A stretch of 40,965 nucleotides of DNA. It comes from Fimbriimonadaceae bacterium (GTDB taxonomy: Bacteria; Armatimonadota; Fimbriimonadia; Fimbriimonadales; Fimbriimonadaceae). Below, piece after piece: positions 1-40,965 of the stretch. A program made the translations under genes and the position numbers. Where the stretch lies: the NCBI GenBank assembly GCA_019638775.1, contig JAHBTD010000006.1:1-40965 (forward strand), given 5' to 3'. Position 1 is the stretch's first letter; each line of letters opens with the position of its first letter. Under the pieces are notes generated by a model that saw only the letters and a program-made list of their open reading frames with translations, did no database searches and was not told where the DNA came from.

Positions 1-59
1 AAGCAATGGACGCAGCTTAAACTCGGGGGAATTCTGTCTTGACATCGGGGTCCAGTTTA
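1..59 (+). mobile_element. End of an IS3-family insertion sequence (partial, runs off the window)
   Basis: These bases are the exact reverse complement of the start of the complete IS3-family element at 31324-32650. The terminal repeat, read on the minus strand, begins TAAACTGGACCCCGAT at position 59. The last codons of the transposase (…A-M-D-A-A-stop) are readable on the plus strand at 3-20, so this copy lies in the opposite orientation to the other one. The rest of the element is outside the window. It interrupts the VOC gene whose 5' fragment begins at position 60. Confidence 0.9.
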
Positions 60-177
60 TTTCCGTCGCGCCGAACGCCTTCTGATAAAACTCCAGCGCA
101 CGAGTGGCATCTTTAACAATGAGATACGGCATCGCGCCTTCATAGCCCTTCGGGATCGCGTTCACCTTGCCTGCCAT
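60..177 (-). pseudogene. 5' fragment of a PhnB-like VOC (glyoxalase-fold) gene, cut by an IS3 element
   Basis: Starts at ATG 177 (minus strand) with a good ribosome site (GGAGG) just upstream. It encodes about 39 residues, including AMPYLIVKDATRALEFYQKA and FGATE, the first beta-alpha unit of PhnB-like VOC proteins, and then runs into the IS end. The missing remainder is at 32651-33019 on the plus strand, which begins E-VMRIAGPNG. Joining at the GAA codon found at both edges gives FGATE-VMRIAG, the expected family sequence. The small overlap (GAA) fits a 3-base target duplication; one extra A at position 60 may belong to the IS. The promoter and start have therefore been separated from the rest of the gene by an inversion. 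Confidence 0.88.
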
Positions 178-553
178 GGATGACCTCCTACCTTAATAAG
201 TGGATAAACTTCAACTATGTTGGTCAATTGACAGAGGACTTCGCGATGTGGAGAACCACAAAAACAAACACTGTTTGAACCTATTATGCTGGCAACATCT
301 TATTCACTTATTCACCCGAGGAACCCCGTCCACTCCATCGTCGACGGTCCTTTTACCTCGGGCAAATGATAAATATGACCAACCTCGCTGCGGTCTTGTT
401 CAGAACCTCGCCATAAACGGCACGCTTCTTTTCAAAAAGTCAGATGAGAGGTCTATTGATCTTTGGCCCACCCCATCAACCGAGTGACCTGCCTCATGAT
501 ACACGGGGGCATTGAGTGAATCAGTATCTGGATCAACATCCGCCTGAGACCCT
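178..553. other. Non-coding stretch upstream of the split VOC gene
   Basis: No convincing gene is seen. A short open frame at 200-487 has no recognisable composition or family resemblance. The stretch must hold the promoter of the VOC fragment that starts at 177 (minus), but no clear -35/-10 pair could be assigned. Confidence 0.5.
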
Positions 554-1486
554 TTATTCGTGAATGCGCCGAAGAGGCAAGGTTGTACATCTGAATGCGC
601 CTGGCCATTGCGTGACTTCCGAGTAGTCGATCGGAATCGGCACCAGCCCCCGTCGGGTTAACTCGCCAGCCAGTCGTTCGCATCGCTCGTCCAGTATTAC
701 GTTACCATTTCCAATCGTCAGCGCGTTTATTCCAAGTCCCCGGACCTCGTCCTCTGTCGCATCGATGAGGTCGAAGTGCCGCTCGAACCAGCGAAGGGTT
801 TCCCCTGCAAAACTATGGCGAGCAAATACGGCAATAGATTCTCCGACCACATTGAACTTCGTGTCGAGGTGAATCACGCCTTGGTGGGGAAAGTGGAGCG
901 GCAGGACCTCCCGTGGACTGCCGAGCTGGACAAGCCGGCGGCGGAGTTCCTCTATTCCCGCCAGGTCCGTGGCCTCGCCAAGCCCGACGAGAACCTTTTC
1001 GCCCCACACCATAACATCGCCGCCCTCGATACGTCCGCGCTCCAGCCACATCACCCTCGACAGTCGGGGTAGCAGCGGACCCAGGGCTCGGACCTCCGAC
1101 CGCCGGTAACGGCTCCCCATACGAGCCACGAAGAACACATCGTCGACGGAAAACCCAATGTCCCGAGTGTAGTGCTGGCTGCAGATACCTCCAATATTCT
1201 CTAGTAGGAGGACTTCCACCCCATACTCCCGCAACCGTTGTGCCAAGCACTCTTGCTGCACACGAACACGGCGCCAATCATAAGTGGACCAGAAATTATG
1301 ACGGAGTTGTTTCCTGACGGATGATTCAAACAAGGACAGTATAGCCATCAAGTCGATCGTGTAAGGGTTCGCCCAGCACATCACAACCGTCGCGAGCCGA
1401 TCCGTCTCTGAACGCACATCCACCCGGATTTTATCAGTGTCGGCAAATGGGAACTCGGCGCCGTCCGCAGGACGATTAAGACCCAC
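554..1486 (-). CDS. Amidinotransferase / dimethylarginine dimethylaminohydrolase-like enzyme
   Basis: A 310-residue protein of the guanidine-modifying (pentein) superfamily, whose members hydrolyse or transfer amidino groups of arginine derivatives. Visible landmarks fit the Glu/His/Cys chemistry: QHYTRDIG near 104-111, EGGD at 154-157, HLDTKFN from His206, and the C-terminal catalytic-cysteine motif GAFRCTTLPL with Cys300. The length matches the family. The first 25 residues look non-conserved, so a slightly later start is possible. It stands alone: about 330 bases separate it from the next gene on the same strand. The exact substrate (dimethylarginine, arginine or a specialised amidine) cannot be read from the sequence. 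The family call is firm and the specific activity is open. Confidence 0.8.
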   Translation of the reverse strand: MGLNRPADGAEFPFADTDKIRVDVRSETDRLATVVMCWANPYTIDLMAILSLFESSVRKQLRHNFWSTYDWRRVRVQQECLAQRLREYGVEVLLLENIGGICSQHYTRDIGFSVDDVFFVARMGSRYRRSEVRALGPLLPRLSRVMWLERGRIEGGDVMVWGEKVLVGLGEATDLAGIEELRRRLVQLGSPREVLPLHFPHQGVIHLDTKFNVVGESIAVFARHSFAGETLRWFERHFDLIDATEDEVRGLGINALTIGNGNVILDERCERLAGELTRRGLVPIPIDYSEVTQWPGAFRCTTLPLRRIHE

Positions 1487-1816
1487 ATTGCTCTCCTTCG
1501 TCGAACGGCCTCACGTCTCGAACCATGAGCTCCACCACCGGCTCAACCCGCGTGAGTGAACTGCAGGCTCTCAAAGCCGATGTCGCAGGCCGGAACCAGT
1601 GCAACGACTGATTCGGCACGCTATTCATGAAAGTATTTTTTCAGTGAAACCCCGATGGGCATTCGCTCAATAACTCCGCCTATCGATAAATCCAATAAGT
1701 AGCGAGACCAATGAATCACACTCGCGCGATCGATTCGTTCTTGATCACCGATGGTCTAAGACAAACAGTTGACGATCGTAGGTCAATGTTTGGAGCCTAT
1801 TCGCCCCACGGACTCA
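1487..1816. other. Intergenic stretch, no gene seen
   Basis: Separates the carbonic anhydrase stop from the amidinotransferase start, both on the minus strand. No open frame with coding character, no T-tailed hairpin and no repeat was recognised. It presumably contains the amidinotransferase promoter. Confidence 0.45.
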
Positions 1817-2533
1817 TCATCCAAACGCCGTGACCTTGCCACTGTGTAAGTCGTAGACGGCGCCGACGACCTTCAGCGTTCCCTTCTTTACCGAACCGGC
1901 CAGGATCGGCTCCAGACGCTTGAGCCGCTCCACACCCCGCTCAACGTTGGCTTTGATGGCGTTATCGAGTATGTTGCCCTGCTTATTCTTCACCACTGCC
2001 ACGGCCGGCCTAATCAGATCGACAAGACCGCCGATGGAACCCGGCAGGGTGTCTTTGGCATCAATGTGCTTGATGGCAGCCTTGACCGCGCCGCACTGGC
2101 TATGACCCAGCACCAGGATCAGCCGTACGTCGAGTTCCGCAACCGCATACTCGATGCTTCCCTTCACGGAATCGCCCGCGCCGGTGATGACGTTTCCGGC
2201 CACGCGGACCACGAATAGGTCTCCCACGCCTTGATCGAAAATTAGTTCAGGGGCAACGCGTGAGTCCGCACAGCAGACGATCGCGGTAAGTGGAGCCTGA
2301 CCCTCCGCCAGTGGCACGAAATCCTCCGGTTTCCGGCGAGGGTGGGCAAGATCCCCCTTCATGAACCGTTTGTTCCCCTCGAGCAATTGAGCCAGCACCG
2401 TATCCGCATCCCGTCCTCCTGTCGGTAGATCGGCTGCCCGTCCCATCGTCGAAAGGGCGAGACCGGTCGCGCCAACCGCTAGTCCGGAAAGCCGCATGAA
2501 CTCACGCCGAGACACCGGTTTCGGAACTTGCAT
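1817..2533 (-). CDS. Tat-exported beta-class carbonic anhydrase
   Basis: A 238-residue protein converting CO2 and water to bicarbonate. The N-terminus has a twin-arginine motif, SRREFMRLSG (Arg9-Arg10), followed by a hydrophobic stretch to about residue 33. This predicts folded export to the periplasm rather than the usual cytoplasmic location. Zinc and catalytic motifs are complete: CADSRV (Cys88, Asp90, Arg92) and LGHSQCG (His144, Cys147). The start at 2533 has GGGAGG upstream; a nearby second ATG gives no better spacing. It lies 18 bases downstream of a LysR gene on the same strand, so the two are probably co-transcribed. Tat-exported beta carbonic anhydrases are known in several bacteria, but their role is less clear than that of the cytoplasmic form. 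Confidence 0.9.
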   Translation of the reverse strand: MQVPKPVSRREFMRLSGLAVGATGLALSTMGRAADLPTGGRDADTVLAQLLEGNKRFMKGDLAHPRRKPEDFVPLAEGQAPLTAIVCCADSRVAPELIFDQGVGDLFVVRVAGNVITGAGDSVKGSIEYAVAELDVRLILVLGHSQCGAVKAAIKHIDAKDTLPGSIGGLVDLIRPAVAVVKNKQGNILDNAIKANVERGVERLKRLEPILAGSVKKGTLKVVGAVYDLHSGKVTAFG

Positions 2534-2551
2534 GACATGCCTCCCTCAAAA

Positions 2552-3487
2552 TCAGCAGTCAGGTTCAACATCCTTTTCGTTCGACAACACCAAGCATTCT
2601 GTCTTCTGAGGAAGAACCGATCTCTTTTCAATGGTGAAACTTACAAACGTTCGTAAGTAAGGATTTTGGTTTTCTCTTTTCCAAAAGACTCGTACGGGCA
2701 AGAACATGTCCCTAATCGGAACAAATCGAGTGTGATGAGAGGCAATGTTTTGAGATCCAGCGATGGTTAATGCAACCCCTCTTCCTGTCGCCACGAGAAT
2801 TGGACAACATTCTCCATCGCCTTTAATGTAAATCTTCGGCCTCCGTGTCATCCCTTTGATCAGACGGGCGACTCTGTCATGCCATTCCGCGACCTCTTCT
2901 CGGTGATGAAGAATGATCGTGTCATCCTTCAGGTCGGAAAGCTGAATTTCCTTTCGTGTTGATAGCGGATGTTTTTTGGGAAGAAGAACACCCAAATTTT
3001 CTGAATCGACCTCATGGCTTTCGATCTCGGGGTCGTAGATCACTCCTTCCACAAAGCCCACATCAAGACACCCATTCTTTACGAGCTTGACGATTTCTTT
3101 ACTCGTTTTCTCTCGAAGATCCAGCGTGATTTTTGGGAAACGAACTTGAAACTCGTCAATAACCGCAGGGAAGCGAGCCATAAATGCCGCCCTCGAAAAT
3201 CCAATCTTAAGGATGCCGGTCGTCTTTTTCCCGACGGCACGGATATCCGATTCAATCCTTGAAATAGCCGACGCAATCTCCCGTGCTTCTCTCAGAAGCA
3301 GAACGCCCGCTCCAGTCAACCGGACGCGTCTCGTAGTTCTTTCAAACAACTTGGTGTCCAGTTCATGTTCCAACGAAGCAATAAGTCTCGTAAGTGGCGG
3401 CTGAGACATCCCGAGAATCTCAGCGCTTTTTCTAAAGTTGAGTTCCTCTGCAACAACGATGAATGCCTTCAACTTGCCAACGTCCAT
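2552..3487 (-). CDS. LysR-family transcriptional regulator
   Basis: A 311-residue regulator with the standard winged helix-turn-helix at residues 1-60 (LKAFIVVAEELNFRKSAEIL, then SQPPLTRLIASLEHELDTKL) followed by the periplasmic-binding-protein-like effector domain. Length is typical. The start is ATG 3487. It directly precedes the carbonic anhydrase gene with 18 bases between, which suggests an operon. LysR regulators more often face their target divergently, and here the divergent neighbour is a methyltransferase gene at 3645, leaving a shared 157-base control region. The effector-domain sequence resembles the aromatic/CbbR-like branch only in general terms, so no ligand is proposed. Confidence 0.88.
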   Translation of the reverse strand: MDVGKLKAFIVVAEELNFRKSAEILGMSQPPLTRLIASLEHELDTKLFERTTRRVRLTGAGVLLLREAREIASAISRIESDIRAVGKKTTGILKIGFSRAAFMARFPAVIDEFQVRFPKITLDLREKTSKEIVKLVKNGCLDVGFVEGVIYDPEIESHEVDSENLGVLLPKKHPLSTRKEIQLSDLKDDTIILHHREEVAEWHDRVARLIKGMTRRPKIYIKGDGECCPILVATGRGVALTIAGSQNIASHHTRFVPIRDMFLPVRVFWKRENQNPYLRTFVSFTIEKRSVLPQKTECLVLSNEKDVEPDC

Positions 3488-3644
3488 GCTGCACTATTAC
3501 CTTTTCAGTATCAATAGATCAATAAATGAGGAACGATCGAAGTCAGCATCCATGCTACTATCGCAACGCGGTAAGAATTAGAAGGGATTACATGATGGAG
3601 ATTCGGGAGGAGCGTGGAACGCCGAGTTTTACGAGGATGGGGAA

Positions 3645-4349
3645 ATGTCACAAGAGAACAAAATGGCGAAGGAGTTTTTTGATAAACAGGCTTCGGAGAC
3701 CTATGATCAACGTATCAAACCGATCGCCCCGATCATCGATAACCTGCATTTCTTGATACGCTTGATCCTGAAAGACCTTCCCTCCGACGCACATATTCTC
3801 TGCGTCGGAGTCGGAACCGGGACGGAAATATTGGAATTAGCGCAAGCGTTTCCTTATTGGCGGTTTACCGGGATCGATCCCTCCGCATCGATGCTCGATG
3901 TCTGCCGGAAGCGCCTGCAGCAGAGCGGGCTTCTGACTCGTTGCGAGTTGTATCATGGATATCTGTCGGACCTGCCGAAGATCGAACAGTTTGACGCAAT
4001 TCTCTGTCTGCTCGTGGCTCATTTCCTAAAAGATAGCCAAGAGCGACAGGCCCTTTTCAACAGAATGGCGGCACGGTTAAAGGTGGCTGGCTATGTGATC
4101 CATGCAGAAATTAGCTACGATCTGTCGGCAGTGGAGTTTCCGGACATCGGTGAAAAATGGAAAACCCTCCACAGGGTAGCGGGCGCATCGGAAGAACGGG
4201 TGGCAAATATCCTAAAAACATTACAAGAAGACGTCGCGGTGTTGCCGCCCGCCTCGACCGAACATCTGTTCCTGAACAGCGGGTTGCCGATGCCGATCCC
4301 GTTCTTCCAGTCATTGCTCATCCGGGCTTGGTACGCCCAAAAAACGTAA
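3645..4349 (+). CDS. Class I SAM-dependent methyltransferase
   Basis: A 234-residue methyltransferase. Motif I is VGVGTGTE at about 54-61 (glycine-rich SAM loop) and the acidic loop after strand 2 is GIDPSASMLD near 76-85; AILCLLVAHFL fits motif IV. The ribosome site GAGGATGGGG is placed for the ATG at 3645, which rules out the earlier in-frame codons. It diverges from the LysR gene. A YCII-type gene follows 89 bases later on the same strand. The substrate cannot be inferred; the fold resembles small trans-aconitate or ubiE-like enzymes. Confidence 0.82.
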   Translation: MSQENKMAKEFFDKQASETYDQRIKPIAPIIDNLHFLIRLILKDLPSDAHILCVGVGTGTEILELAQAFPYWRFTGIDPSASMLDVCRKRLQQSGLLTRCELYHGYLSDLPKIEQFDAILCLLVAHFLKDSQERQALFNRMAARLKVAGYVIHAEISYDLSAVEFPDIGEKWKTLHRVAGASEERVANILKTLQEDVAVLPPASTEHLFLNSGLPMPIPFFQSLLIRAWYAQKT

Positions 4350-4438
4350 ACGTAGATGACGCTTTCGCTGAAACAGTTGAAGCGATCCGGGAATCAGCCT
4401 TCGATTTCATCTCATCCTATGTCATGGGAGGGTCACTC

Positions 4439-4816
4439 ATGAAATATCTGTTGCTGGTCCATCATAATGAGGACACGTTTAACAAGATCACAGAAGTAAA
4501 GCGGAAGGAAATGCTCGAGGAATCAATCCAGCTCTGCCACCGGCTCGACGGCAAGAGGCAATACGTTCATGCCTCCCCGTTGCAGCCTGAGTCGACAGGA
4601 ATCGTCGTTCGGGTGCGCAACGGAAAGGCAACGGTAACCGATGGACCGTTCGCCGAGACAAAAGAGCAACTCGCCGGCTACTTTCTCATCGAAGCCCAGG
4701 ATCGTGATGACGCCGTTCGTATCGCCAAGCTGATACCCGGCGCTCGTATTGGAACAGTCGAAGTCAGGCCGCTAAGAGAGATCACCGGTCTGCCGGGCGA
4801 AGCGAAGCAACCATGA
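4439..4816 (+). CDS. YCII/DGPF-domain protein
   Basis: A 125-residue protein of the YCII-related family, recognised by its start MKYLLLVHHNED and the signature VTDGPFAETKEQLAGYF (DGPF at 68-71). These ferredoxin-like proteins are small dimers. In many bacteria they are encoded beside ECF sigma factors, and their chemistry is poorly known. GGGAGG lies 8 bases before ATG 4439. A frame open from further upstream overlaps the methyltransferase gene and is not needed. A second family member lies at 20305. Confidence 0.88.
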   Translation: MKYLLLVHHNEDTFNKITEVKRKEMLEESIQLCHRLDGKRQYVHASPLQPESTGIVVRVRNGKATVTDGPFAETKEQLAGYFLIEAQDRDDAVRIAKLIPGARIGTVEVRPLREITGLPGEAKQP

Positions 4817-4951
4817 CTTCATAATATCCGGTGCAGTCATGGCCTCTTGATTCTCTCACCAAGCCAATGGCAAGGCTACCGCCCCCCAGGAAGCCGGTGG
4901 AATGCCCCTATTGAGCCGCGACAATCCGATACGTCATACTACGCTGAAACT

Positions 4952-7543
4952 ATGGATCCCACTTTTGCATCGCCGGATAGCGCACTGACCGAGCGGCACC
5001 GGGCACTATTGGAGGTTGCGGAAGCGATCTCTGTACACTGCGACCTGCACAAACTCTTTCGCGATTTAGTCCAGCGCCTCCCCCGGGTGGTACATGTGAA
5101 CTTCGCGTCCCTCTCCTTGCACGACCCGACACGCAACCACATTCGCCTCCAGACCATTCAAGCGAACGTGCCGGCTGAGTTCGCGGGCGGCCATGAGGAG
5201 CCTCTCGATGAGACTCCCGCCGGCTTGGTTTTTCTCACACAGCAGCCGATCCTCGTGCCCAACCTTGCCGACGAACATCGTTGGCCCAAGGTCGTTCAAC
5301 GTATGAAGGAGGACGGCATCAATTCGCTTTGCGTCGTCCCCCTGACCACCGCCGTGCGGCGACTGGGAGCCATGGGATTTTCGAGCCTGCGGAAGGAAGC
5401 GTATAGCGAATTGGACGTGGAATTTCTCCATCAGGTCGGGAAGCAGGTCGCAGTGGCGGTCGACAACGTCCTGCACCATCAGGAACTGATCCACGATCGG
5501 GATCGATTGCGCCTTCTGCTGGAGGTCACGGAATCCATCGCTTTACACTATGACGTGGACCGCCTGCTGCACGACCTCGCGCAACGGCTTCCCAGCATCG
5601 TCCCCTTCGACTACATCAACATCGTACTGCATGATCCGGCCAAGGAAGTCATGCGCCTCCGATTGTTGGTCACGTCGATACCCGTTACGATCAAGCAGGG
5701 ACTCGAATTGCCGATGGAGGAATCCCCCGGAGGTCTCGTCTGGAAAACGCAGAAACCCTTGACCGTGCCTGACATTGAAAATGAGCGCCGCTTCCCCAAA
5801 TTGATCACGTTGCTGCGGGAGAACGGCGTGCAGTCTTTCTGCGTCGTGCCGCTGACCACCGCGAACCAACGCCTCGGCGCCCTGGGATTCGGCAGTCTGG
5901 AGCGCCGAATCTATGAAGCGTCCGAGATCGAATTCATGCACCAAGCCGCGAAGCAAGTCGCCATCGCCGTCGAGAACGCGCTGAACTATGAACGTGCGCA
6001 GTCCACTCAATCGCAACTTACACGTGAGCGAGACCATCAACGGTTGCTGCTTGAAGTGAACAACGCCGTCATCACCCATCTTGATCTCAACGACTTGTTC
6101 ATGGCCGTCAGTGAGTGCTTGAGAAAAGTGATTCAGCACGACGGGTCCAGTCTGCTGCTTTGCGACGAGGAGACCGGGAAGTGGCGTATTCATGTGTTGG
6201 ATTTTCAGAACAACGAAAGTTTCGTTGAAGAAGGAACAATTGAAGAGAGTACGGAGTCTCCGTCCTGTCTCGCGATCAACACGGGTAAAGCCGCGCTGTT
6301 TAGAGAACAGGATCTGAAAGAGATGGCAAACTCTTCGCCTTGCGCGCAAGACCTCCTTGACCGTGGCGTGAAATCGTTCTGCTCTCTCCCGCTCCTTGCG
6401 CACAAACGCACGCTCGGTGCATTGAACGTGGGTCGACGAAGAGACGACGGCTTTATGTCGGAGGACGTGGAGTTGCTCAGCCAGGTCGCGAAGCAAGTCG
6501 CCATCGCCGTCGAGAACGCCTTGGCCTATAAGCAAATTGCGCAGCTGAAGGATAAGTTAACGGAAGAAAAACTGTACCTTGAAGAAGAAATTCAGACGGA
6601 CTACAACTTTGAAGAAATTATCGGCGAGAGCCGGGCGCTCAAGCAAGTCCTCAAGCAGGTCGAGACGGTCGCCCCCACGGACTCCACGGTCTTGATCCTG
6701 GGTGAAACCGGCAGCGGGAAAGAGCTCGTCGCCCGAGCGCTCCACTATCTGAGCAACCGACGGGAACGCACGTTCGTAAAACTAAATTGCGCTGCGATCC
6801 CGACCGGCCTGCTCGAAAGCGAATTGTTCGGACACGAAAAGGGGGCCTTTACCGGTGCGATTGCGACCAAGGTCGGCCGGTTTGAATTGGCCGACCGAGG
6901 AACGCTTTTCCTCGACGAAGTGGGAGAAATTCCCCTAGAACTCCAAGTCAAGCTCCTCCGGGTGCTCCAGGAGCAGGAATTCGAACGGCTGGGTGGCACT
7001 CGCACCATTCGTACGAGTGTGCGGGTCGTCGCGGCCACGAATCGGGACCTCGCTAAAATGGTGGAAGAGCAGAAGTTTCGCAGCGATCTTTACTACCGGC
7101 TCAAGGTTTTCCCGGTCACCCTCCCGCCGCTTCGGGAGCGTCCGGATGATATTCCGTTGTTGATCCGGCACTTCGCTCAGAAATTCGCCCAACGGATGAA
7201 GAAACACATCGAAACGATTCCATCCGAGGCTATGAAGGCGCTGCAGAATTATTCATGGCCCGGGAACGTGCGCGAGCTGGAAAACTTCGTCGAACGCGCC
7301 GTCATCCTGACGCATGGATCGGACCTCTACGTGTCGCTGGCTGAATTGAAACCGACGCAGAACCACGTGGAGAATTCCGCGGCTGTCACCCTCGAACAGG
7401 CCGAGCGCGAACATATTCTCAGAACCCTGCGCGAGTCGAGCTGGATCATCGGTGGGGCCGCTGGTGCCGCGGCAAAGCTCGGCATGAAACGGACTACCCT
7501 CCAATCCAAAATGCAAAAGCTCGGGATTGCCCGTCCTCGGTAA
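4952..7543 (+). CDS. Sigma54-dependent activator with three GAF domains (FhlA-like)
   Basis: About 863 residues from ATG 4952; a TTG at 4847 in the same frame would add 35 residues of low-complexity sequence and is less likely. Three tandem GAF sensor domains (roughly 20-165, 190-340, 370-525) each end in a near-repeat of [15 protein letters not shown] coiled linker precedes a sigma54-interaction AAA+ domain: Walker A GETGSGKE near 583, the GAFTGA loop near 630, Walker [11 protein letters not shown] Fis-type helix-turn-helix closes the protein ([15 protein letters not shown]). The layout matches FhlA-like activators, which sense small ligands or cofactors and open sigma54 promoters. No -24/-12 promoter was found nearby, so its targets are unknown. 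It follows the YCII gene by 135 bases. Confidence 0.9.
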
Positions 7544-7693
7544 TGCCGACCTGTGACAGGAGCGTATGGAGACCTTGAAAACTCTCTCAAGACGCGGCGT
7601 CCGACAAAGCCTTCATCTCGTCCATCACGCGGGGGGCGGACCGGCGGCTCACGCCGGTTGGCGCATCGTTGATCATTCAGTTGCGGGACGCCG

Positions 7694-7864
7694 ATGTTGA
7701 TCGATATCGCTCCTCTGAAGAAGTATGCCGATTTTCGTCTCCTCTTCATCGGTCAGATGATCTCCTATCTCGGCACGATGGTCAGCTATATGGCCGTCTC
7801 GTATCAGGTGTATCAACTGACGCATTCGACCGCCCTCGTAGGTGCATTGGGTGTCGCGCAACTA
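7694..7864 (+). pseudogene. 5' part of an MFS transporter gene, interrupted by IS630
   Basis: Encodes the first 57 residues of a major facilitator transporter: the cytoplasmic leader DIAPLKKYADFRLLFIGQMI and TM1 (SYLGTMVSYMAVSYQVYQL), an N-terminus typical of EntS-like exporters. Translation is broken at the CTAG where the IS630 entered. Excising the IS and one TA rejoins it in frame as VAQL-GPVFIFG with the piece at 9013-10040. No strong ribosome site precedes ATG 7694. Confidence 0.85.
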
Positions 7865-9012
7865 GTGTCCTGTCTCTGAAGTTCATGGAATAAGTTGTGC
7901 ACCGCTGGTGTTCTAGGGAGGACACCATGCGAACAGGACGACCAACCGCTCCGCTGATTTTGACGATGACCGAACGAGAGACCCTACAGCAATGGACACG
8001 TCGCCCGAAAACCGCTCAGGCCTTGGCGCAGCGAGCCCGGATGATTCTGGCCTGTGCCGCGGGGCAGACGAATACCGCCGTGGCTCGGGATGTGCGTGTG
8101 GCGCAGCAAACCGTCTGTAAATGGCGGCAGCGCTTTGTGACCCACCGCCTCGATGGGCTGCTGGATGAACCGCGCCCCGGCGCGCCACGCAGGGTGACCG
8201 ACGTGGAAGTGGAACGGATTGTCACTCAGACCTTGAAGACGACACCGACCCACGCGACCCACTGGAGCACCCGCGCCATGGCGCAGCGGAGCGGAGTGAG
8301 CCGGAGTACCGTGCATCGTATTTGGCGAGCCTTTGGCCTTCAGCCGCATCGGAGTGAGACGTTCAAGCTGTCGGCCGATCCGCTGTTTGTCGAGAAGGTG
8401 CGCGATATTGTGGGGCTCTATCTCCATCCTCCGGACAAAGCGCTGGTCTTGTGCGTCGATGAGAAGGCACAGATTCAAGCCCTGGACCGTACACGTCCGT
8501 TGTTGCTGATGCGCCCGGGGCAGGTCGAGCGCCGCACGCATGACTATCGTCGTCATGGTACGACCTCGCTCTTCGCCGCCTTGGAAGTCAAAACGAGCCG
8601 GGTCATTGGGCAACTCCATCAACGACATCGTGCCGTTGAATTCCGTCAATTCCTCGACACGATCGACGCCAGCGTCCCGTCCCACTTGGACGTGCATATG
8701 ATCCTGGACAATTACGGCACCCATAAAACCGCTCGGATTCGTCGGTGGCTGTTGAAGCACCCACGGTTTCATCTGCACTTCACCCCCACCAGCGCCTCCT
8801 GGATCAATCTGGTGGAACGCTGGTTCGCGCTGCTCACCGAGCGCCAACTACGCCGATGCGTTCACTCCAGTGTCCGAGCCCTCAAGGCCGCCATCCAGCA
8901 GTACATCACCGTGACCAACAGGCACCCCAAACCCTTCATATGGACCAAAACCGCCGATGAAATCCTGGCCAGCGTCGCCCGATTTTGTCAGCAAACTTCA
9001 GAGACAGGACAC
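7865..9012 (+). mobile_element. Complete IS630-family insertion sequence (1,148 bases)
   Basis: Perfect terminal inverted repeats begin GTGTCCTGTCTCTGAAGTT at 7865 and end with the complement at 9012. It is flanked by TA on both sides (7863-7864 and 9013-9014) within a regenerated CTAG, the known target preference of IS630. It carries one transposase gene in the plus orientation. The perfect ends and intact gene suggest a recent insertion. Confidence 0.93.
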
Positions 9013-9015
9013 TAG
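7927..9015 (+). CDS. IS630-family transposase
   Basis: A 362-residue DDE transposase. N-terminal helix-turn-helix (TNTAVARDVRVAQQTVCKWR), a second Arg-rich HTH, then the catalytic core: CVDEKAQIQ (first Asp near 177), ILDNYGTHK (second Asp near 261) and SWINLVERWF (Glu near 296). AGGGAGG supports ATG 7927 over a GTG 30 bases upstream. The stop codon TAG at 9013-9015 is not within the IS: its TA is the duplicated target and its G belongs to the MFS gene, so the target site supplies translation termination. The gene appears intact. Confidence 0.92.
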   Translation: MRTGRPTAPLILTMTERETLQQWTRRPKTAQALAQRARMILACAAGQTNTAVARDVRVAQQTVCKWRQRFVTHRLDGLLDEPRPGAPRRVTDVEVERIVTQTLKTTPTHATHWSTRAMAQRSGVSRSTVHRIWRAFGLQPHRSETFKLSADPLFVEKVRDIVGLYLHPPDKALVLCVDEKAQIQALDRTRPLLLMRPGQVERRTHDYRRHGTTSLFAALEVKTSRVIGQLHQRHRAVEFRQFLDTIDASVPSHLDVHMILDNYGTHKTARIRRWLLKHPRFHLHFTPTSASWINLVERWFALLTERQLRRCVHSSVRALKAAIQQYITVTNRHPKPFIWTKTADEILASVARFCQQTSETGH

Positions 9016-10040
9016 GTCCGGTGTTCATATTCGGGTTACTCGGAGGGACCTATGCCGACCGCATCAATCGCCGCAAGCTGTTGCTGGCGTCGGAATTAAT
9101 CATGGCGCTGCTGGTTCTTCTCTTACTCCTGAACAGCCTGTTACGTCAGCCGTCTGTGAGCGCCATCTTTGTCCTGGTCGCCCTACTCCAAGCTGTCACG
9201 GGGTTTCACACCCCTGCCATGGAAGCGTTGACTCAGAAGATGGTTCAACCGGCTGATTACGCGGCAGTCGGCGCATTGAGCGGCTTTCGGGCTTCGGCCG
9301 GCGCCATTGTCGGCCCACTGCTCGGCGGCATACTTGTCGCGGCTTTCGGCCTGACCGGCGCGTATGTGTTCGATCTCTTGTCTTTCCTGGGAGCGGTGAT
9401 CTGTCTTCTGTTGATGACCAAGATGCCGGATCCCGAGTCCAGTCTTCGCTCGCCTCTGGCCGATGCCGCAGCAGGGATACAATTCGCCGTTTCGAAGCCG
9501 GAACTCGTCGGCACCTATCTGATCGACATCGCCGCAATGTTGTTCGCATTTCCAGTGGCGCTGTTTCCTGCCATGGCGGAACAATGGGGCGGCGCTCGAA
9601 TCGCCGGACTATTGTTTTCGTCGATGGCGATCGGTAGCCTGATCGCCATGCTTTTCAGCGGCTGGAGCGGGCGTGTGCGCCGCCAAGGCCGCGTCGTGGT
9701 CATCGCCGCCGCCTGTTGGGGACTCTTCATCATTGGTGTCGGGCTGGCACCGGTGCCATGGCTGGCCGTGCTGTTTTTAATCCTGGCCGGAGGCGCCGAT
9801 ATGATCAGCGGATTGTTCCGGAGTGTCATCTGGAACCATGCAGTTCCGAATAGTATACGCGGGCGGCTGTCCGGCATCGCGATGATTTCCTATATGACCG
9901 GTCCGCTGCTGGGGAATACGCGCGCCGGCTGGGTCGCCCGCAGAGCAGCGTTTCCATCAGCATCGAACGAAAGTCGGAAACGGTGGAGAAATGTTACGGT
10001 GGGAGTCCAGGGCCTACGGCGGCGCCCAGGGTTGGAATAA
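9013..10040 (+). pseudogene. 3' part of the MFS transporter gene, with a decayed C-terminus
   Basis: Resumes the transporter with GPVFIFGLLGGTYADRINRR, the conserved loop between TM2 and TM3, and continues through about ten further hydrophobic segments to GPLLGNTRAGWVAR. After that the reading frame departs from the family: a shifted frame reads SSVSISI, and another reads LRWESRAYGGAQGW, both expected of the natural C-terminus. Small indels between about 9935 and 10000 therefore also damaged the end. With the IS630 insertion, the gene is doubly inactivated. It was probably a small-molecule exporter. Confidence 0.8.
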
Positions 10041-10360
10041 AGAGTCCTCACGTTCGGCCCTGACGGGGTCTTAAGGAATCTCAACGGCTACTGGCCAAAA
10101 GAGCAATGATTTTGAGCGCAGTGTGCGCCGATATTTCGTCAGTTGACGAATGGACGACGGATTAACTTCGTCACCTCGCATATCTTCTTTTCTATAGTTA
10201 AAGTAAAAGTCATTGAAAGTTTATTTTATATCAGTCGGTTGCAAGATTTGTCTGTGTCTCGAATCTACTTGGAACAGTCATTGCTGTTCCTTCGAACTAA
10301 ACATGTGATAGGAAAAATTCTACATGATTTTTGGTCAAGGCACTTTGGAGGGTCGTTCTC
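10041..10360. other. Non-coding stretch before the RND operon
   Basis: AT-richer than its surroundings, especially 10160-10330, as expected for a promoter region of the efflux operon starting at 10361. No gene, repeat or clear operator palindrome was recognised, and no regulator gene of TetR or MarR type is adjacent. Confidence 0.5.
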
Positions 10361-11491
10361 ATGAATCGTCGTAACTGGATCGGAACAGTCCTGCTTCTCG
10401 CATTGGTACTATCCACAGGCATCGGGTTAGTCGCCTGGAAGTACGAATCCATTCAAGACTCCGCCGCGGCCTCTGCCAACCAACCGGAGCCGATGGAGTC
10501 CATCACCGTCGCCGTCGCACGCGAGATGGATCATCGCCAGACCACCACCTCTATCGGGACGGTTCTGGCCTTACGTTCGATCATGCTGAAGAACGAACTC
10601 GCAGGGACAGTCCGTGAAGTCCGGCTCACGCCGGGCCAGATCGTGGAAGCCGGTACCTTGTTGGTTGCGCTCGACGTCTCCGTCGAAGAAGCCGACCTCA
10701 GGGCGCAGGAAGCCCAGGCCGCTCTTACCAAAACGGTGCTCAGTCGCCGACAGAATCTCAGTCAGGAACTCGCTACGACTCAGGAGGAAGTCGACCGGGC
10801 TCGTGCCGACTTGGACATTGCCCATGCCCAAATTGCCCGTACCGGGGCGATCATTGCCAAGAAGACCATCCGCGCGCCATTCCGGGCGCGCGTGGGTATT
10901 GCCGATGTTCATCCCGGCCAATACCTGGACGAAGGGACCTTGCTCACAACGCTACAGGGCGTCGGCGAAGCGGTCCATGTCGATTTCACGGTGGCCCAGC
11001 AGGTCGCGGCCGGCTTACGAAGTGGCGAGACGGTCGAGGTGTTTGCGGCCGGCGAAGTCCCCGCCGTCAGAGCCAACATCGTCGCGCTCGATGCACGCGT
11101 GGATCCGACGACTCGGAATGCCGTGGTGCGGGCGCGGGTTGATGATACGCGCCATATACTGGCCCCCGGCGCGTCGGTTCGGGTTCGAGTTCCCGTTGGT
11201 CTCTCGCGTAAAGCTGTCGCCATCCCGGTCAGCGCGTTGCGCAAGGGACCAGGCGGCGATCAGGTATTCGTGATCGCGCCGGATCAGGATCACAAGAGTC
11301 GAGCGCATGTGCGGCAAGTGGAAAGCGGCACGATGGTCGGCGATCAGGTCGTGATTCACGCCGGCCTCGACGTCGGCGAGACCATCGCCGCGTCGGGGTC
11401 GTTCAAGTTGCGTGAAGGTGTGCTCGTCGCGATTGCGCCTGAACCTTCCTCGCAAAACCAGGCCCACGCACAAACGGTCAGCAAAGACTGA
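10361..11491 (+). CDS. RND efflux periplasmic adaptor (membrane fusion protein)
   Basis: About 376 residues. A single N-terminal membrane segment (WIGTVLLLALVLSTGIGLVA) anchors it. The lipoyl half-motifs surround a helical hairpin rich in Ala/Gln/Glu (residues about 120-170), then beta-barrel and membrane-proximal domains (GASVRVRVPVGLSRKAVAIP). Start ATG 10361 has GGAGGG 9 bases upstream; a TTG 30 bases earlier is less likely. It is the first gene of a four-gene operon and would bridge the pump at 11529 to the outer-membrane channel at 14951. The exported substrate is unknown. Confidence 0.92.
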   Translation: MNRRNWIGTVLLLALVLSTGIGLVAWKYESIQDSAAASANQPEPMESITVAVAREMDHRQTTTSIGTVLALRSIMLKNELAGTVREVRLTPGQIVEAGTLLVALDVSVEEADLRAQEAQAALTKTVLSRRQNLSQELATTQEEVDRARADLDIAHAQIARTGAIIAKKTIRAPFRARVGIADVHPGQYLDEGTLLTTLQGVGEAVHVDFTVAQQVAAGLRSGETVEVFAAGEVPAVRANIVALDARVDPTTRNAVVRARVDDTRHILAPGASVRVRVPVGLSRKAVAIPVSALRKGPGGDQVFVIAPDQDHKSRAHVRQVESGTMVGDQVVIHAGLDVGETIAASGSFKLREGVLVAIAPEPSSQNQAHAQTVSKD

Positions 11492-11528
11492 ATCGATCAC
11501 CAGTCGAAGAAGAAATAAGGATATACCC

Positions 11529-14500
11529 ATGCGATCGTTCACCGATATCTTCGTGAAGCATCCGGTCCTTGCCGTGGTCGTCAACCTCGTGATCATCCTC
11601 GCCGGCTGGCGAGCGCTGACGTCCTTGCCCGTGCAGCAGTACCCCCAAATCGAGAGCTCGTCCGTGATCATCACGACGATCTATTACGGGGCGAGCGCCG
11701 AAACGGTTCGCGGATTTTTGAGCACGCCGATCGAGCGGGTCGTGTCCGCGATCAGCGGCGTCGATTACGTGGAGTCAACCAGCCGGGCCGGTGCCAGCAC
11801 CGTGACCGTGCATTTGAAGTTGAACCACAGCAGCACGGCAGCCCTAGCTGAAGTCACGGCGCGGCTCCAGCAAGTGAGAGCGGAGTTGCCGACTGCAGCG
11901 GAACCGCCGGTAATCGAGCTGCAGCGCGCCGATCGGCCTTATGCTTCGTTCTATATCAGTTTCTCCTCCACGGAACGCAGCGTCTCGGCCGTCACGGACT
12001 GGCTGCTGCGCACGCTCCAGCCGCAACTGGCCACGCTGGCCGGTGTCCAGCGAGTCACCTTCGAAGGTGGGCGACAAATCGCCATGCGCATCTGGATCGA
12101 TCCCGACCGCCTCGCATCCTTCAATCTGTCGCCCGGCGACGTGCAGAACGCGCTGCGGAACAACAACTACCTGGCCGCAGTCGGGCGGACCAAGGGAAAC
12201 TTCGCTCAGATCAACCTGCTCGCGAATACCGATCTGCGCTCCGCCGCCGAGTTCGAAGAGCTGATCGTCGCCGACCGAGGCGGGGCCATCGTCCGGCTAA
12301 AAGATATTGCGAAGGTCGAGCGCGAGGCGGAAGAAGCCGACATGATCGCCAAGTACAACGAGACGGAAGGCGTGTACCTCGGGATCTGGCCGGTACCGGG
12401 TGTAAATGAAATCGAGGTCCAGCACCGGTTGGTCGACGAGATGGAGCGCATTCGGCCGACGCTGCCCCCCGACATCGACATGCAGCTGGTGTGGGACGGC
12501 ACGATGTTCATGCGGAATGCGCTGACGGAAATCACGAAGACATTGTCTGAGACGATCTTGATCGTCGCCGTCGTCGTGTTCCTCTTTATGGGCTCGGTCC
12601 GAACCGCGCTGGTCCCCCTTGTCGCGATGCCGGTGTCGCTGATCGGCGCGGCTATCTTCATGGTTGCGTTCGGCTTCAGCCTCAATCTCCTGACGCTGCT
12701 CGCCATCGTCCTGTCGGTCGGGTTGGTCGTGGACGACGCGATCGTCGTCGTGGAGAACGTCGAACGGCACGTGCGCCTCGGCAAGTCGCGGATCGACGCG
12801 GCCCTGGTCGGCGCACGCGAGTTGCTCGGTCCGATCATTGCCATGACGATCACGCTGGCGACGGTCTACACCCCGATCGGATTCCAGGGCGGGTTGACCG
12901 GCTCGCTCTTCTTGGAGTTTGCCATCACGCTCGCCGTGGCGGTCGTGTTGTCGGGCGTCGTCGCCATCACGCTGTCGCCGGTCATGAGTTCGCGGTTCGT
13001 CCACCCGCAAGGGAAGGAAGGTCGGTTGACTGCCTTTGTTAATCGACGCTTCGAAGAGGTGCGCCGTATCTACACCTGGCTGCTCGATGTCGCGCTGACG
13101 ATGCGTTGGGGCATCGTGGCGGCAGCGCTGCTGATAATGATATCAATCTGGCCGCTGTATCTCTTTTCGCGCCAAGAACTCGCGCCGGTGGAGGATCAAA
13201 GCCACATCAGCTTGTTCTTCGAAGCGGCTCCCGACTCGACGGTTGCCGCCAGCAACCGCGAACATCTGAATGTCGTCCAGGCCATCACGTCTCTTCCTGA
13301 AACGAAGTTCACCTGGTCGCTGACGACATCCTGGGGCGGGTTCGGCGGCTTAGTCGCGAAGGACTGGCACGAACGGACACGCTCGACCGAGCAAATGTAC
13401 GGCGAGCTGTTCGGCCGGGTCTCTCAAGTGCCGGGCCTGCGAGTCTTCCCGCGTTTGGATCCGCCTTTGCCGACGCCCGGTCAATACGACGTCGAACTAC
13501 TCTTGCAGAGCGACCAGCCGATCGAGCGATTGCTCGAGACGACGGGAGCAGTCCTGGCCGCTGGGTGGCAAAGCGGCATGTTCTTGTATGTAGACACCGA
13601 CTTGAAGATCGACTTACCCGAGGCGCGTGTGGTGTTGGATCGAGAGCGGCTTGCCGATCTTGGGTTCGACCTGGCCGGAATCGGCCGTGAGCTCGGCACC
13701 ATGCTCGGCGGCGCGTACGTGAACCGGTTCAACTACTTCGATCGAAGCTATAAGGTCATCCCGCAGCTCGGAGACAAGGACCGTTCGACCGTCGGTCCCC
13801 TGCTTGATTTGAAGATCAAGACGCCGGGCGGGCAGATGGTGCCGGTGTCGACGTTTACACACATCGAAACGAGCACCGCGCCACGCACCTTGAACCGTTT
13901 TCAACAGCGCAACGCCGTGCGCATCTTCGGCGGCGTCAAGCCCGGCATCACGAAAGATCAAGGGCTGCGCGTGCTGGAAGAGGCTGCGGCGAAGGCGACC
14001 AATCCTCCGGTCATGCTCGATTATGCGGGCGAGTCGAGACAGATCCGCCAAGAGAGCGCCGCGCTGACCGTCACATTGGGCTTCGCCGTCGTGCTCATCT
14101 ATTTGGTGCTGGCCGCCCAGTTCCAGAGCTTCCGCGACCCGTTGATCGTCTTGTTGGGTTCAGTGCCGCTCGCAATCTCCGGCGCGCTGATCTTTAGTTT
14201 CTTAGATTTCACGACCATCAACATTTACTCGCAAGTCGGCCTGATCACGCTGGTGGGATTGATCGCAAAAAACGGCATCCTGATCGTGGAATTCGCCAAC
14301 AAACTGCAGGCGAGCGGCCTCTCACGGATCGCGGCGGTGCGTGAAGCGGCCTTGACCAGGCTGCGGCCGGTGCTGATGACCTCCGCCGCCACCGTGTTCG
14401 GACACCTTCCCTTGGTGCTGGCCTCTGGGCCGGGAGCCGCGGCCCGCAACAGTATTGGGACGGTATTGGTCTCAGGAATGACAGTCGGCACGATCTTCAC

Positions 14501-14624
14501 GCTGTTCGTTGTGCCGGTGTTCTACTCGTTGATCGCAGCCCAACACCAGCCGGATCTTGAGCCTGAAGGGATCGCGCTCGATGCTGATGATGAAGCGCTG
14601 CTCACAGTGGCGGCACAGAACTGA
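11529..14624 (+). CDS. RND efflux pump, HAE1-like inner-membrane transporter
   Basis: A 1,031-residue proton-driven pump. Typical N-terminus MRSFTDIFVKHPVLAVVVNL (TM1), a large periplasmic loop, TM2-6 with the proton-relay GLVVDDAIVVVENVERH (Asp-Asp near 402-403), a second large loop and a final TM block with GLIAKNGILIVEFAN. Length is normal for the family and no frame break is seen. AAGGA lies just before ATG 11529; the frame is open further upstream but overlaps the adaptor gene. The adaptor is 37 bases upstream. Which drugs or metabolites it exports cannot be told from sequence. Confidence 0.95.
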   Translation: MRSFTDIFVKHPVLAVVVNLVIILAGWRALTSLPVQQYPQIESSSVIITTIYYGASAETVRGFLSTPIERVVSAISGVDYVESTSRAGASTVTVHLKLNHSSTAALAEVTARLQQVRAELPTAAEPPVIELQRADRPYASFYISFSSTERSVSAVTDWLLRTLQPQLATLAGVQRVTFEGGRQIAMRIWIDPDRLASFNLSPGDVQNALRNNNYLAAVGRTKGNFAQINLLANTDLRSAAEFEELIVADRGGAIVRLKDIAKVEREAEEADMIAKYNETEGVYLGIWPVPGVNEIEVQHRLVDEMERIRPTLPPDIDMQLVWDGTMFMRNALTEITKTLSETILIVAVVVFLFMGSVRTALVPLVAMPVSLIGAAIFMVAFGFSLNLLTLLAIVLSVGLVVDDAIVVVENVERHVRLGKSRIDAALVGARELLGPIIAMTITLATVYTPIGFQGGLTGSLFLEFAITLAVAVVLSGVVAITLSPVMSSRFVHPQGKEGRLTAFVNRRFEEVRRIYTWLLDVALTMRWGIVAAALLIMISIWPLYLFSRQELAPVEDQSHISLFFEAAPDSTVAASNREHLNVVQAITSLPETKFTWSLTTSWGGFGGLVAKDWHERTRSTEQMYGELFGRVSQVPGLRVFPRLDPPLPTPGQYDVELLLQSDQPIERLLETTGAVLAAGWQSGMFLYVDTDLKIDLPEARVVLDRERLADLGFDLAGIGRELGTMLGGAYVNRFNYFDRSYKVIPQLGDKDRSTVGPLLDLKIKTPGGQMVPVSTFTHIETSTAPRTLNRFQQRNAVRIFGGVKPGITKDQGLRVLEEAAAKATNPPVMLDYAGESRQIRQESAALTVTLGFAVVLIYLVLAAQFQSFRDPLIVLLGSVPLAISGALIFSFLDFTTINIYSQVGLITLVGLIAKNGILIVEFANKLQASGLSRIAAVREAALTRLRPVLMTSAATVFGHLPLVLASGPGAAARNSIGTVLVSGMTVGTIFTLFVVPVFYSLIAAQHQPDLEPEGIALDADDEALLTVAAQN

Positions 14625-14648
14625 CGAAAGGTTCGAAAGATATTTGCC

Positions 14649-14954
14649 ATGCTGAAGATCACTTCGGAGAAGAATCGAAATACGGTGCGACTCAGACTGG
14701 AGGGCAGCCTGACCGGACCTTGGGTCGGTGAACTCGAGCATGAGTGGCGAACCACCCAACCGGCTGAAGGAATCCCTCTTGTCGTGGATCTCACGAGCGT
14801 AACCTTCGTGGGAGAGGACGGCAAGCTTCTCTTAAAGCAGATGTGGCGAGAAGGCGCACAATTGATTGCAACAGGATGTTGCATCGGTCACCTTGTGGAA
14901 GAGATCACCCGGTCACAACCGGATCTGTCCTTCACCCGATGCGAAACGAAATGA
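14649..14954 (+). CDS. Small STAS-like (anti-sigma-antagonist fold) protein within the efflux operon
   Basis: A 101-residue protein with the alternating pattern of a STAS domain: VRLRLEGSLTGPWVGELEHEW, then PLVVDLTSVTFVGEDGKLLL, where STAS proteins have a conserved D-(L/F)-(S/T)-x-(V/L) segment followed by the phosphorylatable Ser/Thr loop. Here the loop reads FVGEDG with no Ser or Thr at the usual place, so classical phospho-switching is doubtful. It starts 25 bases after the pump gene and its stop overlaps the next start (ATGA), so it is translated with the efflux genes. The role in efflux is unknown. Confidence 0.75.
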   Translation: MLKITSEKNRNTVRLRLEGSLTGPWVGELEHEWRTTQPAEGIPLVVDLTSVTFVGEDGKLLLKQMWREGAQLIATGCCIGHLVEEITRSQPDLSFTRCETK

Positions 14955-16402
14955 GCGGAGTCGTCATGCGCATATTTAGTCTCTTCATAGGGTCGTTCTT
15001 CCTGGCCGCCTGCGCCGTTGGACCGGACTATACCCGGCCGGACCTTTCCCCACCGGCGTCATTCAGGATGGCCGGCGCTGAGGCAGAAGGTGAGTCCTTC
15101 GCGAATTTGCCGTGGTGGGAGCTCCTTCAGGATCAGGCGCTTCACGATCTGATCCAGACGGCTCTCCGAGAGAACAAGGATCTCAAACGCGCGGTCGCCT
15201 CTGTCGAAGAATTCCAAGCGCGTCTATTCGTCGCCAGGATGGACTTTGCTCCAAAGGCCGACATCACAGGCAACGCACCGATCATGGGACGGAAGGCAGA
15301 ATTTCTGTTCCCGGGCTTTCCGAACCCGTTCAACTATTATCTCCAAGGCAACCTCGCCTGGGAACTCGACATCTGGGGTCGCATCCGGCGGTCCAATGAA
15401 GCAGCTCGCGGCGATCTTCTGGCACGCGAGGAAGCCCGGCGAGCCGTGGTCTTGCAGCTCGTCAGCGGTGTTGCGGAATCCTACTTCGACCTCTTGCAGT
15501 TCGATCGACAACTGGAAATCGGGAAACGCACGCTGCAAACATGGCAGGAGTCGGTACGGATCGCGCAGGCGCGCCTACGGGAAGGCGTCATCGCCAAACT
15601 CGACCTGGATCAATTCATGTCGGAGCGAGCCAACGCAGTGGCGCGTGTCGCCGAGTTGGAACGACAGATGGTGCAGAAAGAAAACCAACTCAGCGTGCTG
15701 GTGGGACACAGCTCCGGTCAGATCCCCCGCGGACGCTCGTTGACGGAGCAGGTCCTGCCTCCCGCCGTTCCGGTCGGACTTCCGTCGGAGTTGCTGCAGC
15801 GCAGGCCGGATCTCGTACAGGCCGAACAAGAGCTGGCGGCCGTGACGGCCCGTATCGGCGCCGCCAAGGCGGACCGGTTTCCCAAACTCACCATCACCGG
15901 CATTTTAGGTGTCGCCAGTCCGCAGTTCTCCCGACTGATCGCGAACGAGACGGCGTTCGGCGTGGCCGGTCCCAGCTTGGCCGGCCCCCTGCTCAACGCC
16001 CAAGCACTCGGGTTCCAGCAGGACGCCGTCGAAGCGCAAGCCCGGCAAGCATTGGCCCAGTATGAACAGTCGATTTTGGTCGCGTTCAGAGAAGTGGAGA
16101 ATGCCTTGGTCGCGGTGAGGACCGCCCGAGAGCAGCGGGATGCGCAGGCCGAGCAAGTGGAGTCTCTCCAGTCCGCCCATCGCCAAGCGACGCTTCGATA
16201 CAAGAGCGGACTCGCCAATTATCTGGACGTGTTGATCGCCCAACGTAGTTTGTTCGAGGCCGAACTGTCGTTGACGAGCACCCATCGGCTCCATCTCGTC
16301 TCGGTGGTGCAACTCTATAAGGCCTTGGGCGGAGGCTGGTCGCCCAAAGATTCCGCTCAACAGATGCCGACGGCCAAAGTCGTCGAAGCCGGGAAGGGCT
16401 GA
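14951..16402 (+). CDS. Outer-membrane efflux lipoprotein (TolC/NodT family)
   Basis: About 483 residues with a lipoprotein signal: FIGSFFLAAC puts the acylated Cys at about 21, followed by AVGPDYTRPD, the hallmark of NodT-type channels. Two homologous halves carry the usual W-(E/D)-L-D-I-W-G-R and GPSLAGPLLNAQ motifs. The start at 14951 overlaps the previous stop (ATGA); ATG 14966, just before the signal sequence, is an alternative. It completes the tripartite pump with the adaptor and RND genes upstream. Confidence 0.92.
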   Translation: MSGVVMRIFSLFIGSFFLAACAVGPDYTRPDLSPPASFRMAGAEAEGESFANLPWWELLQDQALHDLIQTALRENKDLKRAVASVEEFQARLFVARMDFAPKADITGNAPIMGRKAEFLFPGFPNPFNYYLQGNLAWELDIWGRIRRSNEAARGDLLAREEARRAVVLQLVSGVAESYFDLLQFDRQLEIGKRTLQTWQESVRIAQARLREGVIAKLDLDQFMSERANAVARVAELERQMVQKENQLSVLVGHSSGQIPRGRSLTEQVLPPAVPVGLPSELLQRRPDLVQAEQELAAVTARIGAAKADRFPKLTITGILGVASPQFSRLIANETAFGVAGPSLAGPLLNAQALGFQQDAVEAQARQALAQYEQSILVAFREVENALVAVRTAREQRDAQAEQVESLQSAHRQATLRYKSGLANYLDVLIAQRSLFEAELSLTSTHRLHLVSVVQLYKALGGGWSPKDSAQQMPTAKVVEAGKG

Positions 16403-16473
16403 GGGAACGTCGAAAGACATCGCCGACGTAGCGGCCTTCGTCGGCGGCGAGACAGTTCAAATGGAGGTGCTGC

Positions 16474-17331
16474 GTGACGACTCAGACGAATCTCATTCTC
16501 GTGACCGGAGCGACAGGACAGCAAGGAAGTGCAGTGGCCAACGCACTGCTCAAAAAAGGGAAGAACGTTCGTGTCATGACGAGGAATCCGGAGAAGGCGG
16601 CCGCACTCGCGAAAGCCGGAGCCGAGGTGGTCAAAGGGAACCTGACTCATCAGGGTGACCTGCAGGCGGCACTGCGCGGAGTGCAAGGGGTCTTCGCCAT
16701 GTCAACTCCATTCGAGGCCGGGACGGACGAGGAGGTGCGCCAAGGGGTGATGTTGGCGGATGCGGCGAAACAAGCCGGGGTCTCGCACTATGTCTATACT
16801 TCCGTGGGCAGCGCCCATCGTCATACAGGAATTCCGCACTTCGAAAGCAAATGGAAAGTCGAGCAACATATCGAGAAGATCGGACTGCCCGCGACTATTC
16901 TGCGCCCCGTCTTTTTCATGGAGAACTTTACCACTTTTTCGAAACCCTCCCCTGATGGCGTCCTCACCATGCCAATGCGGCCTGATAGAACGCTTGCGAT
17001 GGTGGCGGTGAGAGATATCGGCGCATTCGGTGCGGCGGCATTCGTCCGTCCCAATGATTTTCTCGGACAGGCTATCGACTTAGCCGGAGATGAGTTGACG
17101 ATCCCTGAGACAGCGACGATCCTGACCAAAGCGACGGGACGACCGATCCGATTCCAAGAGTTTCCTTTGGATCGAGTCGAAGCCGCCATGGGACACGATA
17201 TTGCCACGATGTTTCGTTGGTTCAACGAGGTCGGGTACACCATCAACATTCCCGCATTGATGCAGAAGTTCGGGATTCCGTTGATGACCTTTCAGGAATG
17301 GAGCAGAACGATCGATTGGTCGAAAACCTAG
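16474..17331 (+). CDS. NmrA-family NAD(P)-binding protein
   Basis: A 285-residue atypical short-chain dehydrogenase-like protein. Nucleotide loop TGATGQQG at 11-18, then RVMTRNPEKA, the phosphate-binding region of the NmrA/QOR2 branch. YVYTSVGSA and HFESKWKVEQ resemble the active-site region but lack a clear catalytic Tyr-x-x-x-Lys, as in NmrA-like redox sensors. GTG 16474 is chosen because GGAGG sits 6 bases upstream. It stands alone after the efflux operon, 71 bases beyond its stop. It could be a quinone reductase-like enzyme or a redox-sensing regulator. Confidence 0.85.
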   Translation: MTTQTNLILVTGATGQQGSAVANALLKKGKNVRVMTRNPEKAAALAKAGAEVVKGNLTHQGDLQAALRGVQGVFAMSTPFEAGTDEEVRQGVMLADAAKQAGVSHYVYTSVGSAHRHTGIPHFESKWKVEQHIEKIGLPATILRPVFFMENFTTFSKPSPDGVLTMPMRPDRTLAMVAVRDIGAFGAAAFVRPNDFLGQAIDLAGDELTIPETATILTKATGRPIRFQEFPLDRVEAAMGHDIATMFRWFNEVGYTINIPALMQKFGIPLMTFQEWSRTIDWSKT

Positions 17332-17344
17332 TTTCGCGCTATCC

Positions 17345-17425
17345 AACGCAATCACCCATTGTGCAGATGCGGGGCAATGTAGAATCGGCGAAGTTCTTCG
17401 CGGAGATTTTCCGACTTTTGAGAAA
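17345..17425 (+). pseudogene. Decayed 5' fragment of a VOC gene, paralogue of the gene at 18703
   Basis: Aligns with the first 80 bases of the VOC gene at 18703. Shared blocks include ATTGTGC and an 18-base identity CGGCGAAGTTCTTCGCG, and in translation NVESAKFFAEIF against KVESAKFFAKIF. No start codon or continuation remains. A duplicated copy therefore once stood upstream of the Old Yellow Enzyme gene, with the intact copy now downstream of it. Confidence 0.65.
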
Positions 17426-17517
17426 CGCCGATACCACAAACTCCTGCCATGGCGTCAAAGCAGATCCATTTTGAGGACAACTCGAATTTTCGTGACCGTA
17501 TGAAGGAAGGACCACGC

Positions 17518-18620
17518 ATGAAGACTCACGACCATCTGCTTTCTCCAGTGCGTGTTGGTCCTTACACCCTGCGCAATCGTTTGGTGATGGCGCCGATGAC
17601 GCGGAATCGCGCCGGTCATGGCAACGTGCCGCAACCCATGAATGTTCTTTACTATGCTCAACGTTCTTCGGCCGGCCTCATCGTGACCGAAGGAACACAG
17701 GTATCTCCGCAAGGTGTGGGCTATCCTTATACCCCGGTATTCACAACGCAGAGCAAGTACAAGGCTGGCGGTTGATCACAGAAGAAGTGCATCGAAACGG
17801 CGGCCACATTTTCCTGCAGCTATGGCATGTCGGGCGGATTTCACATCCATCACTGCAACCGAATGGTGCATTACCGGTCGCACCATCGGCAATAAGACCG
17901 GAAGGTAGTGCCTATACCTATGAAGGCCAAAAACCTTTCGTCACACCACGAGCCCTTGGTCTGGAAGAAATTCCGGAAGTCATCGCACAATTTCGGGATG
18001 GGGCCATCCATGCGCTCGACGCAGGCTTTGACGGAGTGGAAATCCATGCAGCCAACGGTTATCTGATCGATCAATTTCTTCGTGATGGCACGAATCGGCG
18101 CGCTGATACCTACGGCGGATCGGTAGCCAACCGTGCTCGTTTTCTCATGGAAGTAGTCGAGGCGGTTGCACAAGTCTGGGGAGCCAACCGAGTTGGCGTA
18201 CGGTTGTCGCCCGTCAATCCCTTTAACAGCATGTACGATTCGGATCCTCAAACGACATTCGAGTTTGTGGCTCAACGGCTGGGCCGACTCGGACTCGCAT
18301 ATCTGCACGTTGTCGAGGCTGACGAACATGGAGAGACCACACATCCAACGATCAATTTTCAGCGGTTCCGCGATGCCTTTGGAGGAACCTACATCGCTAA
18401 CGGAGGCTTTGGTTACGAGCGGGCCAGCGCGTACCTCGCTCAGGGTCACGCCGATCTGATTTCTTTCGGGCGGCTGTTTTTAGCTAACCCGGACTTGCCG
18501 GAGCGTTTTGCGCAAAACACCTCATTGAACCTCCCCGATCATGCGACGTTTTACGGAGGTGATGAGAAAGGGTATACCGACTATCCCTCTTTAGAAATGA
18601 AATCCGTTTGTTGCCCATAG
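17518..18620 (+). pseudogene. Old Yellow Enzyme family flavin reductase (NemA-like), one frameshift
   Basis: Would be about 366 residues, an FMN enzyme reducing activated alkenes or nitro compounds with NADPH. The N-terminal piece, from ATG 17518, reads SPVRVGPYTLRNRLVMAPMT. The frame breaks near 17757: AAG TAC should read AAG-GTA-CAA, a loss of one base. The second frame resumes QGWRLITEEVHRNGG and holds the substrate-binding HAANGYLIDQF and DTYGGSVANRARFL, then GGFGYERA and FGRLFLANPDLP. All key motifs are present, so the break is either a recent mutation or a sequencing error. A ribosome site (GAAGGA) precedes the start. Confidence 0.85.
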
Positions 18621-18702
18621 CTGATAGCTAAGCAAAATAAGCGAGCCGGAGATTGACCACGCTCTGCATGCACACACCTTATATGGCGCAACGAGGTCGC
18701 TC

Positions 18703-19080
18703 GTGACGATCGAACTCAATCACACCATTGTGCCGGCATGGGATAAAGTCGAGTCGGCGAAGTTCTTCGCGAAGATATTCGGATTGTCGTTCGATGAAGG
18801 TGAAGTCGGGTACTTTGCGCCACTGCGAATGAATGACACGCTCACTTTTGATTTCGACGACGATCTCGACGATGAACGGTTCGACATCCATCACTATGCC
18901 TTCAAGGTCAGTGAAGCGGAGTTCGACGCAATCTTCGGACGCATTCGGGCGGAAGGTATCCCTTATGGGAGCGAACCTCACTCGCGGGACGATATGAAGA
19001 TCAACCATCGCGGCGGCGGACGAGGCGTGTATTTTCAGGATCCGAACGGCCATATCCTCGAGCTACTCACCATAACGTAG
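18703..19080 (+). CDS. VOC family (glyoxalase-fold) protein
   Basis: A 125-residue protein with two beta-alpha-beta-beta-beta units of the vicinal oxygen chelate fold: LNHTIVPAWDKVESAKFFAK at the start and RGVYFQDPNGHILELLTIT at the end, the usual metal-ligand Glu position. Start GTG 18703 gives the complete first strand; only a weak ribosome site is present. Function is unknown; relatives include glyoxalases, dioxygenases and drug-binding proteins. A decayed paralogue is at 17345. Confidence 0.85.
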   Translation: MTIELNHTIVPAWDKVESAKFFAKIFGLSFDEGEVGYFAPLRMNDTLTFDFDDDLDDERFDIHHYAFKVSEAEFDAIFGRIRAEGIPYGSEPHSRDDMKINHRGGGRGVYFQDPNGHILELLTIT

Positions 19081-19211
19081 CGGTGTAATGGCCGCGTGAG
19101 CGATCAGAAACCAGAAAAGCGAAGGACGTGGGATTTAAGTGATTCCCTGAGGCTCGCTGGGTACCGCCAATACTCTAAATAGCTTGTGATCCGGATGAAA
19201 AAGTGCGGCCG

Positions 19212-19664
19212 ATGATCGACTTACTCCTTTCCGCCTTTCACTTCTTACTGGTCCTTACCCTGGTTGCCATCCTTGCCGCACAGAGCGCCGTGATCAGACC
19301 GGGGATAACCGCTTCGAGTCTGCGTCTGGCGGCAAGCTTAGACCGAGGCTATGGCGCAAGTGCGGTATTGCTGCTCGGAGTGGGATTCGGCCGAGTCTAT
19401 TGGGGCGCAAAGGGCTCATTTTTTTATCTATTGAATCCCCTCTTCTGGACTAAGATTGCTCTCTTCGCAATTGTGGCCATGCTTTCGATACCACCGACTC
19501 TCCAGCTCATCCGATGGACCAAGCAAACACATTCGCAGCCGGAATTTCTTCCGTCTGACGAAGAAGTTCACCGTATTCAATGGTGGTTGCGCGCAGAAAT
19601 GATCGTGGTCGTGTTCATCCCGTTTCTCGCAGCCGCCATGGCGCGCGGTATAGGGCTTTCATGA
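19212..19664 (+). CDS. DUF2214-family membrane protein
   Basis: About 150 residues with four hydrophobic segments (about 5-28, 45-65, 78-98, 128-147). The stretch NPLFWTKIALFAIVAMLSIP followed by PTLQLIRWTK is characteristic of this family of unknown function. ATG 19212 puts the first membrane segment at the very start; GTG 19203 would add three residues. No strong ribosome site. It sits in the run of small accessory genes. Confidence 0.78.
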   Translation: MIDLLLSAFHFLLVLTLVAILAAQSAVIRPGITASSLRLAASLDRGYGASAVLLLGVGFGRVYWGAKGSFFYLLNPLFWTKIALFAIVAMLSIPPTLQLIRWTKQTHSQPEFLPSDEEVHRIQWWLRAEMIVVVFIPFLAAAMARGIGLS

Positions 19665-19784
19665 CCGATCTTGATGAAACTACAATGTTCTTCAGAACGA
19701 GTCGTTGCCATGAAGACCGATGTCGATTTGGAGCCTTTCGATTCGACTAATAGGCAGGCAACCATCTTTTCCAAGGAGTCACGC

Positions 19785-20222
19785 ATGTCTAAGGTCACAC
19801 CCTTCTTATGGTTCAACGGTCAAGCGGAAGAGGCCGCGAGGTTTTACACTTCCATCTTCGAAAATTCGCGGATCGATTCTGTTTCACCAATGTCCGCTAC
19901 GTTTCACCTTGACGGTCAGAAGCTCATGGCACTTAACGGCGGTCCGCAGTTCAAGTTCACCAAGGCCATCTCCTTCTTCGTAAGCTGCGACAGACAGGCT
20001 GAAGTCGACGAGTTGTGGGAGAAGCTCTCCTCCGGGGGCACAAAACAACGGTGCGGCTGGCTGAAGGACAAGTTCGGCGTCTCTTGGCAGATCATTCCGT
20101 CTATATTAGGAGAAATGCTGCAGGATGAGGATCATGAGAAATCCGGACGGGTCATGCAAGCCATGTTACAGATGAGCAAGATCGACATCGCTCGTCTAAA
20201 GCAGGCCTATGAGAGCCAGTAG
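19785..20222 (+). CDS. PhnB-like VOC protein (3-demethylubiquinone methyltransferase-type domain)
   Basis: A 145-residue member of the PhnB-like branch of the VOC superfamily: VTPFLWFNGQAEEAARFYTS, then GQKLMALNGGPQFKFTKAIS and CGWLKDKFGVSWQI. AAGGAG precedes ATG 19785. Compared with the usual family sequence, about 13-17 residues appear to be missing between NSRIDSV and SPMSATF, where a Gly-rich loop normally lies. The deletion is in frame and may alter the pocket. The chemistry of these proteins is unknown. Confidence 0.83.
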   Translation: MSKVTPFLWFNGQAEEAARFYTSIFENSRIDSVSPMSATFHLDGQKLMALNGGPQFKFTKAISFFVSCDRQAEVDELWEKLSSGGTKQRCGWLKDKFGVSWQIIPSILGEMLQDEDHEKSGRVMQAMLQMSKIDIARLKQAYESQ

Positions 20223-20304
20223 TCTGACCGGAGACCGTGGATTAGGTGCGTTTGTTCGACTGTTGCGCGATATCCACAAAAACTCAAAAAGAAGGAGATT
20301 GACG

Positions 20305-20730
20305 ATGCGATTCATGGTCATTGTGAAGGCGACAAAAGAGTCGGAAGCGGGTGTCATGCCGAGCACACAACTGCTGACCGAAATGGGCAAATACAACGAA
20401 GAACTGGTGAAGGCGGGGGTAATGCTTGCAGGTGAAGGGCTCCAGCCGAGTTCGAAGGGTGCACGCGTCAGATTTTCTGGAAACAAGCGCACCGTGATCG
20501 ACGGTCCCTTTGCCGAAACCAAAGAGCTTATTGCCGGCTATTGGCTCTGGCAGTGCAAGTCGAAGGAAGAGGCGATCGAATGGGTCAAACGCTGCCCCAA
20601 CCCCATGCCTGGAGAATCGGAGATCGAAATTCGTCAAGTCTTCGAAGCGGACGACTTCGGCGCCGAGTTCACGCCGGAACTGCGGGCGCAAGAAGAACGA
20701 TTGCGGACAGAGACGGCCAAAAAGAAGTAG
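20305..20730 (+). CDS. YCII/DGPF-domain protein
   Basis: A 141-residue relative of the protein at 4439. It begins MRFMVIVKATKESEAGVMPS and carries VIDGPFAETKELIAGYWLW, then a charged C-terminal tail (ELRAQEERLRTETAKKK) typical of the longer DGPF subgroup. AAGGAG is 8 bases before ATG 20305. In many genomes this subgroup neighbours an ECF sigma factor, which is absent here. It is followed by the DUF1428 gene. Confidence 0.88.
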   Translation: MRFMVIVKATKESEAGVMPSTQLLTEMGKYNEELVKAGVMLAGEGLQPSSKGARVRFSGNKRTVIDGPFAETKELIAGYWLWQCKSKEEAIEWVKRCPNPMPGESEIEIRQVFEADDFGAEFTPELRAQEERLRTETAKKK

Positions 20731-20813
20731 GGACGTCTCGCTCAAAGTCCGGGACTATGCTAATGGGCGCCCAATCTCAAACGTACGGCAGGATAATAAG
20801 AAAGGATGATCAT

Positions 20814-21173
20814 ATGGGATACGTCGATGGATACGTTCTGCCCGTTCCAAAGAAAAACCTGAAAGCATATCGACGCCTCGCGCAGCAAGCGGCGAAGCTC
20901 TGGCGCGAGCACGGCGCCCTCGACTACAAAGAGTGTGTCGGCGACGATCTCACAACGAAGATGGGCGTACCGTTTCCGAAACATGCCAAGGTCAAAGCCG
21001 GCGAGACGGTCATCTTCGCGTACATTGTGTTCAAGTCGCGGGCGCACCGCGACCGGGTCAATGCCAAAGTGATGAAAGATCCGCGTATCCATGACATGTG
21101 CGATCCAAAGGACATGCCATTTGATCATAAACGTATGGTCTACGGCGGATTTAAGATCCTAGTCGGCGCCTAG
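20814..21173 (+). CDS. DUF1428 family protein
   Basis: A 119-residue protein recognised from MGYVDGYVLPVPKKNLKAYR at the start and from VIFAYIVFKSRAHRDRVNAK, DPKDMPFDHKRMVYGGFK near the end. The family forms a small dimeric alpha-beta barrel and has no established function. AAAGGA precedes ATG 20814. It is commonly found with DGPF, VOC and DUF1579 genes, as here. Confidence 0.9.
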   Translation: MGYVDGYVLPVPKKNLKAYRRLAQQAAKLWREHGALDYKECVGDDLTTKMGVPFPKHAKVKAGETVIFAYIVFKSRAHRDRVNAKVMKDPRIHDMCDPKDMPFDHKRMVYGGFKILVGA

Positions 21174-21276
21174 CTGCTTCATGAACCGGCATGATGCTGG
21201 GAAATCGACCGATGCAACCGGTTATCGATAGTAGCGAATGCAGTCTCGTTCAAAACTTAACCAGAAGGAGGCTACC

Positions 21277-21876
21277 ATGCAGTTGAGACCCTTGGCAGCG
21301 ACCACATTGTGCATCATGCTGACCGTCGCACCGGCTTTCGCGAAAGAGAAAAAGCATGAGAAAGCCATGGACCCGCAAGCAATGATGGAGGTCTGGAAGA
21401 AACTAGCGCATCCCGGTGAGCCCCACAAACTATTCACCGGCCTCGCCGGCAGTTGGACGACGCAAACCAAGGAATGGATGGAGCCGGGCAAGCCGCCGAT
21501 GGAATCCACAGGCACCGCCGAGATGAAGATGTTGCTCGACGGACGGTTTCTCTTCCAAGAGTACGACGGTCAGATGATGGGGCAGCCCTTCTCGGGAGTC
21601 GGCATCGACGGGTATGACAATCTGACCAAGAAATATGTAACCGCCTGGATCGATACGATGGGGACCGGCATTTTCTTCATGGAAGGCACGGCCAGCGCCG
21701 ACGGGAAGACCATTACACTGCGAGGCTCACATCCCATGCCTGGTGGCGGGAAGATGTCTCATCGTGCGGTCTGGAAGATCGCCGACGCCGACAACCCTGT
21801 GTTCGAAATGTACGGCGCCCATGGCAAGGAAAAGGAAATGAAGTTCTTGGAGATCGTCTATACCAGAAAACAGTAA
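21277..21876 (+). CDS. DUF1579 family exported protein
   Basis: A 199-residue protein with a Sec signal peptide (LAATTLCIMLTVAPAFA, cleavage after about residue 22) and the DUF1579 body: FTGLAGSWTTQTKEWMEPGK, LLDGRFLFQEYDGQMMGQPF and GIDGYDNLTKKYVTAWID. The fold is a lipocalin-like barrel and the role is unknown. AGAAGGAGG lies 6 bases before ATG 21277. Confidence 0.88.
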   Translation: MQLRPLAATTLCIMLTVAPAFAKEKKHEKAMDPQAMMEVWKKLAHPGEPHKLFTGLAGSWTTQTKEWMEPGKPPMESTGTAEMKMLLDGRFLFQEYDGQMMGQPFSGVGIDGYDNLTKKYVTAWIDTMGTGIFFMEGTASADGKTITLRGSHPMPGGGKMSHRAVWKIADADNPVFEMYGAHGKEKEMKFLEIVYTRKQ

Positions 21877-22060
21877 TCGGAAATTCAGAACAATTTATGG
21901 ACGGCACATGGCATCAGGATCAAGGAGCAGCCGTGTGTCTTTCGCTCATATCGTGAATCCTGTAGCGCCTTTCACGCCGCTGTCGATTTTCTTGCGGTCG
22001 GACGACTAGCTTGCGAGAGACAACCGTCGAAAACCGGTCATCGAAGAAAGGAGTCATGCA

Positions 22061-23245
22061 ATGAGCAGTGTTCGAGTACTGGTCGGCACCCGCAAGGGTG
22101 CATTCATTCTCACATCCGACGGCGCTCGCAAGCGGTGGGACGTGCAAGGGCCGCACTTTGGAGGATGGGAGCTGTACCACATCAAGGGCTCACCGGCGGA
22201 TCCGAACCGGCTGTATGCTTCACAAACCAGCAGCTGGTTCGGACAAGTCATTCAACGCTCGGATGACGGTGGGAAAACCTGGAACGCCCCCGGCACCAAA
22301 CCCGAAGATCTCATGGGATCCGACGGCATGCCGAAGGGTGAGAGCAACATGTTTCTGTACGACACCTCTGCGGAGACAGGGAAACCGCTCACGACGCACC
22401 AGCATTATGACGGCTCGCAGCGCCCGTGGGAATTCAAACGGGTATGGCATCTGGAGCCGTCCTTGACCGATCCTGATACGGTCTACGCCGGAGTCGAGGA
22501 CGCGGCCTTGTTCCGTTCGACCGATGGTGGGCGCACCTGGCACGAGCTTGCCGGGCTACGCGATGTGAAGGGAAGTCTGTGGCAGCCCGGCGCCGGAGGG
22601 ATGTGTTTGCATACGATCATCCTGGACCGGACAAATCCTCAGCGCATCTATATTGCCGTCTCCGCGGCCGGCGCGTTCCGAACCGATGACGGTGGCAAAA
22701 CATGGCGGGCGATCAACCGCGGCTTGAAATCGCAATATGAGTTGCCTGATCCGGACGCAGATGTCGGCCACTGCGTGCACAATCTCACCATGCATCCATC
22801 ACGCCCGAATGTGCTGTTCATGCAGAAGCACTGGGACGTGTTGCGGACCGATGATGCCGGCGGGTCCTGGCACGAAATCAGCGGCAACTTGCCGAGCGAT
22901 TTCGGATTTCCGATCGCAGTACACGCCCACGAACCGAACACGGTCTATGTCGTGCCCATCAAGAGCGACTCCGAACACTATCCACCGGAAGGCAAGCTGC
23001 GCGTATATCGCAGCCGCACGGGAGGCGACGAATGGGAAGCGCTGACGAAGGGTCTGCCTCAAGAAAATTGCTACGTCAATATTCTGCGGGACGCGATGAC
23101 CGTCGATCAGCTCGATCCCTGCGGCATCTATTTCGGAACGACCGGAGGACAGGTCTACGGATCAGCCAATGGTGGGGACAGTTGGGAGCCGATTGTAAGG
23201 GATTTGCCGGCGGTGTTGTCGGTCGAGGTCCAGACATTGCGATAG
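22061..23245 (+). CDS. Asp-box (BNR/sortilin-like) beta-propeller protein
   Basis: A 394-residue protein with repeated Asp boxes: [32 protein letters not shown] and SANGGDSW, spaced as in sialidase/sortilin-like propellers. The start, [18 protein letters not shown], is typical of a cytoplasmic glycosidase-like family; there is no signal peptide. GGAGT lies just before ATG 22061. The catalytic residues of a true sialidase are not obvious. A MoaD-like gene follows 93 bases later; such pairs appear in other bacteria, from general recollection, so the two may work together. Confidence 0.85.
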
Positions 23246-23338
23246 GGCGGAAGATGGGCGGGTGAGGCTACGGTTCTAAAGCTCAGAGGCGGGTATATTT
23301 CCCACCTCAACCTTGACCTTAACCTTATGAGAGAAGAA

Positions 23339-23635
23339 ATGATTCGGGTTGTACTCCCAGCTCATTTGCGGACCCTGGCACGCGTCAGCGGTGAAGTGAC
23401 CCTGGAGGTCAAAGGTCCGGTGACGCAACGCGCGGTTCTCGACGCGCTTGAAGCTCGCTATCCGATGTTACGGGGGACAGTCCGTGATCATGTCACACAC
23501 AAGCGCAGGGTGTTCGTGCGCTTTTTCGCCTGCGAACAGGATCTCTCCCATGAGCCGCCGGATACTCCCCTGCCCGACGCCGTTGTAACAGGAAGCGAGC
23601 CGTTCCTGATTGTGGGGGCCATGGCAGGGGGGTAA
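23339..23635 (+). CDS. MoaD/ThiS-like ubiquitin-fold sulfur carrier
   Basis: A 98-residue beta-grasp protein starting [14 protein letters not shown] and ending in Gly-Gly ([10 protein letters not shown]), the C-terminus that is adenylated and thiocarboxylated in MoaD and ThiS. An earlier ATG at 23327 adds four residues but lacks a ribosome site, whereas AGAGAAG serves 23339. Residues such as [16 protein letters not shown] match the MoaD helix. It follows the Asp-box gene and no moeB, moaE or thiF partner is in the window. It may carry sulfur for another pathway. Confidence 0.82.
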
Positions 23636-23716
23636 CATTACCTGAGATGTCTAACCTGTGACTGATTGGAAACACTCATAACACGGGTTCTAGAGCTAAC
23701 AACCAAGGAGGGACCG

Positions 23717-24145
23717 ATGAGCGCGCGAGCCAAATCTAAGTCAGGGACAAAACGGAAAGGCACGAAAAGCAGGCGCACCACACCGACCATATGCTGGTTT
23801 GAAATCCCTGCGGACGATCCCCAGCGTGCCAAGAAGTTTTATGGTTCGTTGTTCGGCTGGAAAATCCAGAAGTTCCCTGGAGCAGAGGACTACTGGCATA
23901 TCGACACGGGCAGCGGTGATAGAACGCGCGACGGCGGACTGATACTGCGCAAGCATCCGGAACAATCCAACACCAGCTACGTAGCTGTGGCCTCAGTGGA
24001 TGACTCGGCAGCTAAGGTTGAGAAACTGGGCGGGACAATCTGCAAGCCCAAGACAGCGGTACTACAGATGGGCTATTTCGTGCTCTGCCAGGACACGGAA
24101 GGCAACGAGTTCGCCTTGTGGGAAATGAATGCTCAAGCAAAATAG
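23717..24145 (+). CDS. VOC family protein (CFP-30B-like)
   Basis: A 142-residue protein with a basic N-terminal tail (SARAKSKSGTKRKGTKSRR) then TPTICWFEIPADDPQRAKKF and YGSLFGWKIQKFPG, the start typical of this VOC subgroup, and CQDTEGNEFALWEM at the end. AAGGAGGG is placed for ATG 23717. The lysine-rich tail is unusual for a VOC protein and might bind nucleic acid or membrane. It is the last intact gene before a region of mobile-element debris. Confidence 0.83.
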   Translation: MSARAKSKSGTKRKGTKSRRTTPTICWFEIPADDPQRAKKFYGSLFGWKIQKFPGAEDYWHIDTGSGDRTRDGGLILRKHPEQSNTSYVAVASVDDSAAKVEKLGGTICKPKTAVLQMGYFVLCQDTEGNEFALWEMNAQAK

Positions 24146-24359
24146 ATGTCTTGAAGAAAAAGAGACGGGGCTGTTCATGGTGTGCGGCCAGAGTTTTACA
24201 GGGATGTAGTTTAATCAACAACCTCGCATCATTGATGCGGCAGAGAGGCTGGCTTTGTACTCTGTGAAACCAGACTGATGATCTAACCGTTCGAGGATGC
24301 ATCATGGCATCAAATACAGGTTCTTCTCCTCACCGAGTGGGTGATTTTGGCCTAATTTC

Positions 24360-24540
24360 ATATCGAGTCGAGCCTGCAGGTGAGAACTTTCAGACGCAGA
24401 TACTCCTCGTCGCGTAAGCCTTAGCTCCACCGCTGCATGACGCGGATCTTGTTGTTCATGCCCTCGACGAATCCCAAGGCACCCTGTTCTCCGGCTTGCA
24501 GAAGGCCGCGATCCCGTCCTAGTGCCGGTTGAGCTAGGCT
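24360..24540 (-). pseudogene. C-terminal remnant of an ISL3-family transposase
   Basis: Read on the minus strand, the pieces LGFVEGMNNKIRVMQRWS, a stop at 24421-24423 where Tyr is expected, then GLRDEEYLRLKVLTC match the end of ISL3 transposases. An upstream piece, DGIAAFCKPENR, is in a different frame after another stop. At least one frameshift and two stops make it non-functional. No ISL3 terminal repeat was identified. Confidence 0.7.
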
Positions 24541-24589
24541 CGAAAAAGTGGACGCCTTCAACCTACAATGAGAGGTCTGGAGGTGTGAG

Positions 24590-25190
24590 ATGAAACAGGT
24601 ACCGCGACAGCAGTATACGAAGGAATTCCGGTAGCAGGCTGTACGGCTGGTCCTGGAACAGCAGGTGACGCTTCCGGAGGCAGCCCGACGCCTCGCCATT
24701 GTCGATCACCCTCCAACCCCACTGTGTCCCAGTTGGTGTGGCGTTGATCGCTTGAACCTACCACCGCGTACTTTGCGAAGGTGCAGCTGCCCGGTACGTG
24801 CTCATGAGGAGTCTCCGTCTCCAGTATCCCCTGAGTGTGTTGTGTCGGGTGCTGGAGGTGTCCCGAAGTGGGTACTCTGCCTGGCGAACGCAACGCCCCT
24901 CGAAGCGCGCTCAGGACAACGCGCACCTGGAAGTGGCGATCCAGGCCGCGCATATACGCACGCGGCAGACCGATGGGCGAAGCGTCTCCAGGCGGAATTG
25001 CGTGAGGACGGCTTTCCAGCCGAGATCAGCCGCGGATTCGACGCACGCGCTGCCGGTCGCGGACAACGTGTTGGCTCAGAGTTTTGCCACCAGGCGACCG
25101 AATGAGACGTGGGTCACCGATATAACGTCTGTGCCAATCGTGAAAGGGTGGCTGTATCTGGCTGGCGTGAAGGTCATACTGGCTGGGTGT
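24590..25190 (+). pseudogene. Decayed IS3-family element (orfA and orfB remnants)
   Basis: OrfA starts at ATG 24590 (MKQVPRQQYTKEFR, stop, QAVRLVLEQQVTLPEAARRL) with an in-frame TAG. OrfB pieces follow: LRLQYPLSVLCRVLEVSRSG, then frameshifts, KRLQAELREDGFPAEIS, and FATRRPNETWVTDIT with GWLYLAGVK, where the first catalytic Asp of the DDE domain lies. The second catalytic Asp and the Glu are lost. It is a different IS3 lineage from the intact element at 31324. Confidence 0.8.
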
Positions 25191-25462
25191 ATGGCCACGA
25201 TGAGCCAGTCTCAGCAGCAACCTTTTCTGCGTTGCGCACCATCCATTCCATTCGTAGGTCGCTGACCCCATAGCCAAAGCACTCGCTGGATCAATATAGG
25301 TCTCAACTTCCGATATGAGTGCTGGATAGCTGGAATCATTCAGATCGCCGAGAGGGAAAAGCCACGCCAGCTAATCATCTTCGGTTGTAATGAATCTGTC
25401 GAGGCTTGTGGCTGTATATTACTGAGGTCTCATCATTGGATTTTTCGGCGCTCTATGTTGCC
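25191..25462. other. Unassigned stretch between IS remnant and attC-like site
   Basis: Stop codons interrupt all plus-strand frames and no protein family was recognised. If the attC-like site that follows is real, this should be the body of the preceding gene cassette, perhaps broken by the IS3 remnant. Nothing in the sequence proves this. Confidence 0.4.
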
Positions 25463-25541
25463 GTCTAACGCCCAAGCTCAGCTGCGGGCTTGCCTTCGCT
25501 TTCCTCCGGCAAGCCCGTCCGCTGGAGTGTCCTTGTTAGGC
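25463..25541 (+). other. Candidate integron attC (59-base element) recombination site
   Basis: A 79-base imperfect palindrome bounded by R''-type GTCTAAC (25463-25469) and R'-type GTTAGGC (25535-25541), which fit the RYYYAAC and GTTRRRY core sites and pair with one mismatch. Inside, CGGGCTTGCC pairs with GGCAAGCCCG, and CTCAGC pairs with GCTGGAG leaving one unpaired G, as expected of the extrahelical bases in folded attC sites. Length is within the usual range. No integrase of the IntI type and no second attC are seen in the window. Confidence 0.68.
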
Positions 25542-25551
25542 ATCTTTTCTA

Positions 25552-26720
25552 GTGTAGTAATTCATGCTGTTCTTGTCTTATCCAGGGCGATCTTGGCTCG
25601 ATTTACTTTTGTCAGGATCTCCTGGGCGGATTTGGTCCACACAAACGGTTTAGGCTGGGCATTGCGCTGGGTCATGTACGCGTCAATGGCCGCAATCAGC
25701 TCGTGGACGCTCCGGAACACACCCCGCCGCAGCTGTTTGGCCGTCAGATCACCAAAGACACGCTCCACGAGATTAAGCCACGAGCTACTCGTCGGGGTGA
25801 AGTGCATGTGGATGCGGGGGTGCCGTGTCAACCACCGCTGGACCGTGGGGTGTTTGTGGGTGGCATAATTATCGGCGATCAGATGCAGGGCTTTGTCCTG
25901 AGGACTCTGCCGATCAATCAGCCGTAAGAACCGCAGCCATTCCTGGTGCCGATGGCGGGGCAAGCAGGCAGAGATCAAGGAGCCCTCCGCGACGTTGAGG
26001 GCGGCAAAGAGCGTGGTCGTGCCGTGGCGCTTGTAGTCATGGGTCATCGTCCCGCACCGGCCTTTCTTCAGCGGGAGGCCAGGCTGTGTGCGATCGAGCG
26101 CTTGGATTTGGCTTTTCTCATCGACGGCCAGAACCACCGCATGCGCTGGCGGGTGGAGATAGAGCCCCACCACATCCTCCAATTTCTCCTGGAAGTGCGG
26201 ATCCTGACTGAGCTTGAAGGCGCGGACCCGATGGGGGTGCAGCCCATGCGCGGTCCAGACCCGCTGCACGAACGTGGGATTCGTCCGCAGGTGTCGCGCC
26301 AAGGTGCGGGTGGACCAGTGGGTAGCGGCAGGTAGTTTCGTGTGCGTCGTCGTCTTCAGGATGCGCGCGGTCAGAGTCCGGCGTGCCTTAGGGGGCCGCC
26401 CTCCGCGAGGGGCATCCTGGGCAAGGCCGAGCACGCGCTGGGTCACGAAGCGCTGCCGCCAGAGCCCCACGGTTTGCCGGCTCGTGGCCACGGCAGCGGC
26501 AATCTGATGATTGTCGTGGCCCGCGGCCGCCAACAACACAATCTTGGCGCGGAGCACCAGTCGCGCAGGCGTTCGTCGTCCACGCGCCCACTGCTCGAGT
26601 TGCTGGCATTCAGGGCCACTCAGATGAACGGCGGGGGCAATGCGCATGGGTCGATCCTCCTTGGGGAACAGAGGATACTCACGCGAGACAATAAGTCAAG
26701 TCACTTATGACCCACTACAC
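25552..26720 (-). mobile_element. Second complete IS630-family insertion sequence (1,169 bases)
   Basis: Ends begin GTGTAGT at 25552 and ACTACAC ends at 26720, with more similarity inside (…CAT). TA flanks both sides (25550-25551 and 26721-26722) within CTAG. It entered 11 bases beyond the attC-like site. Its ends and its transposase differ from those of the IS630 at 7865, so this is a separate IS with the same target choice. Confidence 0.85.
25562..26647 (-). CDS. IS630-family transposase
   Basis: A 361-residue transposase. HTH region HDNHQIAAAVATSRQTVGLW, then catalytic core LAVDEKSQIQALDRT (first Asp), LIADNYATHKHPT (second Asp) and SWLNLVERVFGDL (Glu). AAGGAGG lies 9 bases before the ATG at 26647. 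It shares the architecture of the transposase at 7927 but is clearly divergent, with a TGA stop inside the IS rather than one supplied by the target. It appears intact. Confidence 0.92.
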   Translation of the reverse strand: MRIAPAVHLSGPECQQLEQWARGRRTPARLVLRAKIVLLAAAGHDNHQIAAAVATSRQTVGLWRQRFVTQRVLGLAQDAPRGGRPPKARRTLTARILKTTTHTKLPAATHWSTRTLARHLRTNPTFVQRVWTAHGLHPHRVRAFKLSQDPHFQEKLEDVVGLYLHPPAHAVVLAVDEKSQIQALDRTQPGLPLKKGRCGTMTHDYKRHGTTTLFAALNVAEGSLISACLPRHRHQEWLRFLRLIDRQSPQDKALHLIADNYATHKHPTVQRWLTRHPRIHMHFTPTSSSWLNLVERVFGDLTAKQLRRGVFRSVHELIAAIDAYMTQRNAQPKPFVWTKSAQEILTKVNRAKIALDKTRTA

Positions 26721-26871
26721 TAGTTGATTCTTGGGGCGACATCTCAGCAGATTAGCCCTCAAGCCCAGTAGATTACCTAGTTCCTCACCGCACAGGGCTC
26801 CTCCATTATTAAGGCAATGCTTTACCAGCGACTTTTCTTTGCAGCGACGATATTTGAAAAGGAGAAGCACC

Positions 26872-26982
26872 ATGGATCTACTGAAGATGGTGTTATTCGG
26901 CTTCATGGGAGTCGCGGCCGTTGTCGCATTCATGGCATTGATGACAAAGGCACTCGGTCTTGGCGTCCTCGCCGTCGGCTGA
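26872..26982 (+). CDS. Small hydrophobic membrane protein (36 residues)
   Basis: Start ATG 26872 has an excellent ribosome site (AAAAGGAGAAG) at correct spacing. The product is one hydrophobic helix, FGFMGVAAVVAFMALMTKAL, with little else, so it should insert as a single transmembrane segment. No family is recognised. Its ribosome site and clean composition argue it is a real gene even though it lies between two patches of mobile DNA. Confidence 0.6.
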   Translation: MDLLKMVLFGFMGVAAVVAFMALMTKALGLGVLAVG

Positions 26983-27102
26983 GGTCTCGCTCTGGACTCG
27001 ATCGAAGTCGGCCCATTTAAATAGAAGCCTTGACGTCTGTACCCTACGGGACGACCCCTGAGCGGCCCTCTAGGAGTGAAAGGAGAGCGTGTGCCTTAGA
27101 AG

Positions 27103-27405
27103 GTGTATTCCAATGGGGCAGCGCAGGATTTTCTCAAGAGACTCAGTCAAGAGGAGAGAGGAGAGGCTACGGACTATTCACTCCAGCCGATGATCGTTCG
27201 CCTCTTCCACCAGACAAGACAGGGGCTCGAACGTCGCCGAACGCAAGGGGATGCGGGGTGGCTCACCGTAGCCCGGTTCGTCGTGGGACGAGGCCAACCG
27301 GTGTTGCTGGAGGCTTTTGAACTACCTGATCGAGTCAACCCGCAACAATCACGGATCGTATTCAGAATGGAGGCGGTCGCCACTTCCGTGCCGACCAAGC
27401 TGTAG
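27103..27405 (+). CDS. Hypothetical protein
   Basis: About 100 residues with coding-like composition: QPMIVRLFHQTRQGLERRRT, GDAGWLTVARFVVGRGQPVL and QSRIVFRMEAVATS. The only in-frame start is GTG 27103, with the nearest ribosome site (AAAGGAG at 27080) 17 bases away. That same site fits a GTG at 27089 in another frame, which stops early. An indel near the start may therefore have broken the beginning. No family is recognised. Confidence 0.45.
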   Translation: MYSNGAAQDFLKRLSQEERGEATDYSLQPMIVRLFHQTRQGLERRRTQGDAGWLTVARFVVGRGQPVLLEAFELPDRVNPQQSRIVFRMEAVATSVPTKL

Positions 27406-27554
27406 CTTCCCTTTCCACTGCAGAGGCCAAGTTGCCATGAGAGTCGCGGGAGGGACGGCGCGCTATCCCTCAAGAAGGACGAGCATCTCCGCATATTAAA
27501 CACATCCACTCGAAAATCCAGATCGAGAGTCGAGACCACTCCACCACCTGTCCG

Positions 27555-27681
27555 CTAGATCTGCGTCACCGCATCTTCCGCTCCCTCGAGCAGTTTTTGC
27601 ACTTCTTCGACATAAATCTCCGTCGTCGTATAGTGCCGATGCTGCATCATCTTCTGCACCCGCGTGGGATTCGCATCACAG
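27555..27681 (-). pseudogene. C-terminal fragment of a tyrosine recombinase (integrase)
   Basis: Minus-strand frame ending in TAG at 27555-27557 reads VQKMMQHRHYTTTEIYVEEV then QKLLEGAEDAVTQI, matching the region around the active-site tyrosine (Tyr in EIYVEEV) and the C-terminal tail of phage-type integrases. The rest of the protein is missing. It differs from the intact integrase at 39230. Confidence 0.62.
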
Positions 27682-27733
27682 CTGGAACGCAATCCCTGAC
27701 TTCTTCACCGGCCAGGAGCCTGCCCCTGTTTAG

Positions 27734-27940
27734 AATACGTCCGCCTATCTGGTCCACGCGGGTGACCATTGCGATCGCACATCGCTGTCGTTCTACAACG
27801 TGACCATCACCCGCTCATACAAAACGAGTGAGGAAATGTGGAAGCGCGCAGACTCGTTCAGCTTGGACGACCTCGAAGCGGTCTTCGTCGGCCCTCGCGC
27901 TGGAGACGTCCTGCTTCACTACCAGGTCAACACAGGATAA
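27734..27940 (+). pseudogene. Open fragment of unknown function
   Basis: A 68-codon frame without a start codon and following an in-frame stop, reading AYLVHAGDHCDRTSLSFYNV, RSYKTSEEMWKRADSFSLDD and LEAVF. Composition looks coding, and the piece overlaps the end of the traF remnant on the other strand by 22 bases. I do not recognise the family. It is likely debris from the same conjugative element. Confidence 0.35.
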
Positions 27941-28284
27941 ATGACGCTTTGAATGTGTACTCGAGGCACGGGGCCAAAGTAGCGCGCATCGAAGGAACGG
28001 CTATTCGCGTCCGACATCAACAAAATGTCCGAGGCGGCCAGTACATGATCGGTCACACGAAACCGTGGAAGCGGTCGTCCCACTGAGTCTTCCTCAAATG
28101 GCTGACTGGCTGGGATGAGCGTGCCGTTAACCATGACCCCCTCATCCGTCACGCTTACCACATCGTGGTGGATGGCCACGACCTTTTTCATCATATTGCC
28201 GTATCCGCCCGGACAAAATCCCGCCCCGATGTAGCCCCGCTCCTTCGCCAGGTCAAACTCAGGGCGCGCCGGAGGACACCACAA
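27919..28284 (-). pseudogene. 3' part of a conjugative-transfer signal peptidase gene (TraF, S26 family)
   Basis: The frame reads RPEFDLAKERGYIGAGFCPG, then MMKKVVAIHHDVVSVTDEGV (containing the catalytic-lysine region KKVVAI), then DVLLMSDANSRSFD-type sequence DILLMSDANSRSFDARYFGP and ends VYPVLTW-like. This is the core of TraF/S26 peptidases that mature pilin in conjugation. The N-terminal membrane anchor and catalytic Ser region are absent, and upstream codons are unrelated, so the gene is truncated. The terminal catalytic pair is incomplete and it is probably dead. It points to a lost ICE or plasmid. Confidence 0.68.
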
Positions 28285-28447
28285 CTCACAGTAGCCTGCG
28301 CAGTCAACTTCATAGCCACAGTAGACCAGTAGGCGGAGGGCTCACGAGCGACTCTCATTACTATTTACTAAGGTGCTACGTATTGCGAGCTGTCCCCGAT
28401 GGACTTCCTTTTTAGGCCTTGCGTCATGAGAACTAGGATCCGCGTCG

Positions 28448-28627
28448 GTCGTGAAAATCACCCAGGCACGCATCAGTGATCTCCTTCGCGGATGGAGCTC
28501 GCACTCTTCATTGGATGTGCTGATGGACATGGTCGCGGCGCTGGGGGTGACCAATACGAGTAGACTTACAGTATCGCTCGCGCAAGCCGCTGACCAGGTG
28601 CATCGTTCTGCGACAGTCCTGTCTTGA
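28448..28627 (+). pseudogene. C-terminal remnant of an XRE/HigA-type regulator
   Basis: Reads VVKITQARISDLLRGWSSHS then SLDVLMDMVAALGVT, closely following the helix-turn-helix recognition helix and dimer segment of HigA-like antitoxins (normally TQ-x-R-(V/I)-S-(D/E)-L-x-R-G). No N-terminal half or start codon is seen. It is part of the same debris field. Confidence 0.5.
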
Positions 28628-28878
28628 TAAACGGGAGAGATCCCAGCCCGATTAGGGAATTGTCATATGTGTGCTTATGGCTCTGGCGAGAATCGAACAG
28701 GCGATAGGAGATGTGTGTCGTGAATAACGCTCGCCTTCAAGAAAACATCAATGAGTCTCTTGGCTGAAGCCAACCTGCAATTCTGGGAAGAATTCTTGGT
28801 GCACATCGTCCAAGTCGGCGCTCGAGGGTTCTCTCTTGAATGAGCCTTGGCAGGCTGCCGGTCGACTTGACCGTAACA

Positions 28879-30024
28879 CTATGGACGGCCAGGGGTGGCA
28901 ATCCCAATCGGGGCATGCGGAGCGGTCGAAAACGTAGCGGGAGTTGTTGGAGCGAGAATGCCGCCGAGTCCAATGGTGAAACCAGACACGCCCGTGGAGC
29001 CTGAATTCGCGACATACAGGAATTGGCCGTCTGGATTTATTGTGATGCCGACAGGTGTCGCAGCCGCTCCTGTGGTAAATGTCGCAGGAGTCGTCGGGGT
29101 TAATAATCCTCCCGCTCCAATGGTGAACGCTGCCACCTCGTTCATGCCGCTGTTCGTGACGTACAGGAAAGAGCCGTTCGGTGAAATGACGATCCTTTGG
29201 GGGCTGGATCCTAGTACCCCGGTGGAAAAAGTGGGTGGGACTGTTGGGGTGAGCGCGCCTCCCCCTCCAATGGAAAACACGGCGATGGCGTTCGTTCCAC
29301 TATTTGCAACATAGAGATATGACCCGTTGGGTGAGATGGCAAGCCCCTCTGGGCTCGGAGAGCCAGCACCTGCTGAGAATGTTGCTGGCGAGGTACTGGT
29401 CAAGGCGCCCCCTACGCCAATACTGAAGCCAGAAATAGTGTGCGTGCCGGCGTTCGCGGCGTAGAGAAACTGACCATTCGGCGACACAGCAATGCCCCTC
29501 GCGAGCGATCCACTCGTGGGGAAGGTGGCCGGGCTGGTTGGTGTCAACACACCTCCCGCGCCAATAGAGAAGGCCGCAATGGTATTTGAGCCGCTATTGG
29601 CGACGTAGAGAAACTGTCTGTTTGGGGTGACCGTGACTCCTCGTGGGGAAGATCCTGCACCGGTGGCAAACGTGGCTGGGACCATCGGGCTTAGGTTTCC
29701 TGTTGTCGAATTGATCGTGAAGCCAGAGACCGTTGCGGAATTCTGGTTCGAGGCATACAGAAACTGACCATTGGGGGAAACTGCCACCCATTCGCTATTG
29801 GTCCCACCAGTAGAAAACGTGGCAGGGGTCGTGGCAGTCAGTGCACCTGCCGTTCCAATCATGAACCCGGACAGGGTATTGGCACCGCCATTGGCCGTAT
29901 AGACGACATGAGACGTTGATCCTGTCCCTTCAAAAACTCCTCCACTGCCACCACCGTCCGGACACCCGGTGAGAAGGAAAACCATCGGCATCGAGTACCA
30001 CAAGTTCCAATGGATGTCTTTCAT
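28879..30024 (-). CDS. Seven-repeat beta-propeller lipoprotein
   Basis: A 381-residue lipoprotein. The signal (SMPMVFLLTGC) puts the lipidated Cys at 21, followed by a Gly-rich linker. Seven repeats of about 46-50 residues follow, each of the form NGQFLYVANSGSNTIAAFSI … LTPTSPATF … P. This is the YVTN-type motif of lactonase-like propellers, so seven blades are expected. Repeats 3-7 are very alike, suggesting recent internal duplication. It is probably on the outside of the outer membrane or in the periplasm. Binding partner and catalytic role are unknown. Confidence 0.85.
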   Translation of the reverse strand: MKDIHWNLWYSMPMVFLLTGCPDGGGSGGVFEGTGSTSHVVYTANGGANTLSGFMIGTAGALTATTPATFSTGGTNSEWVAVSPNGQFLYASNQNSATVSGFTINSTTGNLSPMVPATFATGAGSSPRGVTVTPNRQFLYVANSGSNTIAAFSIGAGGVLTPTSPATFPTSGSLARGIAVSPNGQFLYAANAGTHTISGFSIGVGGALTSTSPATFSAGAGSPSPEGLAISPNGSYLYVANSGTNAIAVFSIGGGGALTPTVPPTFSTGVLGSSPQRIVISPNGSFLYVTNSGMNEVAAFTIGAGGLLTPTTPATFTTGAAATPVGITINPDGQFLYVANSGSTGVSGFTIGLGGILAPTTPATFSTAPHAPIGIATPGRP

Positions 30025-30115
30025 TGGGCCCTCACAGCAAAACGTTTATCGAACGTAGGACCATGAAGCACAGGACAAATCCATTGGTGAGCGGCGACCC
30101 CAGCATGACCATGCG

Positions 30116-30445
30116 CTATCTGCGCTCACGATCAATACGTATCACCTTATTCGTGTTAGATGAGAAAGTGACTGTAGTCGTCCATTCTCCCTGACCCGTA
30201 TCGCCACCCCAAATGTATTGATAGCTAACCAGACGTTGGCCAAGAGGTGTCGGTTCAAATTGGTCGATGCGTCGATCAGGCTGGCCAGCTCGAGCGACCA
30301 CTTCCGCTTCTGTCATGCCGTGGCTGAGCATTTGATAGATTTCTTGATCTAGTTCGCGGGCATTGAGGAATGACATACCCGATCCTGTGATGATGCAATA
30401 AAGAGTAAGTCCACCTATTACCCACATCCTTAGTTCGCGCCTCAT
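30116..30445 (-). CDS. Small exported BamE/SmpA-like protein
   Basis: A 109-residue protein with an N-terminal membrane/signal segment (MWVIGGLTLYCIITGSGMSF) and then LSHGMTEAEVVARAGQPDRR, the BamE-like turn (G-M-(T/S)-x-x-E-V) found in many small outer-membrane or periplasmic proteins. It ends VTFSSNTNKVIRIDRERR. No lipobox Cys is obvious, so the lipoprotein identity of BamE itself is not supported. Function unknown. Confidence 0.65.
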   Translation of the reverse strand: MRRELRMWVIGGLTLYCIITGSGMSFLNARELDQEIYQMLSHGMTEAEVVARAGQPDRRIDQFEPTPLGQRLVSYQYIWGGDTGQGEWTTTVTFSSNTNKVIRIDRERR

Positions 30446-30555
30446 GCACCGTCTCCGCTAGAAGGTTTTCCAACCTGCATGAAGCCTAGCGCGACATAGG
30501 AATTCCGTCAAAGATCTTAAGAAATTGTGCACCTCGCACGAATTGACAGAATGAC

Positions 30556-30597
30556 AACAGGAGAGGTTGCTCAACACTTGTCGAGGCCTCTCCTGTT
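30556..30597. repeat. Inverted repeat (possible transcription terminator)
   Basis: AACAGGAGAGG at 30556-30566 is perfectly complementary to CCTCTCCTGTT at 30587-30597, an 11-base stem with a 20-base loop. It lies just beyond the stop of the repeat gene ending at 30645 (minus). No T-run follows on that strand, so it may be a Rho-independent terminator only in weak form, or a regulatory stem. Confidence 0.45.
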
Positions 30598-30644
30598 ACT
30601 ACAACGTCATCGAAACCGTAATAGTATTCTGGGAAACCTAAGCC

Positions 30645-31323
30645 TCATGGACACCCGGTTACATTCTGTTGTGACCCAGTCCGATCTGTTATGCGGATAA
30701 ACCCACCGAGCTGCAAGCTTGAACACACCTCAGCGCCCGGCTGCCCGTCTGTATTTTGAACGGCCCTAACTGTAAAATTTCCAGGAAAGAAGTAATTTTG
30801 CCAATTTTGACTGCGATCGTGGATCATGCTTATACCTGGAGAACCTCCCACCTTCGCGAAGATGAGAATTACATCAGCACCCACAATCCCGTTCGTGTCC
30901 ACAACTGAATTGATTGAGACGGTTCCCCAGTTAGAGAAATCGCGATAGGTGACAAAGCCGCCGCTTCTGTCGTGGATGACGCAGACGCACCAGAACGCTC
31001 CCGCCGAGTTTGTGGCGAGAAGCACAATGTCAGATCCCACCGTCCCGTCTGTATCGATCACCGCACGAACAGTAACAGAGGACCAATTCGCTGAGTCCCG
31101 ATATGTTGAATAGCTACCAACCCGATCATGTATCACGCATACACACCAAAATGCCCCGGAAGAGTTCGTTGTGACAAGAACAACGTCCGCCCCAGCATTG
31201 CCATCAGTATCAGCAACACTGGCGATAGTCACAGAGATCCAATTACTTGAGTCTCTATAGCTCGTAAAACTGCCAACTTTGTCATGAATGATGCAGATAC
31301 ATTGAAATGTTCCCAGAGAGTTG
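30645..31323 (-). pseudogene. Secreted-type repeat protein, 5' end removed by the IS3 element
   Basis: The frame is open from the IS edge (31323) to the stop at 30645, about 226 residues. Repeats of about 48 residues read FWCVCVIHDRVGSYSTYRDS, NWSSVTVRAVIDTDG, VGSDIVLLATNSAGA. The copy nearest the IS (FQCICIIHDKVGSFTSYRDS) is cut. Three full and two partial copies remain. The DTDG and DxxG-type loops resemble integrin-alpha/FG-GAP style calcium-binding blades, but I cannot assign the family firmly. The missing start must lie beyond the IS copy at the left end of the window if the inversion described is correct. Confidence 0.7.
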
Positions 31324-31362
31324 TAAACTGGACCCCGATGTCAAGACAGAATTCCCCCGAGT

Positions 31363-32307
31363 TTAAGCTGCGTCCATTGCTTCAATTGCAGCGGAACAGC
31401 GCTGCCCCGTGTGTGCAAGGCAAGCATCCCTCGCGTCGCCAAAACGGTCTGGGATAGTCGCCCCACCGCCATCGCCATCGGCATATACCGCATTGGGCGT
31501 CCGATTGCCCAGCGACTGGTGCGGACGTTCGTCGTTGTAGAACGCGAAGTACTCCGCCAGACCGCGCGTCAGCTCGGCCACCGTGGCATATCCCTTCAGG
31601 TACACATCCTCATGTTTGACGCTGCGCCACAGCCGCTCAACAAAGATGTTGTCCAGCGCCCGCCCGCGTCCGTCCATGCTGATGGCAATTCCATCTCGCT
31701 TGAGCACGCCCGTGAACGTCGTGCTCGTGAACTGCGATCCCTGGTCGGTGTTGACGATCTCCGGCTTGTCGTACAGCCCCAAGGCATCTTCTAAACAGTC
31801 GGTGCAAAACGAGGTGTCCATGCTGTTGCTGATCCGCCAAGCGAGTACCCGGCGCGAATACCAGTCGATCACCGCCACCAGATACACGAAGCCTCGTGCC
31901 AGCCGGATATAGGTGATGTCCGTGCTCCACACCTGATTGGGCCGGGTGACCTTGATGCCCCGCAGGAGGTAGGGGTAGACCTTGTGCTCCGGATGCCTGG
32001 CGCTGGTTGTTGGCCCCGGCGCTAGGCCCGCCAGCCCCATCAAGCGCATCAGCCGTTGTACCCGCTTGCGATTGACGATGTGTCCCTGACGCGATAGATA
32101 GACCACCATCCGCCGACTTCCGTAAAATGGCCGCCGTGTGTATTCCTCATCAATTAGTCGGCACAGCAGCTGGTCTTCTGCGGACTCTTCGCGCCGTTCT
32201 TGCCGACCGTACCAGCTCGCCCGCGCCACGCTCGCCAGTTCGCACTGCCGCGTGACCGCCAGTGCTCCTTGTCGCTCTATCCAGCCCATTCTTGCGTCTG
32301 CACTCAT
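31363..32307 (-). CDS. IS3-family transposase OrfB (integrase domain)
   Basis: A 314-residue product with an HTH_21-like start and a DDE core: WSTDITYIRLARGFVYLVAV (first Asp), IVNTDQGSQFTSTTF (second Asp) and ALDNIFVERLWRSVKHEDVY (Glu), then YNDERPHQSLGNRTPNAVY. Its ATG overlaps the OrfA stop (ATGA). It is likely made both by coupling and as an OrfAB fusion by -1 slippage at the run of eight A residues (minus strand, 32317-32324), which reads A-AAA-AAG. The gene appears intact. Confidence 0.92.
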   Translation of the reverse strand: MSADARMGWIERQGALAVTRQCELASVARASWYGRQERREESAEDQLLCRLIDEEYTRRPFYGSRRMVVYLSRQGHIVNRKRVQRLMRLMGLAGLAPGPTTSARHPEHKVYPYLLRGIKVTRPNQVWSTDITYIRLARGFVYLVAVIDWYSRRVLAWRISNSMDTSFCTDCLEDALGLYDKPEIVNTDQGSQFTSTTFTGVLKRDGIAISMDGRGRALDNIFVERLWRSVKHEDVYLKGYATVAELTRGLAEYFAFYNDERPHQSLGNRTPNAVYADGDGGGATIPDRFGDARDACLAHTGQRCSAAIEAMDAA

Positions 32308-32591
32308 AGTCCGGACTTTTTTTTGAGCCAGTCCAGCTCCATCTTCAACCGACCGATCTCCCCAAAGAGGTGGTCCTCGTCAGCATGCGCGGCAGGCTTC
32401 GGGCCACGTTTGCCCTCAAACAATGTCCCGGCCCGATCCAGAATCTCCTTCTTCCACTGCCCCACCACAACCGGATGCACGCCGTACTGCTGGCCAATCT
32501 CGTTGACCGTCTTCGCTCCACGGACCGCTTCCAGTCCTACCTTCGCCTTGAATTCCGCACGATGCACCTTGCGCTTCTTGCTTTCACTCAT
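32304..32591 (-). CDS. IS3-family transposase OrfA (HTH protein)
   Basis: A 95-residue DNA-binding protein: KRKVHRAEFKAKVGLEAVRG, then a leucine-zipper-like HLFGEIGRLKMELDWLKKK. ATG 32591 has GAGGAGGG in front; earlier in-frame codons are not preferred. The sequence at its end (CTC AAA AAA AAG) is the slippery site for OrfAB synthesis. Together with OrfB it makes a complete IS3 system. Confidence 0.92.
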   Translation of the reverse strand: MSESKKRKVHRAEFKAKVGLEAVRGAKTVNEIGQQYGVHPVVVGQWKKEILDRAGTLFEGKRGPKPAAHADEDHLFGEIGRLKMELDWLKKKSGL

Positions 32592-32650
32592 GCTATCGCC
32601 CTCCTCGGACAATAGCTTAAACCGGTGTCTCAAAATCGGGGACCACTATA

Positions 32651-33019
32651 GAAGTCATGCGCATCGCAGGTCCAAATGGATCCGTGGGCCATGCGGAAAT
32701 CAAGATCGGACAGGCGCTCTTCATGCTGGCGGATGAATTCCCTGAGATGAATTGCAAGAGCCCTCAATCGTTCGGGGGCTCGCCCGTAAGCATCATGGTG
32801 TACGTGCGGGACGTAGACGCGTTCGTGAAACAGGCCGTCGCGGCCGGCGCGAAGGTGATCACTCCGGTTGAAAACAAATTTTACGGCGACCGGTCCGGCA
32901 GCTTGGAAGATCCCTTCGGACACCACTGGCACTTCGCCACGCATGTGGAGGATGTCCCTCCCGATGAACTGGCAAAACGGGCCGAAGCGTTTATGAAACA
33001 GCCGGACTCTCTTTCATGA
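32651..33019 (+). pseudogene. 3' part of the PhnB-like VOC gene (5' part at 60-177)
   Basis: Starts at the IS end with GAA-GTC-ATG and reads VMRIAGPNGSVGHAEIKIGQ, ALFMLADEFPEMNCK, SIMVYVRDVDAFVKQAVAAG and EDPFGHHWHFATHVEDV, i.e. the remainder of a PhnB-like VOC protein after its first beta-alpha unit. The reunited gene would encode about 160 residues. As it stands it has no ribosome site; the ATG at 32657 is internal to the original protein. Metal-binding residues (E-D-P-F-G-H-H) are preserved, so the split is recent. Confidence 0.88.
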
Positions 33020-33025
33020 CTTCAC

Positions 33026-33175
33026 ATGAAGCCGCGGATTACGCTCACCACCATCGGTGTTGATGATTTGGAACGGTCTCTCCGGTACGTCAACAATCTG
33101 ATGGCCGCCGAGACGATGGAGCTCGATGACCAAAGACTTATCACTCGTGTGCTGGCCCATTATGCTCCCAAGTAA
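33026..33175 (+). pseudogene. Short VOC-like fragment
   Basis: An open frame of 49 residues starting MKPRITLTTIGVDDLERSLR, which matches the first strand and helix of a VOC protein, then diverges (NNLMAAETMELDDQRLITRV) and stops. The 3' part looks unrelated to the family, as if deleted or fused with another gene. It begins 7 bases after the split VOC gene. Confidence 0.5.
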
Positions 33176-33203
33176 ATCGGTGGAAAAAAGGACGTAACCG
33201 CTT

Positions 33204-33596
33204 GTGCTCGCTATGGCGTTGTTCGGTTCCGGCACGCTGTTTCTCATCGAAGCCGGCACGGGCCTGTTCAAGCCGCAGGCTTACTCTATCGTGGAGCGAT
33301 CGTCTCGACAAAAAGCTCCATGGCGTCTTCAAGCCATTGGCGCGTTGATGTTCGTGTGGGGCTTGCTCTGTCTCATCGCAGGTATTTCCCTGACCGGTAT
33401 CAGCGATTGGATCGCGGTGATCCTCAGTCTGGCGTTCCTGGCAAAAGGCAGCTTGCTTATATTTTCTCCGTCGTCGCTGCATGACACTCCGCAGGCCATT
33501 GCCGCTGACCATACGAGATGGAGGGCAAAGTGCATGCGTCGTTCGGCGATTGGAGTACTTCTCATGTCATGGGGAGCCGTCTTGGTCAGCAATTGA
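33204..33596 (+). CDS. Small membrane protein of unknown function
   Basis: 130 residues with four hydrophobic stretches (about 3-18, 45-65, 70-92, 112-127), including AIGALMFVWGLLCLIAGISL and VILSLAFLAKGSLLIFS. Start GTG 33204; ATG 33213 is an alternative. No ribosome site is convincing. I recognise no family. Confidence 0.5.
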   Translation: MLAMALFGSGTLFLIEAGTGLFKPQAYSIVERSSRQKAPWRLQAIGALMFVWGLLCLIAGISLTGISDWIAVILSLAFLAKGSLLIFSPSSLHDTPQAIAADHTRWRAKCMRRSAIGVLLMSWGAVLVSN

Positions 33597-33662
33597 GCCT
33601 AGAGGTGGACCAGCAGTCCTTGATATGAGTTTTGCCGGTCCGTTGGAGCTATGGAGGTTACT

Positions 33663-34028
33663 ATGGGTCTTGGAAAAACGAAACCGATCCTCCGGATATT
33701 CGACGAAGAGAAAGCGAAGGAGTTCTACATCAATTTCCTAGGCTTCAGAATCGATTGGGAACATCGTTTTGAAGAGGGCTTACCTCTTTATATGCAAATC
33801 TCACAGGATGACTGCACCCTTCATTTATCAGAGCATCATGGAGACTGTTGTCCAGGTGCCGCGATGAGGATTGAAACAAACGACCTGGAGGCATTCCAAA
33901 AGGCTCTGCTGGCAAAGAACCACAAATACGCCAGACCGCGAATAGAAGAAATGCCATGGGGCAGGGATATGTCAGTGACTGATCCCTTCGGTAATAGATT
34001 GACGTTTACCAATGCCGTCAGTACCTAG
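33663..34028 (+). CDS. Glyoxalase-superfamily (bleomycin-resistance-like) protein
   Basis: A 121-residue protein: MGLGKTKPILRIFDEEKAKE, FYINFLGFRIDWEHRF, then CTLHLSEHHGDCCPGAAMRI and SVTDPFGNRLTF. The Trp-Glu-His motif and the HLSEHHGD/E segment match bleomycin-binding VOC proteins, which bind drug without modifying it. GGAGG is 8 bases ahead of ATG 33663, while the ATG at 33651 contains that ribosome site. Resistance to bleomycin is only a family-based possibility. Confidence 0.83.
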   Translation: MGLGKTKPILRIFDEEKAKEFYINFLGFRIDWEHRFEEGLPLYMQISQDDCTLHLSEHHGDCCPGAAMRIETNDLEAFQKALLAKNHKYARPRIEEMPWGRDMSVTDPFGNRLTFTNAVST

Positions 34029-34048
34029 CAAAGGTGCGCTAGCATGAA

Positions 34049-34780
34049 ATGTTACTGCTGATGCCACCGACCATGACAAATCCGCCTGTTCCTTTGGTTG
34101 TCCGCCGATTTTCCAGCAATCACGAACCGCAGTTAGTCTGGACAAACGAACGTGGGGGGCTAACCTTTCGTGCTGGAAATCACTTCGTGAAATGGAATCC
34201 GCGCACCACAGGACTCGATCTTGAACAAGAGCGGCTTAGGCTAGAGTGGGCAATCCGTTGGCATCCAGTACCGAAAGTGCTCAACTGGGGAGCCGATGAT
34301 AAGGCGCAATGGCTGGTTACTGCCGCGCTACCCGGCGAAGGAGCAGTCATGGAGCCATGGCGCATGCGACCGCTTGATGCGGTTCGTGCGATTGCGCGAG
34401 GGCTTTGCATGTTGCATGACAAGCTCCCTGTTGCCGACTGCCCCTTTCATTGGTCGGTTGAAGCTCGAAGAAATCACTGCATTCAGGGCGAAGGTTTGAG
34501 TGGGCCGCCCATTGACCGTCTCGTGGTTTGTCATGGTGACGCCTGTTCACCAAATACAATCATTGCGCCGGACGGAAGTCCGGCCGGTCACGTCGATCTC
34601 GGCTCGCTTGGTGTCGCGGACCGTTGGGCCGACTTGGCTATTGCAAGCCGGAGCCTCGAGTACAACTTCGGACCGGGTTGGGAAGACGAGTTCTTCAAGG
34701 TGTACGGCATCGAGCGCGACGAGGAGCGGATCTCGTTCTATCGATTGCTCTGGGACAATGAAGATAGGATGAGACACTAA
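34049..34780 (+). CDS. Aminoglycoside 3'-phosphotransferase-like kinase
   Basis: About 236-243 residues (start ATG 34049, or 34073, which gives MTNPPVPLVVRRF). The kinase signature is complete: FVKWN with the ATP-binding Lys near 48, VCHGDACSPNTII with catalytic Asp164 and Asn169, and GHVDLGSLGVADRWADLAIA with the Mg-binding Asp183. The C-terminal FFKVYGIERDEERISFYRLL is typical of APH(3') relatives. Such enzymes phosphorylate kanamycin-type drugs. It is followed by EamA, and an AAC(3)-I-like gene lies at 37299. The drug specificity cannot be read from sequence. Confidence 0.82.
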   Translation: MLLLMPPTMTNPPVPLVVRRFSSNHEPQLVWTNERGGLTFRAGNHFVKWNPRTTGLDLEQERLRLEWAIRWHPVPKVLNWGADDKAQWLVTAALPGEGAVMEPWRMRPLDAVRAIARGLCMLHDKLPVADCPFHWSVEARRNHCIQGEGLSGPPIDRLVVCHGDACSPNTIIAPDGSPAGHVDLGSLGVADRWADLAIASRSLEYNFGPGWEDEFFKVYGIERDEERISFYRLLWDNEDRMRH

Positions 34781-34885
34781 CACTGTGCATTCGATACAGC
34801 CGGTGAATGTCGTCAGTGCGCCAAAGGGGGTGTGTATGCAGAGCGATGAACAGGAAATTAGGCAGCTTGTTTTCACATTGACCCT

Positions 34886-35749
34886 TTATTGCGCAAACTT
34901 CTTCGCACCGACGACGCATAAGACGAGAGCAATCGTCACAGCGATCATAACGGGACTGATCTGCTCATGCAGCAGCGTTGCCGCCAATCCGAAGCCGAAG
35001 AACGGTTGGAAGAGTTGTAATTGTCCTACGGCGGCGATGCCGCCTTGCGCCAGCCCGCGATACCAGAACACAAACCCGATCAGCATGCTGAACAACGAGA
35101 CATAGACGAGGCCGATCCACGCGGGCCAGCCTATTCCCATAAAAGTAGACGGCGCGGTGATGATTGCCGACACCAGCATGATCGGCAACGACAACACGAG
35201 CGCCCAGGAGATCACCTGCCAGCCCCCAAGTTTGCGAGACAGTCCGGCGCCTTCCGCGTAGCCCAGCCCGCAGACGACAATCGCTGTCAGCATTAGGAAA
35301 TCTCCGACCGGCGAGACTGAAAAGTCTTGTGTCGTCATGAAGCCGACTACGAGCACGCTGCCCGGGCACGAGAACAGCCAAAAGGCCGGGCGTGGACGCT
35401 CACCACCGCGCAGCACACCGAAGATCGCCGTTGCGAGCGGCAAGAGACCGATGAAGACAATGGAATGGGCGGACGTGATATGTGTGAGCGCCAGCGCCGA
35501 CAGCAGAGGAAAGCCCACCACGACACCGAACGCCACGATGCCCAGCGAGCGCAGGTCACTGCGCGCCGGACGCTTTTCGCGGAATGTCATCAGGAGCGCA
35601 ACTCCCAACAGCCCGGCGATGGTCGCCCGCGCGACGGTCAGGAAGACAGGATCGAAATCCATCACCGCTACCCGTGTGGCCGGTAGCGAACCGCTGAAAA
35701 TCAATACGCCAAGAAACCCGTTGACCCAGCCGCTCACGGTCTTGTCCAT
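34886..35749 (-). CDS. EamA/DMT-family transporter
   Basis: A 287-residue protein with ten predicted membrane helices in two EamA halves: GWVNGFLGVLIFSGSLPATR in helix 1, FVFWYRGLAQGGIAAVGQLQ and LFQPFFGFGLAATLLHEQIS near the end. Members export amino acids or other small metabolites. It is transcribed away from the MocR-type gene at 35857 (107 bases apart), a common pairing where the MocR regulator controls the exporter. Confidence 0.85.
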   Translation of the reverse strand: MDKTVSGWVNGFLGVLIFSGSLPATRVAVMDFDPVFLTVARATIAGLLGVALLMTFREKRPARSDLRSLGIVAFGVVVGFPLLSALALTHITSAHSIVFIGLLPLATAIFGVLRGGERPRPAFWLFSCPGSVLVVGFMTTQDFSVSPVGDFLMLTAIVVCGLGYAEGAGLSRKLGGWQVISWALVLSLPIMLVSAIITAPSTFMGIGWPAWIGLVYVSLFSMLIGFVFWYRGLAQGGIAAVGQLQLFQPFFGFGLAATLLHEQISPVMIAVTIALVLCVVGAKKFAQ

Positions 35750-35856
35750 TCACAGCCTCCGTTCGTGTTCGTCTTGTATAGGACCGAAGGCATGGCGGTT
35801 CCAGAGACGGTCGGATACAATTCTACAAAACTGTCATGGCGATAGGAGCAGTACAG

Positions 35857-37258
35857 ATGGAGAGTCAATCGGTAAGAAATGAGGAGGGCACCATGCTGAT
35901 CGGTAACGTCATGGCGACCATCAAGCAGAGAATTGCCGGGCGAACCTTGACACCTGGAGCACAGTTGCCGTCAGTCCGCGCCTTCGCCAAGACCATGCAG
36001 GTTTCAAAATCCACGATCGTCGAAGCTTATGAGCGTCTTGCTGCCGAAGGCATTATTCGCTCCCGTCCAGGCTCGGGGTTCTATGTCATAGCACCGCTCG
36101 CCCCACTGTCATTGGCGGAGATCGGTCCTCAGCTCGACCGCGCAGTCGATCCACTCTGGATTTCACGCCAGTCGTTGGAAGCCGGCGATAACATTCTGAA
36201 ACCTGGTTGTGGTTGGCTGCCGGCATCATGGATGCCTGAGACAGCCTTGCGCCGAGCGCTCCGGACGTTGGCACGTTCGGATGACGCCACACTCACCGAT
36301 TATGGAACGCCGCTCGGATTGCCGCTCCTGCGCCAGCTCCTCGCCCGACGTTTGGGTGAGCACGGCATAGAAGTGTCCCCCGAACACATCATGCTGATGG
36401 AATCCGGCACGCAGGCGATCGATCTTCTGTGCCGCTTTCTGCTCCAACCTGGCGATACGGTGCTGGTGGATGATCCCTGCTACTTCAACTTTCATGCTCT
36501 GCTGCGCGTTCATAGGGGCCAAGGTTGTCGGCGTCCCCTATACACCGTCCGGACCGGACATCGATCTCTTTGCACAGGCGTTAGCCGAACATTGACCGCG
36601 CCTGTACATCACGAATTCCGCCCTTCACAATCCGACCGGCGCGATCCTCTCCCCCGTCATCGCGCACCGACTGCTGAAGATCGCAGACCAGTCGGGGGTG
36701 ATCATCGTCGAGGACGACATCTTCGCCGATTTTGAGCACACGCCCGCCCCAAGATTGGCCGCCTTTGACGGTCTCAACCGGGTCATTCATATCGGAAGTT
36801 TTTCCAAATCGCTTTCGGCGTCGGTGCGCTGCGGCTTCATCGCCGCGCCGCGCGATTGGATCGAAGGATTGACGGACCTCAAGATCGCCACGTCCTTCGG
36901 CAGCGGACGGTTTTCAGCCGAACTGGTGCTGGCGCTTCTGAAGGACGGCAGCTATCGGAAGCATATGGATACGGTTCGCGCGCGGCTTTCACGCGCCATG
37001 GGCGAAACCATCACCCGGCTGAAGGCGATCGGCATCACGCCATGGATAGAGCAGCAGGCGGGAATGTTTCTCTGGTGCAGCCTCCCAAAGGGCATCGATG
37101 CGGCGGATATAGCCCGCAGCGCCTTAACGGCCGACGTTGTTCTGGCTCCCGGCAACGCATTCAGCCTCTCTCAAACTGCCAACGGCTTCTTACGTTTCAA
37201 TGTAGCGCAGTCGGAGGACGAGCGAATTTTCAAGGTGCTGAAAGTGGCATTAAATTAG
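35857..37258 (+). pseudogene. MocR-type regulator (GntR HTH fused to aminotransferase domain), broken
   Basis: The intact protein would be about 466 residues. The N-part has a GntR winged helix (LPSVRAFAKTMQVSKSTIVE, AYERLAAEGIIRSRPG), then a fold-type I aminotransferase domain with the PLP-lysine motif SFSKSLSASVRCGFIA. The frame breaks at a run of four G at 36515-36518: one extra base takes codons from GTT-CAT-AGG to GCC-AAG-GTT. In the new frame a TGA at 36593-36595 replaces what reads like an Arg codon (EH-stop-PRLYITNSALHNP). ATG 35857 is preferred; ATG 35893, with GAGGAGGG, is an alternative. Probably an activator of the divergent EamA gene, now lost. Confidence 0.85.
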
Positions 37259-37298
37259 AAACCGATCGCAACGTATGATGCAGTTCAGGAGATCCCCG

Positions 37299-37751
37299 AT
37301 GCCTTTGCGCATTCGCCGGCTTACGGCTGATGACGTCGATCTGATGTATGCTTTGTTACGGACCTTCGGCGAGGCGTTCGACGAAGTCGATACGTATTGT
37401 AGCAACCAGCCAAATGCCGTCTATCTTGAGCGATTGCTCGGGAGCGATTCCTTCATTGCCGTCGCAGCGATGGAAGACGCTACGGTTATCGGCGGTATCG
37501 CAGCCTATGAACTGAGAAAGTTCGAGCGGCAGCGGAGTGAGATCTACATCTATGATTTGGCGGTCGCCGAAACTCACAGACGAAGGGGTGTTGCGACGGC
37601 TTTAGTGAATGAGCTGAAGAAGATCGCCGCAACACGAGGAGCCTACGTCATGTTCGTCCAGGCCGACGTCGGCGACGATCCAGCCATCGCGCTCTATACA
37701 AAACTGGGAATTCGGGAAGACGTGCTGCACTTCGACATAACCAGTGACTGA
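37299..37751 (+). CDS. AAC(3)-I-like aminoglycoside 3-N-acetyltransferase (GNAT)
   Basis: A 150-residue GNAT enzyme: FGEAFDEVDTYCSNQPNAVY, RSEIYIYDLAVAETHRRRGV (acetyl-CoA loop R-R-x-G-V/I-A-T) and VQADVGDDPAIALYTKLGIR with EDVLHFDI at the end. These segments closely parallel AAC(3)-I, known to acetylate gentamicin. CAGGAG is 8 bases before ATG 37299. The resistance phenotype is a family-based inference. It sits 41 bases after the broken MocR gene. Confidence 0.82.
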   Translation: MPLRIRRLTADDVDLMYALLRTFGEAFDEVDTYCSNQPNAVYLERLLGSDSFIAVAAMEDATVIGGIAAYELRKFERQRSEIYIYDLAVAETHRRRGVATALVNELKKIAATRGAYVMFVQADVGDDPAIALYTKLGIREDVLHFDITSD

Positions 37752-37773
37752 CGGCAATGGGCGTAAACAATAG

Positions 37774-38385
37774 GTGCCCGCTTCAATTATTTGCGCGTGG
37801 AGTCTTTGTCTAAGTCTTAGGGTTGCTACGTGTCGCGAAGCGGTGGCAACGACTGTCGGGACCTTTGGTCGTCTCGATATTCTGGTCAACAATGCGGGCA
37901 ATTTGTTCTATACGGCGCGACTTCACGAGACCACTGATCAGATTTGGGATGAGACCTTTGACGTGTTTATGAAGGGGACGTTTCGATTCATTCGTGCGGT
38001 AATTCCTCGGATGCTTCAGCAGGGCGGCGGCTCGATCCTGAATATCTCCACAGTCGCCGGGCTCAAGGCCATGCCTGGCTTTGAGGCTCATGCGTATCAA
38101 GCGGCTAAGGCGGGTGTGATCATGCTCACCAAGACAGTGGCTGTGCACTACGCTAAGCAAAACATCCGTTGTAACTGTATCTGTCCAGCTGGCGTTGTGA
38201 CCCCACCTATCGCAAACATGGTGAAGGATCCACAGATTAAAGCCTGGTTCGAAGGCGTCCACCCAATGGGTCGGCTCGGGCAGCCGGCGGAGGTTGCCGA
38301 AGCGACAGTTTATTTTGTATCCGAGGAGTCGGGCTGGACAACCGGGAGCATCCTGTCGGTGGATGGCGGTGTGACGGCCGCATAA
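37774..38385 (+). pseudogene. Short-chain dehydrogenase/reductase, 5'-truncated
   Basis: About 185 residues of an SDR resemble the family from FGRLDILVNNAGNLFYTARL onward. The catalytic Ser region is SILNISTVAG, the YxxxK motif is HAYQAAKAGV, and IRCNCICPAGVVTPPIA and GWTTGSILSVDGGVTA finish it. The first 60 or so residues, with the glycine-rich nucleotide loop, are missing; the sequence before the shared part is unrelated and lacks a ribosome site. The truncation leaves it unlikely to bind NAD(P). Confidence 0.75.
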
Positions 38386-38456
38386 GCGATAGACGATCAA
38401 GCACGAGGAGACTTGTGGTATCCAGGTGATGTTTCGAAGGTCTTTAAGGAGCGGTT

Positions 38457-38534
38457 ATGGATATTATTCCGCTGTACGCAGTGGTGTATATTGTAATCAT
38501 CCTCGGTGGGTGGTACGTGTACAATCGGTTCTAA
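38457..38534 (+). CDS. 25-residue single-pass membrane peptide
   Basis: ATG 38457 with AAGGAG well placed starts MDIIPLYAVVYIVIILGGWY and ends VYNRF at TAA. It is one hydrophobic helix with aromatic ends, like the small accessory subunits of respiratory or transport complexes. The 38-base tandem duplication at 38494 changed its last residues: reading through the second copy instead would give …WFVYKMSA and a TAG. The original C-terminus may therefore be the second one. Function is unknown. Confidence 0.55.
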   Translation: MDIIPLYAVVYIVIILGGWYVYNRF

Positions 38535-38569
38535 TCATCCTCGGTGGGTGGTTTGTGTACAAAATGAGT
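38494..38569. repeat. Tandem duplication of 38 bases within the small membrane gene
   Basis: TAATCATCCTCGGTGGGTGG occurs at 38494 and again at 38532, followed in both by GTGTACAA. Because 38 is not a multiple of three, the duplication shifts the frame, and its first bases supply the present TAA stop. Confidence 0.85.
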
Positions 38570-38746
38570 GCGTAGGTCGCCGGCCTAGAATTGGGCATCC
38601 TCCTAGGGGGAGGCCTCATCCTCCTGAGAAGTGCTCTTGCGCGGTAGCTGATCTAGTCTGGCGGTGTCAGCGCCGATGCTATACATCCTCAAAGCCCCGA
38701 ACTGAAAAGTCCCCTGAACACCGAGTCACAATGTCCCTTCACCGAA

Positions 38747-38925
38747 TTAAGCTCCCTGAGCCACGGGATCGAGCGTCTGCCGCACGCGGTCCACATCAAA
38801 ATGGTAGCGTCCATACGGATTTACGTGTTTGTGGACCAGCGGCGTCGCGAGCGTCGCTTCGTCCAGCACATGTCCTTCGACACGGAGTTCCTCGACCACT
38901 CGCCCAATGGGGTTAGCAGCAGGAA
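38747..38925 (-). pseudogene. C-terminal remnant of a Tn3-family transposase
   Basis: On the minus strand, VEELRVEGHVLDEATLATPL, then VHKHVNPYGRYHFDVD, and a stop at 38747. The end of Tn3 transposases has this pattern (…L-R-x-E-G…, then H-(I/V)-N-P-Y-G-x-Y-x-F-D). The rest of the gene is absent. It lies downstream of the tyrosine recombinase on the same strand, separated by an ISKra4 remnant. Confidence 0.6.
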
Positions 38926-38959
38926 CTCGGGGGGGTCACGCCGCATTCGCGTGGACTCG

Positions 38960-39205
38960 GAACAACGGTACCAGCGCCGAAAGACTCCTTTCAGTTTGTT
39001 ATTCAGGACCCTGGTCCGTGTCTGCAGGATGAGATACGCCCCGCGTCCAGTGCATCTGCTGCTTCACAAAATGCGGGCTGATCACGTGGCGCATAGTCGA
39101 TTCGAGGAACGCTGTACTGATGGCGTTCCCCAAAGTCGGGGTGAACGCACGGTTGTTGCGAATGTACGCGTCAGACTCGTTGGGCCAAGGGTGCCTCATC
39201 ATGAC
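38960..39205 (-). pseudogene. C-terminal remnant of an ISKra4-type transposase
   Basis: Two frames on the minus strand combine to the ISKra4 C-terminus: AYIRNNRAFTPTLGNAISTA, FLESTMRHVISPHFVKQQMH, then, after a shift, LILQTRTRVLNNKLKGVFRR and WY. Family members have …KKQQM(R/Q)W…GAHLLLQTRTRVLN…FRRWYP. No complete element or ends were identified. Confidence 0.6.
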
Positions 39206-39229
39206 AACCGATTCCGGTCACAGTGCTCT

Positions 39230-40177
39230 TCAAATCACAATCCGCTCGACTTCATCCAACGAGACCTGATCAGTACGTCGATCATAGAGGCCCGTCGTAC
39301 GGGCACTTTCATGGTTGGCCATCTGCTGAGCAATTTCCAGCTTCCCGCCATTGCGGAGATATTCGGTAATCCCGGTCGCGCGGAACGAATGGTTGCCGAT
39401 CTTCGTGCGAATGCCGACTTCGGTGGCGCGGCGGCGAATCATGCGGTAGGCATCCACTTGCGTCATCGGTTTGTCGGAGAGCTGCCCCGTCCGGCCGTGC
39501 ATTGTGCGAAAGAGCGGGCTGGTGCCCTCGGTCAACTGGGCCGTCTTGAGGTAGGCATGAAGGTACTCATCAAGATTGTGATGGCAGGGCATTGCATGGA
39601 GCTTGCCGCCTTTTTCATGCAGTCGCACCCAGGTCCGACGACCTTGGATATAGACATCCTCCACCTGCATCGACAGGGCTGCGCCAATCCGTGCAAACGT
39701 ATAGACCATCAATCCAATCAAGGCCCGGTCGCGTAATCCAACGATTGTGCTCACGTCAATGGCCTCGATCAGCATTCGGGCTTCGTCGGCCATGAGCACC
39801 GGCGTCTTGCCTTTCTTCGTCGAGTACTTGGGCCCCCGCACGGAGCTCGCCGGATTGGAGGGGAGCACCTGACCGACCACCAACCAATCGAACAGCATGC
39901 GAATGGCCGCCAGATGTTGCTTGATCGATGGAGCTGACAGGCGGTCCTGAAGCGTCTCAATATAGGTCGCCACATGCACCGGCTCAATGGCGGGCAAGGA
40001 GAGGAGTCCATGCCGTTCGCACCAGGCGGCAAATTCTGCGACCGCCCAGGTGTAGGCCTTGCGTGTGTTCGGGTTTCGAATGTTGGCGGTAAAGAATTCG
40101 ACGAACCGTTTGGTCGCGTTGGGCGTCGGAGTGAAAAGGGCGGGGAGTTTCCTGGTTCCCGGTATTACTAGCTGCAT
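39230..40177 (-). CDS. Tyrosine recombinase / phage-type integrase
   Basis: A 315-residue recombinase with a SAM-like core-binding domain (about 20-115) and a complete catalytic domain: Arg163 in ARIGA, Lys189 in LHEKGGK, His263 and Arg266 in HSFRAT, His289 in NHESA and Tyr298 in TTGLYDR. The start at 40177 puts the first strand right at the N-terminus. It is compact, like TnpI or XerC-type enzymes, without the arm-binding domain of phage integrases. Upstream, 36 bases away, is the inverted-repeat core described at 40214-40237; downstream is a Tn3 transposase remnant. It may resolve or move a Tn3-type element. Confidence 0.9.
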   Translation of the reverse strand: MQLVIPGTRKLPALFTPTPNATKRFVEFFTANIRNPNTRKAYTWAVAEFAAWCERHGLLSLPAIEPVHVATYIETLQDRLSAPSIKQHLAAIRMLFDWLVVGQVLPSNPASSVRGPKYSTKKGKTPVLMADEARMLIEAIDVSTIVGLRDRALIGLMVYTFARIGAALSMQVEDVYIQGRRTWVRLHEKGGKLHAMPCHHNLDEYLHAYLKTAQLTEGTSPLFRTMHGRTGQLSDKPMTQVDAYRMIRRRATEVGIRTKIGNHSFRATGITEYLRNGGKLEIAQQMANHESARTTGLYDRRTDQVSLDEVERIVI

Positions 40178-40213
40178 GTGGTTTCTCTTAGCTGTCCCCT
40201 ACCGAATAGTAGA

Positions 40214-40237
40214 GTATGATAACGTCCTTTATCATAC
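40214..40237. other. Candidate recombinase core site: 9-base arms with 6-base spacer
   Basis: GTATGATAA at 40214-40222, spacer CGTCCT, then TTATCATAC at 40229-40237, a perfect inverted pair. The arm and spacer lengths are the type used by tyrosine recombinases such as XerCD and TnpI. It lies just upstream of the recombinase start. A role as an operator or transcription hairpin is not excluded. Confidence 0.5.
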
Positions 40238-40296
40238 CTTTCTTTTTAGTTATGTCAATTGAAACAATGATATGTAAGAGTCACTCCATGTCATAG

Positions 40297-40325
40297 TTGA
40301 CACAGATCCTCATGTGTCATACACT
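40297..40325 (+). promoter_or_regulatory. Sigma70-type promoter of the toxin-antitoxin operon with overlapping operator
   Basis: TTGACA at 40297-40302 and TACACT at 40320-40325, 17 bases apart, so transcription should start near 40332. The spacer holds an inverted repeat, TGACACA (40298-40304) and TGTGTCA (40313-40319), which would let a bound repressor block RNA polymerase. Confidence 0.65.
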
Positions 40326-40333
40326 TCCTACAC

Positions 40334-40349
40334 GTACCACATGTGCTAC
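40334..40349. promoter_or_regulatory. Palindromic operator in the leader of the antitoxin gene
   Basis: GTACCACATGTGCTAC is a palindrome with one mismatched pair, between the expected transcript start and the ribosome site. Ribbon-helix-helix antitoxins usually autoregulate from such palindromes. Confidence 0.5.
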
Positions 40350-40358
40350 GGAGGTGTG

Positions 40359-40571
40359 ATGGTCTCCTTACGATTGGGGAAAAAACTGGAAGACCGCTTA
40401 GAGCAGCTTGCCGAAGGGACAGGCCGGACCAAGACCTATTACATCCGACTCCTATTAGAAGAGCATCTCGACGAGTTGGAGGATCGGTATATCGCGGAAC
40501 AGCGATTAGAAACTCCAGGGCCCCGACTCAGCTCCGACGAGATGAGGCAGGAACTTGGCCTGGACCATTGA
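40359..40571 (+). CDS. Ribbon-helix-helix antitoxin (RelB/CopG-like)
   Basis: A 70-residue protein. MVSLRLGKKLEDRLEQLAEG gives the DNA-binding strand and first helix, RTKTYYIRLLLEEHLDELED the second helix, and a charged tail (RLETPGPRLSSDEMRQELG) would wrap the toxin. GGAGG lies just before ATG 40359. Its 3' end overlaps the toxin gene by 17 bases. It should bind the palindromes upstream and repress its own operon. Confidence 0.88.
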   Translation: MVSLRLGKKLEDRLEQLAEGTGRTKTYYIRLLLEEHLDELEDRYIAEQRLETPGPRLSSDEMRQELGLDH

Positions 40572-40824
40572 GTATGACCGGCGCGTGCTCAAAGATCTGA
40601 AGCGGCTCGACCGGCAGGCTCAACAGGCCATTCTGGATTATTTCGATGATCGAATTGCGCCCACTGACGATCCCCGCGTGTTTGGTAAACCTTTGAAAGC
40701 CTCGTTCGCGGGTCTGTGGCGCTATCGGATCGGCGATTATCGAGCCATCTGCCGGATCGAAGATAACAGAATGGTGGTCTTGGTAGTGCGGGTGGCCCAT
40801 CGGAGCACGGTGTATGAAGACTGA
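40555..40824 (+). CDS. RelE/ParE-type toxin
   Basis: An 89-residue toxin beginning (TTG start at 40555) MAWTIEYDRRVLKDLKRLDR and ending LWRYRIGDYRAICRIED, VVLVVRVAHRSTVYED, the typical RelE core with conserved basic residues in strand 3-4. RelE cleaves mRNA on the ribosome. The rare TTG start and overlap with the antitoxin would couple and dampen translation. Confidence 0.9.
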   Translation: MAWTIEYDRRVLKDLKRLDRQAQQAILDYFDDRIAPTDDPRVFGKPLKASFAGLWRYRIGDYRAICRIEDNRMVVLVVRVAHRSTVYED

Positions 40825-40885
40825 ATCTATGAGCGCCCTGTTGATTTTCGACGACACGGGCTCGACATGAATCGAGGGTGAACCC

Positions 40886-40965
40886 ATGGGCGGCACGAAT
40901 CGCAGTGGATATCTCTATGATCTGTTGAAACGTGAACAATGGCGAATCTTGGAACAAGCCGCGTT
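40886..40965 (+). CDS. Start of a possible gene running off the window
   Basis: ATG 40886 preceded by GAGGGTG, reading MGGTNRSGYLYDLLKREQWR ILEQAA and continuing past the end. Too little is visible for a family call; no clear toxin or recombinase signature. Confidence 0.35.
   Translation, partial: MGGTNRSGYLYDLLKREQWRILEQAA

Follow-up and report, generated by a model that had tools for sequence, protein, structure and literature searches.

Features of the locus

The window, by which we mean the whole 40,965 bp stretch of DNA analysed here, carries at 25463-25541 on the minus strand a 79 bp site that was assigned to attC by its match to a covariance model (R1), by blastn and by its fold. Read on the minus strand, the site runs GCCTAAC AAGGACA CTCCAGCGGAC GGGCTTGCC...GGCAAGCCC GC AGCTGAG CTTGGGC GTTAGAC. 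Its R'' core (GCCTAAC, 25541-25535) and R' core (GTTAGAC, 25469-25463) agree with the attC consensus sequences on that strand (RYYYAAC and GTTRRRY, respectively); CTCCAGCGGAC is the L'' arm with an extra C, GGGCTTGCC...GGCAAGCCC is the variable hairpin, and AGCTGAG is L'. In the outer stem, CTCCAGC is paired with GCTGAG, so that a single C of L'' (G on the plus strand of the window) stays unpaired. The fold with its R box formed and the alignments described below both give an L''/L' stem with an extra L'' base and an unpaired central spacer.

In class 1 attC sites, the extra base sits in L'', and the extrahelical base is a G on the bottom strand. The bulge puts the extra base in L'' in the present site as well; the cassettes are therefore read on the minus strand, and the plus strand of the window is the bottom strand. 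A first-pass annotation had correctly described the core sites, the 79-base length, a 10-base inner stem and the single unpaired G. It had taken the site as plus, an orientation that we reverse, given that both the bulge in L'' and model R1 place the reading on the minus strand. By the established rule of attC cleavage, the crossover is predicted to lie in R' at G|TTAGAC (25468-25469, minus strand; GTCTAA|C on the plus strand).

Next to R' lies what remains of a dihydrofolate-reductase-family (deaminase-reductase) gene, its 5' part (25180-25433, minus strand), which is truncated and decayed and was assigned by tblastn, blastn, annotation and orientation. It comprises residues 1-76 of about 190, interrupted by two in-frame stops and one frameshift, and the remaining part is missing from the window. 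The gene is cut off at about 25167 by an IS3-family transposase remnant (24766-25167, plus strand). This remnant, already named in the first-pass annotation, is real, as it matches IS3 transposases of Janthinobacterium and Burkholderia by blastn and gives a weak rve match.

On the other side of the site lies an IS630-family insertion sequence (25552-26720, minus strand) with GTGTAGT terminal repeats, its ends being read from the sequence, flanked by a TA duplicated at 25550-25551 and 26721-26722. Its transposase (25562-26647, minus strand) matches NF033545 with 266 bits and Pfam DDE_3, and the element is single copy in the genome. It begins 8 bases plus the duplicated TA from R'', close to the 11 bases first reported. 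To the right of the IS630, where the gene of a first cassette is expected, no Pfam family could be placed beside the site and there is only decayed DNA. The first recognisable gene past the IS630, at a distance of about 1.2 kb, is a TraF/Peptidase_S26 remnant; this signal peptidase remnant (27919-28284, minus strand) resembles those of conjugative plasmids. Also within the window, an ISL3 remnant matches by blastn Candidatus Manganitrophus, a member of the Nitrospirota.

Identity of the attC site

BLAST of the site against 72,556 plasmid records (7.3 Gb) returned 23 records. The two top matches are the attC sites of the aac(3)-Id cassette (E 6e-9) and of the first cassette of pEG1-1 (E 1e-3); they alone among the 23 cover more than 80% of the query, with both arms and both core sites aligned over 78 bases. 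Each lies between the first cassette behind intI1 and a following cassette (aadA7 and aadA9, respectively), in the orientation inferred for the window site, and the alignment retains GGGCGTTAGAC along with L'', L' and the cores. The aac(3)-Id attC, from a class 1 integron of Salmonella plasmid pN16-1393-a (NZ_CP092000), has in common with the window site the cores, the extra base in L'', L', the right spacer and the orientation. The two are 79% identical over the aligned part and differ in length (78 vs 79) and in the hairpin loop, with one extra left-spacer base in the window. Unlike the window site, however, the aac(3)-Id attC stands beside intI1, between two intact cassettes.

Model R1 was built from 15 class 1 integron attC sites on intI1-bearing plasmids, with the variable hairpins trimmed. 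None of these was picked by similarity to the window site, and the aadA7 and aadA9 sites are one cassette from the BLAST matches. In the covariation analysis of the R1 alignment, 83% of cells were paired, and the score was above those of all 500 shuffles and all slides. The model recovers 25463-25541 with exact ends and strand at 26.6 bits, the top match in the 4.3 Mb genome, with an E-value of 5e-4 for a search of 125 kb and of 0.018 for one of the entire genome; the site thus passes the covariance check proposed with the first-pass annotation, here with a model of our own. With filters off, R1 gives 13.8 bits at 25465-25539 (75 bases), a lower score that we think comes from clipping by the maximal hit length. 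The broader model R3 scores the site at 47.3 bits; the window site is in its training set, so that R3 is not an independent test and served for looking elsewhere. A scan of the window with Rfam gave no match, nor did the E. coli genomes searched.

The bare core-site pattern is uninformative alone, with 70 matches per strand in the genome vs 138 in the reversed control. When R'' and R' are combined with a bulged L''/L' stem, 25463-25541 is the only match in the window, where chance is expected to yield 0.05 matches per 41 kb strand of order-1 random sequence. No second attC was found in the whole window by this geometry scan and by the model search, and no second copy of the site was found in the genome, which makes it single copy.

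Folding as DNA gives a z-score of about -3 for either strand. The bottom strand (plus strand of the window), with its R box forced, is predicted to form the hairpin suggested earlier, including the stem, the unpaired G and 7-base spacers, with a fold probability of 0.22; the constraint consisted of five forced R-box pairs, where the published rule uses four R pairs and L pairing. The fold probability exceeds 0.1 in 71% of mobile-integron sites (PMC5371416), and by this estimate 0.22 would fall among the values of active sites (PMC5371416). Of the two strands, the top one has the slightly more favourable folding energy (-19.7 vs -17.8 kcal/mol for the bottom strand). The average mobile-integron site differs in this respect, its top strand being not the better folder of the two (PMC5371416).

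Hairpins are common, and the genome-wide E-value of R1 is modest. That the site is a mere attC mimic (a palindrome arisen by chance, a terminator of transcription or an interspersed repeat) is nevertheless very improbable, because arms and cores align together to two true attC sites at the E-values given above, and because a single-copy site belongs to no repeat family. We regard 25463-25541 as almost certainly a genuine attC.

A probable decayed cassette array lacking an integrase

The start codon of the dihydrofolate-reductase-family remnant lies about 35 bases past the crossover G|TTAGAC, on the same strand as the attC. A start shortly past the crossover on the same strand is the usual layout of a cassette. 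The remnant has homologues on plasmids of Aulosira and Nostoc, and the proteins of these match it by tblastn with E-values of 8e-27 and 9e-27 in pieces that are 66-87% identical. At E 1e-40 or better, the search of the other genomes of the order gave no ortholog of the subfamily, and that of 291 genomes of the phylum gave just one, which indicates that the gene itself was acquired. The locus had been described at first as a stray gene cassette captured without an integrase. An attC without an integrase is indeed what is present, but the locus is not simply one cassette, and the second gene remnant had been overlooked. Because this second, truncated gene starts at cassette-like spacing, a decayed array is likelier than a single captured cassette, and the remnant is probably the next cassette of such an array.

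There is an unlikely, though serious, alternative, in which IntI inserted a single cassette outside any integron, at a secondary site just ahead of a dihydrofolate-reductase-family gene that was already resident there; the attC would then be true and the gene would be host or plasmid DNA. In its favour, just one attC is present, and the gene's nearest relatives lie outside cassettes, no attC-like site being found beside those in Aulosira, Nostoc and one genome of our set (G113). It fits poorly, however, with the cassette layout of the gene start and with the acquired nature of the gene.

No IntI above the TIGR02249 cut-off was found in the genome by a heuristic search of the 126-contig draft, in which absence is not proof; within the limits of this search, the earlier remark that no integron integrase is in view thus applies to the assembled genome. 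The top TIGR02249 matches in the genome, at 75 bits, look like ordinary Xer-type recombinases. One candidate in the window, a tyrosine recombinase at 39230-40177 (minus strand), was rejected as an integron integrase (40 bits against a cut-off of 265); its best plasmid match is a recombinase of an Aromatoleum aromaticum plasmid (77% identity), and judged by its sequence it is a plasmid-type enzyme. That a recombinase other than a canonical IntI, such as this one, shuffles cassettes in this lineage, and still uses the isolated attC, is barely credible; if true, attC would be a substrate of a second enzyme class.

The locus lacks an intI gene beside the cassettes, the arrangement of a complete integron. 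Among its closest counterparts are CALINs and single-attC remnants, which likewise have attC without an integrase (PMC9024848). CALINs are defined by at least two close attC sites, by default two in IntegronFinder 2.0, and have already been reported in Nitrospira inopinata (PMC9024848); the window has one site.

We consider the locus, with a probability of about 70%, to be an integrase-less, single-attC remnant of a cassette array, that is, an ordinary integron relic and not a new kind of element. In this reading, the attC would close the 3' end of an integron cassette whose gene was read on the minus strand, and the bottom strand of the site would fold into the hairpin recognised by IntI, with crossover at G|TTAGAC. 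IntI is presumed to have built the array. The first cassette has no recognisable gene left; the IS630 inserted just upstream of R'', and unrelated decayed material lies beyond it. The next cassette would survive as its first 76 codons, broken by stops, a frameshift and the IS3 insertion or a deletion. The site is probably still a substrate, in that IntI supplied in trans could at most recombine it with other sites. Nothing is excisable now, since neither a second attC nor IntI is assembled nearby and there is no cassette with attC at both ends. The site most likely has no present role.

The site leaves the understanding of integrons unchanged. It is a well-supported integron relic in a lineage with few reported integrons, and a case in which a lone attC can be recognised by means of a neighbouring gene remnant and close homologues. 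Its nearest known relatives are attC sites from cassettes of class 1 integrons, clinical and plasmid-borne, consistent with the circulation of such types in environmental bacteria.

Related sites and origin of the contig

A true IntI is present in 3 of 113 genomes of the order (G069, G070 and G075), and attC sites adjoin it in G075. In genome G018, four clear attC sites occur together with genes of cassette size on a contig of 3.9 kb. Seven sites in the 113 genomes outscore that of the window with R1; they lie beside IntI in G075, in the G018 array, or in G037. The G018 array (contig C32, L071) and the G075 integron (contig C67, L035) belong to the same bacterial family as the window and have the same site architecture, but differ from it in having several intact cassettes or IntI. 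Related attC sites, which the first-pass annotation had proposed to look for, thus exist in relatives, and a site of this type fits well in this family and is found outside it too. Two Phycisphaerae contigs (L019:368-427 and L020:6717-6776) have attC sites very close to the window type, found by a strict pattern in genome contigs, one per stretch read; the same pattern gave no match in viral contigs.

The contig could also have been misbinned, in which case the site would be real but uninformative about the organism. This is compatible with a relic of a cassette array, and we consider it somewhat less likely than capture next to a resident gene. The assembly, in 126 contigs, has 3.96% contamination, and the window is one entire contig of it (C6), with plasmid-type genes and a right flank for which the other genomes of the order gave no match. 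Against misbinning stand the presence of attC sites and IntI in the same family and the ISL3 remnant, whose match to Candidatus Manganitrophus weakly suggests that the window comes from Nitrospirota. The recombinase at 39230-40177 and the TraF remnant suggest that the contig is of plasmid or integrated-element origin. It also carries an ORF resembling APH(3')-family aminoglycoside phosphotransferases (34049-34780, plus strand), which scores 162.6 bits against a curated cut-off of 205, in two matched stretches.

A cassette-like locus was also seen on two contigs of G000 (C51 and C52; L075 and L076; about 2143-3210), the first 3.1 kb of which are 96.6% identical. A malic enzyme gene is followed there by a HigBA-like toxin-antitoxin pair (minus strand), whose start comes after GTTAGGC. 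At its end is an attC-like hairpin in which R' is damaged, and to which R1 gives 18.1 bits and R3 no match. A 255 bp repeat stands on both sides of the pair. The two contigs diverge at 3140, beside a gene resembling DNA adenine methylases and another attC-like hairpin, and the locus resembles a hot spot for insertions, either cassette-like or of defence genes.
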